Part shown: piece by piece, positions 1 through 64,000 of the stretch | How positions within the stretch are numbered: position 1 is the first letter of the stretch | Layout of the letters: each line of letters begins with the position of its first letter | Assembly: GCF_002153425.1 (NCBI RefSeq) | Contig: NZ_KZ119600.1 | Location: 3,664,120-3,728,119 of the forward strand | DNA length: 64,000 nt | From: Litchfieldia alkalitelluris | GTDB taxonomy: Bacteria; Bacillota; Bacilli; Bacillales; Salisediminibacteriaceae | Direction: 5' to 3' | Notes under the pieces: generated by a model | What the model saw: the letters and a program-made list of their open reading frames with translations, nothing else | Told to the model about the DNA's origin: nothing | Database searches by the model: none | Made by a program: the position numbers and the translations under genes

Positions 1-129
1 ACTATTTGCTAAAGACCTTCTGCCTATTGGCTGCATGAGGCGAAGAAAGCGTAAAATTCCAAATCGCATCTCCAACACCTCTAAAAGGTCAGGGACTAAT
101 TTCTTTTGTATATCGAGTAACATTCTCAT
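1..129 (-). CDS. cggR: CggR, central glycolytic gene regulator (5' part only)
   Basis: This is the first 43 codons of a minus-strand gene that leaves the window at base 1. The predicted start MRMLLDIQKKLVPDL and the later LRLMQPIGRRSL match the N-terminal helix-turn-helix region of CggR, a SorC/DeoR-type repressor of the gapA glycolytic operon that responds to fructose-1,6-bisphosphate. The ATG at 129 has the RBS AAAGGAG about 10 nt upstream and is preferred over the ATG at 123. A CggR operator lies just upstream, which supports the identity and implies autoregulation. The effector-binding domain is outside the window. Confidence 0.9.
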   Translation of the reverse strand, partial: MRMLLDIQKKLVPDLLEVLEMRFGILRFLRLMQPIGRRSLANS

Positions 130-162
130 GTAGTTAGAACTCCTTTTAACGCTCACTTTCGG

Positions 163-198
163 GACTCTATATGTCCCTCGTAGACATATTATGTCCCA
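163..198 (-). promoter_or_regulatory. CggR operator
   Basis: Read in the cggR direction this is TGGGAC-N6-TGTC-N4-AGGGAC-N6-AGTC. The known B. subtilis operator is CGGGAC-N6-TGTC-N4-CGGGAC-N6-TGTC, so both direct repeats and all three spacings match, with one substitution in each of three half sites. It sits between the likely promoter and the cggR start, the same roadblock position as in B. subtilis. Confidence 0.85.
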
Positions 199-207
199 CT
201 ACGTGCG

Positions 208-287
208 AAAAAAAAGATCATTTCCTTATGTACTATTTTGGAAAAATGTCTTTGTACTTCCAACAACAATTGTACCAAGGAAATGAT
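208..287 (-). terminator. Rho-independent terminator after the glutaredoxin-like gene
   Basis: Minus-strand inverted repeat with arms at 272-286 and 218-233 (TCATTTCCTTGGTAC against GTACATAAGGAAATGA, 14 of 16 paired). It is followed by a run of eight T at 215-208. An inner TTGGAA/TTCCAA pair could extend the fold. It would end transcription from the rpoN side before cggR. Confidence 0.7.
235..263 (-). promoter_or_regulatory. candidate cggR promoter
   Basis: TTGGAA-N17-CAAAAT on the minus strand (4/6 match in each hexamer). It lies inside the loop of the terminator hairpin and upstream of the CggR operator. The position is right for an operator located downstream of the start site, but the hexamers are weak. 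Confidence 0.35.
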
Positions 288-299
288 TGACTGGCAATA

Positions 300-548
300 T
301 TAAGTTGTGAACAATTTGTTGATATTTGTATCAAGGGTTGAAAATGAAAGGATTCCCTCGTCTAATACGTTCCCCTTTTCATCTTCCACTACAGGAATTC
401 TAATTTGATATTCCTCTAGCCAAGCATCATTTGTATAAATGTCCCTCTCAACAATCTCAATTGAGAAGTCCTCCTTAAACATCTTGAGGATCTCCAGTCC
501 TTTATCGCATAGTGGACAACCTTCTTTTGTGTAAAAATAAAGTTTCAC
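300..548 (-). CDS. glutaredoxin-like thioredoxin-fold protein
   Basis: A protein of about 82 residues beginning MKLYFYTKEGCPLCDKG. The CPLC motif after the first beta strand and the later cis-proline-like IRIPVV are typical of the small glutaredoxin/DUF836 family, which carries out thiol-disulfide exchange. The target is unknown. Two GTG starts are possible. GTG 548 has AAAAAGGAAG about 9 nt upstream, whereas GTG 557 touches that RBS, so 548 is preferred. It lies between rpoN and cggR on the same strand and ends in a strong terminator before cggR. Confidence 0.75.
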   Translation of the reverse strand: MKLYFYTKEGCPLCDKGLEILKMFKEDFSIEIVERDIYTNDAWLEEYQIRIPVVEDEKGNVLDEGILSFSTLDTNINKLFTT

Positions 549-648
549 TTCCTGCACTTCCTTTTTAAAAGATAAAACTGACTTACTTGGCTTGGCTTGG
601 TCCCCATTTCTCTAGTTGATGGCTGATCACCAAGCGCTCACTCTATCC

Positions 649-2010
649 TTATTCAACATATCTCTTTCTTTGTGTAGACGATAGTATATGCATTTCTTCA
701 CGATATTTAGCCACGGTTCTTCTAGAAACCTGGATACCATATTTAGCTTTTAAGGCTGTCATAAGTTTTTGATCTGACAGTGGTTTCTGTTTATTTTCCT
801 TATCTACTAATCTCTTTAAATAAATTTTGACCCGTTCTGAAGAAGTATCTTCCCCATCCGAATCACCTACATTTGATTTAAAGAAATATTTTAACTCATA
901 TAGCCCTTTAGGTGTCTGTATATACTTTTTCGTTGTCGCCCTAGAAACAGTTGACTCATGGGCACCGACCATCTCCCCTATCATTTTGAGGGTCATTGGT
1001 CTTAGCTCAGTCGGCCCTTTTTCCAAGAAAGCCTTTTGGTAATCAACAATTGCTTTAGCCACTTTTAAAAGTGTCTCTTGCCTTTGCATAACACTGCGCC
1101 TAATCCACTGAAACTGCTCATATTTTTGCTTCATATATTGACTAACATCAGATTCCCCATTATTCATTAACGCCTTATAACGTGGATTCATCGTCATTTC
1201 AGGCAAATGGTCTTCATTTAGATAAACAATATATTCACCATTCACTTTTTTTACAGTCACATCTGGAACAATATACTTTGCAGGTTCGCGCTGATAGATT
1301 GCCCCTGGCTTCGGATTTAAGGTTTGTATGAAGTCAAAAACGTATTGAACTTCCTGAATATCAACATCTTCTTCCTTTGCAATTCTCTTAAGCTGCTTTT
1401 TTGCCAATAAATCTAAGTGTTTCCTAACTATCTCCTCTGCCAACAAGTCCCTAACTTCTAACTGTTTCAGTTGGAGGAGTAGACATTCTTTTAAGGAAGT
1501 AGCACCAACACCATATGGCTCTAGGCTTTGAAGAATTTTTAACGCTTCCTCTACACTCTCTTGTGGCTCCTTAATCTCTTCTGCAACTTCTTGAGACGTT
1601 GACTTTAAGTATCCATTTTCATCGACATTTAGGGCTAAGTAAGTCAAGATCCTTTTCATTAGGGGATCCAGGTGAAGAAAACGAATTTGGTTTAAAAGAA
1701 CGTCTTGCAACCCTTCCTCTGAACGACTTAATTGCTCTACTAAGGAATCATTTTCATCCATGTCAAGAGGTTCAGAAGTTCCAGCACGCGTTTTCCTATA
1801 TCCATAATCAAAGTCATATTTTTCTCTAGCAATCTCTTCTTTTATTATATTATCATTTAATTCCATCAATGGATTCTCTAACTGTTGCTCATGTAAGTAT
1901 TGCTTTAGGTCCAAAACTGAATATTGTAATATCGTAATTGCTTGTCGGAGTTCGTTCGTCATTACAAGTTTCATTGACTGTTGTTGAAACAAGCCATATT
2001 CCATATTCAT
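649..2010 (-). CDS. rpoN: RNA polymerase sigma-54 factor
   Basis: Sigma-54 (SigL), which directs RNA polymerase to -24/-12 promoters with AAA+ activators. The Gln-rich activator-interaction region is at the N terminus (MNMEYGLFQQQSMKLVMTNE), a core-binding region occupies the middle, and the RpoN box RRTVAKYREEM lies close to the C-terminal KRY. The longer reading from 2034 is rejected because AGGAGG sits 9 nt before the ATG at 2010, giving 453 residues, near the usual length. In B. subtilis sigL serves levanase, arginine and acetoin catabolism. Its targets here cannot be judged from the window. Confidence 0.95.
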   Translation of the reverse strand: MNMEYGLFQQQSMKLVMTNELRQAITILQYSVLDLKQYLHEQQLENPLMELNDNIIKEEIAREKYDFDYGYRKTRAGTSEPLDMDENDSLVEQLSRSEEGLQDVLLNQIRFLHLDPLMKRILTYLALNVDENGYLKSTSQEVAEEIKEPQESVEEALKILQSLEPYGVGATSLKECLLLQLKQLEVRDLLAEEIVRKHLDLLAKKQLKRIAKEEDVDIQEVQYVFDFIQTLNPKPGAIYQREPAKYIVPDVTVKKVNGEYIVYLNEDHLPEMTMNPRYKALMNNGESDVSQYMKQKYEQFQWIRRSVMQRQETLLKVAKAIVDYQKAFLEKGPTELRPMTLKMIGEMVGAHESTVSRATTKKYIQTPKGLYELKYFFKSNVGDSDGEDTSSERVKIYLKRLVDKENKQKPLSDQKLMTALKAKYGIQVSRRTVAKYREEMHILSSTQRKRYVE

Positions 2011-2358
2011 AAAGGCCTTCCTCCTCATGATCATTATACATGATAAAGTTTTCTAAAGTACGGACTCCGTCAGATTTTCTTACTCCATCATATCACATAA
2101 AAGTAAGCGCTTTCTTTAATAAACCCTTTCGAAATGTTAAAAATACATTACGGTCTCAATCCTCACCCAGTCACATAAAAATATAGAGAGAAATTCCATG
2201 ATTGAGCCCTATTCTTGTTTGAAATTCATAGAAATCGGTTATGATGGAAAGTGTTGGTCGTATTATACATATACTACATAAGGATATTATCCATAACGGT
2301 TTTATAGAAATTTCTTCGAGGAATGTGGAAAATTCTATATGTAAAATGAGCCATTTGA
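2011..2358. other. intergenic region between divergent rpoN and clpP
   Basis: Besides the clpP promoter and CtsR box at its right end, only the rpoN RBS (AGGAGG near 2020-2025) can be pointed to. A short minus-strand ORF at 2171-2428 overlaps the clpP control region, has no RBS and is not considered real. Confidence 0.5.
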
Positions 2359-2376
2359 TTTGACCTTCATTGACCT
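2359..2376 (-). promoter_or_regulatory. CtsR operator of clpP
   Basis: On the minus strand this reads AGGTCAAT-GA-AGGTCAAA, the tandem GGTCAAA heptads spaced by three bases that define CtsR boxes (consensus GGTCAAA-NAN-GGTCAAA). It covers the -35 element of the clpP promoter, so CtsR binding should block polymerase. Heat-shock induction of clpP is inferred from known CtsR regulation. Confidence 0.85.
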
Positions 2377-2389
2377 TTAGAGGTATGAT
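2360..2389 (+). promoter_or_regulatory. clpP sigma-A promoter
   Basis: TTGACC-N18-TATGAT on the plus strand, about 70 nt upstream of the clpP start, overlapping the CtsR box. Confidence 0.75.
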
Positions 2390-2461
2390 ATCCATGTAAG
2401 ATACCATAGGAAAATACACATAACACATATTTTGATGAAGAGGAAAAGGAGGAGTAACGAA

Positions 2462-3049
2462 ATGAATTTAGTCCCAACGGTAATTGAACAAACAAATCGT
2501 GGTGAGCGCGCTTACGATATTTACTCACGTTTATTAAAAGATCGTATCATCATGCTAGGATCTGGTATCGATGATAATGTTGCTAATTCAGTCGTAGCTC
2601 AGTTATTATTTTTAGCCGCAGATGACCCGGAAAAGGATATCTCCCTATATATTAATAGCCCAGGAGGTTCTATCACAGCTGGGATGGCAATCTTTGACAC
2701 AATGCAATTTATCCAACCAAAGGTACAAACAATTTGTATTGGTATGGCTGCTTCCATGGGAGCTTTCCTACTTGCTGCTGGTGAGCCTGGTAAACGTTTT
2801 GCCCTACCAAACAGTGAAGTAATGATCCATCAACCTTTAGGTGGTACACAAGGTCAAGCTTCTGATATTGAAATTCATGCTAAGCGAATCATTCAAATGC
2901 GTGAAAAGCTAAATGAAATTCTATCAGAGCGTACTGGCCAACCTATTGAAGTTATCCAGCGTGACACAGACCGTGATAACTTCATGAGTGCTGAAGAAGC
3001 ACAAAAGTACGGTTTAATTGATAAAGTGATGGAAAAGAAACCTGAATAA
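2462..3049 (+). CDS. clpP: ATP-dependent Clp protease proteolytic subunit
   Basis: ClpP serine protease of 195 residues, which forms the tetradecameric barrel that degrades substrates fed by ClpC, ClpX or ClpE. The catalytic triad is visible as Ser98 (GMAASMG), His123 (MIHQP) and Asp172 (DRDNF). The start at 2462 has AAAGGAGG 9 nt upstream. A longer reading from a TTG at 2432 only adds a basic leader and removes the RBS. It is the only large plus-strand gene in the first 49 kb, is monocistronic, and has its own CtsR-repressed promoter and terminator. Confidence 0.97.
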
Positions 3050-3070
3050 AAATGATTTAAGAGTGCGAAT

Positions 3071-3098
3071 GCCCCAAATTGATTTTGGGGCATTTTTT
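3071..3098 (+). terminator. clpP terminator
   Basis: GCCCCAAAA/TTTTGGGGC-type stem (GCCCCAAAT...ATTTTGGGGC) followed by ATTTTTTT, 20 nt after the clpP stop. Confidence 0.9.
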
Positions 3099-3221
3099 TA
3101 ATTCTCGTTTGTCTTGTCGTTTTAATTTGGTTCTGTAACTATTAGTGCCTGCGTATCGCGTACTCCACTCCCTAGCATAGGGGGATTAAAATCGGTATAT
3201 TTTACCAGAGTTGTGAAGTTG

Positions 3222-3429
3222 GCGTGAACAACACCGAATCTGGCGCGTAGAACTGCAAAACCCGCGCGTAAGCCTCCAAAATCGGCGCGTAGAACCACAA
3301 AATCCGGTTCAAAATGTGAAAATGGCGTGAACAACACCGATTCTGGCGCGTAGAACAGCGAAAACCGTGCGTAAAACCGCAAAATCCGCGCGTAAAACCG
3401 CAAAGTCCGCGCGTAGACCCCCACTCCGC
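3222..3429. repeat. 21-bp tandem array (array D)
   Basis: About ten units of 21 bp with a consensus near GCGCGTAGAACCGCAAAATC plus C. Nine units are exactly 21 bp and one (3306-3324) is 19 bp. A higher-order copy is visible: the unit beginning GCGTGAACAACACCGA at 3222 recurs at 3325. The array lies between the converging clpP and crh genes and is more GC-rich than its surroundings. Several short minus-strand ORFs cross it and read as 7-residue repeats (FYARILR-like). They have no convincing RBS and are treated as a by-product of the repeat. Confidence 0.8.
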
Positions 3430-3472
3430 CCGCAGATCGCACCCCCCCGCGCACCGACGAAACAAAAAGAAA

Positions 3473-3523
3473 CAAAAAAATGTTCAAAGAAGGTCAATTT
3501 CCTAACCTCTTTGAACATTTTAT
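3473..3523 (-). terminator. crh terminator
   Basis: Minus-strand hairpin with arms AAATGTTCAAAGA and TCTTTGAACATTT around an imperfect inner pairing, followed by TTTTTTTG. It starts immediately after the crh stop codon. Confidence 0.85.
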
Positions 3524-3781
3524 TTACGATTCATCTTCTATAAATGCTGCTAAAGCTTCTAAAGCTGCTTCTTCATCACTACCATCAGTAGATAATGTTA
3601 CTTTAGTATTAGTGCTAATTGCAAGACTCATAATCCCCATAATACTTTTTGCATTGACCTTTTTTCCGTCTTTTTCAATAAAGATGTCTGCATTAAAGCG
3701 ATTTGCCTCTTGTACAAACATCGCTGCAGGTCTCGCTTGTAGACCAGCTTTTCTTTTTACAACTAATTCTTTTTCCTTCAT
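3524..3781 (-). CDS. crh: Crh, catabolite-repression HPr-like protein
   Basis: HPr paralogue of 85 residues. Residue 15 is Gln (AGLQARPAA) instead of the His phosphorylated by enzyme I, while Ser46 (NAKSIMG) is kept. It therefore cannot carry PTS phosphate and acts as a CcpA co-repressor after HprK phosphorylates Ser46. The start at 3781 has GGGAGG 7 nt upstream, and seven extra N-terminal codons are rejected. It is the last gene of the yvcI-rapZ-yvcK-whiA-crh run, as in B. subtilis, and hprK is also in this window. Confidence 0.95.
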   Translation of the reverse strand: MKEKELVVKRKAGLQARPAAMFVQEANRFNADIFIEKDGKKVNAKSIMGIMSLAISTNTKVTLSTDGSDEEAALEALAAFIEDES

Positions 3782-3851
3782 TTTAATTCCTCCCAATCCC
3801 ATTTATTTAGCTTCAAAGCGCTTCCAATTAAAAGGTAAAATTTTCAGGAGC

Positions 3852-4793
3852 TTATAAACTCTCTCCTGAACGTAATTTATTTGCAAACTCATCGATTTTT
3901 CTTAATCGGTGATTAATTCCTGATTTACTTACCTTGCCGCTTGGCACCATTTCCCCAAGCTCCTTCAAGGAGACGTCTTGATGCTCCATTCTTAATTCAG
4001 CTATTTCCCTAAGTTTGTCTGGTAAAACATCTAATCCTACTTGTTCTTTAATAAATCTGATATTTTCCATTTGTCTTAAGGCAGCACCGACTGTTTTATT
4101 TAAGTTAGCTGTTTCACAGTTAACTAAACGATTTACGGAATTACGCATATCTTTCATGATACGAACATCTTCAAATCGCAGTAGTGCCTGGTGTGCACCA
4201 ATAACGTTCAACAATTCACTAATTTTTTCCCCTTCTTTTAAGTAGAGGATGAAACCTTTTTTTCGCTCAAGCATTTTTGCATTGAGGTTGAAATAATTCA
4301 TTAGTTCACATAAGGAACGATTATGCTCTTCATAAAACGAGAATATCTCCAGATGGTATGAAGAAGTCTCAGGGTGATTGACGGAGCCTCCAGCTAAAAA
4401 TGCACCACGTAAGTAAGCGCGTTTGCAGCATTCTTTTTCGATCAATTCCTCTGATATCTCTCTCGTAAACGAAAAAGTAGCATCAACAATCTTCAAGCCC
4501 TCTAACATGAAGCGGGCATCCTTCATAATGCGAACAACATAGACATTATTCTTTTTCAACCGCATTTTTTTCCTAACAAGGAGTTCCACATGTACTTGAT
4601 AAAGCGTCTTAATCAACGTATATATACGTCTGGCAATTGCCGCATTTTCCGTTTGAATATCAAGTGTAATTTGCATATTCCGAATGGATATGGAACCATT
4701 CATCCGGATTAACGCAGCAAGCTCTGCTTTAGCACAGCACTCCTCAACTTCCAATTGCGTTAGCTCTTTCTTTGTCATGGAAGCAAATGACAT
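3852..4793 (-). CDS. whiA: WhiA, DNA-binding cell-division/sporulation factor
   Basis: About 313 residues starting [16 protein letters not shown]. The N-terminal half is the degenerate LAGLIDADG homing-endonuclease-like fold ([39 protein letters not shown]). The C-terminal part has a helix-turn-helix ([10 protein letters not shown]...[11 protein letters not shown]). WhiA binds DNA and affects chromosome segregation and Z-ring formation in Bacillus. The start is set by family alignment and a GGGGGT RBS 7 nt upstream. It lies 57 nt after yvcK in the same operon. Confidence 0.95.
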
Positions 4794-4850
4794 CTGCCAT
4801 ACCCCCATTATTCATATTAAACCAATCAAGTATAGTAATATTAAATAGTA

Positions 4851-5795
4851 CTATAACATGGATAAGAGTCTTTGTGATAATTTTATTGCATCATGGCGCA
4901 ATAAATAATTATCAAAATATAATAAATCATCTGAGATGATGTCTAACCCTAGTTTCTGTAATCCATCATAATCCACTTCTACTTGTTTAGCACCTTGACC
5001 AGCATATCTCTGAGCATATGAAAAAGGAATGTTTTGCCCATTTACAAGAATAGAGTGAATAATGTTTTCCCCAATATGTTCGTAAATGGCCTGTACATGG
5101 TCAGACGCTTTAAATTCGTCTGTTTCCCCAGGCTGCGTCATGACATTACATATATAAACCTTAGTAGCTGTTGATTTCATAATGACATCTGCTATTCCTG
5201 GGACAAGTAAATTAGGAATGATGCTCGTATAAAGACTTCCAGGTCCAAGTACAATTAAATCTGCTTTTTCCAAAGCAATTAATGTTTCTTGTAACGGCTC
5301 TGGATTGTTAGGCTCGAGAAAGACTCGTTTTACCTTCTTGCCTGCTAGTGGAATATTAGATTCACCTTCCACAAACGTTCCATCTTCTAGCTCTGCGTGG
5401 AGGATGATCTCCTCGTTTGCTGCTGGTAGTACTTTCCCTTTTACATTTAAAACTCTGCTTATTTCTTGGACACCACGGGCGAAGTCACCAGTAATGGAAG
5501 TCATTCCCGCTAATAATAAATTCCCCAACGAATGTCCACTTAATCCATTCCCGTTTTCAAAACGATGTTGAAACAGTTCTTCCACAAGGGGCTCCACTTC
5601 AGCAAGAGCTACAAGAACGTTTCTCACATCTCCTGGAGGTGGAATGCGTAATTCCTTTCGTAGCCTTCCAGAGCTTCCACCGTCATCAGCTACTGTTACA
5701 ATAGCAGTAATATCTACAGGAAAGGTTTTGAGCCCTTTCAATAGTACAGAAAGGCCCGTACCGCCACCTATTACTACAATATTTGCCTTTTTCAC
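4851..5795 (-). CDS. yvcK: GlmR/YvcK, UDP-sugar-binding regulator of cell-wall precursor flux
   Basis: CofD-like protein of 314 residues. The N-terminal dinucleotide-type fold [15 protein letters not shown], then [17 protein letters not shown] and [11 protein letters not shown], are the family hallmarks. In B. subtilis GlmR binds UDP-GlcNAc and stimulates GlmS, supporting growth on gluconeogenic carbon. It starts with GTG at 5795, overlapping the rapZ stop by 4 nt, so translation is probably coupled. No anomaly was seen. Confidence 0.93.
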
Positions 5796-6691
5796 CCTTC
5801 TAGCTTTCCTTTCTCTACATCACGGTGCGAGACAAATGTATGATAACCCTCATCACCAAGCGTTTTTTTGAAAAACTCTGCTAACGTTACTGAACGATGT
5901 TTTCCACCTGTACAGCCGATTGCAATCACTAGCTGGCGTTTTCCTTCACGCTTGTAGTGTGGAAGCATATAAGTCAGTAAATCCTGCAACTTTTCTATAA
6001 ATTGCTTTGTCTCTGACCATTTCAGTACATAATCGTATACTTCTTGATCCAACCCAGTCTTTGGCCTCATGTGATCTATATAATGTGGATTAGGTAAGAA
6101 TCTCACATCAAAAACTAAATCTGCATCAATAGGAACACCATGCTTAAAACCAAAGGATAGTAACTGAACATTAAATACTTGCTTCTCCGTTAAGGAAAAA
6201 CGCTGTAATATTCGTTCTCTCAATTGAGTTGGCTTTAAATCACTCGTATCAATAATCATCTGCGCTTGCCCTTTTAGCTCATCTAAGAGTTCACGCTCTG
6301 CCTTAATGCCCTCTAATAGAGTTCCGCCTGCAGACAGGGGGTGTGATCTACGGGTTTCTTTATACCGCCTGACTAAGACACTATCCCTTGAATCTAAAAA
6401 GACGATTTGGGGTGTAACTTTGGATTCTGTACCAATCGTATCTATCGCACTAAACAATTGATCGAAGAATTCGCGGCCCCTTAAGTCAATAACAAGGGCA
6501 ACTCGCTGCATTTTCCCGCCAGAACCTTCCACCAAATCTATAAATTTAGGAATGAGGGCTGGTGGTAAATTATCTACGCAAAAATACCCCATATCTTCGA
6601 AGCTTTGAACGGCAACTGTTTTTCCTGCTCCTGACATACCAGTGATGATCACAAGCTCTAAATCATGTGCAAACCTTTTTTCCTCTTCCAC
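5792..6691 (-). CDS. rapZ: RapZ/YvcJ, P-loop nucleotide-binding protein
   Basis: P-loop ATPase/GTPase of about 299 residues with Walker A GMSGAGKT near the N terminus and a conserved C-terminal domain ([18 protein letters not shown]). The E. coli homologue adapts the sRNA GlmZ to RNase E; the B. subtilis YvcJ binds nucleotides and affects competence. Several starts are possible. GTG at 6691 has AAAGGTGG 8 nt upstream and gives the usual length, whereas GTG 6703 would overlap that RBS. Its stop overlaps the yvcK start. Confidence 0.92.
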
Positions 6692-6714
6692 TTGGATCCC
6701 CACCTTTAAGTTAA

Positions 6715-7221
6715 TTATTTCTTAGTCCTATTTTCCAAAGTGATCTTGCCATTTACATCAAGACGGTAGGATAAAAGTTTAAAATCCTTCGTATAGGTAA
6801 AGTTCCCATACATCATTCCATCTCCATTTAAAACATGATCGAAAATATAATAGTCTCCAGGTGCCATTGGCAATTCCATCACCTTTAAGATTGGCTGCCA
6901 TGCTAACTTTCCTTCTGGTGACTCTTCTAGTAAATCACCTTGATATTCTGATGTATGAAATGTAAACATCATCCACTCATTGATGATTTTTCCATCTTCT
7001 TCGATGATTATAGTAAAAATCCCCCTAAGGTTTGGATCTTTTATGAAGTAACCTGTCTCTTCCCAATATTCCCGTTTTACACTTTCCCTGATTGTTTCTC
7101 CAAGCTCCATTTTACCGCCTGGTGCAACCCACCAACCTCGCCTCGGTTTCTGGAGTGTTAATACTTCATTCGTTTCGTTGTTTGTCAAAATGCAATTCGT
7201 TACACGTTGCAATTTGTTCAC
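6715..7221 (-). CDS. yvcI: YvcI-like Nudix hydrolase
   Basis: Nudix protein of 168 residues. The Nudix box is visible as GKMELGE...REYWEETGY, which binds Mg2+ and the diphosphate. The start LQRVTNCIL and the [11 protein letters not shown] segment match B. subtilis YvcI. The substrate is unknown; family members hydrolyse nucleoside-diphosphate derivatives. The GTG at 7221 matches the family N terminus, but the RBS AGGTG better suits a TTG at 7212, so the start is uncertain by three codons. It appears to be the first gene of the rapZ-yvcK-whiA-crh operon. Confidence 0.88.
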
Positions 7222-7373
7222 CTCATATACAGGGTCAAATCAATTTATCATATCCAATTGTAAAGACAGATATTATAACAGTATTCTTAATAATTATACT
7301 ACATCTTTTTAAGTAAGCCCAAACATAATTGGCTATTTCACATAGTAAATGATACCGTTTACTATTATTTTTT

Positions 7374-7408
7374 CCAAAAAAAAGGGCGCAAGCACATCTG
7401 CTTACGCA
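7374..7408 (-). terminator. orphan minus-strand terminator
   Basis: GCGTAAGCA-GATG-TGCTTGCGC stem followed by CCTTTTTTTT on the minus strand. It lies 250 nt beyond the trxB terminator, so it may end a separate small transcript. Confidence 0.75.
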
Positions 7409-7652
7409 AAAACGATATATAAAAAAAGGGGGTCAATTACTAATTCTATAATAACGAATCTTTGTTTCATCTATGTTACAGAAGGGTTAAGCCACAATTA
7501 CTTTTTATGAATATTTGAAGAATTTTGTAAAGAAAGGCAATTCACATAGATCCGACTCGTAAATTTCGTTCGATCTTAACTGGTACAGATTAAGACAAGT
7601 ATATAGAACAGTAAAGTTTACCGTTGAAATGAGAAAAAAAATTATTATAATG
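7409..7652. other. non-coding interval between two terminators
   Basis: No ORF with an RBS on either strand. On the minus strand it ends in a C-rich, probably unpaired stretch (GACCCCCTTTTTTT) just before the orphan terminator, an arrangement seen in C-rich regulatory RNAs. No convincing promoter was found. Confidence 0.3.
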
Positions 7653-7688
7653 AAAAACTGCAGAACCCACTTTTATAGTTCTGCAGTT
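7653..7688 (-). terminator. trxB terminator
   Basis: AACTGCAGAAC and GTTCTGCAGTT form a perfect 11-bp stem with an 11-nt loop, followed by TTTC and further T-rich sequence. It starts 16 nt after the trxB stop. Confidence 0.88.
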
Positions 7689-7703
7689 CATCATATTTAA
7701 CAT

Positions 7704-8681
<978 letters not shown>

Positions 8682-8750
8682 CTATATCTATTGTTTTCAT
8701 CTTAAGTCTATCCTATGAAAAATTAGTTCCGAAGTCCAAAACTCTGCTCA

Positions 8751-8935
8751 CAAATCACTGTTACAAATTTGTGTCTCCTCCTCCCCGCAGGTGCAAAGCA
8801 TCGAGGAGGCTCACCAGCCGCCCACGGCAAAGAAGACACTGTGATCCTTAGTTATGAGCAGATGTCGCCCTTGTACATTGCGTGAAAGCGAGTAGCGTGT
8901 AGCGAATTCAATTACATTACAGCAATACTCATGGT
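8751..8935. repeat. GC-richer intergenic element, possibly dispersed
   Basis: A stretch unlike the AT-rich flanks, containing an internal CCTCCTC...GAGGAGG inverted repeat and a GAGCAGATGTCGCCC tail. From general familiarity it resembles extragenic elements found in many copies in Bacillaceae, but there is no second copy here to prove it. No ORF with an RBS lies in it. The rest of 8655-9018 shows nothing identifiable. Confidence 0.35.
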
Positions 8936-9018
8936 AGCAAAATAGCAAAATAAAAGGAAAGAATTAGATAACTATTCTCTCCTTCTTTCGTACATATTAT
9001 TTGCTTATCCGTTTCCCG

Positions 9019-10083
9019 TCATTCAACCAAAGTTGGTACAGAATAAATAAACCATCTATCTTCTGGAATAACACCATCACCTGCTGATGATAAAACCTTC
9101 AAATACTCATTGGAAATTTGTTCATTTTCCTGATCAATGGTACGAGTTTTTTCCCATAACTCTTTCGCCTTCTTCTTATTACCATTTTTCCAAGCTGCAA
9201 TTGCCATTTGGTGAAAATACGGTGGCGTTTTATAAAAGTCACTTGCTTGATAGAGCTTCTTATACCATTTATATGCCCGTGAGTACTCTCCGACAAAGAA
9301 AAGGGCCTTAGCTAAATAATAACAATGCCAATCCTTCATTGGACGAAGGTTTTTTAAATTATTTCTCCAAATTTCTTTATCAGGGTTCCCTTCCATAACA
9401 AAGAGCTTTGCCATTAAGCATTGAGCAAGGAAATTTGGTTCCTCCTTAATGAGAAGGTCCTGTAATATCTTTTTCGCTTCCTCTAGCCTATTTTGATACA
9501 TCAAACTTTCAGCCAAATAGGCATAAATGTCCCAATCAGTGGGGTTTTCTCCTAAATGCTCTTTTGCGTCTTCCTCCGCCAATTCAAATTTCCCACGGTT
9601 AATATGGTCGACAATGATATCTGCTGGTTTTCGATAAGGTAACATCATTCCATCAAGAAGTTTATCCCTCCCTGGATCTAGAAAAATCTCTAGGAGAGAT
9701 TCCGCATCGGGAGCAAATTCTCCTTCTGGGTCTAGCTCGAGATACTTTTGTACCCTCACTTTCGCCACATCAAACTTCAATAAATGAGCATAATTATTAG
9801 CCATAAAATAATAGCATTCTGCCATTGATTCATCTAGTTCTGATACAACCTTTTCCAAGCATTCATTCGCCTCTTCATAGTATCGAAGATCGCCATAGAT
9901 AATACCTAATTGACAAAGAAAGACTGGCTCATCAGGTTCTATTTCGATCGCACGTTTTATATAGTCAATTGACTGCTCTAACTCATCATTTTGGTATGCT
10001 TCCACACCTTTTTTATAGAAAAAGGAACCGTCCTGTGTAAAAGAAACAACATTCCCTCTTTTATTACTTTTAGATTCGCGCAT
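9019..10083 (-). CDS. yvcD: TPR-repeat protein (YvcD-like)
   Basis: A soluble protein of 354 residues made mostly of tetratricopeptide repeats, for example FFYKKGVEAYQNDELEQSID, then the helix pairs around FLCQLGIIYGDLRYYEEA and IYAYLAESLMYQNRLEEA. TPRs mediate protein-protein contacts; the partner is unknown. Position between the his operon and trxB matches B. subtilis yvcD. GGGGGG lies 7 nt before the ATG. No signal peptide or membrane segment is seen. Confidence 0.85.
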   Translation of the reverse strand: MRESKSNKRGNVVSFTQDGSFFYKKGVEAYQNDELEQSIDYIKRAIEIEPDEPVFLCQLGIIYGDLRYYEEANECLEKVVSELDESMAECYYFMANNYAHLLKFDVAKVRVQKYLELDPEGEFAPDAESLLEIFLDPGRDKLLDGMMLPYRKPADIIVDHINRGKFELAEEDAKEHLGENPTDWDIYAYLAESLMYQNRLEEAKKILQDLLIKEEPNFLAQCLMAKLFVMEGNPDKEIWRNNLKNLRPMKDWHCYYLAKALFFVGEYSRAYKWYKKLYQASDFYKTPPYFHQMAIAAWKNGNKKKAKELWEKTRTIDQENEQISNEYLKVLSSAGDGVIPEDRWFIYSVPTLVE

Positions 10084-10285
10084 TTAGTAACCCCCCATCT
10101 ATATCTCATAAAAATTTTACAATATATGAATTCCATTCGATACGATAATCATTTAATTTGTATTTAGTTATATGGCTACTGTTAAAAAAGGGTCTTTCAA
10201 CTTAGCTATATTATATAAATACTTTACAAAAATCATCCCATAACATATGAATTATACCATGTTCATTTTATTCATACAAATGCCC

Positions 10286-10331
10286 TACGGGACCAGGTCC
10301 CCGAAATATTATTCGGGGACCTGGTCCCGTA
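10286..10331. repeat. REP palindrome, inverted pair
   Basis: Two copies of the GGGACC-W-GGTCCC palindrome in opposite orientation (10289-10302 and 10315-10329). Their extended arms (TACGGGACCAGGTCCCCGAA and its complement) are separated by 6 nt. Located 20 nt after the hisI stop, where the fold could end the his transcript, although no T-run follows. Confidence 0.85.
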
Positions 10332-10350
10332 CATATTTGTGACATATTTA

Positions 10351-11079
10351 TTATTTTCCATGTCTTTCTTCGAGTCGTTTTAGCACATTATCCAACGGAA
10401 GCCCTTGCTCTCGTAACAGTACGAGCCAATGAAACAGAAGGTCTGCACTTTCCCAAGTTAATTCTTCTTTGGACCTGTTTTTAGCTGCTATAATTACTTC
10501 CGAAGCTTCTTCTCCCACTTTCTTCAAAATCTTATCCACACCCTCTTCAAATAAATACGTGGTATAAGATCCTTCAGGACGTTCTCCATCCCTTTCGGCA
10601 ATGACTTGCTCCAACCGGTTAATAATCTTAAATCGATCAGACATTATACTCGCCTCTTCGACTCCCTCTGTAACTACTCCAACTCCAGCACTACTCTCAC
10701 CGCTAGAGTCAACATTTTCAAAACAGCTATAAGCTCCAGTATGACAAGCAGGCCCAGCAGGTTCCACAAGAACAACGATGGCGTCCTTATCGCAATCTAG
10801 TCGAAGCTCTACAATCTTCTGTGTATTGCCCGAAGTGGCTCCTTTGTGCCAAAGCTCTTGACGTGAGCGGCTATAAAACCACGTTTCAGCAGTATCTACA
10901 CTTTTTTTCAAAGACTCCTCATTCATATAAGCAAGAGTAAGCACTTCTTTACTCTGATAGTCTTGTACGATAGCTGGAATTAAGCCGTTCGAATCAAATT
11001 TAAGATCCGCGATATTTAAATTACCTAACGATAACTTTCCTTTTTCACCATTAACATTCTCTTCCGTATTCATACTCAT
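10351..11079 (-). CDS. hisI: HisI(E), phosphoribosyl-AMP cyclohydrolase / phosphoribosyl-ATP pyrophosphatase
   Basis: Bifunctional enzyme of 242 residues for histidine steps 2 and 3. The N-terminal cyclohydrolase domain has [19 protein letters not shown] and the metal-binding CHTGAYSCF. The C-terminal pyrophosphatase domain (about residues 145-242) has [20 protein letters not shown]. The two are joined by a Ser/Gly/Glu-rich linker. The start overlaps the hisF stop by 4 nt; a second ATG two codons in has better RBS spacing. It is the last gene of the his operon. Confidence 0.95.
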
Positions 11080-11834
11080 CGCACCTCGAGCCCCTTTTCC
11101 TTCAAGTAAGCTTTCACTTCTGCTACAGACGTTTCCTTGTAATGAAAAATGGAAGCAGCAAGGGCAGCATCACCTTTTCCATCTACAAAAACATCGTAAA
11201 AATGCTCTTTTGAACCTGCACCACCTGAAGCAATGACTGGAACGGAAACGGCTTCACTTACTGCACGTGTCAGCGATAAGTTAAAACCTGTTTTTTCCCC
11301 GTCTTGGTCCATACTCGTTAATAAAATTTCCCCAGCACCTAGGGAAACTGCTTCCTTAGCCCAAGAAACTACGTCACGCTCCGTTGGTTTTCTACCACCA
11401 TGTGTATAGACACGCCATGAATCTAGCTCGTCGTCCCACTTGGCATCAATCGCTACGACAATGCATTGAGAACCGAAAAAATCAGCCCCTTCCTGAATTA
11501 ACTCAGGACGCAAAACTGCAGCTGTATTTAAGCTTACTTTATCAGCGCCTGCCCGAAGAATACGCTTCATATCCTCAAGCTTGTTAATTCCTCCACCTAC
11601 TGTAAAGGGAATGGCCAACGTACCAGCCACTTTTTCTACCACGTCAACCATCGTTTCTCGGCCTTCGTGGGAAGCAGATATATCTAGAAAAACGAGTTCG
11701 TCAGCACCTTGCTCATCATAAAACGCTGCCAGCTCTACTGGGTCCCCAGCATCACGCAAATCTACGAACTGTACCCCTTTTACAACACGACCTTCTTTCA
11801 CATCGAGACATGGAATAATTCGCTTTGTAAGCAT
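11076..11834 (-). CDS. hisF: HisF, imidazole glycerol phosphate synthase cyclase subunit
   Basis: (beta-alpha)8 barrel of 252 residues that uses ammonia from HisH to form imidazole glycerol phosphate and AICAR. Catalytic Asp11 ([10 protein letters not shown]) and the second Asp in VVAIDAKW are present, as are the phosphate-binding ASGGAGS and TVGGGI loops. It is packed between hisA (adjacent, sharing one base) and hisI (4-nt overlap). Confidence 0.97.
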
Positions 11835-12571
11835 TACTTCTTCGCCTCCTCCAACGCATCTCCTAAGGAAATACGCCCTGTGTATAACGCTTTTCCAATA
11901 ATGGCCCCTGCAATCCCCTCACCTGAGCGACGGCATAATTCTTGAATATCCTCTATACCTTTCACTCCACCAGAAGCTATCACTTGTTTCCCTGTGATTT
12001 TTCCGAGACTCGCAATTGCCTCCGTATTTGGGCCAGAAAGCATGCCATCACGTGAAATATCTGTCATAATAAATGTTTCTGCACCATATCGGACTAATTC
12101 TACTGCCAATTCTTCCGCTTTCACTTCAGACGTTTCCAGCCACCCGTGAGTTGCAACATAACCATCACGGGCATCAATCCCAATGGCAACGCGCTCCCCA
12201 CCATACAAAGCAAGCATCTCCTTCACAAACACAGGATTGGAAATAGCAGCACTGCCGAGAATGACCCGTGAAACACCACCATCTAAATACTTCACCACAT
12301 CAGCAGGCGTTCGGATGCCGCCACCAACCTGAACCTTTGCACGTCCCGCCAATTCCTGTGCCGTTTGTAGAACCACTTCCCCATTCACTGGCGCGCCTTC
12401 CTTGGCACCGTCTAAATCCACCATATGAATCCAATCCGCCCCATTTTCCGCAAAACTTAATGCCATATCATAAGGAGAATCTCCATAAACCGTTTCTTTC
12501 TCATAATCACCTTGTAAAAGACGGACACACTTCCCGCCTCGAATATCAATTGCCGGATAAATTGTAAACAC
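11834..12571 (-). CDS. hisA: HisA, ProFAR isomerase
   Basis: (beta-alpha)8 isomerase of 245 residues converting ProFAR to PRFAR. The general acid/base Asp9 is in [12 protein letters not shown], the second catalytic Asp in MTDISRDGM, and phosphate loops VGGGIR and ASGGVKG are visible. The reading frame is open 66 codons further upstream, but that stretch lies inside hisH. GTG at 12571 has GGGGAG 8 nt upstream, so it is the start, and hisA overlaps hisH by 26 nt. Confidence 0.95.
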
Positions 12572-13202
12572 GACCTTCACTCCCCACATCTGACGTGAAA
12601 TTCCGCAACATTTGCATTCCAAGAGTACTGCTTTTTTCCGGGTGAAATTGAGTTCCCCATACAGACCCTTTCGCCACAACAGCTGGGACCTGCACATCAT
12701 ATTCAGCTGATGCAATAAGTACCGACTCATCCTCTGACTGCACAACATACGAGTGAACGAAGTAAACATGTCCAGGCGCTAGACCTTTTAAGATTTCATG
12801 ACCTTCTTGGTGAAAACGTAGTTTATTCCACCCCATGTGTGGTACTTTGTAACGTTCCCCGTCAGAAGTAATCCCAGAAAACCGAATCACCCTCCCTGGA
12901 AGGAGGCTTAACCCCTCTGTTTCTCCGTTCTCTTCACTTTGTTCGAACAGTAATTGCATCCCTAAACAGATACCTAATAGCGGTCGCTCGTTTGCCGCCC
13001 ATTCTTGAAGGAAAGCTGTAAGCCCACGCTTCGAGAGCTCTTCCATTCCGTCTCGAAAGGAGCCTACCCCAGGTAAAATAAGACGCTCCGCTTTTTTTAA
13101 TTCAGCTGGATCTTCTGATACAAAAGGGGTGTGACCAATTCTTTCAAGTGCTTTCGTGACACTATGAAGATTGCCCATACCGTAATCGACAATGCCTATC
13201 AT
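12546..13202 (-). CDS. hisH: HisH, imidazole glycerol phosphate synthase glutaminase subunit
   Basis: Class I glutamine amidotransferase of 218 residues. The nucleophile Cys79 lies in [12 protein letters not shown] and the His/Glu pair in GTQFHPEKS. It releases ammonia for HisF. The end of the gene runs 26 nt into hisA and its start overlaps the hisB stop by 4 nt, consistent with tight translational coupling of the operon. Confidence 0.97.
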
Positions 13203-13792
13203 GTTAAACTTCCTTTCGTTGAAGGAACACCTTTTACTCGTGGGTCAATTTGTGTTGCATCATCGAGTGCGCGCCCCAGTGCTTTAAAGATTGCTTCAAT
13301 GATATGGTGTGTATTTGTACCATAATGAACGATAACGTGAAGATTCATTCTAGCTTCTAGGGCTAGCTTCCAAAGGAATTCATGCACTAACTCCGTGTCA
13401 AAAGTGCCTACTTTTTGCGATGGCAGTTCTCCTTTAAATTCGAGATGTGGCCGATTGGAAAGGTCCACAACTACTTGGGCTAACGCCTCATCCATAGGTA
13501 CAAACGCGTTTCCGTAGCGCTTAATCCCCTTTTTATCCCCTAAAGCAGTCTTTAACGCTTCACCTAAAACAATTCCTATATCCTCTGTCGTATGATGGTC
13601 ATCGATCTCCACATCGCCTTTGGCCACGATGTTTGTGTTAAACAATCCGTGCTTCGTAAACAGGTCAAGCATATGGGTCATGAATGGTACGTCTGTATCC
13701 AGCTCTGCCCTTCCTTCACCATCGATTTCAAAGGTTAGTTGGATTTGTGTCTCGTTCGTTGTTCTCTTTATGGTTGCTTCCCGTTTACTCAT
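13199..13792 (-). CDS. hisB: HisB, imidazoleglycerol-phosphate dehydratase
   Basis: Dehydratase of 197 residues of the monofunctional type, with the manganese-binding [14 protein letters not shown] and [15 protein letters not shown]. It makes imidazole acetol phosphate. The ATG at 13792 is chosen because GGAGG then lies 9 nt upstream; the ATG two codons earlier is too close. It overlaps the hisD stop by 8 nt. No histidinol-phosphatase domain is fused. Confidence 0.95.
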
Positions 13793-15074
13793 TGTCATTG
13801 TCCTCCAATCGTTTTTCCACTGCTCTTGCGTGCGCTTCTAATCCTTCTAGTCTGGCGAATGCTGCAATTTTATGGGCATTGTCTTCAATCGCTTGTTTGC
13901 TATATGAGATGATACTTGATTTTTTCGTGAAATCTTCTACTGTTAATGGGCTAGAAAATCTTGCTGTTCCGTTCGTAGGTAACACGTGGTTTGGACCTGC
14001 AAAATAGTCTCCCACTGGTTCTGAACTGTTCTCCCCTAGGAAGATTGCCCCTGCATGGCGAATTTGTGGTAATATAGCCCACGGGTTTTCTGTAAGGATC
14101 TCCAAATGTTCTCCTGCTAAATCATTCACAGCTTGAACAGCTTCTGCCATATCTTTTGCTAAATAGATGGCACCATAATCGTTGATGGACTGAGCCGCAA
14201 TTTCCTCTTTAGGCAAATTGGTCAGCTGTTTTGTCACTTCTTCTGCAACTGCTGCGGCTACCTTTTTATCGGTCGTAACGAGGACTGCGGAAGCCATTGG
14301 ATCATGCTCTGCTTGCGACAGGAGATCTGCGGCGATGTATTTTGGATTCGCGCTGCTGTCAGCAAGAATGACAATTTCGCTCGGTCCAGCAATCATATCA
14401 ATGGCTACTGTGCCAAAAACTTGTTGTTTCGCTAAGGCAACATAGATATTTCCTGGTCCTACGATTTTATCCACTGGGTCAATGGTATCTGTTCCATATG
14501 CCAATGCAGCCACGGCTTGAGCCCCACCGACTTTATAGATTTCAGTAATTCCAAGCTCTGCAGCAGTAATAAGAACCGTATCATTCAAGGTTCCGTCAGG
14601 TTTCTGTGGAGGAGATACCATCACAATTCGTTCCACTCCTGCAACCTGTGCTGGAACAACATTCATGATAATCGTCGATGGATAAGCAGCACGTCCTCCA
14701 GGTACGTAAACACCGACAGCGTCCAACGGCGTAACTTTCTGACCTAGGATCGTACCATCTTGTTTCGTCGTCATCCACGATTGCTGTACTTGACGGGAGT
14801 GAAAATCTCGGATATTTGCAATGGCCTCTTTTATAACGGTTAACGTTTCTTCATCAGTATTGGCATAAGCGTTGAGCATTTCCTCTTCCGTAACTTTAAA
14901 TTGGGAAGGGGACAGGTTTACCTCATCTAACACTTCTGTAAATTGTTGAAGTGCTTCATCTCCACGATTCCTCACTTCTGAAATAATGGATTTTACTGCA
15001 AGTACCTGGTCCTCCGTTCCTTGATCGATGGACCTTCTTAAACTGACCTCATCCGTTAATGGAATAATCTTCAC
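13785..15074 (-). CDS. hisD: HisD, histidinol dehydrogenase
   Basis: NAD-dependent zinc enzyme of 429 residues catalysing the last two oxidations to histidine. Family motifs include [41 protein letters not shown] and [10 protein letters not shown]. It begins with GTG at 15074, sharing one base with the hisG stop, and GGGGAG is 8 nt upstream. It is of normal length. Confidence 0.97.
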
Positions 15075-15793
15075 TATGCGTTCTCCCCTTCCACCACTGC
15101 TGCAATCCGCTCTACCATGTCATCAATTTGCTCAGATTTTGTTCTATAGCTCACTGGATTCACGATGAATCTTGATGTAATTGGCATCATTGTTTCTATT
15201 TCAACAAGGCCGTTTTCCTTTAAGGTTCTCCCTGTTGATACAATATCTACAATTCTGTCAGCTAAACCAATGATAGGGGCTAATTCAATGGATCCGTTCA
15301 GCTTGATAATTTCAACTTGCTCTCCTTGCTCACGAAAATAGGAGGAGGCAAGGTTCGGATATTTCGACGCGATTTTTGGCGCAATGTCAGCATTGGGATT
15401 ATAGGTTGGCAGGGCTGCAACTGCCATATAACATTCACTAATCTTCAAGTCGAGTACTTCATATACATCTCGCTTTTCTTCGATGAGCACGTCTTTCCCA
15501 GCGACTCCAACATCTGCGACTCCGTGCTCCACATATGTTGGGACATCCATTGGTTTTGCCAAGATAAAGCGCATGCCCGCTTCTGGACTGTCTATAATTA
15601 ATTTACGAGATTCATCAAACTCTGGGGGCAGTGGATAATTTGCTTTTCTGAGAAGAGCCACTGCTTCGTCAAAAATACGGCCTTTTGGCATCGCCACGGT
15701 TAATAATTCATTGTTCTTGGTCTTATTGATGGTGTTATTTTGGGCATTGCTCTTGATACTGTTGTTGTCCTGACTGTTCTGTACTTCGCTCAT
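15074..15793 (-). CDS. hisG: HisG, ATP phosphoribosyltransferase (short form)
   Basis: Catalytic subunit of the first step of histidine synthesis, of the short form that needs HisZ. The core begins at about residue 31 ([16 protein letters not shown]) and contains the PRPP-binding [14 protein letters not shown]. The first 30 residues are an Asn/Lys/Ser-rich extension that short HisG proteins usually lack. It has no obvious alternative start with an RBS. The 5' end overlaps the hisZ stop by 4 nt. Confidence 0.93.
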
Positions 15794-16980
15794 GAAAAGC
15801 TTCCCCCATTCCCATTGGATCCAACAAAATAAATGACCTCTTTGAACTGTGCTGAATAGGCGTCCACATTGGAGATACCCGTTAAATCTTGCATCACGAC
15901 CGTACGATTTTCCTGACGCAGATCTATGGCACGATTCATCGCTTCTTTTCGTCGCTCATTACTGAAAATAATACAAACATCGTTCGTGATTGACTCCTTT
16001 GTTTTTCCCAAAGCTTCGGTTAATCGATCTACCCTTAAGCAAAAACCAGTAGCAGGCTCTGGTCGATGGAATTGCTCAAGCAATCCATCATAGCGCCCTC
16101 CACTCCCAATCGGATAGCCTAACCCTTCACTGTAAGCTTCAAAAACGGCGCCTGTATAATAGCTCATATGCATGACAAGATTTAAATCAATGAGGACATT
16201 ATCCTTTAAGTTGTATGCTTCAAGTACATTTATTAATTGTTCTAGTTGGCTTAGTGCTTTCTTTGCTTCGTTGCTCTCAATGATCGTTTGAGCTTTGTCG
16301 ATGATCTCAGGTCCTCCTTTTAAGGTAAGAAGGTCCTTTAGTCGCTTCTGATCAATTGATGACAGTGGAAGCTGATCCACCTCTTTACGAAAACCTACGT
16401 AATTTTTCTCAAAAAGATAGCGTTTAAATGCTTCCACGCGCTGCTCGTTTCCAAGTACTTCAAATAGAAATGCATTCACAAAGCCGATATGCCCAATCGC
16501 GATCTGATAATTACTGAGTCCAGCCTTTTCAATAGAGGACATCATCAAGGCGATTACTTCCCCGTCCGCACTATTGGAGTGGTCACCAATAAGCTCCACG
16601 CCAATCTGTTCAAATTCTGCAGGCGATCCACCCTCTCGCTGCTGCGCTCTGAAAACTGGCGCATCGTAAGTCAACCTTAGTGGTCGTTCTGCTGTATTTA
16701 ATGTGGAGGCAGCGATTCTAGCAATAGGAGCAGTCATATCAGGCCTTAACACCAGTGTGTTTCCTTCTTGATCTAAAAGCTTAAATAGCTGCTGATCCAT
16801 GATCGCAGAGACGGAGCCAACCGTTTCATGATACTCCAAAGTTGGCGTTTCAATCGGTGCATATCCCCATTGGGCCATTTCCTTTGAGATGCTGTCCTTC
16901 ACCTGTTTCTTTATCTGATATAACTCTGGTAGTGTATCCTTCATTCCGATCGGTTTTTCAAACATAAATAATTTGCTCAT
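15790..16980 (-). CDS. hisZ: HisZ, ATP phosphoribosyltransferase regulatory subunit
   Basis: HisRS-like regulatory subunit of 396 residues, without tRNA-synthetase activity. Synthetase-like motifs include [12 protein letters not shown] and GSGGRYDGL. It gives HisG its activity and feedback control. ATG 16980 has GGGGTG 9 nt upstream; the GTG four codons earlier would overlap that RBS. It is the first gene of the his operon, whose leader carries three REP palindromes. No T-box or other leader regulator is visible. Confidence 0.93.
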
Positions 16981-17001
16981 CTCTTGATTCACCCCATATT
17001 T

Positions 17002-17096
17002 GTCAGGGACCTGGTCCCCGAACTTTTTGTTGGTATTTTTACGGGACCTGGTCCCCGAACTTTTTGTGCGGGACCAGGTCCCTGAAGATTTTGTGA
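17002..17096 (+). repeat. cluster of three REP palindromes
   Basis: Cores at 17006-17019, 17043-17056 and 17070-17083. Each is followed by a variant of the tail A(A)CTTTTTGT or GATTTTGTGAAC. They occupy the leader region just upstream of hisZ, so hisZ-proximal transcription must pass through three hairpins. Confidence 0.85.
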
Positions 17097-17099
17097 ACT

Positions 17100-17566
17100 T
17101 TTAATGCTCTATCTATTCGTACAGCAAGTTATCCTTATTGTCTCATTATTTTAGTATTTTTTGAAAGTAAAGACTATTTTAAAATATCATTTACCTAGAC
17201 AATTCGTTTATTACCTTGTTCTGCTACTATGTTTGTGTTTTTTGATTGTATATTTGATTCCTGTGCAGTACTTTCACTTTAGTTTGCTAATGTGATAATG
17301 CAGTAAAGATGTTATGTAGTAGTTTACAAGGGAATATGCTAATCGTCAACCAAAAAATGCTAATCCTTATATTTTATTTACCCTGCCCTATTATAGTGGA
17401 AGTCAATTTGCAGCCAACCACCTATACCCTTAAAAGAAGTAAATTAGTCTTTTTTGATCCCTCTTCACTTTCAAAATAATCTCAATAAATGAAATGTTTA
17501 CTACACTCCGTCACACATCACTCTAATTACTCTTCCAAATAGTAAGCTAAGCTAGCATGACATATA
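17100..17566. other. AT-rich intergenic region upstream of hisZ
   Basis: No ORF with an RBS, no T-box and no clear promoter with both hexamers could be assigned. The his promoter is expected near 17120-17210 on the minus strand, but only weak -10-like TAAAAT boxes are visible. Confidence 0.4.
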
Positions 17567-17599
17567 AAAGAACCAACTACACGGTGCAGTCGGTTCTTT
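17567..17599 (-). terminator. terminator of the DinB-like gene
   Basis: AAAGAACCGACT...AGTTGGTTCTTT stem with an internal CACCGTG loop, ending TTCTTTTAT on the minus strand, 64 nt after the stop. Confidence 0.8.
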
Positions 17600-17662
17600 A
17601 AATTTTAATTTATAGATTTCATCTTCAACTACCGTTGATTTTCTTTAGTACAAAACCTCAAG

Positions 17663-18202
17663 TTATTTACCTTGGTGCTTTTCAAGCATTTCCTTTAAAT
17701 AATCTTCAGATTTCCCTCTCGGAATGCTAAGACTTTCCCAATCATTATCTTTTAGTTGTTTTCCAATATATACAATTTGTCCGACATGATATGCATAATG
17801 TGCCATTTGCCTTTCAATAGCTTCTAATACCAAATGACTTTCTCCACGAATATTAATATTTTTTAATAAATCTTCATCTCTTAGATCAGTTAATGTATCG
17901 ATAAGAACTTTCCAACCTACTTCCCAAACATTTAGTAATTCAGCTTTTGTATTAATATCATCAATGAATTCATCGTCACGGTTTCTATATTCTTTTTCCC
18001 CATCTGAAGTTAAAAAGTCACTCCACCTTGAAACCATATTTCCGCTTAAATGCTTAACTATTATGGCTACGCTGTTGGATTCAACTTTACAATTCCAATG
18101 TATCTCCTCTTCTGATAGTTGGTTTAACGTCTTATCTCCAAGGATTTTTACATTCTTAAATCTTTCTATTACAATCCTCAAATATTCTTTTCCAATATCC
18201 AT
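17663..18202 (-). CDS. DinB-superfamily protein (DUF1572-like)
   Basis: Four-helix-bundle protein of 179 residues. Possible metal-ligand histidines are in IIVKHLSGN and near the C terminus in MAHYAYHVGQIVY, the typical DinB spacing. Family members include thiol-dependent transferases, but no substrate can be named. GGGGG is 6 nt before the ATG. It does not occur between hisZ and yvoF in B. subtilis, so with the next two genes it forms an insertion. Confidence 0.8.
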   Translation of the reverse strand: MDIGKEYLRIVIERFKNVKILGDKTLNQLSEEEIHWNCKVESNSVAIIVKHLSGNMVSRWSDFLTSDGEKEYRNRDDEFIDDINTKAELLNVWEVGWKVLIDTLTDLRDEDLLKNINIRGESHLVLEAIERQMAHYAYHVGQIVYIGKQLKDNDWESLSIPRGKSEDYLKEMLEKHQGK

Positions 18203-18286
18203 CTAAATCCCCCTATAAACGAATAATGTAATACCTATTTAAGGAAGAGAAGAAAATCTCAATTCAATTCAATTATTAGTTTTTCA

Positions 18287-18997
18287 TTACTTTTTTGACG
18301 TAGTTTTTATTATAAGAAAATGAGGAGTTGTCATGAGATAGTAATAAGACTCTTCTCTAATCATTCTCATCTTTTCTTGCGGTTTAGGTTCAATCAACTC
18401 ACATAGATTGAAAAATTGAGTAGTTTCATTTATGATGCTTTGCATCGGTCTTCTATAAAAGCTGACATCAATAGTAATATTAGGTTTGTTCCATGTTTCT
18501 GATAATAATTGGGTTTTAAAATAATCTTCACAATCAAATCTTGTAAAGTCCATAAATGGGTGATGGACAGAAAATAAAAACGTACCGCCAGCTTTTAGAA
18601 TACGGTTAAATTCTTGAAATGTACAAGTCCAATCCTTTATATAATGAAGTGTAAGTGAGCTTACAATTAAATCAAAGGAATCATCTTTAAACGGAAGAGG
18701 ATCTTGAAGATCATGACAAAGGAATTTCACCTTCCCACCAAAACGTTGCTTCGCTGCTTTCACCATTTCAGGACTTACATCTACTCCAGTAACTGTTGCT
18801 CCTTGATTCACTAATTGGGAAGAATACCAGCCAGCAGAACAACCAGCGTCAAGCACCTTTATTCCTTTTACTTTTGAGGGCAAAGCCGCCATCATGGATG
18901 GGCGTTCATAATAAGCGTTATAAGGACTCCCCTCATCAACATCATACTTATATGTAGGGGCTAACTTATTATAAATATCTCGTGTAGAATTACTCAT
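18287..18997 (-). CDS. class I SAM-dependent methyltransferase
   Basis: Protein of 236 residues with the Rossmann methyltransferase motifs: motif [17 protein letters not shown], then [11 protein letters not shown], the acidic [12 protein letters not shown] and [15 protein letters not shown]. It is a methyltransferase-11-type enzyme; the small-molecule substrate is unknown. AAGGAGGG lies 7 nt before the ATG, inside the last codons of the truncated SRPBCC ORF just upstream, so the two may have been co-transcribed. Confidence 0.85.
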
Positions 18998-19225
18998 TTA
19001 AAACCCTCCTTCCAGATATTTGATAGCAACAAACATTCCTTTACATTTGTTTAGAAAAATAGTAACTAAATTTATAGTTGTAATGATTTTAGTACCTATT
19101 TTCAGAAAGACCTCTACAGCCTGTCTCTCAGTGAAGGAAGCGAATGCCTGATAGATGGTATTAGGTGATGCAAGGATGACTCTTGAAGCAGAGTCTATCT
19201 TTCCATTACTGAACCTATTTGTCAT
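18998..19225 (-). pseudogene. truncated SRPBCC/AHSA1-like gene
   Basis: The first 32 residues (NGKIDSASRVILASPNTIYQ followed by AFAS) match the start of SRPBCC-domain proteins of about 155 residues. After AFAS the sequence no longer fits: the expected SWLPP motif and the rest of the domain are missing, and 43 unrelated residues follow to the stop. No good RBS is present. It is most likely a deletion remnant. A real small protein cannot be fully excluded. Confidence 0.5.
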
Positions 19226-19511
19226 ATTAAAAATGATGTGTACTTTATGAGGCTTGATGGGGTAGTCTAGAAAGTTATTAATATGTTCGATGTATATAAG
19301 TTATCATCTCATCTATATCTGAGCATGAATAATTCATTATTCTAAACTCCTTATCATTCGTCATACTTTTCAGAAATTATACCACAGAACAGGTGGCCAA
19401 ATATTATAGTTTCATTTTTCTATGACTTTCGTATTTTCATTGAGCTGCGTGGATACCCAAAACTTCGCTCTTTTAAAAGAGAGCGTTACTTCGCCGTCGC
19501 TAATAGGAACT
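19226..19511. other. intergenic region, nothing coding
   Basis: No supported gene. A short palindrome CGCTCTTTTAAAAGAGAGCG lies at about 19468-19487. A plus-strand ORF at 19422-19748 overlaps yvoF and the terminator and is rejected. Confidence 0.4.
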
Positions 19512-19546
19512 AAAAAAAAAGAGACAAAAATACTAGTCTCTTTTTT
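19512..19546 (-). terminator. yvoF terminator, bidirectional
   Basis: AAAGAGAC and GTCTCTTT stem with a 10-nt loop, a T-run on both strands (nine T on the minus strand, TTTTTTG on the plus strand). It lies about 50 nt after the yvoF stop. Confidence 0.82.
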
Positions 19547-19595
19547 GTGTATTATTTTAGTTTTTACCCTCTATACAAAGTACAAAGACTTCTTC

Positions 19596-20159
19596 TCAAA
19601 GTCTTCTCTTCTCTTCCTCCAACAGAGAATCCACCTGTTGTACCAAATCCTCTCCCATACTTACCTTTTCCATCTGTTCTTTCGTTCGAATGATTCGCAT
19701 TGGGTTGCCACCAACAAAGGCACCCTCTGGAACATCTTTATGGACTAACGTACCAGCGGAAACGATAGATCCGTCCCCTATGTTCACACCTGGCAATATA
19801 GTGGAGTTGGCACCGACCATCACATTGTCACCAATATTAACGTCTCCTAGGCGGTATTCCGTTATTAAGTATTCATGGGCTAGTATCGTAGTATTGTATC
19901 CGATGATAGAGTTTTTCCCAATAGATATCTTCTCTGGAAACATAATATCCATCATCACCATTAGTGCCACAGCTGTCTTGTCCCCAACCTTCATGCGAAG
20001 AAAAGTCCGATAAAGCCAATTTTTCATCGATATAAACGGTGTATATCTTGCCATTTGGATCACGATGAAGTTTTTCATTACTTTCCAGAATGGCACAGTT
20101 TTATATAGCTGCCAAAGGGAATTTGACTCCGACACGGGATAGCGTGTTGTTCTCCTCAT
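19596..20159 (-). CDS. yvoF: YvoF-like hexapeptide-repeat acyltransferase
   Basis: Protein of 187 residues with the left-handed beta-helix hexapeptide pattern ISIGKNSIIGYNTTILAHEY, NIGDNVMVGANSTIL and NIGDGSIVSAGTLV, then the usual VGGNPMRIIR. Such trimeric enzymes acetylate sugars or antibiotics; the substrate here is unknown. The neighbours ppaX, yvoD, lgt and hprK match B. subtilis yvoF. GAGGTGG lies upstream of the ATG. Confidence 0.88.
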   Translation of the reverse strand: MRRTTRYPVSESNSLWQLYKTVPFWKVMKNFIVIQMARYTPFISMKNWLYRTFLRMKVGDKTAVALMVMMDIMFPEKISIGKNSIIGYNTTILAHEYLITEYRLGDVNIGDNVMVGANSTILPGVNIGDGSIVSAGTLVHKDVPEGAFVGGNPMRIIRTKEQMEKVSMGEDLVQQVDSLLEEEKRRL

Positions 20160-20251
20160 AAACCCACCTCATTTTTCAATCAATCAATCCATCTCAAACT
20201 CGTCCAAAAAAGGATCATCCCAACAGCCCAATAGCCGCATAGCAACACAGC

Positions 20252-20935
20252 CTATTTGTTTCGGATACCCAAGACTTCAAGAAGATCTGGCATTGTTTCT
20301 AGCATCACATCTGGCTCAAAGGAATTAAGGAATTCTTTCCCTTTAATGCTCCAAGATACTCCAGCTGTATATGTCCCAGCGTTCTTCCCTCCAAGAATGT
20401 CGTGCTGACTGTCACCAATCATCATTGTTTTTTCAGGGACAGAGCCCAGTGCTTTCATCGCTTTTTCCAGTGGCTCTGGATGTGGTTTATAATTTTCTAC
20501 TTGATCTAAGGCGACGATGATGTCAAAAAAACGGTCAATCCCCATCAACTTCATACCTTTCAACGCTGTTTCTCGAAGCTTCGTCGTCACAATTGCCATC
20601 TTGTAACCTTCCTTATGAAGAGCTTCCAATGTATCTATGACCCCTTCATATTCAGTTACAAGTTCGTCATGCTTAGCGTGATTGAAGACACGATATGTTT
20701 TTGTCATCTCTTCTACCTTTTCAGGGTCCAGCTTTTCAAACGTTTCGGACAATGGTGGTCCAATAAAGGATACGACATCTTCCCGCTTATATTTTCCAGG
20801 ATAATATTGCTCCATTGTATGTAAAAAAGAGTCTACAATAAGATCAATTGTATTGATTAATGTCCCATCTAAGTCAAATAAAATCGTGTCTACCGATTGT
20901 AATTTACTTTTTCTGTTACCGCTGCTTTCTGTCAT
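20252..20935 (-). CDS. ppaX: PpaX, pyrophosphatase of the HprK/P system
   Basis: HAD-family phosphatase of 227 residues. Motif I is FDLDGTLIN, motif II ends in VTTKLRE, and motif III/IV is MIGDSQHDILGGKNAG. It hydrolyses the pyrophosphate released when HprK dephosphorylates Ser-P-HPr by phosphorolysis. The ATG at 20935 has AAGGAG 9 nt upstream, so the 14-codon upstream extension is dropped. It lies in the hprK-lgt-yvoD-ppaX-yvoF order known from B. subtilis. Confidence 0.94.
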   Translation of the reverse strand: MTESSGNRKSKLQSVDTILFDLDGTLINTIDLIVDSFLHTMEQYYPGKYKREDVVSFIGPPLSETFEKLDPEKVEEMTKTYRVFNHAKHDELVTEYEGVIDTLEALHKEGYKMAIVTTKLRETALKGMKLMGIDRFFDIIVALDQVENYKPHPEPLEKAMKALGSVPEKTMMIGDSQHDILGGKNAGTYTAGVSWSIKGKEFLNSFEPDVMLETMPDLLEVLGIRNK

Positions 20936-20984
20936 GCCTGTCCACTCCTTATATAATGATGGGACCATAGTTACCAAAAAGTTA

Positions 20985-21000
20985 CGGGACCAGGTCCCCG
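20985..21000. repeat. REP palindrome
   Basis: CGGGACCAGGTCCCCG, 6 nt after the yvoD stop, between yvoD and ppaX. On the minus strand it is followed by TAACTTTTTGG, so it may act as a weak terminator. Confidence 0.85.
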
Positions 21001-21006
21001 AATATT

Positions 21007-21996
21007 TTATGAACTTTTCTCCCTTGGGTACTCCAAGTCTTTATCTCCTTGCCCCAACGAAGAAGTAGATAACTTACCATTTTTCTCAAGTCTATTCCAA
21101 ATCAACGCCACAGCCATTGTCAAAATAATAGCCGTCACAAGCCTGATAAGTAATAAAGGCCATAATGGAATTCCTAACGGCGCAAATAGCAGTGTATCCT
21201 CAATAACTGCGTGACACGCAACAAGGAAAATCATGACAAGGTAAATATCCTTTTTACTGACCCCGTCCTCCTTCACTGCTTGAATCATCACCCCAGCTCC
21301 ATAGGCAAGGCCAAAAACCAGTCCTGCTGCGAGTGTCGTAGACGTGTTTTCCCGTATACCAAGCACTCGTGTAAACGGCGCCGTCCATCGTGAAAATACT
21401 TCAAGCCACTTTAAGTCCTTCATCACTTGAATAAATACCATAATAGGAATCACAATGATCGCCAGCTGTAAAATACCAAAAAACGCACTCTCTACACCTT
21501 GCAGTACAATGGCTCCCCAGCCTGTCACTTGTTCTCCATCACTAGAAGGGACAAGTCCATACTTCGCAATTTCACCGCCTCCTTGCCAAACGAGGTTAAT
21601 TAGCCATGCAGAAAACAAAGCTAACCCGATTCGCACTAGAAGCACGATCCATATTTTTACCCCAACCTGTTTTGCTACTGCAGATTCAACAAATAGATTG
21701 TGAGAGAAGGAAAGCATGACTGCTAGTATGAAAACCTCCTTCACTGTCAGGTCCATGGTGAGTATTGCCCCAATTGCAGCATATAAATTCAAGACATTTC
21801 CCAATACCAGTGCAATCGATGCCTCGCCACTTAAGCCGATGAAACCCATTAATGGGGCTAAGAGTGAGGTGAGCCACCCCATCACTGGTGTATATCCAAG
21901 AATTGTCACAATTAAAGTGATTGGAAAAATAATTTTTCCTAGTGTCCAAGTAGTTTGGAGTCCCACTTTTAAACCGTTTATTAGTGTTTTCTTCAC
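21007..21996 (-). CDS. yvoD: YvoD-like membrane protein with nucleoside-recognition (Gate) domains
   Basis: Integral membrane protein of 329 residues with about eight hydrophobic segments and two Gate-type stretches (GFIGLSGEASIALVLGN and AAGLVFGLAYGAGVMIQAV). The family is related to spore-maturation and nucleoside-gate proteins. Its transported substrate is not known. GTG at 21996 has AGGAGGG 6 nt upstream. It is placed between lgt and ppaX as in B. subtilis. Confidence 0.85.
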   Translation of the reverse strand: MKKTLINGLKVGLQTTWTLGKIIFPITLIVTILGYTPVMGWLTSLLAPLMGFIGLSGEASIALVLGNVLNLYAAIGAILTMDLTVKEVFILAVMLSFSHNLFVESAVAKQVGVKIWIVLLVRIGLALFSAWLINLVWQGGGEIAKYGLVPSSDGEQVTGWGAIVLQGVESAFFGILQLAIIVIPIMVFIQVMKDLKWLEVFSRWTAPFTRVLGIRENTSTTLAAGLVFGLAYGAGVMIQAVKEDGVSKKDIYLVMIFLVACHAVIEDTLLFAPLGIPLWPLLLIRLVTAIILTMAVALIWNRLEKNGKLSTSSLGQGDKDLEYPREKSS

Positions 21997-22094
21997 TTTG
22001 GGCCCTCCTCTTTTATGTTTTAGCTAAATGAAACGAATTCATACTTCCTTAACTGCTGACGATTTTTTTACAGCATCACTATAGCCATTATTTG

Positions 22095-22140
22095 CGAAAA
22101 AAAAGGTGGCGTCAAGGACAGAGAATCCAAAACACCACCT
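22095..22140 (-). terminator. lgt terminator
   Basis: AGGTGG...CCACCT stem, long loop, followed by nine T on the minus strand, about 70 nt after the lgt stop. Confidence 0.65.
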
Positions 22141-22207
22141 ACTCTAGAAGTTTGAAATATCTAATTACTCAAGCACATTGGTAAAAATCCAATCAAACTG
22201 TCAAAAT

Positions 22208-23101
22208 TTATTTTTTCTTTTTCCCACGTGATGACTTCTTTTTCCCTTTTTTATTACTTGGCTTTGCCTGATTCACCTTTGGCTCTTCATCAAGATAGCG
22301 CTCATTCGCCAACCCTTTTTTTCGTCGATAGATAATAAGAATTATTCCGCCAATAATCGTAAGAATGGACACTACTTGTGCAGTCTTTAAAACTCCGAAA
22401 ATGAGTAAATAATCTGTTCGAATCCCCTCAATGACAAAGCGTCCTACAGAATACCAAATTGCATACGTGATGAACATTTCACCACGACGCATGTTCACTC
22501 GACGTAAATAGAGCAGCAGGGCAACACCTGCGATATTCCATAACGATTCATATAAAAACGTCGGTTGATAATAAACACCGTTAATGTACATTTGGTTAAT
22601 GATGAACTCAGGGAGCATGAGGTTTTCTAAAAAACTTCTAGAAACCTCTCCACCATATACCTCCTGGTTCATAAAGTTCCCCCATCGGCCTATTGCCTGA
22701 CCTAGAAGAATACTCGGTGCTGCGATGTCAGCAATCTTCCAAAAAGAAAACCCTCGCACCTTCGCAAATATGACGGCCGTGAGCACAGCAGCGATCAAAG
22801 CACCGTGAATGGCCAAGCCACCTTCCCATATGTAAAAAGCACTGATTGGGTTGTGGGAGAAATGCTCCCATCTGAAAATGACGTAATATAATCTCGCCCC
22901 AATGATAGCTGCAGGGAGAGCAAACAGTAGCAAATCTGCAAAAAGCTCCTTTGGCAATCCTCGCTTTTGAGCTTCATGATTTGCTAATAAATATCCTAAA
23001 AATGCCCCTAAACCAATTAACAATCCATACCAATAAACGGTTAACGGTCCTAATTCAAAGGCCACTGGATTCAATGGTTGAATGGTCCCTAATAAAAACA
23101 A
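22208..23101 (-). CDS. lgt: prolipoprotein diacylglyceryl transferase
   Basis: Seven-helix membrane enzyme of about 297 residues that adds diacylglycerol to the lipobox Cys of prolipoproteins. The Lgt signature [14 protein letters not shown] is present, with [16 protein letters not shown] and [10 protein letters not shown] before it. The C-terminal tail is very Lys-rich. A TTG at 23101 is preferred because GGGGTGG lies about 6 nt upstream; GTG 23110 overlaps that RBS. CccB and the ABC binding protein in this window are lipoproteins it would modify. Confidence 0.93.
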
Positions 23102-23291
23102 TACTTCCACCCCGCTTTATTCTACTTCCTGTAGTGAAGAAAAGGAGCTTTCCCCCTTCTTCACTCTAACATACAAACTAGCATTCCACTTGTGATTTGA
23201 ATTGCAACATTTTTAACAAAAGGAGAGCCTTCAATAAACATCTTCTCATACAAATATGAACATTTCATGAAGATGAGATAGCCCATAAAAA

Positions 23292-24230
23292 TTAATACTC
23301 GTCGCGGTCTCCTTCTTCGATCACATTTGCGAGTTTTTCCGTAAACTCTTCAGCTGCATTAATCCCCATTCGCTTCAACCTGAAGTTCATTGCAGCAACT
23401 TCAATAATAACAGCGAGGTTCCTACCTGGGCGAACAGGTACTGTCATTTTAGGAATCTCCGTATCAAATATTTTTAACATATCCTCCTCTAAACCAAGAC
23501 GATCATATTGTTTCTTCTGATCCCAAAGCTCAAGGTGAATCGATAAACCTATCCGCTTAAAGTTTCTGACTGAACCAGCCCCAAACAATGTCATCACGTT
23601 AATAATTCCTAGTCCTCGGATCTCAAGTAGATGCTTAATAAGGTCAGGCGCTTGTCCAACTAGGACACCATCATGCTCCTGCTTAATTTCAACCGAATCA
23701 TCAGCAACGAGACGATGCCCCCTGCGCACAAGGTCAAGAGCAGTCTCACTTTTACCTACACCACTGGAGCCTGTAATAAGAACCCCAACGCCATATATAT
23801 CAATTAATACCCCATGCATGGCAGTCATAGGTGCAAGCTGCGTCTCTAAGTAGTTTGTAACTTGGGAACTCAAGCGCGTCGTCGTCATATCAGATCTTAA
23901 AACTGGAACCCCAACTTCATTTGCCGCGTCAATAAGCTCTTCAGGAGCATCTAAACCACGTGACAAGATGACACTTGGCGTATCATATGTACATAACCGA
24001 ACCATACGATCCTTTTTTTCTTCGTTCGTTAATTTTGAAAAAAAGGATAGCTCCGTTTTACCAAGAAGTTGAATACGCTTAGCAGGATAGTAGGTAAAAT
24101 ACCCCGCCATCTCCATCCCTGGCCTCGATATATCACTCGTTGTAATTGGTCTGTATGCAATTTCTTCCTCACTGTTTATCAGCTCTAAATTAAACTCTTC
24201 TATTAGATTCTCTGCAGTAACTTTTACCAT
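23292..24230 (-). CDS. hprK: HprK, HPr/Crh Ser kinase/phosphorylase
   Basis: Sensor of carbon state, 312 residues. It phosphorylates Ser46 of HPr and Crh and reverses this with inorganic phosphate. The N-terminal domain is followed by the catalytic P-loop GSSGVGKS (residues 154-161), preceded by His139, and by the signature region [14 protein letters not shown] 24230 has GGAGG 11 nt upstream, so 12 upstream codons are not used. Its substrate Crh and helper PpaX are in the same window. Array A lies directly upstream. Confidence 0.96.
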
Positions 24231-24432
24231 TGTAAAGTTAACCTCCTTTAAAAACACACCTCTCATTTTATCATACCCGATTACTCACGTTAAAATAATT
24301 TTCCAGTTGACATTGAAATGATATGGCGATGATTGTACTATTTGCGTTGGGAAAACTCGAGTTTAGCCTCAATTTATAGGGGTTGGGAGTCGGGGGGGCG
24401 GGCTAGTTTTTTCAACTTCTCTTACCTTTACC

Positions 24433-25313
24433 TTTTGTCCGCTCCCACTGCATCTGCGGACATTTCACCTGCTTTTCATTTTACTTTTGTCCGCTCCCAC
24501 CGCATCTGCGGACATTTCAACTTCTTTTCATTTTACTTTTGTCCGCTCCCACTGCATCTGCGGACATTTCTTACACTTTTCCTTTACCTTTTGTCCGCAC
24601 ACTCTGCACCTGCGGACATTTCACCTGCTTTCCATTTATCTTTTGTCCGCTCCCACCGTAGCTGCGGACATTTCAACTTCTTTTCCTTTGCCTTTTGTCC
24701 GCTCCCACTGCATCTGCGGACATTTCTTACACTTTTCCTTTACCTTTTGTCCGCACACTCTGCACCTGCGGACATTTCACCTGCTTTCCATTTATCTTTT
24801 GTCCGCTCCCACCGTAGCTGCGGACATTTCAACTTCTTTTCCTTTGCCTTTTGTCCGCTCCCACTTCATCTGCGGACATTTCACCTGCTTTCTCTTTACC
24901 TTTTGTCCGCTCCCACCGCATCTGCGGACATTTCACCTGCTTTTCATTTGCCTTTTGTCCGCTCCCACTGCATCTGCGGACATTTTAACTTCTTTTCCTT
25001 TACCTTTTGTCCGCAGGCAATGCATCTGCGGACATTTCAGCTGCTTTTCCTTTGCCTTTTGTCCGCTCACACTTCATCTGCGGACATTTCATCTACTTTT
25101 CCTTCGCCTTTTGTCCGCTCCCACTGCATCTGCGGACATTTCACCTTCTTTCTCTTTACCTTTTGTCCGCACTCACTTCAGCTGCGGACATTTCATCTAC
25201 TTTTCCTTCGCCTTTTGTCCGCTCCCACTGCATCTGCGGACATTTCTTACACTTTTCCTTTGCCTTTTGTCCGCACCAATCGCATCTAACGACATAATTC
25301 CATCTACATTTTA
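24433..25313. repeat. 52-bp tandem hairpin array (array A, 17 units)
   Basis: Seventeen units at an exact 52-bp step (dyads begin at 24437, 24489, 24541 and so on to 25269; the last is degenerate). Each unit has a 25-bp dyad GTCCGC-N13-GCGGAC, then a 27-nt pyrimidine-rich spacer starting ATTTC and ending CTTTT. Arms are nearly invariant, while loops and spacers drift. The blocks 24541-24696 and 24697-24852 are essentially identical, a 156-bp higher-order duplication. The plus strand has no stop codon in any frame through most of the array, giving three overlapping long ORFs that are not considered genes. Confidence 0.95.
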
Positions 25314-25378
25314 TCCACTACACCATTTTTAGATGACAATTACAATATAAATAAACCACAAATCATCAAGAAACAAAA

Positions 25379-25429
25379 ACATGCGGCTAGACCCATAAAA
25401 ATTTGAGTCCATACCGCATGCTTTTTTTA
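25379..25429. terminator. bidirectional terminator after yvlD
   Basis: ATGCGG...CCGCAT outer stem with an inner GAC/GTC pair. It is followed by TTTTTTT on the plus strand and TTTTTG on the minus strand. It insulates yvlD from array A. The stretch 25430-25590 holds only AT-rich sequence with short CCGCTACTCAT repeats. Confidence 0.75.
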
Positions 25430-25590
25430 TATAAAGGGGGGAATCACCTAATCTAATTAATTTTTACTTCTATTTCTCAAAGCATAATCCGCTACTCATA
25501 TTCCGCAAATCAAAATCCGTAACTCATAACCCGCTACTCATCAACCAAACTCCCCAACCAAATTAAGAAAATCAAATTTCCTAAAACATA

Positions 25591-25947
25591 TTATCGCTTC
25601 GTCACAGGGTCTACGACAAAGGAATGGATTAGGGAACTTAATGCAGCAAATATGATGGCTGCAACGATTGCCATGCCAAATCCATCGATTACAAAGCTAC
25701 TTCCCATCATGATTGAGGTAAGCCAAAGTGTGATGGCGTTCACCACAAACAAGAACAATCCAAGGGTAAGTACAGTAAGTGGAAGTGTTAGTGCAATTAA
25801 AATTGGCTTTACAACCATATTTACTAACGCAAGAATAAAGCTTGCTAAGATAGCTGCTGCGATACCTGACACTTCAAAACCATTAAAGAAGTGGGAGATA
25901 ACTAGGAGGACCGCAGCATTGACAAGAATTTGGATAATCCAACTCAT
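25591..25947 (-). CDS. yvlD: YvlD-like phage-holin-family-4 membrane protein
   Basis: Small membrane protein of 118 residues with four hydrophobic helices, starting MSWIIQILVNAAVLLVISHF and ending VDPVTKR. It belongs to the YvlD/Mycobacterium-type superfamily IV family of unknown biochemical role. The stop-start junction with yvlC at 25947 shares one base. It is the last gene of a yvlBCD operon linked in B. subtilis to envelope stress. Confidence 0.88.
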   Translation of the reverse strand: MSWIIQILVNAAVLLVISHFFNGFEVSGIAAAILASFILALVNMVVKPILIALTLPLTVLTLGLFLFVVNAITLWLTSIMMGSSFVIDGFGMAIVAAIIFAALSSLIHSFVVDPVTKR

Positions 25948-26141
25948 TAAGATCTGTCCGTTTCATTCGGAATAATGATGGCTCCTATAAAGTATGCCAA
26001 AAATACGCCACCTACTGATGCTAACACTAATACTACAGTTACTAAACGGACAATCGTTGGATCAATATTAAAATATTTACCTAATCCGCCACACACACCT
26101 GCGATCATGCGATCATCTACTGCTCGATATAAGCGTCTCAT
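25947..26141 (-). CDS. yvlC: YvlC, PspC-domain protein
   Basis: A protein of 64 residues made of one PspC domain: RLYRAVDDRMIAGVCGGLGK and then a hydrophobic segment LVTVVLVLASVGGVFLAYFI. PspC proteins sit in the membrane and respond to envelope damage. ATG 26141 has GGGGAG 8 nt upstream; three earlier codons are dropped. Confidence 0.9.
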   Translation of the reverse strand: MRRLYRAVDDRMIAGVCGGLGKYFNIDPTIVRLVTVVLVLASVGGVFLAYFIGAIIIPNETDRS

Positions 26142-26261
26142 GATGACCACTCCCCTTTCTGTCCTATATCTTTACTGCATGCACGAAAAATTTCGTTTAC
26201 AGTATGCTAATTTTATATTTCGCCATTAGCTAGGTTATCTCTTTATTCTTTATTTGCCTCA

Positions 26262-27377
26262 TTAGTTGCGCAAATTAATAGAGCCAGTTGTCGCTTCGGC
26301 TTCAACGTATAAACCACTTTCCCCATTCTTATTAGATAAAAACGACATTTTTTTATTACCAAACTCTTTTACTTCATCAAGAACCGTTAACTGTGGAAGA
26401 TCGCAGTTAATACCACCAACTGTGGTTTTAATTTCCCCTTCCGTTTTCACATTATTAGGGACATGGACCATGACACTTCCAGTGGTTGTCTTCATATATA
26501 CTCTACTCACAGCTGGCTCAAGCAGTGTATAGTTTATGGTGCCATTTAATGTTTCAATTTCAAGGTCACCTTTTGTAGCACTTAATGCAATCGTTCCATT
26601 TACGGTTTTGGCGTCACAATTGTTTGACACAAGTTTACCAACAGATATTGTTCCATTTACTGTCTCTAGTCGAACCACTTCTCCACTAAGCTCTTCAAAG
26701 TTGATTCGGCCATTCACAGTTTGCGCTTCAAACTTCTCAGTAAACGCAACATTTTCACCACTTATTTTTCCATTAAATGTGTATAGTTTAATTTTTTCTA
26801 AATCCTTCTTCGGAACATATACAACTGTGTTTACTTTCATAGACTTCTTACGTGATTCAAATCGCATTTTTTCATTGGCAGTATCAAAGTATACTTCATC
26901 TAAAAATACACGACGGGCTTCATCTGAATCGTTCACCTTATACACTTTTACATTACATTCCACACGGATATCATCTTCGTCCCAAGGTAGGAATGAGACG
27001 CTTCCATTTTCCACCGTAATTTCAACATTTTTCACCGTCGCATCACGATGCTGGAATACATGTTGAATCTCCACAGAAGATCCAAAGTTAAAGTCTAGAT
27101 CAAATTCTTTTATTTTCTGCACCGCATCTTCAATAAACTCAGAGAACCGAGTTGCAAATGATGTTGCTTTTGATTCCATTTTACGATAGTTTGCTCCGCT
27201 CTCCCAATCTACATCTCGTGAAATAGAGCGTTCTGATGTATCTTGAGTCACCGATTCTTTCTGCTTACTGTCAGTGCCTTTATCTTCCTTTAAAGCATTT
27301 AACAACTGCAAGCCTTCCTCCGCAGAGATTTTACCATCTTCAATCATCTTTAATATCATTTTACGTTCTTCTTGCAT
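26262..27377 (-). CDS. yvlB: YvlB-like DUF4097 protein
   Basis: About 371 residues. The N terminus (MQEERKMILKMIEDGKISAE) is a short SHOCT-like helical motif. From about residue 110 the protein is a DUF4097 right-handed beta-structure with repeated strands ending TVNG (VENGSVSFLPW, FNGKISG, TVNGRINFEEL, TVNGTISVG, TLNGTINY). In B. subtilis the yvlABCD operon is sigma-W controlled. ATG 27377 has AGGAGG 8 nt upstream, so the 24-codon extension is rejected. Confidence 0.88.
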   Translation of the reverse strand: MQEERKMILKMIEDGKISAEEGLQLLNALKEDKGTDSKQKESVTQDTSERSISRDVDWESGANYRKMESKATSFATRFSEFIEDAVQKIKEFDLDFNFGSSVEIQHVFQHRDATVKNVEITVENGSVSFLPWDEDDIRVECNVKVYKVNDSDEARRVFLDEVYFDTANEKMRFESRKKSMKVNTVVYVPKKDLEKIKLYTFNGKISGENVAFTEKFEAQTVNGRINFEELSGEVVRLETVNGTISVGKLVSNNCDAKTVNGTIALSATKGDLEIETLNGTINYTLLEPAVSRVYMKTTTGSVMVHVPNNVKTEGEIKTTVGGINCDLPQLTVLDEVKEFGNKKMSFLSNKNGESGLYVEAEATTGSINLRN

Positions 27378-27518
27378 GAAAATTTCCTCCTCTAATATAA
27401 TTTCAGTATTTGTCCACAACATGCTGGTTATGTGTACATTCTTGTTCATTCTCGAAAAACATAGCCTACCTTCATGCGTTCAAGTGATCATACTTGAATT
27501 TTTTCCCTTACTATATAC

Positions 27519-27545
27519 TACCGAGTTACATAAAAAAAAGTTTCA
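27519..27545 (-). promoter_or_regulatory. candidate ECF (sigma-W type) promoter of yvlBCD
   Basis: TGAAAC, a run of eight T and then AACT before CGGTAG on the minus strand, spacing N16. The TGAAAC element with a T-rich spacer is typical of sigma-W promoters. The -10 is CGGTA rather than CGTA. It lies about 140 nt upstream of yvlB, whose B. subtilis operon is known to be sigma-W dependent. Confidence 0.45.
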
Positions 27546-27800
27546 TATATTCAGGTATGTTTTTCAGTTCTTGTTGTTAATTCTATTTTAGTGGAGCTGA
27601 AATTAATCTGATACGGACTGGAGGCCGTTTATAACTAAGACTAGAGGCTTATTTTCAAAAAATATATTAGCAAAAACGATCATACATTTTATTTTTGCAA
27701 AAAATCGAAGGATAGTAAACTCACATCGAGGCTCTCCCCCTCATCACCCACATCGGACAAAGCACTAGACAATACACCAGCTCAATAAATCAAAGCACAT
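27546..27800. other. intergenic region between yvlB and uvrA
   Basis: AT-rich; no ORF with an RBS and no recognisable element apart from the promoter on one side and the uvrA terminator on the other. Confidence 0.4.
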
Positions 27801-27845
27801 AAAAAAACCAACAGTACAAGCACCAATGGCACTTACATCTGTTGG
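27801..27845 (-). terminator. uvrBA terminator
   Basis: CCAACAG and CTGTTGG close a long stem-loop, followed by TTTTTTT on the minus strand, 28 nt after the uvrA stop. Confidence 0.8.
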
Positions 27846-27873
27846 CTCACAAACACAAAAACTAACACTCACA

Positions 27874-30753
27874 TTAAGTCGTAGCAGTCATATCCTCCAT
27901 CTGTTTCATTCGTTCTTCCATCCTTTGACGTTCACGCTCCAAAATCGGCTTGAGGAACTGGCCAGTGTAGGAGTCTTTCACCTCAGCCACCTTTTCTGGG
28001 GTACCGGAAGCGACTAATTTACCACCTTTGTCGCCACCCTCTGGACCTAGATCAATAATATGGTCGACCGTTTTAATGACATCGAGATTATGCTCGATAA
28101 CGAGAACAGTATCGCCATTTTCCACTAAACGTTGAAGCACCTTCAGTAAACGCTCAATATCTGCCACATGAAGTCCTGTCGTTGGTTCATCAAGGATATA
28201 CAATGTACGCCCAGTAGACCTCCTATGAAGCTGAGAAGCTAACTTTACACGCTGCGCTTCCCCACCTGATAATGTTGTAGCTGGTTGCCCGAGCTTCATA
28301 TACCCTAGTCCAACATCAGCTAACGTCTCGATTTTCCTTTTAATCCGAGGTATGTTTTCAAAGAAATCTACAGCATCCTCTACTGTCATATCGAGGACAT
28401 CGGCAATGGTCTTCCCTTTATACTTCACTTCCAACGTTTCACGGTTATAACGCTTACCATCGCATTCCTCACATGGAACATAGACATCAGGGAGGAAGTG
28501 CATTTCTATTTTTATAATTCCGTCACCACGGCAAGCTTCACACCGACCACCTTTAACGTTAAAACTAAAGCGGCCTTTCTTGTAACCCCGGACTTTCGCT
28601 TCATTGGTCATGGCATATACATCACGGATCTGGTCAAAAACACCAGTATAGGTTGCTGGATTAGAGCGTGGCGTTCTTCCAATTGGTGATTGGTCAATGT
28701 CTACCACTTTCTCTAGTAGCTCAATCCCCTCAATGGATTTATGCTCTCCTGGCTTTTCTTTTGCTGTTGTAAGCTTTGATACCACAGATTTATACAATAT
28801 ATCATTGATCAGCGTACTCTTACCTGATCCTGACACACCTGTTACAGCAACGAATATACCTAATGGGATATCAACATTTGCTCCCTTTAGATTATTTTCC
28901 TTCGCACCTTTGATAGAAAGCTTTCTCCCGTCAGATTTCCGACGTTCTACAGGTAGGGGGATGAATTTTTTCCCAGACAAGTATTGTCCAGTCAGTGAAG
29001 CATCATCCTTACATATTTCCTCAGGAGTCCCTGCTGCGATTACCTCTCCCCCATGGACACCAGCCCCTGGTCCAATATCTATAATGTGGTCAGCAGCAAT
29101 CATCGTATCCTCATCATGCTCCACCACAATCAACGTATTCCCAAGATCACGCATACGCTTCAACGTCTCGATCAAACGATTGTTATCCCGCTGATGAAGC
29201 CCGATGGATGGCTCGTCCAATATATATAGGACACCCATCAGGGAAGATCCGATTTGTGTGGCTAGGCGAATTCGCTGCGCTTCCCCTCCAGAAAGGGTAC
29301 CAGCAGCACGAGACATACTTAAATAATCTAACCCTACGTTGATTAAAAAACCAAGTCGCTCATCAATTTCATTAAGAATCATTCTAGCAATGGCCCGCTC
29401 TTTCGGAGTGAGTTCTAGTGTGTTAAAAAATGCTTTGGCATCTTTAATCGATAAACTCGTAATCTCTCCAATGTGCTTGTCAGCGATCTTCACAGAGAGA
29501 GCTTCCTTATGCAGACGATTCCCTTTACATGTTGGACAAGGCTTTTGTGCCATATATCCTTCCATCTGTTCGCGGATATAGTCAGAAGTGGTTTCATGAT
29601 AACGTCGAGAAATGTTATGAATAACCCCTTCAAAATAAATTTCCTTATCCCTAACAGTTCCAAATTCGTTTTCATAGTAAAAATAGATTTTTTCAGAACC
29701 GCCACCATATAGAATCTTTTCCATTTGGTGTGGTGGGAGCTGATCTACTGGGGCATCCATATCGATGCCAAAATGGTCACACACGCTTTTTAACAGCTGT
29801 GGATAATATTGAGAGCTAGTAGGTTCCCAAGCTGCTATGGCCCCATCATTCAATGATTTATTCCAGTCAGGAACAACAAGCTCTTTATCAACCTCTAGCT
29901 TATTTCCAAGACCATCACAGGAAGAACAAGCACCAAATGGACTGTTGAAGGAAAACATGCGTGGCTCCAGCTCTCCAATGGAGAAGCCACAGTGAGGGCA
30001 AGCGTGACGCTGACTAAAAAGAAGTTCTTCCTCACCAATCACGTCTACCATCGCTCTGCCATCTGCTAGCTCCAATGCCGTTTCCAGAGAATCTGCTAAA
30101 CGGGCTTCAATGCCTTCCTTAATGACAATCCTGTCAATAACTACTTCAATATTGTGCTTCTTATTTTTATCTAAATCGAATTCTTCTGCAACTTCTCGCA
30201 TTTCTCCATCTACGCGAACACGAACAAACCCTTGTTTTTTCATATCCTCTAAAACTTTCACATGGGCCCCTTTACGTCCAGAGACAATCGGTGCAAGAAT
30301 TTGCATCTTCGTTCTCTCAGGATAGTTCATCATGCGATCTACCATTTGTTGAACCGTTTGTGAGCTAATTTCAATACCATGAGTAGGGCAAATTGGACGA
30401 CCTACGCGAGCATAGAGTAAACGAAGGTAGTCGTAGATTTCCGTTACGGTTCCCACTGTTGAACGTGGGTTTCTACTCGTTGTTTTTTGGTCGATTGAAA
30501 TAGCAGGAGATAACCCTTCGATCGTATCCACATCAGGCTTGTCCATCTGCCCTAAAAACTGACGGGCATAAGCCGATAACGATTCAACATACCGCCTCTG
30601 TCCCTCAGCATATATCGTATCAAAGGCTAGGGAAGACTTCCCTGAACCTGATAATCCAGTAAGTACAACTAGCTTATTCCTCGGTATTTCCACATCTATA
30701 TTTTTCAAATTATGAGAGCGCGCTCCCTTTACAACGATGTTTTGTAATGACAT
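27874..30753 (-). CDS. uvrA: excinuclease ABC subunit A
   Basis: Damage-recognition ATPase of nucleotide excision repair, 959 residues. Two ABC modules are present: Walker [12 protein letters not shown] near residue 32 and [11 protein letters not shown] in the second half, with signature LSGGEAQR twice. The zinc modules are [20 protein letters not shown] and [19 protein letters not shown]...CEEC. It follows uvrB with a 7-nt gap and is transcribed with it from a LexA-controlled promoter. Confidence 0.98.
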
Positions 30754-30760
30754 GCATCGT

Positions 30761-32785
30761 TCACCCTTCCGATTTCAATTCGAGAATGACGTCCCGAAGC
30801 TCAGCTGCACGCTCGAAGTTCAAATCCTTCGCCGCCGCTTTCATCTCCGCTTCCATTCTTTCAATCACTTTCACTCGCTCCTTCTTACTTAGCTTCTGCT
30901 TCGGAGCTGCAATTACTTCTTTCACATCATAAGCCTCATCCGACTCGGCTGCCAAGGTTGCCCGAATGAGCTCCGGTACCGCCTTTTGAATCGTCTGCGG
31001 CGTGATACCGTGTTTTTCATTATATTCCTTCTGGACTTGACGTCGTCGCTTCGTTTCCTCAATGGCGATTTCCATGGAACGAGTCATCTTATCGGCATAC
31101 ATGATAACGTGTCCATTGGCATTTCTCGCAGCACGCCCCATCGTCTGAATTAACGACCGCTCTGCCCGTAAGAAGCCTTCCTTATCTGCATCGAGGATGG
31201 CAACGAGGGAAACCTCTGGAATATCGAGCCCTTCCCGCAACAAGTTTATTCCCACGAGAACATCAAAATGCCCAAGCCGCAATTCCCTAATAATTTGAAT
31301 CCGCTCCAACGTCTTAATATCTGAATGGAGATACTGAACCTTAATTCCAATCTCCTTTAAATAATCTGTTAGATCCTCCGACATTTTTTTCGTCAACGTC
31401 GTAATTAATACCCGTTCCTTCCGCTCTTTCCGAACGTGAATCTCCTCAAGTAAATCATCAATCTGCCCTTCAATAGGTCGTACATCTACCGTTGGATCCA
31501 ATAAACCAGTTGGACGGATAATTTGCTCCACCATCTTCGGACACGTCTCCAGCTCATATGGACCAGGTGTTGCTGAAACGAAAATCGTCTGATGTATATG
31601 CTTTTCAAACTCCTCAAACTTTAACGGCCTGTTATCTTTGGCAGATGGAAGACGGAAGCCATGATCAACGAGTACTCCTTTTCGAGCCTGGTCACCATTG
31701 TACATACCCCTCACTTGAGGAAGCGTAACATGGGACTCATCCACGACAATCAAGAAATCCTCTGGAAAATAATCAATGAGTGTGTATGGCGTTGCCCCAG
31801 GTTCGCGAAAAGTAAGATGTCGCGAATAATTCTCAATACCTGAGCAGTAGCCCATCTCCTGCATCATTTCAATATCATATTTCGTTCGCTGTTCGAGACG
31901 CTGTGCTTCTAGAAGCTTACCTTTATCATTCATTTCCTTCAGCGTTTCCTCGAGCTCCTTTTCAATGTTCACAATGGCCCGCTTCAATTTTTCCTCACGA
32001 GTAACGAAGTGGGACGCTGGGAATATGGCCACATGATTTCGCTCACCAAGAATCTCACCAGTTAGGGCGTCCACTTCCGTTATCCGGTCAATTTCGTCCC
32101 CGAAAAACTCCACACGCAAACAGTGCTCGTCCTTAGAGGCAGGAAAAATCTCCACCACATCACCACGGACGCGGAACGTACCACGAGTGAAGTTCACATC
32201 ATTTCGGTCATACTGGATATCCACGAGATCCCTTAATAACTGATTACGCTCCTTCTCCATACCCGTACGTAGCGAAACCACCAACTCACTATATTCCGTT
32301 GGCGAACCTAGACCATATATACAAGACACACTCGCAACAATAATGACATCTTTCCGCTCGAATAATGAACTTGTAGCAGAGTGCCGTAGCTTATCTATCT
32401 CATCATTAATACTGGCGTCCTTTTCAATGAAAGTATCTGACTGTGGAATGTAGGCTTCTGGTTGATAATAATCGTAGTAACTGACGAAGTATTCAACAGC
32501 ATTGTTCGGAAAAAACTCCTTGAACTCACTGTATAGCTGCCCCGCTAACGTCTTATTGTGGGCGATAACAAGCGTAGGCTTGTTTACTTCTTTAATAACA
32601 TTAGAAATGGTGAAAGTCTTCCCAGTACCAGTTGCACCAAGCAACGTTTGAAACTTCTTCCCTTGATGAATCCCCTCTACAAGCTCCTCGATCGCCTTTG
32701 GCTGATCACCTTGAGGCTCGTATTTCGAGACAAGCTCAAAGGCCTTAGAATTCCCAGCATCTATCTCCTTTTGAGTCACTTTCAT
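30761..32785 (-). CDS. uvrB: excinuclease ABC subunit B
   Basis: Helicase-like subunit of 674 residues that verifies damage and recruits UvrC. Walker A is [13 protein letters not shown], the beta-hairpin region contains [12 protein letters not shown], the helicase motif [10 protein letters not shown] follows, and the C-terminal UVR domain (about residues 630-670) binds UvrC. The ATG at 32785 has GGGAGG only 3 nt upstream; a GTG two codons later would have 9-nt spacing, so the start may be slightly downstream. The leader to the mapped promoter is about 450 nt. Confidence 0.97.
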
Positions 32786-33240
32786 AAACCTCCCTTGGAA
32801 AAAATAAAGTAATGTATGTCCCTATCGTGTCACAAGCTGTGGGGATCGTATCCTTCCCTGATAAAGCTGAATTTCCTTGTATCACGTACGATCCGGAGAA
32901 CACTACTTAGCTTTCGTATGTGTAGTAAAAACCAAAAACCGGTTATTTCATCTATTATGAGTAAACTAAGTTTGTTTAAAATTTGTTTCAGACTATTCTT
33001 ATCTGTGGGCTACCGAAAATAGGCGTGATGTATTCTTTTCATGCGCCTATGATCATGGTGCTTATTTTATATTGCATGGGGATCTACCCTACCTATCGTG
33101 AAAATAGCATAATAGTAATGAAGATGCTATATCAACTGCTACAATATATCATTGCGAAAATTACTTAGAAATGCAAACCTCACGCACCGTTTAAGAATGG
33201 TGCTTTTAACCACTCTTCTCATTCTTTACATATTTCTCAC
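32786..33240 (-). other. long untranslated leader of uvrBA
   Basis: The stretch between the uvrB start and the LexA-controlled promoter. No ORF with an RBS was found on the minus strand. A small hairpin GCACC-N10-GGTGC lies at 33184-33203. Short plus-strand ORFs here have no RBS. Confidence 0.45.
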
Positions 33241-33279
33241 ATTATAACACAAGACAATCCAAATAACAAACATATGTTC
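33241..33279 (-). promoter_or_regulatory. uvrBA promoter with LexA (DinR) box
   Basis: TTGTTA-N17-TATAAT with an extended -10 (TGTTATAAT) on the minus strand, at 33269-33241. The sequence GAACATATGTTT at 33279-33268 overlaps the -35 and fits the Gram-positive LexA box (GAAC-N4-GTTY). SOS control of uvrB is established in B. subtilis, so this is very likely the uvrBA promoter. Confidence 0.75.
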
Positions 33280-33301
33280 TGTTACAAAATTCAGGTAAAT
33301 T

Positions 33302-33371
33302 CAGGGACCAGGTCCCCGAATTTTCTGTGAACGTTCACAAAATTGTGCGGGACCAGGTCCCGCACAATTTT
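33302..33371. repeat. two REP palindromes
   Basis: Cores at 33304-33317 and 33349-33361. The second is the centre of a perfect 33-bp palindrome (33339-33371) with arms AAAATTGTGCGGGACC and its complement. They lie between the uvrBA promoter and the minJ terminator. Confidence 0.88.
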
Positions 33372-33380
33372 CCTGCACAT

Positions 33381-33413
33381 AAAAAATATCCCCGGCTCAC
33401 ACAGAACCAGGGA
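33381..33413 (-). terminator. minJ terminator
   Basis: TCCCTGGTTC and GAGCCGGGGA form a 10-bp stem (two G-T pairs) followed by TATTTTTT on the minus strand, 33 nt after the minJ stop. Confidence 0.82.
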
Positions 33414-33445
33414 CACACTTAGTTATCTAATACAGCTACCAGTTG

Positions 33446-35374
33446 TTACTTTCTCTTTCCACGATCTTTTTCTTCCTCTTCAAGCTTCGGACGCCATTTA
33501 TTCCTTTCAGGCTGGGTTTTCCTAAACTCATCATAAAAGGCAGATAAACCCGCTGCCTGCCCGTATGGCATATTGCCATTTTCAGGTCTTCTTTCTTCTT
33601 TCTCTAAAACTACACTATTATCATGTTCGAACAAATTTTTACTTTCAACTTCTCCTCTGCCATCTTCCCCATACGACGATTCTTTTTCATTTCGCTCCGA
33701 ATAAGAAGGTTCTTCTTGTAAATCTGACTCCCACGCCTCATTCGCAACCTCAACCTCTACATCTGTAGCAATCTCTTCTTGACTATCAACTACATTTTTA
33801 GTTTCAACTTCAACGTCGTATTCATCTTCATTTAACTCTGGTTCTTGCTCCACACCTTCTTCAAGCTCCCAAACATCGTTTCCTAACTCTAGTCTATTTT
33901 TTTCTTCAACAAGAACATCATGGTCGTCTTCCAAAGTAACAGCAGCCTCTTCCATTGATTCCGTTCTGATTTCGTCAACATTGACTGAACTATCAACTTG
34001 CCCGAGCTCCTGATCCTGTTGCCCCAACGCCTGACCTTGACCCTTAACCATGACCTGATCCTGCTCCTGATTCTCTTCTTGATCTTGCTGCCCTTGCCCA
34101 GCATCTCCCACATTCATCTCAGGAATTTCCAGACCATTCACACCATTACGATCATGATGAATAACGACAGATGAACGAAGACCACGGGCAGATAAATTGC
34201 TCTCTCCCCCATCATCTGGAGCGAACAGCAAACCAATTTGATAATGATCCCCTTGAAAAATAGAAGAGTGGGCAAAGCGCAATTCACCAGAGTGATCTAA
34301 AACCTCGAGCTTGCAATACGCAGAGTTTTTTTGCAACGCCTCATACAATTCGCGCTGAGAGCTTACATGCCAACCATTCACTTTCGTAATCGTCTCTCCC
34401 ACTTCTATCCCCAATTTATCAGCCGTCGTATATGGAAGTACACCAAGTACCGTCAAGCCCTCTTGCTTCGGTACAAAAAGACTGTTACGACTTCTGTCCC
34501 TGGACTGATGGAAAAAGTAAATAAATTCCCTACCAATAATGATTACACCTGCAATCACTGGTAGTAAAAATGACCAATATGTGGCTGCCCCTGCAATGAA
34601 AGCAGCAATAATTCCTAATAATAACAGGCGATTCCCGATTTTTTTAACCCCATCAATTGGTATCCCAGATGTCACTAACCCATGGACGCCGAGGATAAAA
34701 GGCACAAACATAAAGCCACTTCCACCACTACCAGATGACTGAAACAGCGGCCACCAGCCATCAAAACTAATTGTACCTGCTGGTATCAAAACAAATATTG
34801 GTAAAAACCACAGTCGATTTACTTTATGTCCGCCTACAGTTTTCCCCCTACTGCTAGTAAATAGGACGGGCGTTGTTTTTTTCCACCCATTGCTTAAAAC
34901 TAACAATGATTCCGCAAGAAGTAACAATACTAGTAACCACCCAAATCCAGTATGGTTCATAAGCTGAATCTCAAGGAGTGCATTATTTAGCCAAGGATAG
35001 GCTGTCCCACCTTCTGGTAAAAAAAACGTTATTAAAAATGCAATCGAACCGACTAACGTCATACTTAGCCAACGTGCGCTCATAAATGGTATAAATAAAA
35101 TCCACACTGCTCCTATTAAAAGCAACATACCAATTGGGATTTCTATTCCAATCAATGCAATGATGATTGAAAGGGCAAGTGCAAAAACAAGGCTGCTTAG
35201 TAATGGAAAAGTTAAATCATGGATATAATCGTATACTCTTGTGTGAAAATCTTTTCTTTCACGTTTTACACGGCGAATCCCAAACCATAACGCCGTAATG
35301 AAAAATAAATATGTTAATGGGTGAAGCCATAACCGCCCAAATGCTCGTAGGATTTCCAAGGCAACGACATCCAA
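33446..35374 (-). CDS. minJ: MinJ-like polytopic PDZ protein with a long acidic tail
   Basis: 642 residues. The N-terminal 300 residues hold about seven or eight membrane helices (LTYLFFITALWFGIRRV onwards). A PDZ domain follows at about 305-385 (EGLTVLGVLPYTTADKLGI, GETITKVNGWHV). MinJ bridges DivIVA and MinD at the poles and septum. After the PDZ domain come about 240 extra residues, first Gln-rich (GQGQQDQEENQEQDQ) and then strongly acidic; the B. subtilis protein is only about 400 residues. The start is TTG with GGGGG 7 nt upstream. Confidence 0.85.
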   Translation of the reverse strand: MDVVALEILRAFGRLWLHPLTYLFFITALWFGIRRVKRERKDFHTRVYDYIHDLTFPLLSSLVFALALSIIIALIGIEIPIGMLLLIGAVWILFIPFMSARWLSMTLVGSIAFLITFFLPEGGTAYPWLNNALLEIQLMNHTGFGWLLVLLLLAESLLVLSNGWKKTTPVLFTSSRGKTVGGHKVNRLWFLPIFVLIPAGTISFDGWWPLFQSSGSGGSGFMFVPFILGVHGLVTSGIPIDGVKKIGNRLLLLGIIAAFIAGAATYWSFLLPVIAGVIIIGREFIYFFHQSRDRSRNSLFVPKQEGLTVLGVLPYTTADKLGIEVGETITKVNGWHVSSQRELYEALQKNSAYCKLEVLDHSGELRFAHSSIFQGDHYQIGLLFAPDDGGESNLSARGLRSSVVIHHDRNGVNGLEIPEMNVGDAGQGQQDQEENQEQDQVMVKGQGQALGQQDQELGQVDSSVNVDEIRTESMEEAAVTLEDDHDVLVEEKNRLELGNDVWELEEGVEQEPELNEDEYDVEVETKNVVDSQEEIATDVEVEVANEAWESDLQEEPSYSERNEKESSYGEDGRGEVESKNLFEHDNSVVLEKEERRPENGNMPYGQAAGLSAFYDEFRKTQPERNKWRPKLEEEEKDRGKRK

Positions 35375-35548
35375 AATAATTCCCCCTCCGCCAATTCTCT
35401 CTATAAAAAATACAACGTACTTATTATGTAAAAATTATTAAATAATTCCCTTCCTTTCATTGTAATTCAATTTCACTAAAATAAAAGCACTTTTTAGTCA
35501 ATTATTGCAATTTTTCTCTTTCATAATTATTCCAATAAAAAAGTTCAC

Positions 35549-35580
35549 AAAAAAGTCGGGGACCAGGTCCCCGACTTTTC
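35549..35580 (-). terminator. REP palindrome acting as ctpB terminator
   Basis: A perfect 29-bp palindrome with core GGGGACCAGGTCCCC and arms extended by AAAAGTC/GACTTTT. On the minus strand it is followed by TTTTTTGTGAAC. It lies 20 nt after the ctpB stop and has all features of an intrinsic terminator, so this REP copy is doing a terminator's job. Confidence 0.85.
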
Positions 35581-35598
35581 CGACTTTTTCATGACATT

Positions 35599-37101
35599 TT
35601 ACTCAACTAACAGTTCTACTGCCTTTTTAAACTGGTAGTCATATTCCCTATCCTGAATGACGTTAACAAGCTCCGTTTGTAGTCGTTCTGCCGTATCACG
35701 GTCAATATCACCTGTCACATCAATCCCTACATCACTTTGGAATTCCCTTACTGCAGAAGCTGTTTCATCACTGAAATAGCCGTCCTCACGTCCAGGGTCA
35801 AATCCAAGTCCACTTAACATAATTTGCGCATTACGGACATGCTCACTCGTCACATCTTCCGTTAAGCTCTCCCCTTCATTAACAACGATTGGAGACACAT
35901 AGAAAAACTCAGGTTGCGCAACTTCAACTGTAGGTTCAACTCCCACTTCATTTATATAATTCCCTGCAGAAGTTAACCACTTATACAGCGTTAGCTTTAT
36001 TTCACTACCGTCATCCATACGCAATGTTTGCTGAACGGTTCCTTTACCAAAAGTCGTTTTCCCAACAACGTCATACCCCCCAGCCTCAATTAAAGCAGCA
36101 GCGAGTATTTCAGAAGCAGAAGCACTACCTTCATTAATTAAACCAACAATTGGATAGGATCTCGTATCTTCCAGACTGGAAATGTGTCGCATACGATCAC
36201 CATTTCGATTTTCTATTTGAACAACAGGCTCTCCACCAGGAATAATCAAATCACCTATATCCTCGACACTTTGTAAAAACCCGCCTGGATTTCCACGAAC
36301 ATCGATAATTAATCCATCAATTCCTTGTTCTTCAAAGCTAAGTAATTCCTCTTCAAAACGTTCTGCTGTATTCTCAGAGAATGATCTTAATTCAATAACA
36401 CCAATTTTCTTCCCATTCTCTTCTACAAGATCTGAATAAACAGTTTCAATCGGAATAGTATCGCGAACTACATCAAATTCTAATAAGTCATTAACCCCAG
36501 GCCTTTCGATCGTAAGGGTGACAACCGTTCCTTTTTCACCACGGATTTTTAAGACTGCCTCATATAAGGATAAGCCTTCAATATCTTCCCCATCTACCTT
36601 GATGACTTGATCATTTGGTCTAAGTCCAGCATCTTCAGCAGGCGAATCCCTGAAAGGAGCAACGATTGTTACTTTACCATTTGTCATACTTACTTCGGCA
36701 CCGATACCTTCAAACGACGAATCCAACGATTCCATGAATTCCCTTGCTGTGACTTCGTCCATATAAACAGAATATGGATCGTCCAAAGTTTCGAGCATAC
36801 CTGAAATGGCACCTTCCAACAGCTTTGAACTGTCAACTTCCTCTACATATCTATCTAAAATTAGGTCGAACGCAGTACTGAATTTTTCAATATTTTCATC
36901 AAGAATAGCGGGCGTTGGCGTTTCTTCCCCATAGCTCTCATCAGTACTTTCTTGTCCGTTGTCGCCATCAGTCTGTTCAATGACAGGTGTTACATCACCA
37001 TTACTCCACACATTCATTCCAACATACATACCACTAGCACCTAATAGTAAGGATAGAACAATTACTGTTGGCATTAAAACCTTGTTTAGATTTGCATTCA
37101 T
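35599..37101 (-). CDS. ctpB: CtpB-like carboxy-terminal processing protease
   Basis: S41 serine peptidase of 500 residues. An N-terminal membrane anchor (LMPTVIVLSLLLGASGMYVG), a PDZ domain at about 110-190 (FEGIGAEVSMTNGKVTIVAP), the protease core with catalytic Ser in NEGSASASEILA and Lys in TTFGKGTVQQ, and a C-terminal peptidoglycan-binding domain. In B. subtilis CtpB cleaves SpoIVFA to trigger sigma-K activation. ATG 37101 follows GAGGTG. Its neighbours minJ and ftsX match B. subtilis, but swrA is absent. Confidence 0.93.
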   Translation of the reverse strand: MNANLNKVLMPTVIVLSLLLGASGMYVGMNVWSNGDVTPVIEQTDGDNGQESTDESYGEETPTPAILDENIEKFSTAFDLILDRYVEEVDSSKLLEGAISGMLETLDDPYSVYMDEVTAREFMESLDSSFEGIGAEVSMTNGKVTIVAPFRDSPAEDAGLRPNDQVIKVDGEDIEGLSLYEAVLKIRGEKGTVVTLTIERPGVNDLLEFDVVRDTIPIETVYSDLVEENGKKIGVIELRSFSENTAERFEEELLSFEEQGIDGLIIDVRGNPGGFLQSVEDIGDLIIPGGEPVVQIENRNGDRMRHISSLEDTRSYPIVGLINEGSASASEILAAALIEAGGYDVVGKTTFGKGTVQQTLRMDDGSEIKLTLYKWLTSAGNYINEVGVEPTVEVAQPEFFYVSPIVVNEGESLTEDVTSEHVRNAQIMLSGLGFDPGREDGYFSDETASAVREFQSDVGIDVTGDIDRDTAERLQTELVNVIQDREYDYQFKKAVELLVE

Positions 37102-37515
37102 ACTTTCACCTCTTCTGCCCCTCGTTTGACTTATTAAACACATTAATGTTTTTTTATGTAAGGCTTGTTAATAACAAATTAACTTGCTCTTGCTCAACAA
37201 TATTTTGAGCCTAGTCTCTTAATAAAAAGAAACATCTTCCCTATCTAAAAAAAGTTATATGACTTATCATACCAAAAATAAGCCTTTATTAAAATGATGA
37301 CAACTTGAAACATTTTCAAACCCACAAATATTAATTTAAAAATGTCTCAAGTTACTCAGAAAACTTGTCTTATTATATTCAGAACGTTATAGATTATGTA
37401 CTAGCTAATAAATTCATACTATTCTAATCCAAACCGTTTAAGTGGTCACTCTAGCGACTTCACACCCTCACTAATGCAAACCACCCATACAAAATACATA
37501 ATCACCTTATAAATC
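37102..37515. other. intergenic region upstream of ctpB
   Basis: AT-rich; no supported ORF, RNA motif or promoter pair was identified. Confidence 0.4.
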
Positions 37516-37562
37516 AAATAAAAAGGACATGCCCGTTGATAACAACAGACATATCCCCTTGC
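37516..37562 (-). terminator. terminator of the M23 peptidase gene
   Basis: Interrupted stem (ATGTC..GTTG/CAAC..GACAT type) closing AAGG/CCTT, followed by TTTTTATTTG on the minus strand, immediately after the stop at 37565. Confidence 0.6.
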
Positions 37563-37564
37563 AA

Positions 37565-39007
37565 TTAATTTAAGTACGGATTAGGATTCACAGCAGAACT
37601 TCCACCTCTATAACCACCAGGGTGAACTTCAAAATGAAGGTGAACACCAGTTGAACTACCTGTCGTACCCATCACACCAATCACTTGCCCCCTACTTACA
37701 CGTTGTCCAGGAGAGACATTGAATGATGCTAAGTGAGCATACAATGTAGTATATGGTTGTCCGTCAATAATATGAGAGATCAATATCGTGTTCCCAAAGC
37801 CACCCATCCAGCTTGTTTGAATGACTGTGCCTGCTTCTGCAGCATAAATATTCAGTCCACCATCACGACCGTAGTCAATGCCATTATGTGGCCTTACGTA
37901 GCCATAGATCGGGTGAAGACGATTAGGATTAAAGTTTGAAGTTACTCTACCGTCAGAAGGTCTAAATAAAGTTGCCGAACTATTACCGGAACCATTACTT
38001 ACAGTAGTGTTATCTGAGCCACTGCCAGTCGATCCACCGGAAGTCCCACTTCCAGTCGAACCTCCAGAATTCCCGCCAGTACCAGAGTTACTTTTGGCCT
38101 CTTCTTCTGCTTTCGCCTGTTCCTGTTTCTTTCTTTCCTCTTCCTCTTGCTGACGCTTCAATTCTTCTTGTCTTTTCCGTTCCTCTTCCTCTTGACGCTT
38201 ACGCTCTTCTTCAAGACGTCTCTGTTCTTCTTCCCAAAGCTCAAGCTCTTTCTTTGTTGCCTCTTCTTGCGCCTTTAAAAACTGTTGCTCTTCCTCATAA
38301 CTCATTAATTGCTCTTCAAGGTTGATTCCTTTTCTCACTAACGCTTCAATAACGACATCTTTTTCATCTTTTTGATCTTCAAGGTCGTTACGAAGACTTT
38401 CTAACTCTTTCATTTGAGACTCTAATCCTGCAAGTTCACTTTCAAGGGCATGAGTTGCAACTTCAAGTGCATTTTTATCAGCAACATGCTGTTCAAGAAT
38501 ATTTCTATCCTGTTGTGCAATTGTATTTAAAGCAGTTACTCTTTCAATTAAATCTCCAAAACTTCTAGCTCCAAGTATGACTTCTATATAGTGAACAGTG
38601 CCACCGTTCTTATACATAGAACGTACGCGATCCTTCAATAGTTCATCCCTTTGAGCAATTCTCTTTTCTAAAACAACAATTTCCTGTCTTAAATCTTCAA
38701 TTCTTTCCTTCGTCTCATCAATTTCCTCTTGTTTATCATCAATCTTTAAGTTCGTTGCAGCCATTTCTTCATCAAGACGTCGAAGGTCGGCTTCCATTAC
38801 CTTCACTTCTGCCTCAACTTCTTGAAGCTCACCTTCTGTTTTATCCGCTTCATTTTGCAATTCACTTTGTTGTTCTTTTATTGTATCAATTTGCTCTTCC
38901 AGTTCCTGCCCAGTATTGGCTTCTGCTGTAGAGATGAATACTTTTCCTGCATATGGAACTAGCGTTAACAGGAGCACTAGACTAACCAGCAACAATCTTC
39001 GGTCCAT
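37565..39007 (-). CDS. secreted coiled-coil M23 peptidoglycan hydrolase (EnvC/PcsB-like)
   Basis: 480 residues: signal peptide (MDRRLLLVSLVLLLTLVPYA, cleavage near AEA), a long coiled coil at about 30-300 very rich in Glu, Gln, Lys and Arg, a Gly/Ser linker, and a C-terminal LytM/M23 zinc peptidase (HPIYGYVRPHNGIDYG and HLHFEVHPGG supply the metal ligands). Such proteins are activated by the FtsEX transporter; ftsX and ftsE lie immediately upstream, which supports that role. AGGGGGAG precedes the ATG. The substrate is inferred. Confidence 0.88.
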   Translation of the reverse strand: MDRRLLLVSLVLLLTLVPYAGKVFISTAEANTGQELEEQIDTIKEQQSELQNEADKTEGELQEVEAEVKVMEADLRRLDEEMAATNLKIDDKQEEIDETKERIEDLRQEIVVLEKRIAQRDELLKDRVRSMYKNGGTVHYIEVILGARSFGDLIERVTALNTIAQQDRNILEQHVADKNALEVATHALESELAGLESQMKELESLRNDLEDQKDEKDVVIEALVRKGINLEEQLMSYEEEQQFLKAQEEATKKELELWEEEQRRLEEERKRQEEEERKRQEELKRQQEEEERKKQEQAKAEEEAKSNSGTGGNSGGSTGSGTSGGSTGSGSDNTTVSNGSGNSSATLFRPSDGRVTSNFNPNRLHPIYGYVRPHNGIDYGRDGGLNIYAAEAGTVIQTSWMGGFGNTILISHIIDGQPYTTLYAHLASFNVSPGQRVSRGQVIGVMGTTGSSTGVHLHFEVHPGGYRGGSSAVNPNPYLN

Positions 39008-39112
39008 AGATTCTCCCCCTTTTTTCGAAAAAAGACAATTATATTTCCTAGGAAATTAAAAATCCCCTATAATTCTAAATCTATCGACAGAAACTCTTAA
39101 GCTATTATCCTC

Positions 39113-40006
39113 TTAGACTCTTAAGAATTTACGTACACTCATCATACTTCCCCAAACACCAACAAAGGCTCCGATCCCTAATAGTAAAACAGCCATTTGC
39201 ATTGCTAATGGATTTGTTGGTAGGAATTGGAAGAACTCAACTCCAGTAGCCGTCCCCATACTGCTGTAAAAACGAGAGTAGGAATATGCGAGAACAGTGA
39301 TCGGTATTAACGCACCTAATACACCTAAAAGTAAACCTTCAATAAAGAATGGCCATCGGATAAATCCGTTTGTCGCACCAACTAGTTTCATAATCTGAAT
39401 TTCTCTTTTTCTCGCAATAATTGTCAGTTTAATTGTATTTGCAATTAAGAACATCGCAGTGAACATTAGACCCAAAATCAGAAATAATCCAATCGTTCGT
39501 ATAAGGGACGTTGCAGCAAATAATTGTTCAAAAATATCGCTCCCGTATTCCACATTCTCTACATGTGGTAACTCTTCAATGTCCGTTGCAATAAGATCTG
39601 TTTCCTCTGGATTCTCAGCTTGTACAACAAAAACATCATTTAATGGGTTTTCATCCCGTAATGTTTCAAAAATATCACCTTGGTCACCAAGACTAGCAAT
39701 AAGGGAATCTAGTCCTTCTTCCTTTGGCACAAATTCTATTGCATCGACGCCATCTATGTTTTCTAGTTCAGAAAGTAACTCTCCCTGATCTGTTTCCGAA
39801 GCAGTTATATCTACAAAGACTCTAACTTCCACATCTTCCTCAAGAGAGCTTGCGAAATGATTGACATTCATAATTAATAATAGAAACGCACCAACGACTA
39901 GGAGCATGACTGTTACTGCACTGATAGATGCAAACGTCATCCAACCGTTTCTTATAAGGTTTTTACCACCTTCACTAATGTGACGAGCAAGTGATCTACC
40001 TTTCAT
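39113..40006 (-). CDS. ftsX: FtsX, permease-like partner of FtsE
   Basis: 297 residues: a cytoplasmic start, one helix (SISAVTVMLLVVGAFLLLIM), an extracellular domain of about 110 residues, then three C-terminal helices, the standard FtsX topology. It transmits FtsE ATPase cycles to a peptidoglycan hydrolase outside the membrane. ATG 40006 has GGGGG 9 nt upstream and overlaps the ftsE end by 11 nt; twenty upstream codons that lie within ftsE are rejected. Confidence 0.95.
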   Translation of the reverse strand: MKGRSLARHISEGGKNLIRNGWMTFASISAVTVMLLVVGAFLLLIMNVNHFASSLEEDVEVRVFVDITASETDQGELLSELENIDGVDAIEFVPKEEGLDSLIASLGDQGDIFETLRDENPLNDVFVVQAENPEETDLIATDIEELPHVENVEYGSDIFEQLFAATSLIRTIGLFLILGLMFTAMFLIANTIKLTIIARKREIQIMKLVGATNGFIRWPFFIEGLLLGVLGALIPITVLAYSYSRFYSSMGTATGVEFFQFLPTNPLAMQMAVLLLGIGAFVGVWGSMMSVRKFLRV

Positions 40007-40682
40007 AACCGTAATCCCCCTTCTGTTCATCTCGAGCGATCCGGCCTTCTTCAATGGCAATGACACGTTTGCGGAGTGTGTTTACGATCTCCTTATTGTG
40101 GGTAGCCATAACAATAGTAGTTCCACGATCATTGATTTCCTCGAGAATATGCATAATTTCCCATGATGTCTCAGGGTCAAGGTTTCCTGTAGGCTCGTCC
40201 GCTATTAAAACAGCTGGATTGTTAACAATTGCCCTTGCAATCGCAACACGCTGTTGTTCCCCACCAGAAATTTCATGTGGGAAAAAACGAGCTTTATTTT
40301 TCAAACGAACGATCTCTAATACGTTCATCACCTTTTTGCGAATATTGGTTTTACTTTCTTCAATAACTTCCATAGCAAACGCAACGTTTTCATAAACAGA
40401 TAAGTTAGGGAGTAATTTGAAGTCCTGAAAAATAACCCCCATATTTCGACGAATATAAGGAATATGACGTTCTTTTACTTTTGCTAAATTATTTCTATTA
40501 ATGATAATATCTCCACGAGTTGGTTTTTCCTCACGGTACATCATTTTTATAAAAGTGGACTTACCAGCACCACTTGGACCTACAACATAAACAAATTCAC
40601 CTTTTTCAATATCAATATTAATCCCGTTTATGGCCATAACACCATTCGGGTACGTCTTCCATACATCCTTCATATGAATCAT
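39996..40682 (-). CDS. ftsE: FtsE, ABC ATPase of the FtsEX complex
   Basis: ATPase of about 228 residues: Walker A VGPSGAGKST, signature ISGGEQQRVAIA, Walker B VLIADEPTGN and switch His in MATHNKEI. It pairs with FtsX to control cell-wall hydrolysis. The RBS is weak (GGGATGG), so the start may be ATG 40682 or ATG 40694. It is the first gene of an ftsE-ftsX-M23 unit with a promoter 175 nt upstream. Confidence 0.94.
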   Translation of the reverse strand: MIHMKDVWKTYPNGVMAINGINIDIEKGEFVYVVGPSGAGKSTFIKMMYREEKPTRGDIIINRNNLAKVKERHIPYIRRNMGVIFQDFKLLPNLSVYENVAFAMEVIEESKTNIRKKVMNVLEIVRLKNKARFFPHEISGGEQQRVAIARAIVNNPAVLIADEPTGNLDPETSWEIMHILEEINDRGTTIVMATHNKEIVNTLRKRVIAIEEGRIARDEQKGDYGYER

Positions 40683-41214
40683 ATAGCATCCCATCCCATT
40701 TTGTGATTTACTAAGTTGACCATTTATCTAAGCTGGTTGATATAAACCATTTTATAAACTAAATTGTATTATCATGTCAGTTCATGTCGAAATCTACCGT
40801 AAAAAGACTATAATTCTTGTAAATAATCGTTAAATCAACAAATCTCTCGACAGTATATATTATAACATCTATATTTGACGTGTTAAGGGTATTTTTTTTA
40901 CAGTTTCATTTCAATCTTGATATATTTCTACCAATTTTGAAATGAACTGGAACTTTTCTTGGAAAAACAAGGTGGATTCTCCTATGCGTGGGGTGATTAC
41001 CAAAGGCGGTTCTAAGTCATTAAAAAGGCTAGGTCTACTTAAAATGATAGGAAAAAATGTAATGATAGGGGTTTTTAGTAATTGATGTTTATTGTAGATT
41101 GAGATTGATGTTTATTGAAGATTACTGTTTATTGTAGATTGCTGTTTTTCATTAATTTATTTTTTTGGTAAATGATGTTCTTCAGTTTTTCTCACTCTGT
41201 GTGCACTTTTGGAG
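40683..41214. other. intergenic region upstream of ftsE
   Basis: Contains the ftsE promoter. The remainder (40890-41214) is AT-rich with short direct repeats of TTGATGTTTATTG/TGTTTATTGTAGATTG at 41080-41150 leading into array B; no gene is supported. Confidence 0.45.
40859..40886 (-). promoter_or_regulatory. ftsEX sigma-A promoter
   Basis: TTAACA-N16-TATAAT on the minus strand, with 5/6 and 6/6 matches. It leaves a leader of about 170 nt before ftsE. Confidence 0.7.
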
Positions 41215-41822
41215 AATGCGGACTAGATTCTTCACTCCCGACATTTCCTGGCCGCATTATCGCAAAATGCGGACTAGGTTCTTCACTCTCGTCATTTCTT
41301 GGTGCATTATCGCAAAATGCGGACTAGTTTCCACACTCCCGGCATTTCCTGGCCGCATTTTCGCAAAATGCGGACTAGATTCTTCACTCCCGACATTTCC
41401 TGGCCGCATTATCGCAAAATGCGGACTAGATTCCACACTCCCGGCATTTCCTGGCCGCATTTTCGCAAAATGCGGACTAGATTCTTCACTCCCGACATTT
41501 CCTGGCCGCATTATCGCAAAATGCGGACTAGATTCCACACTCCCGGCATTTCCTGGCCGCATTTTCGCAAAATGCGGACTAGATTCTTCACTCCCGACAT
41601 TTCCTGGCCGCATTATCGCAAAATGCGGACTAGGTTCTTCACTCTCGTCATTTCTTGGTGCATTATCGCAAAATGCGGACTAGTTTCCACACTCCCGGCA
41701 TTTCCTGGCCGCATTTTCGCAAAATGCGGACTAGATTCTTCACTCCCGACATTTCCTGGCCGCATTTTCGCAAAATGCGGACTAGATTCCACACTCCCGT
41801 CATTTCCTGGCCGCATTCCAAA
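41215..41822. repeat. 51-bp tandem hairpin array (array B, 12 units)
   Basis: Twelve units at 51-bp steps (aatgcgg starts at 41215, 41266, 41316 and on to 41774); two units are 50 bp because of a GGTGCATT variant. Each holds a 25-bp dyad GGCCGCATT-N7-AATGCGGAC. Two unit types alternate for most of the array (GATTCTTCACTCCCGAC and GATTCCACACTCCCGGC), giving a 102-bp superperiod. A third variant pair recurs 356 bp apart at 41272 and 41628. ORFs on both strands read 17-residue repeats and are not considered genes. Confidence 0.93.
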
Positions 41823-41989
41823 TATTAGAAACAAAAACATGTTTTCTAATCCAATTCGCTCCTGAAGAAGCATAAAACTTAAAGCAAAAACCCGAAAAGC
41901 TTATAGCCCAAAGGCACAAAACCCAAATCTTAAATATAAAAACGTAAATAAAACTACCCATTCCCACATACAAATACCACTTAAAACTA

Positions 41990-42023
41990 AAAAGTCACCC
42001 CTAAATTAAACTTTAGGAGTGAC
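41990..42023 (-). terminator. cccB terminator
   Basis: GTCAC-CCTAAA and TTTAGG-GTGAC arms (one mismatch) with a 6-nt loop, followed by TTTTTAG on the minus strand, about 30 nt after cccB. Confidence 0.85.
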
Positions 42024-42052
42024 AAACTAATATTATATATTAATATTTACAC

Positions 42053-42415
42053 TTATTGATGAGATGCAACCCAAGCTGATACATCATGAAGTTCGTCTTC
42101 ATCTGGAACCAGACCACCAGGCATTCTACCAGGTCCTTCAACAATTGCTGCTTTTACCTCGTCATAGGAATAACCTACGATTGCAGGGCCGGAAGTTCCA
42201 CCAAGGTCACCACCGTGACAACCAATACAGTTGGCAACATATACTTCTTCACCATTATTAGCGTCGTATGTACCAACGTCCTCACCTACATCAGCTGCTG
42301 ATTCTTCTGTACCTGTATCAGCGTCATTTGTGTCTGGTGCAGGCTCGTCTGCATCATCGCCGCCACAAGCGCCAAGTACTAGGACTGCCCCCAAAACAAC
42401 TAGTAACTTTTTCAT
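42053..42415 (-). CDS. cccB: CccB-like lipoprotein cytochrome c-551
   Basis: 120 residues. A lipoprotein signal peptide ends in the lipobox LGAC (Cys17). An acidic Asp/Glu/Thr-rich linker follows, then a small class I cytochrome c domain with haem-binding CIGCH and the axial Met in GRMPGGL. It is anchored outside the membrane and carries electrons in respiration. AGGAGG precedes the ATG. Location between ftsEX and yvjA matches B. subtilis cccB. Confidence 0.94.
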   Translation of the reverse strand: MKKLLVVLGAVLVLGACGGDDADEPAPDTNDADTGTEESAADVGEDVGTYDANNGEEVYVANCIGCHGGDLGGTSGPAIVGYSYDEVKAAIVEGPGRMPGGLVPDEDELHDVSAWVASHQ

Positions 42416-42492
42416 CTTTAACCCTCCTATTTAAATAAGAAACTTTTGTATGGAAAGTTACCCATAACCTTCCAACCTACATTATAACCTAT

Positions 42493-43389
42493 TCAATTTT
42501 TTTTGAAACCCTCACCAAGTACCTCTGAAGCGTTACTTACTATGACAAAGGCGTTAGGATCAATGGTCCTCACAATATGTGTCAATTTTGTGACTTCGTT
42601 TCTCCCCACCACACACATGAGCACAGGTCGTTCATGATTCGTATATCCACCATATCCTACAAGCTTTGTCACACCACGATCCACCTGTGTAAGTAACCCT
42701 TGCTTGACCTCCTCTTCATAGTTTGAAATGATGATCGCCATTTTTGAATAGCCTAGTCCAGTTTGAACGAGATCAATTGTTTTCCCAGTCACAAATAAAC
42801 CAATTAACGCATAAAGGGCATATTCGAATCCAAATATGAATGCTGATGAGATCACAACGAGACCATCCATTGTAAAAACACAAGCTCCTAGAGACATTCC
42901 TGTGTACTTATTGACGATTTGCGCGGCCAGGTCAGTGCCACCAGTGGAAGAGTTAGAGCGAAAGACGATACCTAAACCTAACCCAACCCCTATACCGCCA
43001 AAAAGGGCAGCTAGTAACGGATCCGTTGTTGCAGGCTCCCAATCTCTTGTTAAAAATACGACGAAAGGTAAAAATACAGTCCCAACAAATGTTTTTACAC
43101 CGTACATGATACTTCCAACAAGACTTCCACCTAGAAGAAGGACCCCTGCAATAAACAGAGGGATATTCAGTCCCCATTGCGTAAATGCTGGCTCAAATCC
43201 TAATGTGTTTTGTAGCAAAATGGATATCCCCGAGACGCCACCAGAAGCAATTCGGTTTGGTAATAAAAATATGTTAAATGTAATTGCAACGATGGCGGAT
43301 CCCAATAAGACATGACCAAACTCGAATATAATTTTATGAATTGGATTTAAAGGTTCTTGAACACGAGTTCTTTTCATTTGTTTCATCAT
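42493..43389 (-). CDS. yvjA: YvjA, YitT-family membrane protein
   Basis: About 298 residues: five membrane helices in the N-terminal two thirds (GSAIVAITFNIFLLP and others, with GGVSGISILLQ and NSSTGGTDLAAQI motifs) and a C-terminal DUF2179 ligand-binding domain (YEEEVKQGLLTQVDRGVTKL). The function is not established. ATG 43389 has AAAGGTG 9 nt upstream, so the 28-codon upstream extension is dropped. Confidence 0.88.
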   Translation of the reverse strand: MMKQMKRTRVQEPLNPIHKIIFEFGHVLLGSAIVAITFNIFLLPNRIASGGVSGISILLQNTLGFEPAFTQWGLNIPLFIAGVLLLGGSLVGSIMYGVKTFVGTVFLPFVVFLTRDWEPATTDPLLAALFGGIGVGLGLGIVFRSNSSTGGTDLAAQIVNKYTGMSLGACVFTMDGLVVISSAFIFGFEYALYALIGLFVTGKTIDLVQTGLGYSKMAIIISNYEEEVKQGLLTQVDRGVTKLVGYGGYTNHERPVLMCVVGRNEVTKLTHIVRTIDPNAFVIVSNASEVLGEGFKKN

Positions 43390-43591
43390 AGATAGCATCA
43401 CCTTTTCAAGAAAAAATATGTATAAGTCCAAAGTACAAAATACTAAGTACGAAAATCCTAAAGTAGTATACACCTGTATTGAAAATATGTAAACGCCAAC
43501 TCAGTACCGCTTTAACTCAGCAAATTCCACCTTTTTTTTTCACATAAACAAAAAAAAATAGCCCAATTTAGGACACCCTCCAAACAAACAC

Positions 43592-43624
43592 ACGAAAAAA
43601 GGTGGTCCAATTCAAGACCACCTT
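43592..43624 (-). terminator. prfB terminator
   Basis: AAGGTGGTC and GACCACCTT stem with an 8-nt loop, followed by TTTTCG on the minus strand, 22 nt after the prfB stop. Confidence 0.88.
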
Positions 43625-43645
43625 CAAACAAACACCATATATCTT

Positions 43646-44747
43646 CTATTTAATTTGTGAGCGTAAATAGGCATCTACGAATGGCTCTAGATCTCCATCC
43701 ATTACAGCCTGGGTATTACCAGTTTCATAATTCGTACGGTGATCCTTCACCATGTTATAAGGGTGAAATACGTAAGAACGGATCTGACTTCCCCATCCAA
43801 TATCAGACTGTTCACCGCGAATTTCATCTAATTCCTGCTGTTGTTTTTCAAGCTCAAGCTGGAAAAGTTTCGCTTTCAACATTTTCATCGCCTGATCCCT
43901 GTTTTTTATCTGAGAACGCTCAGACTGGCAAGTTACAACCGTGTTTGTCGGGATATGCGTGATTCTAACGGCTGAGTCTGTCGTGTTAATATGCTGACCA
44001 CCTGCACCACTTGCTCGATAAGTGTCAACCTTAATCTGGTCAGGAGATATATCAATTTCCACATTATCATCAAGCTCTGGCATAACCTCACAGGAAACGA
44101 AGGACGTATGACGGCGCCCTGAGGAATCGAATGGAGAAATTCGTACGAGACGATGAACTCCTTTTTCCGCCTTCAAGTAGCCGTATGCATTATGACCTTT
44201 AATCATTAACGTGACGCTCTTCACGCCAGCTTCATCTCCAGGGAGATAATCCATCGTTTCTACTTTAAAGCCCTTTTGTTCTGCAAAACGAGTGTACATC
44301 CTCAACAACATAGACGCCCAGTCTTGAGACTCTGTTCCACCTGCCCCTGGGTGCAACTCTAGTATCGCATTGTTCTGATCGTACGGTGAGCTTAGTAAAA
44401 GTTGAAGTTCGAAGTCGTTCACTCGTTTAGAAAGATCTTTTACTCCATCTTCTAAATCCTCAGCTAATTCCTCGTCCCCTTCCTCTTTTACAAGTTCATA
44501 GGAAACTTCTAAATCATCATAATCTGCCTGGAGATCGTTATAGCCATCCACAAGCTCTTTTAAAGCATTGTTTTCAGAAATAATTTTTTGTGCTTTATCT
44601 TGATCATCCCAAAAGGACGGTTCTGACATAATGTCTTCTAATTCTGCAATTCGGGTTTGCTTCTCTTCTAAGTCAAAGAGACCCCCTAAAGTCCGCTAAT
44701 CGCTTAGCCATGTTTTCTAATTCTTGTTTTAGCTCTACTAATTCCAT
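43646..44747 (-). CDS. prfB: peptide chain release factor 2 (programmed +1 frameshift)
   Basis: RF2 recognises UAA and UGA. The gene is in two frames: codons 1-24 from ATG 44747 end at UGA (44675-44673). A +1 shift on CTT-TGA-C then joins the main frame, giving 366 residues. The shift site is preceded by the internal Shine-Dalgarno AGGGGG, as in other bacteria. The tripeptide SPF ([11 protein letters not shown]) and the GGQ motif ([11 protein letters not shown]) confirm RF2. It lies just after secA, as in B. subtilis. Confidence 0.97.
44672..44687 (-). promoter_or_regulatory. prfB programmed frameshift site
   Basis: On the minus strand: AGGGGG, three bases, then CTTTGAC. UGA is decoded slowly when RF2 is scarce, so ribosomes slip +1 and make RF2. 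This is the standard autoregulatory site. Confidence 0.95.
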
Positions 44748-44891
44748 CTCATCACCCCGAAGTTTTATTGAAAACTAGGAGAAGACACTGTAGCAGCGTC
44801 TTCTCAGCAAATTTACTTAATTATTTATAGCAGTTTTTCCATGCATGACGAATATCCATCCCTGAAGCATTCGCATTGTTAGGCAGAAAAT

Positions 44892-47408
44892 CTATTTCCC
44901 ATGACACTGCTTATATTTTTTACCAGATCCACATGGACATGGGTCGTTGCGTCCTACTGTGTTACTTTTCTTGAATGGTGTACGACGCTTTTCTTGCTTC
45001 GCGTCATTGGAGCTGCGGTGAACTGCTTTTCCTACAGCCACTTGCTTCCTTTCAAGATTCGATTCAATTTGAGCGTTCATAATGTAGCGAGTAACGTCCT
45101 CTTCAATAGAAGCTACCATTTGCTCGAACATCTCAAAGCCTTCAAATTTGTATTCACGTAACGGATCATTTTGACCATATGCACGAAGGTGAATACCTTG
45201 GCGTAGCTGATCCATTTGGTCAATATGACTAGTCCATTTAGAGTCAACCATGCGTAAAACAATAACCTTCTCGAATTCACGCATTCTCTCAGGTGTGAAG
45301 TCTTCTTCACGACGGTCATATTCCCTTGCAGCTCGCTCTATGATAAGCTCAGACATTTCTTCTGGCTCTAAGCCGTTAATGTCTTTTAATTCAATTTCCT
45401 CGTCGTTTAAAACATTCGCGTTAATGTAATCAACGATCCCTTGCAGATTCCAATCCTCTGGAACTTCGTTTGCTGGAGTATAAGCTGACACCGTTCTTTC
45501 TATTGTAGACTCAATCATTTTTTCCACAACGTCACGAAGGTTGTCAGATTCAAGAACTTCCATACGTTGTTCGTAAATGATATCACGTTGCTCACGCATA
45601 ACATCATCATACTGTAGGATTTGTTTACGAGCGTCGAAGTTATTACCTTCCACTCGTTTTTGAGCCTGCTCTACTGCACGGGAAACAAGTTTACTTTCAA
45701 TTGGTTGATCCTCGTCCATCCCGAGTTTTTCCATCATATTACTCATGTTATCAGAACCGAATCGACGCATAAGCGTATCTTCTAAAGAAAGATAGAAACG
45801 AGATTCACCTGGGTCCCCTTGACGACCAGAACGTCCACGGAGCTGATTATCGATTCGTCTACTTTCATGACGCTCTGTACCTAGTACAAATAGACCTCCA
45901 AGCTCTTTAACACCTTCACCGAGCTTGATGTCCGTACCACGACCAGCCATGTTAGTAGCGATAGTGACTGCTTTACGTTGACCTGCGCCTTCAATAATTT
46001 CCGCTTCTCTTTCATGATTCTTTGCGTTTAAAACGTTGTGCGGGACACGTTTCTTTTTCAGCATGTTCGAAAGTAGCTCTGACGTATCTACGTTTACAGT
46101 ACCAACGAGAACAGGTTGCCCCTTTTCATAGAGCTCACCAATTTTTTCTACAATAGAACGAAATTTCGCTTCTGTCGTTTTAAAAATTAAGTCAGGATTA
46201 TCAATACGGACAATCGGCTCATTCGTAGGAACGGAATAAACATTCATATTATAAATGTTCCGGAATTCCTCTTCCTCCGTTTTTGCCGTACCAGTCATAC
46301 CAGCAAGCTTCTTGTACATACGGAAATAGTTCTGGAACGTAATCGACGCAAGTGTCATACTCTCGCGCTTAATCTCCAGACCTTCCTTCGCTTCAATAGC
46401 TTGGTGGAGGCCATCACTATATCGGCGGCCCTTCATGAGACGTCCAGTGAATTGGTCAACGATAACGACTTCCCCGTCTTCCACCACATAGTCTTCGTCA
46501 AGAATCATAACTTTATAAGCTTTTAATGCCTGATTAATATGATGGTTTAACTGAACGTGCTCAGAGTTAAAAAGGTTCTCAATGTTAAATGCTTTCTCAG
46601 CTTTACTAACCCCTTCATCTGTTAACTGCACATTCTTTGTTTTTTCATCATACGTAAAGTCCTCTTCTTCCTTCAACATGCGGACAAAGGAGTTTGCCGC
46701 TGTATAAAGCTGAGTCGAACGTTCCGCAGATCCAGAAATGATAAGTGGCGTACGAGCTTCGTCAATTAAAATGGAGTCAACCTCATCGACAATGGCATAG
46801 TGTAGTGGACGTTGCACCATATCTTTTTTATAGATGACCATGTTGTCTCTTAAATAGTCAAAGCCGAATTCATTATTCGTTCCATACGTGATATCCGCAC
46901 TATATGCTTCACGCTTCTCATCTTTACTCATTCCAGAAACATTTAGACCTACCGTTAGGCCCAGGAAGTTATATAGTTTACCCATTTCCTCCGCATCACG
47001 GCGTGCCAAATATTCGTTAACTGTAACAACGTGAACGCCTTTTTCCGTAATAGCGTTAAGGTAAACTGCTAGTGTCGCAACTAATGTTTTACCTTCCCCT
47101 GTTTTCATCTCTGAAATGTCACCATGATGAAGAATAATCCCACCGAGGAGCTGTACTTGATAGTGCGTTAATCCAAGAGCACGAGTTGAACCTTCACGCA
47201 CAACAGCGAAAGCTTCTGGCAGCATGTCCTCCAATGACTCCCCATTGCGGTAGCGCTCTTTAAATTCTTCTGTTTTCTTACGGAGACCGTCATCACTAAG
47301 CTTTTTCATATCATCAGCTAGTGCTTCAATCTTATCTACATGCTTTTGCAATTTCTTTAAATGTCTCGCATCCGTATCTCCAATGACCTTCTTTAATAAA
47401 CCTAACAT
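44892..47408 (-). CDS. secA: SecA, preprotein translocase ATPase
   Basis: Motor ATPase of 838 residues that drives Sec export. Walker A is [12 protein letters not shown], the DEAD-like motif is [16 protein letters not shown], and the C-terminal zinc-binding SEC-C motif [15 protein letters not shown], preceded by a basic linker, contacts SecB or lipids. Length and motifs are normal. It lies upstream of prfB, and the 47409-47580 spacer holds no gene. Confidence 0.98.
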
Positions 47409-47587
47409 CGGACATTACTCCCTTATCCTTTATTTCCTATATCTACATATTAACGCTATTTTGATGATTTTGTTGTGGATTTTTATGTAAAAAATGAAGT
47501 GTAACGTAAAGAAACCTTGGTCAATACTAACAAAGCTACCTTTCATTTTAACAGTTTGACCTTATCCTTACAAGGACAAGAATATTT

Positions 47588-47632
47588 CAGGGACCTGGTC
47601 CCCGAACTTAAATTCGGGGACCAGGTCCCTGA
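47588..47632. repeat. REP palindrome, inverted pair
   Basis: Cores at 47590-47603 and 47616-47630 in opposite orientation, with AACTTAAATT between the CCCCG/CGGGG ends; the right copy continues into TGACAATTTTGTGACA. Between hpf and secA. Confidence 0.88.
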
Positions 47633-47674
47633 CAATTTTGTGACAGGTAATACATCAAGGAGTACCTCCAACAT

Positions 47675-47708
47675 AAAAGGAGCCTCCCACTTTATAGGAA
47701 GACTCCTT
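47675..47708 (-). terminator. hpf terminator
   Basis: AAGGAGTCTTCC and GGGAGGCTCCTT stem with an A/T loop, followed by TTATG on the minus strand, 26 nt after hpf. It has a short T-run. Confidence 0.75.
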
Positions 47709-47733
47709 ATTTTTATCGTTAGATTTTATGATT

Positions 47734-48282
47734 TTATTCGGGCTCAATTAAGCCGTAGCGTCCATCTTTACGTTTGTAAACTACATTCGTTGATCCACTT
47801 ACTGCATCAGAGAATACGAAGAAGTTATGCCCTAGCATATCCATTTGTAGAATAGCCTCTTCTGCGTCCATTGGCTTTAAGTCAAATTTCTTCGTACGGA
47901 CAACTTCGATTTCATCACTTTCTGGCGTTTCTTCCGCTAATGGTTCTAGGTCGTTTTTAAACATATATTTTAAACTATCATCTTGTCTAAATTTACGGTT
48001 CACTTTCGTTTTATGTTTACGAATTTGTCTTTCAAGCTTTTCAATTACTAAGTCAATCGCTGCATACATGTCAGTATGTTTTTCCTCAGCTCTTAGTAGA
48101 AGCTTCGGTAGAGGGATTGTAATTTCAACTTTTTGATCGTTGTTTATCACACTCATTTTAACATTTACATCTGGTGTTGGTTCAAAGTCAAAGTACCTCT
48201 CCAATTTCCCTACTTTTTTCTCCACATAATCTCTTAATGCTGGTGTAATTTCAAGGTTTTCGCCACGAATATTAAAATTCAT
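47734..48282 (-). CDS. hpf: long-form ribosome hibernation promoting factor
   Basis: 182 residues: the N-terminal HPF/YfiA beta-alpha domain (MNFNIRGENLEITPALRDYV) binds the 30S subunit. The C-terminal domain from about 125 (FDLKPMDAEEAILQMDMLGH) mediates 100S dimer formation. It protects idle ribosomes in stationary phase. ATG 48282 has AAAGGAGG 9 nt upstream; 14 upstream codons are rejected. Two REP pairs flank the gene. Confidence 0.95.
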   Translation of the reverse strand: MNFNIRGENLEITPALRDYVEKKVGKLERYFDFEPTPDVNVKMSVINNDQKVEITIPLPKLLLRAEEKHTDMYAAIDLVIEKLERQIRKHKTKVNRKFRQDDSLKYMFKNDLEPLAEETPESDEIEVVRTKKFDLKPMDAEEAILQMDMLGHNFFVFSDAVSGSTNVVYKRKDGRYGLIEPE

Positions 48283-48494
48283 AAGCAAACTCCTCCTTTC
48301 GGTTATGTATCTAATATTCTCCATACCCTCCCAATATTCCTTCTAAAACATTAATAAAAATTTAAGAAGATTCCTAAGGAAGTAATAGCCTATAACATCA
48401 CTATTATGATGATTAGACCTTTATATAATACACTTCTTACACTATATATATTAACTAAAATTAGAAAATTTATCCCTATGTTCACAAAGACGTC

Positions 48495-48537
48495 AAGGAC
48501 CAGGTCCCTGAATTTAAATTCCGGGACCTGGTCCTTG
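48495..48537. repeat. REP palindrome, inverted pair
   Basis: Diverged cores AGGACCAGGTCCCT (48496-48509) and GGGACCTGGTCCTT (48523-48536), each with the same A/G change in an outer arm, facing each other across AATTTAAATT. The shared change suggests that the pair was copied as one unit. Confidence 0.82.
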
Positions 48538-48587
48538 ACTTTCTTGATATTTTCTTGACATTCATGAAAATACTTATATTAATGCAG

Positions 48588-48625
48588 AAAAATCCCGCCT
48601 CCAATTGGAAGACGGGATTTAGTTT
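48588..48625. terminator. cspB terminator, bidirectional
   Basis: AAATCCCG-CTTCC and GGAGG-CGGGATTT stem (one mismatch pair region) with an AATT loop; T-runs follow on both strands. It lies about 95 nt after cspB. Confidence 0.8.
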
Positions 48626-48718
48626 TTTCGCTCATAACAATTCCTTGGATGAAGCTATCTTACCATAACACCATAGATGTATGTTAAATAACTATTCTTT
48701 CAGGAAATCAATTGCGAA

Positions 48719-48916
48719 TTAAAGCTTAACTACGTTAGAAGCTTGTGGTCCACGTGCACCTTCAACAATTTCGAATTCCACATCTTGACCTTCTTCTAAT
48801 GATTTGAAACCTTCTTCTTCGATCGCTGAGAAGTGTACAAATACATCGTCTCCGCCATCTCTCTCAATAAATCCGAATCCTTTTTCTGCATTGAACCACT
48901 TTACTTTTCCTTGCAT
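48719..48916 (-). CDS. cspB: cold-shock protein (CspB-like)
   Basis: Single-domain OB-fold RNA chaperone of 65 residues with RNP1 KGFGFIE and RNP2 [11 protein letters not shown] 48916 gives the normal Bacillus length ([13 protein letters not shown]); a GTG 12 nt upstream would add four residues. A strong promoter 56 nt upstream leaves a short leader. The gene is not next to hpf in B. subtilis. Confidence 0.93.
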
Positions 48917-48971
48917 GTTTCTAACCACGTTCCCTTCATTTCAATATCATGGTATTAACTACCACAATTCC

Positions 48972-49000
48972 ACTATAGCAATGGCTAATTATATAGTCAA
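48972..49000 (-). promoter_or_regulatory. cspB sigma-A promoter
   Basis: TTGACT-N17-TATAGT with an extended -10 TGC on the minus strand. Strong match. Confidence 0.8.
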
Positions 49001-49589
49001 ACCATTTTAAACTGATTATTTCGACATTTTTCAACAGGTTCGACATCCTTCTAGTGTCGAGTGTTGGGGCTAATTTCAATTAATATTGCTGCAGGTTGAT
49101 AATTGTATAGCTATATAATTTTATCAAGAAAAATGACATGATATATTTTATAGGAAAACTGGCGTGTTCACAAATTTGTGCGGGACCTGGTCCCTTACAA
49201 TTTTCAAAATATGTCAAATTTATGTATTAGGAAAATATGGTATTGCAATTTCCCAACACTTCAAATAAAATGAAAATTAGCTTCAATAATTCTTCAAAAA
49301 CACTATTTTTATGACTGTATTCGACAAAATAAAAATTTTGATTTTTTACAAAAAAAGTTTCACCTTTTATGTCTAGCTACAATTTTCAAATCAATTTGTA
49401 GAATGGATATGAACCACTCCCATAACCTAACTTCTAGCGTCATACCACTCTCATTCCTTTCCTTTTTAATTTATTATTCCATAACCAGTTACAGTTTTAC
49501 GTAAGCTTAATTTACAACCACATACATAACCCTCTTTACCGAACCATTAAAGAATGTCTATTGTCATATCTTGATGAGGAGGTAGCTCG
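49001..49589. other. intergenic region with one REP copy
   Basis: AT-rich. One REP core GGGACCTGGTCCC lies at 49182-49194, with TTCACAAATTTGTG to its left. A small CGACA-N9-TGTCG hairpin is at about 49041-49060. No supported gene. Confidence 0.5.
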
Positions 49590-49697
49590 TTGACCTCTGG
49601 CTCCAAGGAGGATAAGGAACCAACAGCTGTACATAAGATAAAGGTTTCAATTACAGCGGGCAGCATGGGTGTGAAAAGAGTGACGTTTAATAATTGA
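49590..49697 (+). CDS. possible 35-residue small protein
   Basis: TTG start with GAGGAGG 7 nt upstream, encoding MTSGSKEDKEPTAVHKIKVS and 15 more residues ending VTFNN. It is not recognised. The last ten codons run into the left arm of the terminator hairpin (49670-49745), so stop and terminator overlap. Support is only the RBS and the position at the head of the RAYT-SSB segment. Confidence 0.4.
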   Translation: MTSGSKEDKEPTAVHKIKVSITAGSMGVKRVTFNN

Positions 49698-49745
49698 ACT
49701 CATTTGTTATTTAATAATTTGCTCACTCTTTCACATATTTTTTTT
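49670..49745 (+). terminator. terminator or attenuator upstream of the RAYT gene
   Basis: TGTGAAAAGAGTGA and TCACTCTTTCACA pair (one bulge) around an AT-rich 38-nt loop, then TATTTTTTTT. It ends the 35-codon ORF and would cut off read-through into the RAYT gene. Confidence 0.75.
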
Positions 49746-49778
49746 AGAGAACCAACATTACGAAAGGAGGCCATTGTT

Positions 49779-49817
49779 ATGATGACTACACCGAAAATCT
49801 ATAGAATAAGTGCATGA
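49779..49817 (+). CDS. possible 12-codon leader peptide
   Basis: ATGATGACTACACCG..., MMTTPKIYRISA, with an excellent AAAGGAGG 8 nt upstream. Its TGA overlaps the ATG of the next tiny ORF as ATGA. Possibly a leader that couples translation; no homologue is recognised. Confidence 0.35.
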   Translation: MMTTPKIYRISA

Positions 49818-49867
49818 GAAAGAGTAAATACAACAAAGAACCAAGAGTCATAGACTTTACTTTTTAA
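49814..49867 (+). CDS. possible 17-codon peptide
   Basis: MRKSKYNKEPRVIDFTF, started by an ATGA overlap with the previous tiny ORF and ending 23 nt before the RAYT start. Basic, not recognised. Confidence 0.3.
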   Translation: MRKSKYNKEPRVIDFTF

Positions 49868-49890
49868 CACAAAGGAGTGAAAAACTGAAT

Positions 49891-50589
49891 ATGCCAGTAC
49901 CTAAACGCCAAAATTATCCCGGGGCCGTCTATCATGTGATTAGTCGCGGTGTCCGACGTTCACCTATTTTTCTTAGCACAAATGACTACTTACAGTTTTT
50001 TCGTATATTAAATAATACGATGGAATATGCTCCTTTCAAACTACACGCCTACTGCCTGATGACAAATCATTACCACCTTTTAATTAGTACACAAATGGAT
50101 CCATTAAATAAGGTGATGCATTGTATTAATGGAAGCTATGCAACTTGGTTTAATAAAAAATATAAGCTCTCAGGACATGTTTTTGAAAACCGCTATGCCA
50201 GTCACCCTGTACCTTCAGATTATAAAATAATGACCGTGAGCGCATATATTCACAACAATCCATTGGCCGCTAACATCACAGATGATCCAATAAAATACCC
50301 TTGGAGTAGTTATTACCATTATGCAACCCCTGAAATTATTTCTAAGCCAGTCATCAGGGGAGGTACGAGCGTCCAGGAAACCTTGCCAAAAAATCTCCTC
50401 TTCGCAAGCCGCCCTAACCCCTCGGAATGGAAAAATTCCTCCATTACTTATCCACCACAGCCACCACCTAAATGTTTTACCCGTGATAAAATTCGTCAAT
50501 TATTCCCCATACCGCTTCACATACACTATCAAAACTATGTGAAACGAGAATGGAAGCTTTCTTGTATTCAAGATTCTACTATAAATTAA
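49891..50589 (+). CDS. REP-associated tyrosine transposase (RAYT, Y1 family)
   Basis: 232 residues of the transposase IS200-like (Y1) superfamily, RAYT subgroup. It starts PKRQNYPGAVYHVISRG, has the HUH-type pair His60/His62 in CLMTNHYHLLI, then FNKKYKLSGHVFENRY and the family's SAYIHNNPLAA (a Tyr here is the candidate nucleophile). RAYTs are single-copy, immobile-looking genes thought to cut and spread REP palindromes as single strands. There are no flanking IS ends. The window carries 18 GGGACC-W-GGTCCC palindromes, some within 1 kb on both sides. AAAGGAG lies 13 nt upstream. Confidence 0.88.
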   Translation: MPVPKRQNYPGAVYHVISRGVRRSPIFLSTNDYLQFFRILNNTMEYAPFKLHAYCLMTNHYHLLISTQMDPLNKVMHCINGSYATWFNKKYKLSGHVFENRYASHPVPSDYKIMTVSAYIHNNPLAANITDDPIKYPWSSYYHYATPEIISKPVIRGGTSVQETLPKNLLFASRPNPSEWKNSSITYPPQPPPKCFTRDKIRQLFPIPLHIHYQNYVKREWKLSCIQDSTIN

Positions 50590-50611
50590 ATAAAAACTAG
50601 GAGTGAAGTTC

Positions 50612-51196
50612 ATGTTAAATCAAGTGATGCTTATTGGAAGAATTGCAAAAGATCCTGTAATCCAAACAACAAAGGAAGGGACAGCGCTTACGAGAATATC
50701 TCTTGCCGTTCGCCGACCTTTTAAAAACAACGAGGGCAACTATGATACTGATTTTATTTCCTTAACTGCTTGGAAAAAACTCGCTGAAACGACAGCTGAT
50801 TATTGCTCGAAAGGTTCTCTCGTATGTGTGACAGGAAGAGTTCACATGAGAACCTATGATATAGACGAAAACAAGAGAATTACCACAACTGAAATCGTTG
50901 CAGAAAATATCACTTTTCTACATTTAAAAAGGAATACAAAAACAGAGATGGAAGTTCCAATCCCTGGGAAGCATCCAGTGGCTGCAGGCGAAAGTGTAAA
51001 TGGACATGCTGTTACTGTCAGCTCTTCCCCACCGCCGCAGGCACAGCAAGTAGAAGTAAGTGCAGGCGTTAGCGCAGATCCAACTAATAGTGAAAGGTCA
51101 GTAGCCTCCACCGTGGCCGTGGCTTCACCACCAACACCACCTCCATCTGGTACTGGAACTGATTCCTCCACAAACGGAGCTGAGTTGCCATTTTAG
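50612..51196 (+). CDS. ssb: single-stranded DNA-binding protein
   Basis: 194 residues: an OB-fold domain in the first 105 (MLNQVMLIGRIAKDPVIQTT, FISLTAWKKLAETTADYCSK, CVTGRVHMRTYDI), then a low-complexity Pro/Ser/Thr/Ala tail ending GAELPF. Most SSB tips are DDDIPF-like; this one keeps the final PF but has little acid, which may weaken partner binding. ATG 50612 has AGGAG 8 nt upstream. It lies 22 nt after the RAYT gene and is probably co-transcribed, a suggestive pairing for an enzyme acting on single strands. It may be the competence-type SsbB. Confidence 0.88.
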   Translation: MLNQVMLIGRIAKDPVIQTTKEGTALTRISLAVRRPFKNNEGNYDTDFISLTAWKKLAETTADYCSKGSLVCVTGRVHMRTYDIDENKRITTTEIVAENITFLHLKRNTKTEMEVPIPGKHPVAAGESVNGHAVTVSSSPPPQAQQVEVSAGVSADPTNSERSVASTVAVASPPTPPPSGTGTDSSTNGAELPF

Positions 51197-51271
51197 AGCT
51201 TCAACTTTTGAAAAAAGATGTACCATCGTTTTGCAAATGAATCTATTTTTTCAATAAAAGGAGATGACCTA

Positions 51272-51505
51272 ATGAACGAAATGGACCTACTAAAAACTAT
51301 TTTGCATAAACTTGCCCAAATTGAACGACAAATGATTAAAAAGGAAGATTTCGAAGAACTATCAGAGCAGCTAATCATCCAAGAAGAGCAAATTGAAGTA
51401 GTTCATGAACTTCTCGAAGATCTCCAAGTCAATGTAGATGTGAAGCATAGGGAAAATATCAATAGTGATGAAATACTTCTGAGGTATATTAGGGAGCCTG
51501 TATAA
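51272..51505 (+). CDS. small coiled-coil protein of unknown function
   Basis: 77 residues, MNEMDLLKTILHKLAQIERQ and onwards, acidic and almost entirely helical with heptad-like Leu/Ile spacing. AGGAG lies 8 nt upstream. It is the third gene of the RAYT-ssb unit, which ends at the terminator at 51614. No domain is recognised. Confidence 0.65.
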   Translation: MNEMDLLKTILHKLAQIERQMIKKEDFEELSEQLIIQEEQIEVVHELLEDLQVNVDVKHRENINSDEILLRYIREPV

Positions 51506-51526
51506 AGTAAATTGTCAATAAATTGT

Positions 51527-51544
51527 CGGGGACCTGGTCCCTGA
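51527..51544. repeat. REP palindrome
   Basis: CGGGGACCTGGTCCCTG, preceded by AAATTGT and followed by ACAATTTTGTGAA; 22 nt after the coiled-coil ORF. Confidence 0.85.
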
Positions 51545-51613
51545 CAATTTTGTGAAATGTACAATATACAATGAAAGACCAATATTCCGTAAAGTGAGAG
51601 TCCCAAACGAACT

Positions 51614-51644
51614 AGCCCCTTTCCACGTTGGGGCTCTTATTTTG
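51614..51644 (+). terminator. terminator of the RAYT-ssb unit
   Basis: AGCCCC-N10-GGGGCT stem followed by CTTATTTTG. Confidence 0.78.
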
Positions 51645-51656
51645 TCACAAAAAGTT

Positions 51657-51700
51657 CGGGGACCTGGTCCCCGAACAAAAATTGCGGGACCAGGTCCCCA
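51657..51700 (-). repeat. REP palindrome pair at the epimerase 3' end
   Basis: Cores at 51658-51672 and 51686-51699. On the minus strand the second reads GTTCGGGGACCAGGTCCCCG followed by AACTTTTTGTGAC, 18 nt or more after the epimerase stop, so it can end that transcript. Confidence 0.85.
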
Positions 51701-51717
51701 AATTTTCCCGCAATTTT

Positions 51718-52926
51718 TTATGTCACTATCTTCGAGATCCGCTCCATTGACTCCATTAATCCTCTTGTATTGTGATCCGGTCCTTTCCATGTCTCTACAA
51801 TCGGCTTCGATGTATCAATCTCATTTTCCGAAGTCAGCTGCCAATACCATTCACCGTGCTTCTGATCAATATAGTAATCACGTATATATTCCCATAAATT
51901 ATTGAAATGAGTTAAGTATTTATTCTCACCAGACAACTCATAAGCATTGAGAAGCGCCACCAATCCTTCTGACTGTACCCACCAAACTCGATCTCCGTCC
52001 GTTACCTCTTCACCAATGCTTTCATGAATGAAGCTACCATCTTCCTCCACGCCTCCTTCTAGACAAGCATTGACAATATCAACAGCAGTGGTCTTTATCA
52101 TGTCCATGCGCCGTTCACATCGAAGGACTTTGGCCGCTTCCGTTAGAATCCAACTACCTTCCAAGTCCCTTCCATAAGAAACCAGCGAAGAATCAGGTTC
52201 CCACCTGTTATTAAAGTACACATGAAAATGATTGTCTCCGTTTAAGACCTTTTCAACGATAATATCAAATAACCTTTCAAGACTGGCCTTTAATCCTTCA
52301 TCATCCCAAACTCTGTATAAATTTGTATAGGCTTCAAGCAACTGCAGATGTGTTTTGATCGATTTAGATACATGCAATTCGTGAACTTTATGACTGAGCT
52401 CACTATCTTGCTGCCACTCCCTCGAAAACGCTTCGAAGTATCCTCCGTTTTCAGCATCCACACCATTTTTTTCTAACAAATGATAGAGTTGTTTCCCTTG
52501 TTCTAGAGCTTCTTCAACCCCTGATGCTTGGAAAAATTCAGTCAGGCCATAAATAGCATATGCTTGATTGTACATATGCTTATTTGTATCCTTCCCAAGT
52601 CCATTCTTCTCGTCCACGGACCAGTAAAAGCCACCATGCTCCTTATCTAAAAAATGTTCCATCATATAGTCAAAAGATCGCTGTGCCACCTTCAGGTCAT
52701 CTTCTTGCTTAAATTTCCTGTAAGCAGCAGAGAAACTCCAGAGGATCTTAGAATAAAGAAGGCAGATATGGTCACATTCCTTATCGATGGAGAGATCAAA
52801 GAACAAGTATCCATGAAAGCCATCTCCATATTCATCTACAGCATGCGTCTTCCAGAATGGCAAAATGTGATCCACCAATTCCTTCTCAATCTCCTGCCTC
52901 ACGTTACTGAGATGACTTAATTCCAC
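51718..52926 (-). CDS. AGE-family epimerase, cellobiose 2-epimerase-like
   Basis: 402 residues folding as an (alpha/alpha)6 barrel. Family motifs are HGGFYWSVD, NKHMYNQAYAIYGLTEF, SYGRDLEGSWIL, WWVQSEGLVALL, HGEWYW and GPDHNTRGLMES near the C terminus. These include the His residues used for 2-epimerisation. AGE-family members act on N-acylglucosamine, mannose or cellobiose. The WYW/WKGPDHN arrangement is most like cellobiose 2-epimerases, which convert cellobiose to glucosyl-mannose. GTG start with AAAGGA 9 nt upstream. No sugar transport genes are adjacent. Confidence 0.82.
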   Translation of the reverse strand: MELSHLSNVRQEIEKELVDHILPFWKTHAVDEYGDGFHGYLFFDLSIDKECDHICLLYSKILWSFSAAYRKFKQEDDLKVAQRSFDYMMEHFLDKEHGGFYWSVDEKNGLGKDTNKHMYNQAYAIYGLTEFFQASGVEEALEQGKQLYHLLEKNGVDAENGGYFEAFSREWQQDSELSHKVHELHVSKSIKTHLQLLEAYTNLYRVWDDEGLKASLERLFDIIVEKVLNGDNHFHVYFNNRWEPDSSLVSYGRDLEGSWILTEAAKVLRCERRMDMIKTTAVDIVNACLEGGVEEDGSFIHESIGEEVTDGDRVWWVQSEGLVALLNAYELSGENKYLTHFNNLWEYIRDYYIDQKHGEWYWQLTSENEIDTSKPIVETWKGPDHNTRGLMESMERISKIVT

Positions 52927-52995
52927 ATCAATTCATCCTTTCCAATTCAAATCGTATCCTATAGTTTCCGCAATACACGTTCTAAACATTCACAG

Positions 52996-53025
52996 AAAAT
53001 TCGGGGACCAGGTCCCCGAATTTTA
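52996..53025 (-). terminator. REP palindrome acting as terminator
   Basis: A perfect 29-bp palindrome centred on GGGGACCAGGTCCCC, with AAAATTC/GAATTTT arms. On the minus strand it continues as TTTTCTGTGAA. It lies about 18 nt after the stop of the 53043 gene. Confidence 0.75.
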
Positions 53026-53042
53026 TGTGAACACACCCGCCA

Positions 53043-53426
53043 TTACTCCAGCTCCTTCAACTTCCCTTCCACTCTCTTCATCCACTTCTTATGTGTAGGA
53101 AGGAACACATCACGCATATATGCACCTGGGCTCCACTCATCTCCCAGCTCTTCCTCCATATTACTCGCAACGTAAATAACATTCTGATAAGCTGCAAGCA
53201 CCTCCATATCAGCTTCAGCCTGTCCAAAAATAGATACCATCGTCATATTTTGCTCATCATATGGCGCAATACCTTCTAGCACCTTGCGTAGAAGCCGCTC
53301 ACCAATATCCCCATCCCCCTGTTCATAGCACTCTATAACAAACGTCAAGCTTGGCTCCACTTCTTCCAAAAGGCCAATATATTGTTGTAGAAAACGCTCT
53401 TTAGCCGCTGTCAGCTTTTTAGTCAT
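53043..53426 (-). CDS. hypothetical protein, 127 residues
   Basis: Not recognised. The protein is acidic, largely helical, with no signal peptide or membrane segment (MTKKLTAAKERFLQQYIGLL to KRVEGKLKELE). A GGTG-type RBS lies 9 nt upstream of the ATG. It sits just before the fliS block and is closed by a REP terminator. A link to flagella is only positional. Confidence 0.65.
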   Translation of the reverse strand: MTKKLTAAKERFLQQYIGLLEEVEPSLTFVIECYEQGDGDIGERLLRKVLEGIAPYDEQNMTMVSIFGQAEADMEVLAAYQNVIYVASNMEEELGDEWSPGAYMRDVFLPTHKKWMKRVEGKLKELE

Positions 53427-53882
53427 ATAACATCACCGCTCCTCCTCGCCTCATTCCACATCTTCCCTCTCCGTAAGCCCGCATTTTCACAATACACTCC
53501 CCCTGCAAAAATCTTCTATCCCAATTATTCACTGTGCTCACTCCCTATGACCAATCCTCTAAAATACACTAGCCCATTCCCCATAACACTCGGTTCCCAT
53601 TTTATTACCACACGCCGCCCCATATCAACACAAAGCAAAACAAAAATAAAACCAAAAACAAAAAAGAATGTAGCAGACACTCCCGCCACATTCCCAAAGA
53701 TCCATTCAATATCCAATCCTATTTCAAACTAAATCAACAATTTTATGACTAGGCAGTAGCCCCCAAGTTGAGTTCCATTCCATGGCACCTCTGTTCAAAC
53801 GTCAGCTCCAATGCCAACACCAGACTCCCATGTCCCAGCAAAGCTACCTCGCAAAGCTACCTACCTCACTCTATTACTTACT
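53427..53882. other. intergenic region downstream of fliS
   Basis: A minus-strand ORF of 63 codons (53525-53716, TTG start) would encode a one-helix membrane peptide (VAGVSATFFFVFGFIFVLLC), but it lacks an RBS. No terminator or other element was recognised. Confidence 0.35.
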
Positions 53883-54284
53883 TTACTTATTCCCACCCGC
53901 TCCATGACGACGCTGGCGATCAATTTGAATAACCTGCTTCCAAGTGTCACGGAAATCAACGACAAACGTTTCCGCCTCCTGCAACGCCTTCTTGTCATTG
54001 TTCATATTCGCATCTACGAGACGGCTCAAAATGAAGTCATACATTTGCATCATATTTTTGGCCACCTCAGAATCCGTCTTCAACGTCACCATTAACTCAC
54101 GAATGATATTCTGAGACTTGATCAAATTCGTATTACGGTCCTCCACTTTCCCCTCATCAATCGCTTTTTCCGCACGCTTGATGAACTTAATGCACCCTTC
54201 ATAAAGCATCAAAGTCAACTCACCAGGTGACTTTGTCTCCACTGTATTCTGTTTATATTTCGCATATGGATTATTAATTGCCAT
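53883..54284 (-). CDS. fliS: FliS, flagellin export chaperone
   Basis: 133 residues, four-helix bundle: MAINNPYAKYKQNTVETKSP, ELTLMLYEGCIKFIKRAEKA and a C-terminal VVDFRDTWKQVIQ. It keeps flagellin unfolded for secretion. ATG 54284 has GGGGG 8 nt upstream; 11 upstream codons are rejected. A sigma-D promoter lies about 100 nt upstream. In B. subtilis fliS follows fliD; here flaG and an rpn gene lie between them. Confidence 0.95.
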   Translation of the reverse strand: MAINNPYAKYKQNTVETKSPGELTLMLYEGCIKFIKRAEKAIDEGKVEDRNTNLIKSQNIIRELMVTLKTDSEVAKNMMQMYDFILSRLVDANMNNDKKALQEAETFVVDFRDTWKQVIQIDRQRRHGAGGNK

Positions 54285-54391
54285 AACTGAATCCCCCTTT
54301 AATTGTAACGCGGTCAAGCATCTATATGTAACAACACCACAATTCCGATAAAACTATCGCGAATGATAACATTAATTCACCTTCATATGTA

Positions 54392-54418
54392 ATATCGGAC
54401 TACGAATAGAAATGTTTA
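54392..54418 (-). promoter_or_regulatory. sigma-D promoter of fliS
   Basis: TAAA-N15-TCCGATAT on the minus strand; the B. subtilis sigma-D consensus is TAAA-N15-GCCGATAT, so only one base differs and the spacing is exact. Confidence 0.85.
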
Positions 54419-54420
54419 GG

Positions 54421-54450
54421 AAAAAAATAAACTTGGTAAAATTACCAAGT
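54421..54450 (-). terminator. flaG terminator
   Basis: ACTTGGT-N6-ACCAAGT stem followed by TTATTTTTTT on the minus strand, between flaG and the fliS promoter. Confidence 0.88.
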
Positions 54451-54471
54451 CCACTTTTTCAAAGAAAATCA

Positions 54472-54855
54472 TTAAATTTTTTCATCAATAATAATGCCTG
54501 CGAACTCTAACATAGAAGATATCATATCCAAAAACTCCTTAGGTGGAATCTCCTTTATAACCTCTTCCGTTTCCTGATCAATAACCCGAATCATCATGCG
54601 CTCAAGCTTATCATGCTTCTCAAACTGAAACGACTTAAACTGTGGCGCCTGAGATTGAACTAAATGATTTAACGCATCCAATTTTTCCGACAAAAGCTCC
54701 TCATTCCACTCATGAGACTCCGAACGAGAAACCGCTTCAGCCTGACGCGACGAAGTATCGACACTTCCTTGTGTCTTTTGCGTTTGCGAACGCTCCTGCT
54801 GAACCTGCGTAAAAAGCTCATTTACCGTTATGGCACCCGTTGATTTCACTTCCAT
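54472..54855 (-). CDS. flaG: FlaG/YvyC-family protein
   Basis: 127 residues: a Gln/Ser/Glu-rich, probably unstructured first half, then the FlaG core (FEKHDKLERMMIRVIDQETE, EVIKEIPPKEFLDMIS). FlaG affects flagellar filament length and sits beside fliD in many genomes. ATG 54855 has GGGGG 8 nt upstream. It has its own sigma-D promoter and terminator. Confidence 0.92.
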   Translation of the reverse strand: MEVKSTGAITVNELFTQVQQERSQTQKTQGSVDTSSRQAEAVSRSESHEWNEELLSEKLDALNHLVQSQAPQFKSFQFEKHDKLERMMIRVIDQETEEVIKEIPPKEFLDMISSMLEFAGIIIDEKI

Positions 54856-54891
54856 GTGCAAATCCCCCTACTATTCGGTTTTCTACCCTTT

Positions 54892-54918
54892 ATATCGGAT
54901 TGGAGGAAATAATGTTAA
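54892..54918 (-). promoter_or_regulatory. sigma-D promoter of flaG
   Basis: TTAA-N15-TCCGATAT on the minus strand, about 37 nt upstream of flaG; one mismatch in each element. Confidence 0.7.
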
Positions 54919-54993
54919 GGATAAAATTACATATTTTTTGATAATTAATTTCTATATAACTTTTAGATAAAGTGACTCCGCAGTATTCCAAAA

Positions 54994-55026
54994 CAAAAAG
55001 AGTTGACTAAAATAATTTAGCCAACC
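54994..55026 (-). terminator. rpn terminator
   Basis: GTTGGCTAAA and TTTAGTCAAC stem (one mismatch) followed by TCTTTTTG on the minus strand, about 50 nt after the second rpn ORF. Confidence 0.8.
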
Positions 55027-55074
55027 CACATTTACTTCTCTATGTTCAGTTGCAATGTAAAATTCTTGTTACCT

Positions 55075-55965
55075 CTAGTTTCTTAAGCCTTTAATAAGTT
55101 TTTCATCTAATCCCGTTATTTCATTAATTTCTTCTATTTCAAAGCCTTTTTCAAGCAATCTACTAGCTACTTCGATGGCCTTTTTCCGCTCCCCTTCTGA
55201 AAACCCTTTTTGCCGCCCTCTTTGAATTCCCTTTTCAATACCTTTCCGCTCCCAAGAACTTATCATTTCCATAATTTCATGGCCCTCCTTTTTAGGTAAT
55301 TCTTCTAGTTCACCTTCCAAAAGTAATTCCTCATCTGGGGACAAATTTAAATAAGACTCAAAAAATCCAGTAATTAAACTCATCTTTGCAGGATTCAACT
55401 GCATTTTTACCATTAATCTTAAAAATTATTTTTTCACCTGCACCCTCTCCGTTTTATCATATCCCATCTTACATAAGAGGGCAGTTGCAACCGGATTCGG
55501 ATAACTAAGAAAATCCCTCCAATTTAAATTTCTCAATTGAAGAGTAAAAAAGTGAAAATTCAGAATATCTAAAAAAGGAGTTTTCATCTTGAATCTATCC
55601 GACTCAACCTTTTCTTTATCATAGCTAAAAATTGCGATAGGGACAATAGTACAGCGGTATTTTTCATACAATCTGCTGAAGTAAATAAACATTCTATCGG
55701 AGAATTCCGGTTCATAGTACGATTGTGGTTCAACATGAATAATGATAATTGCATCCTCATCTTTCAATCTCGTTTCAATTAAAAGGTCTACACGACGCTT
55801 TTCACCTTTTATAATATCAGTGTAGACTTCTTCAGATAGAAACCTCGAATTGCTAAAATCAATATGTTCATATACTTTAGGAAAAAACGCTAAAATAAAT
55901 TCTTCAAAAAATGTAGTAATAAGCTCCTTAAACCATCGATCATGATCTTGACTATGAGCCTTCAT
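55075..55965 (-). pseudogene. Rpn-family PD-(D/E)XK nuclease/transposase, split by a stop codon
   Basis: Two ORFs in the same frame. The first (55965-55426, about 179 residues from MKAHSQDHDRWFKELI) carries the nuclease core RRVDLLIETRL...IIIIHVEPQSYYEP. The second (55413-55075, 112 residues) carries the usual C-terminal GIEKGIQRGRQKGFSEGERK and LITGFFESYLNL. They are separated only by TAA and four codons, and GAA to TAA is the simplest explanation. The gene has its own promoter and terminator and lies inside the flagellar cluster. Either it is a pseudogene or the C-terminal part is made separately. Confidence 0.75.
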
Positions 55966-56043
55966 CAACGCCCCCCCTAGCAAACATTGTGATCTCATTC
56001 ACATATACCGCGACAACAAACGAACAAACGTTCTTTTATTTAT

Positions 56044-56072
56044 AGTATACCCTTTAAATGGATAACTGTAAA
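56044..56072 (-). promoter_or_regulatory. sigma-A promoter of the rpn gene
   Basis: TTTACA-N17-TATACT on the minus strand, about 80 nt upstream of the rpn start. The remainder of 55966-56288 holds no gene and no clear terminator for fliT. Confidence 0.7.
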
Positions 56073-56288
56073 GATAATACACAATAAAAGAGGATTGAAG
56101 AGCCATTACGCCCTATCAACCCCCTTTTTGGAAAACTATAGTTTCATTTCTGTGAATAGATGACGACTACGTCTAACTGAATACCTTGATCAATCTCCAG
56201 CAGAGAAGTTTAAATTCAACTCCTTGCATACAGTCCGCATATAAACCTGAGACCCCGTAACTAACAATACATCAAAAATTAATATTAC

Positions 56289-56645
56289 CTATTTTTTAGA
56301 ATCAAAAAACACGCCGTCAGCAGTTGGTCCCTCATAAGGAGACTCATACTTCTTACCAGTTTCCTTGCGCTGCTGGAGCTTCGTAATATCCATTCGGATC
56401 AGCCCCTGCGCAGCCGCAATCTTCTGATTAACCACCTTGTTCATCGCTACTATATCCTGCCCCAGCTTTTCCTCATCTTCATTTTGAGGCCGACTCACAT
56501 GAGGGATAAGCTGCTCCCGTTTTTCCAGCATATCATTCATAGTCTCGATGTATGCATCCCTGTCATCTTCATCCTTAGGCATAGGCTTCTGTAAATGATC
56601 ATATAAACCTTTCGTTAAGGTATGAACAGCTTTCAAAATCTTCAT
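56289..56645 (-). CDS. fliT: FliT-like flagellar chaperone
   Basis: 118 residues, helical, acidic-basic mixed, with the motif region MLEKREQLIPHV and the C-terminal GKKYESPYEGPTADGVFFDS shared with Bacillus FliT proteins. FliT is the export chaperone of the cap protein FliD, whose gene lies 77 nt upstream. It is probably co-transcribed with fliD from the sigma-D promoter at 58911. Confidence 0.85.
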   Translation of the reverse strand: MKILKAVHTLTKGLYDHLQKPMPKDEDDRDAYIETMNDMLEKREQLIPHVSRPQNEDEEKLGQDIVAMNKVVNQKIAAAQGLIRMDITKLQQRKETGKKYESPYEGPTADGVFFDSKK

Positions 56646-56722
56646 GGTTAGCCTCCTTCCTTCGCGCTAGTTTCCCAGGTTGAAAATAAGCTACAAGCCT
56701 ATTTTACACCTAGAAATTTCAA

Positions 56723-58744
56723 TTAAAACCCGCCACCGTACAGCTGTGCCCACAGCGCTTCCCCTTGGGAGTTTGCTTGTGCAACTGCTTTTTCCATAGC
56801 CGTAAATTGTGCCCAATAACGCTGCTCCACTCGTTCCATTTTCCGTTCGAAATTTGAGATACGAGAGTCTAGCTGATTTAGTTCACGCCCCAGAGTGAAT
56901 TGGTGATTCATGTTTCTTCCACGTAATCCCCCTGCCCTTTGTGAAACTTGCTGAATTAGAGATTCAGCACTATCACGAATCCGTCGGGCCACTCCTTTTT
57001 CACCATGTGTTGTACCGTCACCTGCAAATATACGATAAACCGCTTCAGGATCATTTTCAATGGCTGCACGAAGTTTATCTTCATCGATCTGGAGCTTCCC
57101 GCCATCACGGTGGTTACTTGTAGTTGTAATACCAATAGCAGATAATTGAGTATAATCTGAATCAAAGCCAATATTTACTGGAGAGTACATATCCATTCTA
57201 AACCTATCAAATCCATTTCGAAGTGTACGATCGTTTCTCAACATACCACTCATGGATTTTTCTTCCCAACGTTCAATCTCTCGATCAGACATCGCATCTC
57301 GTTGCTCCTCTGTTAAGGGGCGAAAATCACGGTGGAAATCTTCTCTTAGCTTTCCATTCACAAGATCTACCAATTCATTGTATTCGTCAACGAAACCTTT
57401 GATAGTATCCATTATAGAATCTACATTTTTAGATGCACCAATAGTGATCGTATTTGTACCTGCTTCAAATGTATCACGAAGAGTCATTGTAATCCCATTC
57501 ATGGTAAATGTGTTTGACTGTCTTTGAGTTTCAAGACCATTTATTGTAAAAGCTGCGTTTGTTGCCTCACGTTCATTGTCACTATCTAGTTTTAACCCTT
57601 TAGTGAAGAAGTCTCCTTCAAAAAGAATCTCTTCACCTGATGTATTATATATACCTGTTTCAGAACGAATAACAGATATTTTATCAGCAAATTCATCATA
57701 AAATACATTGATTCCTGTATTCGAAGCATTCATTTGACGAACCACTTCATTCATCGTCTGGTCACCAGTAAATACAAAATTATCCGTTACAGGTTGACCA
57801 CTAGCATTAAAAGAGGTGATACTAGATGAAGTAAAGTTCTGTTTATATGTTACATTTACTTCACCTTCTGTCCCTTCGGCAAACCTCATCTCTCCAGTCT
57901 GTAAGTTCACAAAGACCTTTCCAGGTTCAAGGTCTTCCAGGTCTGTAACGACAGTTAATGATGTAGTAGTGGTATCTCCATTGGTAATTTCAACTCTCAA
58001 TGAATCAACTTCCGACTCATCAAAATAGATTCCTCTATGGTCTAATCTTACATTTAGTCTATTCTCATTAATAGAAAAGTTTTTTTGTGCCTCATCTGTA
58101 AAAAAAGTAACCTCTACCTTATCTCTTGCACGTAGGTTTCTACCGAATTCTAATGCCCCATCTTCTGTTATTAAAACCTGATTTTCTTCAGGTTCACCTT
58201 CTGTAATAACATCGAAAGACACCCCATTTACTCTCACAATCGCTTCTCCAGGATCTTGAATCCCACCATCAATTGAAACATTTCTTGTTTGTGTAGAAAC
58301 TGTTACTTCCTTTTTGTTTACAATACCTTGTTTCCAAAAGCCATCATCTGAAAAACTCTGGGTCTGCATTGACTTTGTTAGTTCTAATTTATTTTCACCT
58401 GAAATACTGTCTTGACTCGAGTTAGAGGCAGCAGTTGCCAATTTCTTTACTTCCGTTATTCTAAAGCTACCTGGGTTAGCTGATGCTGTTGCGGTTGCTG
58501 TCACAAATCTATCATTAGAACTCGTTGCTTTATTAGCAAGCATTCTCGACTGCCTTAATACATTGTCAAAAATATTCGTTCTAAACTGATCTAGCTTCCT
58601 ATTAATATTTCGATATTCTTCCATCCGCCATTCAATAATCTGCTGATCCTGCTTCATACGGTCCATCGGCATCCGTTCCGCACGCATCAAATCCTGCACC
58701 ATCTGATTAATATCCATACCTGTGGCAAAGCCCGATAATCTCAC
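56723..58744 (-). CDS. fliD: FliD, flagellar filament cap protein (long form)
   Basis: 673 residues. The conserved N-terminal coil MRLSGFATGMDINQMVQDLM and the C-terminal ISNFERKMERVEQRYWAQFT...NSQGEALWAQL form the D0/D1 region. The central part (about 100-420) is the variable exposed D2/D3 region and is longer than in B. subtilis FliD (about 500 residues). It caps the filament and folds flagellin. GTG start with GGAG 9 nt upstream; a sigma-D promoter lies upstream. A second FliD is encoded at 59796. Confidence 0.93.
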   Translation of the reverse strand: MRLSGFATGMDINQMVQDLMRAERMPMDRMKQDQQIIEWRMEEYRNINRKLDQFRTNIFDNVLRQSRMLANKATSSNDRFVTATATASANPGSFRITEVKKLATAASNSSQDSISGENKLELTKSMQTQSFSDDGFWKQGIVNKKEVTVSTQTRNVSIDGGIQDPGEAIVRVNGVSFDVITEGEPEENQVLITEDGALEFGRNLRARDKVEVTFFTDEAQKNFSINENRLNVRLDHRGIYFDESEVDSLRVEITNGDTTTTSLTVVTDLEDLEPGKVFVNLQTGEMRFAEGTEGEVNVTYKQNFTSSSITSFNASGQPVTDNFVFTGDQTMNEVVRQMNASNTGINVFYDEFADKISVIRSETGIYNTSGEEILFEGDFFTKGLKLDSDNEREATNAAFTINGLETQRQSNTFTMNGITMTLRDTFEAGTNTITIGASKNVDSIMDTIKGFVDEYNELVDLVNGKLREDFHRDFRPLTEEQRDAMSDREIERWEEKSMSGMLRNDRTLRNGFDRFRMDMYSPVNIGFDSDYTQLSAIGITTTSNHRDGGKLQIDEDKLRAAIENDPEAVYRIFAGDGTTHGEKGVARRIRDSAESLIQQVSQRAGGLRGRNMNHQFTLGRELNQLDSRISNFERKMERVEQRYWAQFTAMEKAVAQANSQGEALWAQLYGGGF

Positions 58745-58883
58745 CTTCCACCACTCCTATCCCATATTCTGTTGTCTATCCAGTTTTTAGATTTATTTTT
58801 CTTTTGTTTGTGAAAAAAATAGTTGTAATAGTTTTACCAGGGAAGTCGCTATTCCCCACAATGCTAAACTTCATCTATTTCCT

Positions 58884-58911
58884 ATATCGGTACTTTGGGA
58901 GCTAAAGTTTA
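58884..58911 (-). promoter_or_regulatory. sigma-D promoter of fliD-fliT
   Basis: TAAA-N16-ACCGATAT on the minus strand, 140 nt upstream of fliD; one base off in the -10 and one extra base in the spacer. Confidence 0.7.
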
Positions 58912-59035
58912 TATATTTTCTAAAAATGGGTAGAAGGTAGGTATTTAGTATGTAAGTTTAATATATTCCTAGCCTTGTTTGCTTTCTGATTTTTCAGCTA
59001 GTCATGTTAGGGACAGATTTATCAGGACTAAACTC

Positions 59036-59664
59036 TTTTTGTCGTTAGTTCCTTCTTCTAACGACATATCTGCAACTCCATCACTTCCTTTTGTCGTTAG
59101 TTCCTTCCTCTAACGACATATCTTCCACTCCACTATTTCCTTTTGTCGTTAGTTGCCTCCTCTACCGACATATTTACATTTCCTGAACTTCCTTTTGTCG
59201 TTAGTTCCTTCTTCTAACGACATATCTGCCACTCCACAACTCCTTTTTGTCGTTAGTTGCCTCCTCTAACGACATATCTTCCATTCCACCACTTCCTTTT
59301 GTCGTTAGTTGCTTCTTCTAACGACATTTCTTCCACTCCACTACTTCCTTTTGTCGTTAGTTGCCCCCTCTAACGACATAATTACATTTCCACTACTTCC
59401 TTTTGTCGTTAGTCACTGCTTCTAACGACATATCTGCAACTCCATCACTTCCTTTTGTCGTTAGTTGCTTCCTCTAACGACATATTTGCAATTACTGAAC
59501 TCCCTTTTGTCGTTAGTCTCATCTTCTAACGACATTTCTTCCATTCCAAATCTTCCTTTTGTCGCTAGTCACTGCTTCTAACGACATTACTACCAGTTCT
59601 AAACTTCCTTTTGTCGTTAGTTGCTTCTTCTAACGACATATTTACATTTCCAAAACAATTTTTG
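59036..59664. repeat. 52-bp tandem hairpin array (array C, 12 units)
   Basis: Twelve units at an exact 52-bp step (dyads start at 59041, 59093, 59145 and on to 59613). Each has the 25-bp dyad GTCGTTAG-N9-CTAACGAC and a 27-nt spacer starting ATATC or ATTTC and ending CTTTT. Arms are nearly invariant, while loops (TTGCTTCTT, TTCCTTCCT, TCACTGCTT) and spacers vary. It separates fliD from the second fliD gene. No ORF is supported. Confidence 0.95.
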
Positions 59665-59734
59665 TCCCCAATATCTTCTCAGTAAAAAGATACAAGAACA
59701 AATTTCATAAAATCCGCCCACCACCAGACTCAAA

Positions 59735-59783
59735 ACAAAAAAGGTAAGCATATCATCAAACACCCATGACATACTCACCTTTG
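59735..59783 (-). terminator. terminator of the second fliD gene
   Basis: AAAGGTGAG...CTTACCTTT with an inner ATGTCAT/ATGATAT pairing, then TTTTTTG on the minus strand, 13 nt after the stop. Confidence 0.8.
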
Positions 59784-59795
59784 TTCACTATCACC

Positions 59796-61391
59796 TTACA
59801 TTTGTCCCATTCCACCTAGCTGTGAAAACAGCGTCTCCGCTTGAGAATTCGCTTGAGCCATCGCCTGCTCCATTGCCGTAAACTGACGCCAGTACCGTTG
59901 CTCAACTTGCTCCATTCTTCGCTCAAAATTGGAAATTCGCTCTGCCGCCTGGTCAATCTCACGCCCAATCGTAAACTGCTGATTAGATGCCATTTCAGAT
60001 CGGCCAGCCCTTTCAGAAAGCATTTCAATTTGACCAGAAAGCGTATCACGCAATCGCCTCGCAATACCCCTTTCTTCAAATTCATCTCCATCAGCAGCAA
60101 ACATCTGAAATACCGACTCTGCGTCCTCTTCGATTGCAGCTCGTAGCGCAGTTTCGTCTACTTCCAACCGACCACGATCCTGGTAATTACTCGTCGTCGT
60201 AATCCCAATTTCCGTTATCAATGAAAACGCCTGATTTTCCGCTCCAGTTTCCACATGGCCATAGAAATCCTGACGCATCCGGTCCAACGCCCCAGTTAAC
60301 ATACGATCATTTCGAACAAGCCCGCTATGCGCCCGTTCCTCCCACAATTCAATCTCCCGCTCCGACATATCCCGCATCTGCTCTTCCGTCAAAGGGGCGT
60401 AGTCGCGGTAATATTCTTGTGAAACCTTTCCATCTACAAGCTCAATTAATTCATTATAATCATCGACAAACCCCATGACTGTGTCAAAAATATCGTCCGT
60501 ATTATTCGAAACAGACAGTGTAACAGGAGCGTCAAATTGATTTTTCAACGAGATATTTAAGCCATTTATATTGAAATCATTAGTCTGTCGCTCCGTCTCT
60601 AGCCCGTTCAATGTAAACTTGGCGTTCTCTGCACCCTCTTCATTCCCTTCGGAAAAACCTAGAACACTAGTAAATAGATTAAAATGATCTTCTTCAACTA
60701 CTTCAAGTTCTCCATCTTCTCCTTCTACATAGGCTTGAAAAAGCATTTCGTCCCCTTCACCAGGATTGTGAATTCCCGTGTCAGTTCTTGACATGGAAAC
60801 CCTTTGACTGTGTGGATCAAAAAATGCTTGTACACCGAGTTCAGAGTTATTAATCTCTTCCAAAATATCATTTAAACTACCATCTTGGTCAAAAGTAAAT
60901 GTTACAGATACTTTATCACCATTTTCGTCAAAAGTGGTTAAACCTGTTTTAAATTCACTATTAGGAACGTCAACGAATAATTTACTATTCTGTGCAAATA
61001 AGCTTTCATTTGGATCAAGCTCTCCTTCACTTACAAAAGAGCCATTTTCTCCATCCCCAGCACTAAAATTATAAGCTGCTGTTGCAAGCTGCTCCACTTT
61101 AGAAATGGTATACGTCCCATTTGCAGTGCCCGAGGCTGCCGTTCCACTCACTAGCCCTTCGTTAGAACTCGACACCTGCTTAGAAACCATGTTCGAACTA
61201 CGCATGACCGAATCAAACGTGTCATCGCGGAACTTCATAAAGGCACGATTGACTTCACGATACTCCCCCATTTTTAAAATCAATTCTTGCTGATCCTGCT
61301 GCATCTTAGTCATCGGCTGTCGCTCCGCCTCCATAAGATCAGATACCATTTGATTGATATCCATTCCCGATGCAAAACCTGTTAATCTCAT
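59796..61391 (-). CDS. fliD: second FliD paralogue
   Basis: 531 residues. The N-terminal RLTGFASGMDINQMVSDLME and C-terminal ISNFERRMEQVEQRYWRQFT coils are very close to those of the long FliD. The central exposed domain differs and is shorter, and the two share blocks such as DYNELIELVDGKVSQEYYRD. ATG 61391 follows AAAGGTG. A near-perfect sigma-D promoter lies 240 nt upstream, but a strong terminator-like hairpin stands between promoter and gene. It may give an alternative filament cap. Confidence 0.92.
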   Translation of the reverse strand: MRLTGFASGMDINQMVSDLMEAERQPMTKMQQDQQELILKMGEYREVNRAFMKFRDDTFDSVMRSSNMVSKQVSSSNEGLVSGTAASGTANGTYTISKVEQLATAAYNFSAGDGENGSFVSEGELDPNESLFAQNSKLFVDVPNSEFKTGLTTFDENGDKVSVTFTFDQDGSLNDILEEINNSELGVQAFFDPHSQRVSMSRTDTGIHNPGEGDEMLFQAYVEGEDGELEVVEEDHFNLFTSVLGFSEGNEEGAENAKFTLNGLETERQTNDFNINGLNISLKNQFDAPVTLSVSNNTDDIFDTVMGFVDDYNELIELVDGKVSQEYYRDYAPLTEEQMRDMSEREIELWEERAHSGLVRNDRMLTGALDRMRQDFYGHVETGAENQAFSLITEIGITTTSNYQDRGRLEVDETALRAAIEEDAESVFQMFAADGDEFEERGIARRLRDTLSGQIEMLSERAGRSEMASNQQFTIGREIDQAAERISNFERRMEQVEQRYWRQFTAMEQAMAQANSQAETLFSQLGGMGQM

Positions 61392-61552
61392 ATGTATCAC
61401 CTTTTCCTTTCCTATTTAAAAGGTTTCCGGATTTATTGCTAGCGATCCTACGTGCCGTCCACCCACTCGCTTTTTTCAGGACTCCATATACACATGCTTT
61501 TTTCATAGATAATCCCTATAAACTTACCTACCTAACTACTCCCTAAAAAACA

Positions 61553-61602
61553 AAAAACAGAAAAAGCGCATAAGAAATGATTCTTCTCGCTTTTTCTGTT
61601 TT
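61553..61602 (-). terminator. terminator-like hairpin in the leader of the second fliD gene
   Basis: AAAACAGAAAAAGCG and CGCTTTTTCTGTTTT form a perfect 15-bp stem with an inner AGAA/TTCT pair. On the minus strand TTGTTTTTT follows. It starts only about 25 nt after the predicted transcription start. It would give a 70-80 nt RNA unless read through. Confidence 0.8.
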
Positions 61603-61629
61603 GATAACGAAACTATTATTCTACCCTTA

Positions 61630-61656
61630 CTATCGGACGCCAAGAGAAAATGTTTA
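61630..61656 (-). promoter_or_regulatory. sigma-D promoter of the second fliD gene
   Basis: TAAA-N15-TCCGATAG on the minus strand: exact -35 and spacing, two differences in the -10. Confidence 0.78.
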
Positions 61657-61767
61657 GGGTTAATTTTCAATTTCCCAAACAAACAGTAAAAACTCCCGCG
61701 TACGAGCATCTGTAAACCCTTACATATAAATATTTATTAGAATTTATAGAATTGTCAAACATTTTTC

Positions 61768-61796
61768 TTGTAAAATATCGAACGTAACCTTATACT
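61768..61796 (+). promoter_or_regulatory. promoter of the ABC importer
   Basis: TTGTAA-N17-TATACT on the plus strand. The predicted leader of about 150 nt contains a TTTGCGA-N15-TCGCAAA hairpin (about 61859-61888) that could be regulatory. Confidence 0.55.
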
Positions 61797-61951
61797 TTAT
61801 TACATAAACGCATATATGTAATAAAGCGAACCTAGTAAAGCATAAGTTCCTTGGTGCAATTTGCGAGACACTATTCTTTATTCGCAAAACGCACACAAAA
61901 AAGCGCACCAGCGCAAAAAAAAACAAATGAATAGTTAATGGGGGAAGAGAA

Positions 61952-62944
61952 ATGAAAAAGTTACTTATCGTTTTAATCGTCAGCATGTTTATGTTTATGG
62001 CAGCATGCTCTGATGACACAACTTCAGGAGATGGAGATGCAGATTATGTAGTTGGGATCATGCAATATGTGGAACACCCATCACTAGATGCAGCGACAGA
62101 AGGTTTTAAGGCTGCCTTAACAGAAGCTGGACTCAACGTGAAATTTGACGAAGAAAATGCACAAGGGGACGCAACGAACAACAAAACAATTGCAGAAAAA
62201 TTTGTTGGGGACAATGTCGACTTAATTTTTGCCAACGCAACGCCTAGTGCCCAAAGTGCAGTGAATGAAACAACAGAAATCCCGATCATCTTCACATCTG
62301 TCACAGATCCAGTTGGTGCAGAATTAGTTGCTTCGATGGAAAGCCCAGGTGGTAACGCGACCGGAACTTCCGACTCCAATCCAGACGCCATTCCAAGTAC
62401 GATGGCACTTATCAAAGAAATGGGATATGAAAATGTAGGAACAATCTATAATACAGGTGAACAAAACTCCGTTACTCAAGTGGACAGCATGAAAGAAGCT
62501 GCTGAGGAATTAGGGCTCAATGTAAGAGAGGCGTCCGTTGCCACATCTGCAGAAGTTCGCCAAGCGGCAGAATCTTTACTTGGTAGTGTAGATGTATTTT
62601 ACATCATTACAGATAACACCGTCGTTAGCTCCCTTGAATCAGTTATTATGGTGAGCGAAGAGGAAGATATTCCACTATTCGTTGGGGAGTTAGATTCTGT
62701 AAAACGTGGTGGGTTCGCAGCATACGGATTCAGCTATTACGATATTGGTTATGAGGCTGGGGAAAAAGCAGTTGAGATTCTGCAAGATGGCAAATCTGCC
62801 GGAGATATCCCTGCAACATTCCCGCAAAACCTCGTCCTTGAAATTAATAAAGAAGCTGCAGAAAAAATGGGCGTAGAAATTACAGCAGAGTTAGAAGAGA
62901 AAGCAACGCTTGTTGAAACAGTTGAAGAAGACGACGCAGAATAA
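61952..62944 (+). CDS. ABC importer substrate-binding lipoprotein (TrpX-like)
   Basis: 330 residues of the ABC substrate-binding (DUF534/TrpX) family. The lipoprotein signal ends MFMAAC (Cys19). Domain landmarks are DYVVGIMQYVEHPSLDAATE, NATPSAQSAV, IPIIFTSVTDPVGAELV and TLV-type C-terminal segments; the tail is acidic. Streptococcal relatives bind tryptophan or tyrosine, but the ligand here cannot be read from sequence. GGGGGAAG lies before the ATG. A permease gene follows 88 nt downstream. Confidence 0.9.
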   Translation: MKKLLIVLIVSMFMFMAACSDDTTSGDGDADYVVGIMQYVEHPSLDAATEGFKAALTEAGLNVKFDEENAQGDATNNKTIAEKFVGDNVDLIFANATPSAQSAVNETTEIPIIFTSVTDPVGAELVASMESPGGNATGTSDSNPDAIPSTMALIKEMGYENVGTIYNTGEQNSVTQVDSMKEAAEELGLNVREASVATSAEVRQAAESLLGSVDVFYIITDNTVVSSLESVIMVSEEEDIPLFVGELDSVKRGGFAAYGFSYYDIGYEAGEKAVEILQDGKSAGDIPATFPQNLVLEINKEAAEKMGVEITAELEEKATLVETVEEDDAE

Positions 62945-63032
62945 ATAGAAGAAGACGAAAATAGCAGAAGTAGACCAATAACAAAAAGTAGACACATCAC
63001 AAGACGAAGATGATTATAAAGGGTGAATAATT

Positions 63033-64000
63033 ATGGTTAGTGCACTTTATGGGGCTTTCGAGTCTGGCTTAATTTACGCAATTATGGCACTAGGAGTCTA
63101 TCTATCTTTCAGAGTATTGGATTTCCCAGACTTGACGGTTGATGGGAGTTTTGTAACCGGTGGTGCAGTAACCGCTATAATGATTATTAACGGTGGAGAT
63201 CCATTTCTGGCAACAATTACGGGGGCAATCGTTGGTTTCCTAGCAGGCTGTGTCACTGGTCTCCTTCATACGATGGGAAATATAAACCCACTACTATCAG
63301 GGATTCTAATGATGACCGCCTTATACTCAGTGAATCTACGAATAATGGGGCAGCCAAACATCCCCCTATTGAATCAATCAACGATTTTTACAGAAGTACG
63401 CGCTTGGTGGCAAAATCTTCGCATGGACGAATGGCTCATGAAGCCATTCTCCGCACTAGGAATTGAGGGCTTTGCCCCTCGAACGTTCCTAGTCATTATC
63501 TCTATGATTCTGATCGTTGTGATGATTAAGCTCATCACCGATTGGCTGTTGAAAACTGAGGCAGGTCTGGCTTTAAGGGCGACAGGCGACAACCCACGTA
63601 TGGTAAAAAGCTTGTCTGCGAATACAAAAATGTATATCGTTTTCGGACTCGGGATTTCAAACGGACTCGTAGCCCTAAGCGGAGCTCTCATTGCTCAGTT
63701 CAACGGTTTTAGCGATGTAAACTTAGGTATCGGAATGATCATCGTAGGTTTAGCATCTGTCATCATTGGTGAAAGTCTATTTGGCAAAAAGAGTATTGCA
63801 AGAGCAACCTTGGCTGTTATTCTAGGAGCTATCGTTTACCGTATGATTATCGCCCTTGCATTACGATTAGATTTCGTGGACGCGAGTGACATGAAACTAA
63901 TCACGGCGATTATTGTGATTTTAGCCCTTGTTTCACCAGCATGGATCAACAAGTTTAAGGAAAACAGGAAGCGATATTCAAATCGCAGGAAGCTCATGCA
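63033..64000 (+). CDS. ABC importer permease (TrpY-like), 3' end outside window
   Basis: Open from ATG 63033 to the window edge, at least 322 residues. It begins MVSALYGAFESGLIYAIMAL and has about nine hydrophobic helices, with RVLDFPDLTVDGSFVTGGAV, the cytoplasmic loop TEAGLALRATGDNPRMVKSL and SNGLVALSGALIAQFNGF typical of the branched-chain/TrpY permease family. AAAGGGTG lies 7 nt upstream. The ATPase gene is expected beyond the window. The near-complete length suggests that the stop is just outside. Confidence 0.9.
   Translation, partial: MVSALYGAFESGLIYAIMALGVYLSFRVLDFPDLTVDGSFVTGGAVTAIMIINGGDPFLATITGAIVGFLAGCVTGLLHTMGNINPLLSGILMMTALYSVNLRIMGQPNIPLLNQSTIFTEVRAWWQNLRMDEWLMKPFSALGIEGFAPRTFLVIISMILIVVMIKLITDWLLKTEAGLALRATGDNPRMVKSLSANTKMYIVFGLGISNGLVALSGALIAQFNGFSDVNLGIGMIIVGLASVIIGESLFGKKSIARATLAVILGAIVYRMIIALALRLDFVDASDMKLITAIIVILALVSPAWINKFKENRKRYSNRRKLM

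Follow-up and report, generated by a model that had tools for sequence, protein, structure and literature searches.

Does the transposase gene at this locus go together with the palindromes that surround it? RAYTs, domesticated transposases of unclear benefit, have mainly been studied in gammaproteobacteria. In the stretch of 64,000 nucleotides analysed here (the window), an earlier note had picked out a RAYT and 18 copies of a palindrome, and had proposed that the former spreads the latter. We consider it probable (roughly 80%) that the two form a RAYT-REP pair, or REPtron, i.e. a single-copy Y1 transposase with a cognate population of REPs and REPINs. That RAYT and palindrome belong together is well supported by sequence comparison, as presence, absence and core sequence covary over 35 genomes. 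Each form of this RAYT, here called type A, has its own version of the palindrome, and the pair therefore appears to be a variant of the proteobacterial REP/RAYT system in these Bacillota. No description of this kind of pair (type A of the Evansella group) was found in the literature searched.

The RAYT gene and the palindromes of the window

The RAYT (49891..50589, plus strand) is a protein of 232 aa with a Y1/HUH transposase domain, recognised by profile matches, motif and alignment. It matches Pfam Y1_Tnp with an E-value of 2.4e-14 and NCBIfam REP_Tyr_transpos with an E-value of 6.7e-18 (65 bits, below the cut-off of 80), and the Y1-type reading frame claimed by the earlier note is real. 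The HUH residues, H60 and H62, and the tyrosine, Y119, were assigned by motif. The top Foldseek match for a type-A model is a RAYT bound to a REP hairpin (4er8_A, E 1.1e-5). We treat such matches as supportive only, because the AlphaFold model is weak (pLDDT 54.7); a sequence search of solved structures with the type-A RAYT gave none at E 0.01. The earlier count of one Y1 transposase is correct for the window but not for the genome to which it belongs (G000), since that genome has four RAYT-like genes.

An SSB-family gene lies directly 3' of the RAYT (50612..51196, plus strand; the ORF caller takes the GTG at 50603, but an ATG at 50612, preceded by GGAG, is the more likely start). It is followed by a 95-aa ORF with a conserved C-terminal ENINSDE motif (51218..51505, plus strand), which is without a match in Pfam or NCBIfam and is found in 33 of the 35 family genomes, RAYT present or absent. 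The SSB gene had been taken to fit an activity on single-stranded DNA. This argument fails, because the SSB gene and the next ORF stand at the same place in RAYT-less loci too, in all 20 that were examined out of the 23 genomes without type A. The SSB gene is thus a resident of the locus, and is ruled out as a partner specific to the RAYT.

The window was searched with GGGACCWGGTCCC, allowing up to two mismatches. All 18 copies were recovered within 3 bp of where they had been placed. They make up 11 sites; 16 are exact, and those at 48496 and 48523 have one mismatch. The chance expectation is 0.30 matches, and 18 were reached in none of 100 shuffles. Around the RAYT there are single REPs about 0.7 kb upstream of it (49171..49205), 3' of the 95-aa ORF (51518..51552) and, as a near-perfect hairpin, at 52993..53027, as well as doublets with 27-bp spacing at 51654..51706 and, between hpf and csp, at 48492..48539. 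The earlier note had counted six copies within 3 kb of the RAYT; there are nine, at six sites. Further doublets with 27-bp spacing lie at 47586..47640 and 10289..10328, and further singles at 35548..35582 and 20975..21009, the last with a poor arm match (6/10 bases). A triplet at 17003..17082 has 37- and 27-bp spacing and a left end of TTGTCA. Finally, a doublet at 33297..33372 has 45-bp spacing, the centre GTGAACGTTCAC and the left end TTCA, while the outer side of its right core is arm and not TGAA.

The palindromes are intergenic, as had been claimed. None of the 11 window sites lies wholly inside an ORF of at least 110 aa, under a simple, length-based gene call in which shorter overlapping ORFs were dropped. 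Including 16 sites in 40 kb of L005 and L006, the figure is 0/27. One doublet outside the window (L005:15264-15321) extends across position 15287, where the gene call begins an ORF at GTG.

A genome-wide count gave 103 exact cores in 4.88 Mb of G000, against none for a reversed-pattern control. A single segment of 35 kb (G000:858-893 kb) holds 31 of the 103, where 0.73 are expected, which suggests a burst of REPs. Rfam gave no credible match at the REPs; the best E-values, 0.011 and 0.056, belong to unrelated families and fall below the gathering scores. In viral contigs, searched with two patterns, the exact tagged core occurs in three stretches, and no type-A relative was found.

RAYT and palindrome across the family

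We compared 35 genomes of the family and an order sample of 397 genomes, 16 of the family among them. The type-A clade is present in 12 of the 35, with one near-full-length match per genome, at one syntenic place and with the same neighbours. Six loci are absent from the RAYT tree, among them those of type A in G012 and G017, assigned by alignment and synteny. All 12 proteins match both Y1_Tnp and REP_Tyr_transpos and have H62 and Y119; H60 is present in 11, with R in G017. A C-terminal extension is specific to the clade.

Does the presence of this RAYT predict the palindrome? In eight of the 12 type-A genomes, exact copies of the G000 type number 0-1, a result that was considered as a refutation. 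It was dropped for seven of these, in which hairpins of this kind are present but differ in core; G017 is empty. In the 11 type-A genomes that are 99-100% complete the hairpins are dispersed, with common arms and lineage-specific cores of six classes. Own-class cores number 98 in G011, 82 in G009, 36 in G014, 30 in G018, 26 in G016 and 17 in G021, which is without a REP at its RAYT. The G019 class is thin, with six exact copies, and G020 holds equally many of the G019 core. The CWG core is common to G012/G013 and G000/G020, though the RAYTs of G012 and G013 are 45-48% identical to that of G000.

A covariance model was built from 32 seed hairpins, all from type-A genomes and none from G021. It has 17-76 matches per genome in 11 of the 12 type-A genomes and 0-2 in 21 of the 23 others (Fisher p 2e-6, a value that ignores descent). 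G021 gives 22 matches though unrepresented among the seeds, and G017, with the changed histidine, gives one weak match. At the syntenic locus of G015 (g1) and G010 (g3), two genomes inside type-A genera, type A is missing, and neither genome has any model match. A decayed REP in the hpf-csp gap of G010, proposed by eye (20/27 bases), found no support from the model at E<=10 with filters off. As the genomes are nested by descent, the sample amounts to few independent events: two losses, one changed copy and six core classes.

A palindrome-rich relative without the RAYT would speak against the pairing. For the exact palindrome, there is none among the 35 family genomes and the order sample. Outside the family, the palindrome occurs at most once per genome of the order sample, with no full-length, stop-free type A among the matches listed.

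The pairing is also visible at the RAYT itself. REP density around the type-A gene is 30 seen against 1.2 expected. In 10 of the 12 type-A genomes the RAYT has beside it an own-class core that is exact or has a single mismatch, and in nine a REP is found at -604 to -928 of the RAYT. A changed core within shared arms was seen at six RAYT loci. The exact own-class core is absent from three of 11 twelve-kb type-A loci. RAYT identity and core similarity are correlated over 11 genomes (Mantel r 0.43, p 0.005).

Could RAYT and REPs simply be old residents of the clade, jointly inherited and kept or lost independently? In the present sample both are confined to three of the family's eight genera, and the REPs are stable between close species, as this explanation would have it. 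We regard it as unlikely, as the two losses within type-A genera take both partners, the REPs crowd around the RAYT and the RAYT-adjacent core is the dispersed one. Moreover, related REPs elsewhere have a separate RAYT alongside. In three palindrome-rich genomes of genus g6 (G024, G028 and G027), a type-C RAYT adjoins a related palindrome family. Like those of type A, these REPs are RAYT-adjacent (within about 0.3 kb, flanking the gene in G024 and G028), and their cores include GGGG-T-CTG-T-CCCC, a further likeness. Type C differs from type A in forming a separate RAYT clade (99/99 support), at another locus and with other arms (AACTGGGGGG).

A second transposase could also move the palindrome, with type A a bystander. 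The foremost candidate is the second RAYT of G000, of type b (L066, G000:4426 kb), which is an open frame with a RAYT domain and has two REPs 1.4 kb upstream (0.25 expected, p 0.03). However, no such palindrome lies within 1.5 kb of L049-L054, six other RAYT loci in type-A genomes and all but one in the type-b clade, and RAYTs other than type A are also found in the REP-poor G015, G010, G025, G026 and G034. The dispersed cores also match the one beside type A, and we consider a second mover of this kind highly improbable.

Hairpin architecture and known systems

REPs occur both as singles and as inverted doublets, and the full REPIN layout reads TTCA, hairpin, arm, inverted arm, inverted hairpin, TGAA. 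Doublets with 45-bp spacing number 17 in the G000 DNA retrieved, and those with 27-bp spacing nine. Two 45-bp doublets whose fold was examined form a hairpin and consist of two inverted REPs with a spacer, as REPINs do. In 20 G000 singles the arms pair at 8.05 of 10 bases, compared with 6.15 when shuffled, and none of 2000 shuffles is as high. A large number of singles are flanked by arms on either side and have no TTCA, which counts against the REPtron reading.

The outer tag of the REPs is TTCA, not GTAG. Among 144 core sides in G000, TTCA is found at 35 (chance about 1%), TCG at 49, TGC at 40, nTCA at 5 and others at 15. Neither GTAG nor GTGG is among the 12 of these 15 that were listed, and the G000 hairpins are without the GTAG or GT[AG]G foot that defines the GTAG superfamily. 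GTGG was read at one core side in G018. The loop, read from TTCA, is CTG 33 times and CAG four times; this strand bias comes mostly from the dense cluster, with 26 to 2 there and 5 to 2 at exact cores elsewhere.

In the literature consulted, gammaproteobacterial RAYTs (TnpA-REP) go with GTAG-tagged REPs and REPINs (Nunvar 2010 PMC2817692; Bertels-group paper 2021 PMC8049555; Corneloup 2021 PMC8266576). The likenesses to type A are a single-copy Y1 transposase, REPs that are gene-adjacent and dispersed intergenically, inverted doublets, RAYTs and REPs that change together, and REPINs that are more numerous where the RAYT is present. Type A is set apart by its host (Bacillota), its TTCA tag, its singles in which long matching arms frequently flank the core on either side, its place before a resident SSB gene, its C-terminal extension and its score below the NCBIfam RAYT cut-off. 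Subclasses 2.6 and 3 of TnpA-Y1 also have flanking hairpins without GT[AG]G, copies of 2.6 recurring in the genome; the hosts are mostly Bacteroidetes for 2.6, and Planctomycetes, Acidobacteria and Proteobacteria for 3, and the hairpins are weaker (PMC6006769). Type A resembles them in lacking GT[AG]G, but its hairpins are strong. With IS200/IS605 transposases type A shares the Y1 HUH fold and hairpin DNA. In contrast to them, it has one syntenic copy per genome, and no IS ends were seen among the inverted repeats within 1.5 kb of the RAYT, only inverted repeats having been examined.

Movement, maintenance and a possible mechanism

Has the palindrome moved recently? The close species G016 and G018 were compared at 27 sites, covering the 26 exact G018 cores listed (one pattern) and two more G016 sites. 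None gave a clean empty site: each time, the other species has a REP or REP-like stretch at the corresponding position. At L216/L222, the REP of G016 contains an additional 44 bases, two other sites differ in length by 16 bases, and at L206 the sequence in G016 resembles a REP but has no core. Of the earlier proposal that the RAYT spreads the palindrome, the association is upheld, but no insertion event was seen among these comparisons.

REPs that stay put might instead be selected host elements, e.g. two-way terminators or protein-binding sites, with the RAYT a mere co-resident. The hairpin, with its flanking A and T runs, folds strongly, and in four relatives the REP upstream of the RAYT is closely 3' of a long ORF. 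The start of this ORF looks asnB-like. Yet G015 and G010 keep hpf, csp and SSB, and G015 also the long ORF, with no hits; enrichment between convergent genes is not clear (5/26 REP sites against 7/57 gaps); and the core varies with the RAYT lineage. The REPIN layout and the 31 copies within 35 kb likewise argue against host elements, an explanation we hold to be improbable. A secondary host use of the REPs may exist.

If type A and its REPs are a REPtron, proteobacterial TnpA-REP biochemistry offers a model by analogy. The RAYT would bind the REP hairpin as single-stranded DNA, reading the loop and top base pairs, and H60, H62 and Y119 would cleave next to the TTCA tag. REPINs would then be copied or moved at a low rate, chiefly while DNA is single-stranded in replication. 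With the RAYT lost or inactive, the REPs would no longer be maintained as a population and would fade.

A more speculative idea, which we think doubtful, is that of the RAYT as an editor that reads loops. It would rewrite resident REPs in place by concerted, hairpin-templated replacement and not only by jumping. The idea arises because sites hardly move between close species and because the same gaps in different genera carry each genome's own core. These common gaps are the one upstream of the RAYT and that between hpf and csp (with REPs also in G020, G018, G016, G011 and G009), although gaps align poorly between genera. It also arises because the REP upstream of the RAYT has left and right arms that both differ between G016 and G018, and still pair. 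If true, a single family would hold six or more loop/stem codes.

Here, a single syntenic RAYT of Bacillota and its REPs have given rise to six or more core classes in one family. This diversity, the losses of both partners within genera and a natural copy changed at a catalytic histidine make hairpin reading, and the fate of REPs and host after RAYT loss, testable. The hosts are not known as pathogens. In an exploratory comparison, the residues separating RAYTs with GAC stems from those with GGGG stems are at positions 45, 135, 170 and 180.

The palindrome and its hairpin in the host genome

The earlier note had counted 18 copies of the palindrome GGGACC-W-GGTCCC in the window. All of these were found, 16 of them as exact copies, and they occupy 11 sites; 0.30 copies of this 13-bp core are expected by chance. 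In the genome-wide count that the note had proposed, the host genome (4.88 Mb in 6 contigs) holds 103 exact cores and no match to a reversed-pattern control. The genus label of this host is Evansella, and the genome collection includes the congeners Evansella tamaricis, E. caseinilytica, E. vedderi and Evansella sp. AB-P1.

The flanks of the core were surveyed in 22 stretches of the host genome (the window, L066 and L005-L024, the last group picked by order in the genome's core list), which together contain 72 of the 103 exact cores. The sequences touching the core on its 144 sides are mostly TCG (49), TGC (40) or TTCA (35), the last of these being expected by chance at about 1% of core sides. 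Single elements typically have two arms, in the form GTTCACAAAAnnnSS-core-SSnnnTTTTGTGAAC. Among 20 singles outside a dense cluster of cores, 8.05 of 10 arm bases pair, compared with 6.15 for shuffled partners, a value as high being reached in 0 of 2000 shuffles. The arms of 23 doublet members show no such excess (4.57 vs 4.79 shuffled). In a set of 32 hairpins, which is biased because it was selected for palindromy, the covariation score is 0.424 vs 0.135 shuffled (0 of 500 shuffles reach it), but the count of pairs that have changed on both sides, 9 of 16, is attained in 69 of 500 shuffles. When six examples were folded as single strands, the ensemble energies lay between -20 and -32 kcal/mol and the z-scores between -7.5 and -12.3. 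We refer to these hairpins as REPs.

Many REPs are doubled. The surveyed host stretches contain 17 doublets with a 45-bp spacing and nine with a 27-bp spacing. Most of the former have the layout TTCA-hairpin-arm-GTGAACGTTCAC-arm-hairpin-TGAA, which is that of a REPIN, two inverted REPs with a spacer. When reading starts from TTCA, 33 loops are CTG and four are CAG; the ratio is 26 to 2 in the dense cluster and 5 to 2 for exact cores elsewhere. The dense cluster itself (G000:C1:858548-893371, running from L005:3548 to L006:18371) has 31 of the 103 cores in 35 kb, where 0.73 are expected. It consists chiefly of 45-bp doublets spread over many intergenic gaps, and is distant from all RAYTs of the genome.

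The type-A RAYT and its neighbours

The gene at 49891-50589 of the window, on the forward strand, matches the Y1 transposase domain and also the NCBIfam RAYT model, with a score under that model's cut-off. The best Foldseek match is the RAYT-REP complex 4er8, with E 1.1e-5 and a TM-score of 0.35 normalised to the query length, from an AlphaFold query model that is weak (pLDDT 54.7). The host genome has four RAYT-like genes. A tree of 27 RAYT proteins from the family places the window RAYT in a clade, here type A, with support 100/99, and the remaining host RAYTs in groups b (80/94) and d (100/100). Type A is found, near full length, in 12 of the 35 family genomes (G000, the host, with G009, G011-G014 and G016-G021); the G012 and G017 proteins are absent from the tree and were placed by alignment and synteny. 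The other 11 proteins are 41-67% identical to the window RAYT, and all 12 match both Y1_Tnp and REP_Tyr_transpos. A wider sample of the order (397 genomes, 16 of them from the family) has RAYT-like matches in 225 genomes at a cut-off of E 1e-20. Among the matches listed, a full-length, stop-free type-A match is seen only in G000 and G009; the next best extends no further than position 184 of 231; a few more get to 200-213, only via stop codons.

The surroundings of type A are constant, with csp and hpf upstream in the 11 genomes whose contig is long enough, and in all 12 an SSB gene and then a 95-aa ORF downstream, which in the window lie on the RAYT's strand. The earlier note had taken the SSB gene as a sign that the RAYT acts on single strands. 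This does not hold: SSB precedes the 95-aa ORF without the RAYT in 18 of 18 type-A-minus loci of one set, and also in G032 and G022. This survey covers 20 of the 23 genomes that lack type A, all but G001, G031 and G033, the last two having no match to the 95-aa ORF, which is found in 33 of the 35 family genomes. The SSB gene is the resident, and the RAYT has been gained in front of it or lost from there. Cotranscription of RAYT and SSB in type-A genomes is possible. The 95-aa ORF (window:51218-51505) matches no Pfam or NCBIfam family and carries a conserved ENINSDE motif; it adjoins SSB at every family locus examined.

Type A and lineage-specific cores

The exact palindrome is abundant in four of the 35 family genomes (103, 52, 19 and 12 copies), all of which have type A, and it occurs 0 or 1 times in the eight other type-A genomes. 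Within the order sample it is present in three of 397 genomes, 103 times in the host and once in each of the other two. The earlier note, which proposed that this RAYT spreads the palindrome, had held that a RAYT without palindrome excess would refute that idea, and the eight genomes at first looked like such cases. However, six of their RAYT loci have a hairpin that keeps the arms but differs in the core. G016, G018, G011 and G009 have core classes of their own there, with arms shared with the host type, and the cores at the G014 and G019 loci are one base off each genome's dispersed class. At the G021 locus a REP was looked for and not found, and its core was derived from dispersed model matches.

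These classes are themselves dispersed. The pattern GGGGNCWGNCCCC occurs 82, 98, 26 and 30 times in G009, G011, G016 and G018. Summed over strands, GGGACATGGTCCC occurs 36 times in G014, six times each in G019 and G020, twice in G000, once in G021 and in no other genome, while GGGACCSGGTCCC is found 17 times in G021, once in G016 and nowhere else. A covariance model, seeded solely from type-A genomes and scoring at most 150 candidates per genome with both strands counted, gave 17-76 matches in 11 of the 12 type-A genomes and one in G017. Among the 23 genomes without type A, 21 gave 0-2 matches, the others being G024 (25) and G028 (26). Type A and this kind of palindrome go together (Fisher p 2e-6, a value that ignores descent).

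The REPs are also concentrated near the gene. Eleven type-A stretches of about 12 kb contain 30 own-class cores vs 1.2 expected, an expectation that uses rounded genome sizes for the relatives; eight are enriched, and the exact own class is absent from those of G014, G019 and G021. Nine of the 12 type-A genomes have a REP upstream of the RAYT at a distance of 604 to 928 bp, and G014 has one about 1.1 kb upstream. In all ten the core of this REP is of the genome's own class, altered by one base in G019 and G014. RAYT identity and core similarity are correlated over 11 genomes (r 0.43, permutation p 0.005), a correlation that shared descent would also yield. The CWG core, for its part, is common to G012/G013 and G000/G020 although their RAYTs are distant.

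Studies of other systems describe co-evolution of RAYT and REP in Stenotrophomonas (PMC2817692), more REPINs where the RAYT is present in E. coli (PMC8049555), group-specific REP recognition measured in vitro (PMC8266576), and hairpins without GT[AG]G for TnpA-Y1 subclasses 2.6 and 3 (PMC6006769). Passages of a GTAG/CGTC survey place GTAG repeats in Proteobacteria, Cyanobacteria, Chloroflexi and the PVC group (PMC3733652). No report of RAYT-linked REPs in Bacillaceae or Evansella was found among the papers listed in the literature searched, which lay mostly outside the subscription journals.

Losses, REP stability and further pairs

Type A sits at the same place in genera g1, g3 and g4 and so was probably already present there in the ancestor that they share. 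G015 (g1) and G010 (g3) retain the locus neighbours with no trace of the RAYT, and neither has a covariance-model match. In G017 the type-A protein (L065:8514-9167) has an arginine at the first HUH histidine, and there is one weak model match, in an assembly that is 76% complete with 6% contamination. These three genomes, though few, agree with the view that REPs require a working RAYT.

The 26 exact own-class cores listed for G018 were all aligned to their counterparts in G016, in 25 alignments, and the comparison was made in the other direction, from G016 to G018, for two sites. The first 21 alignments show the exact core kept by both species in 18; the G016 side is merely REP-like at L206 and changed at L208 and L213. 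Six added alignments have the core kept in both species in three cases, and altered by about one base in one species in three. At one shared site (L216 vs L222) G016 has 44 additional bases within the REP. The REP upstream of the RAYT differs between the species in both arms, with pairing retained. No clean empty site was seen among these 26 G018 cores and two G016 sites; therefore the REPs of this species pair are old and stable, and their movement is something that we infer. By eye, a stretch like GTTAAnTTGATGGCAATGG stands opposite several REP cores in L206, L208, L213, L222 and L229, and may be another type of REP tail.

Twelve family genomes have a RAYT match but no type A, and these are REP-poor except G024, G028 and G027, where GGGGNCWGNCCCC is abundant (193, 173 and 35 copies). 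The type-C RAYTs of these three genomes (L072, L073 and L074) have GGGGNCWGNCCCC palindromes no more than about 0.3 kb away, and in G024 and G028 these flank the gene on either side. Type C and these palindromes, whose arms are different, are a second RAYT-REP pair. The genomes G022, G031 and G033 contain 8, 9 and 9 copies of GGGGNCWGNCCCC and gave no RAYT match. G015, which lacks type A, has 17 tandem copies of AACCCGGGTT...AACCCGGGTT palindromes with a period of about 91 bp (L076:6172-7653) adjoining a non-A RAYT match, perhaps another REP array. The same genome has GTAAGACAGAGGRACCTGTCCCTCTGTCTTAC palindromes on either side of a type-d RAYT (L075:4890-4921 and 6274-6311), and in G026 GGTTCC...GGAACC palindromes likewise flank a RAYT (L077:5498-5525 and 6215-6254).
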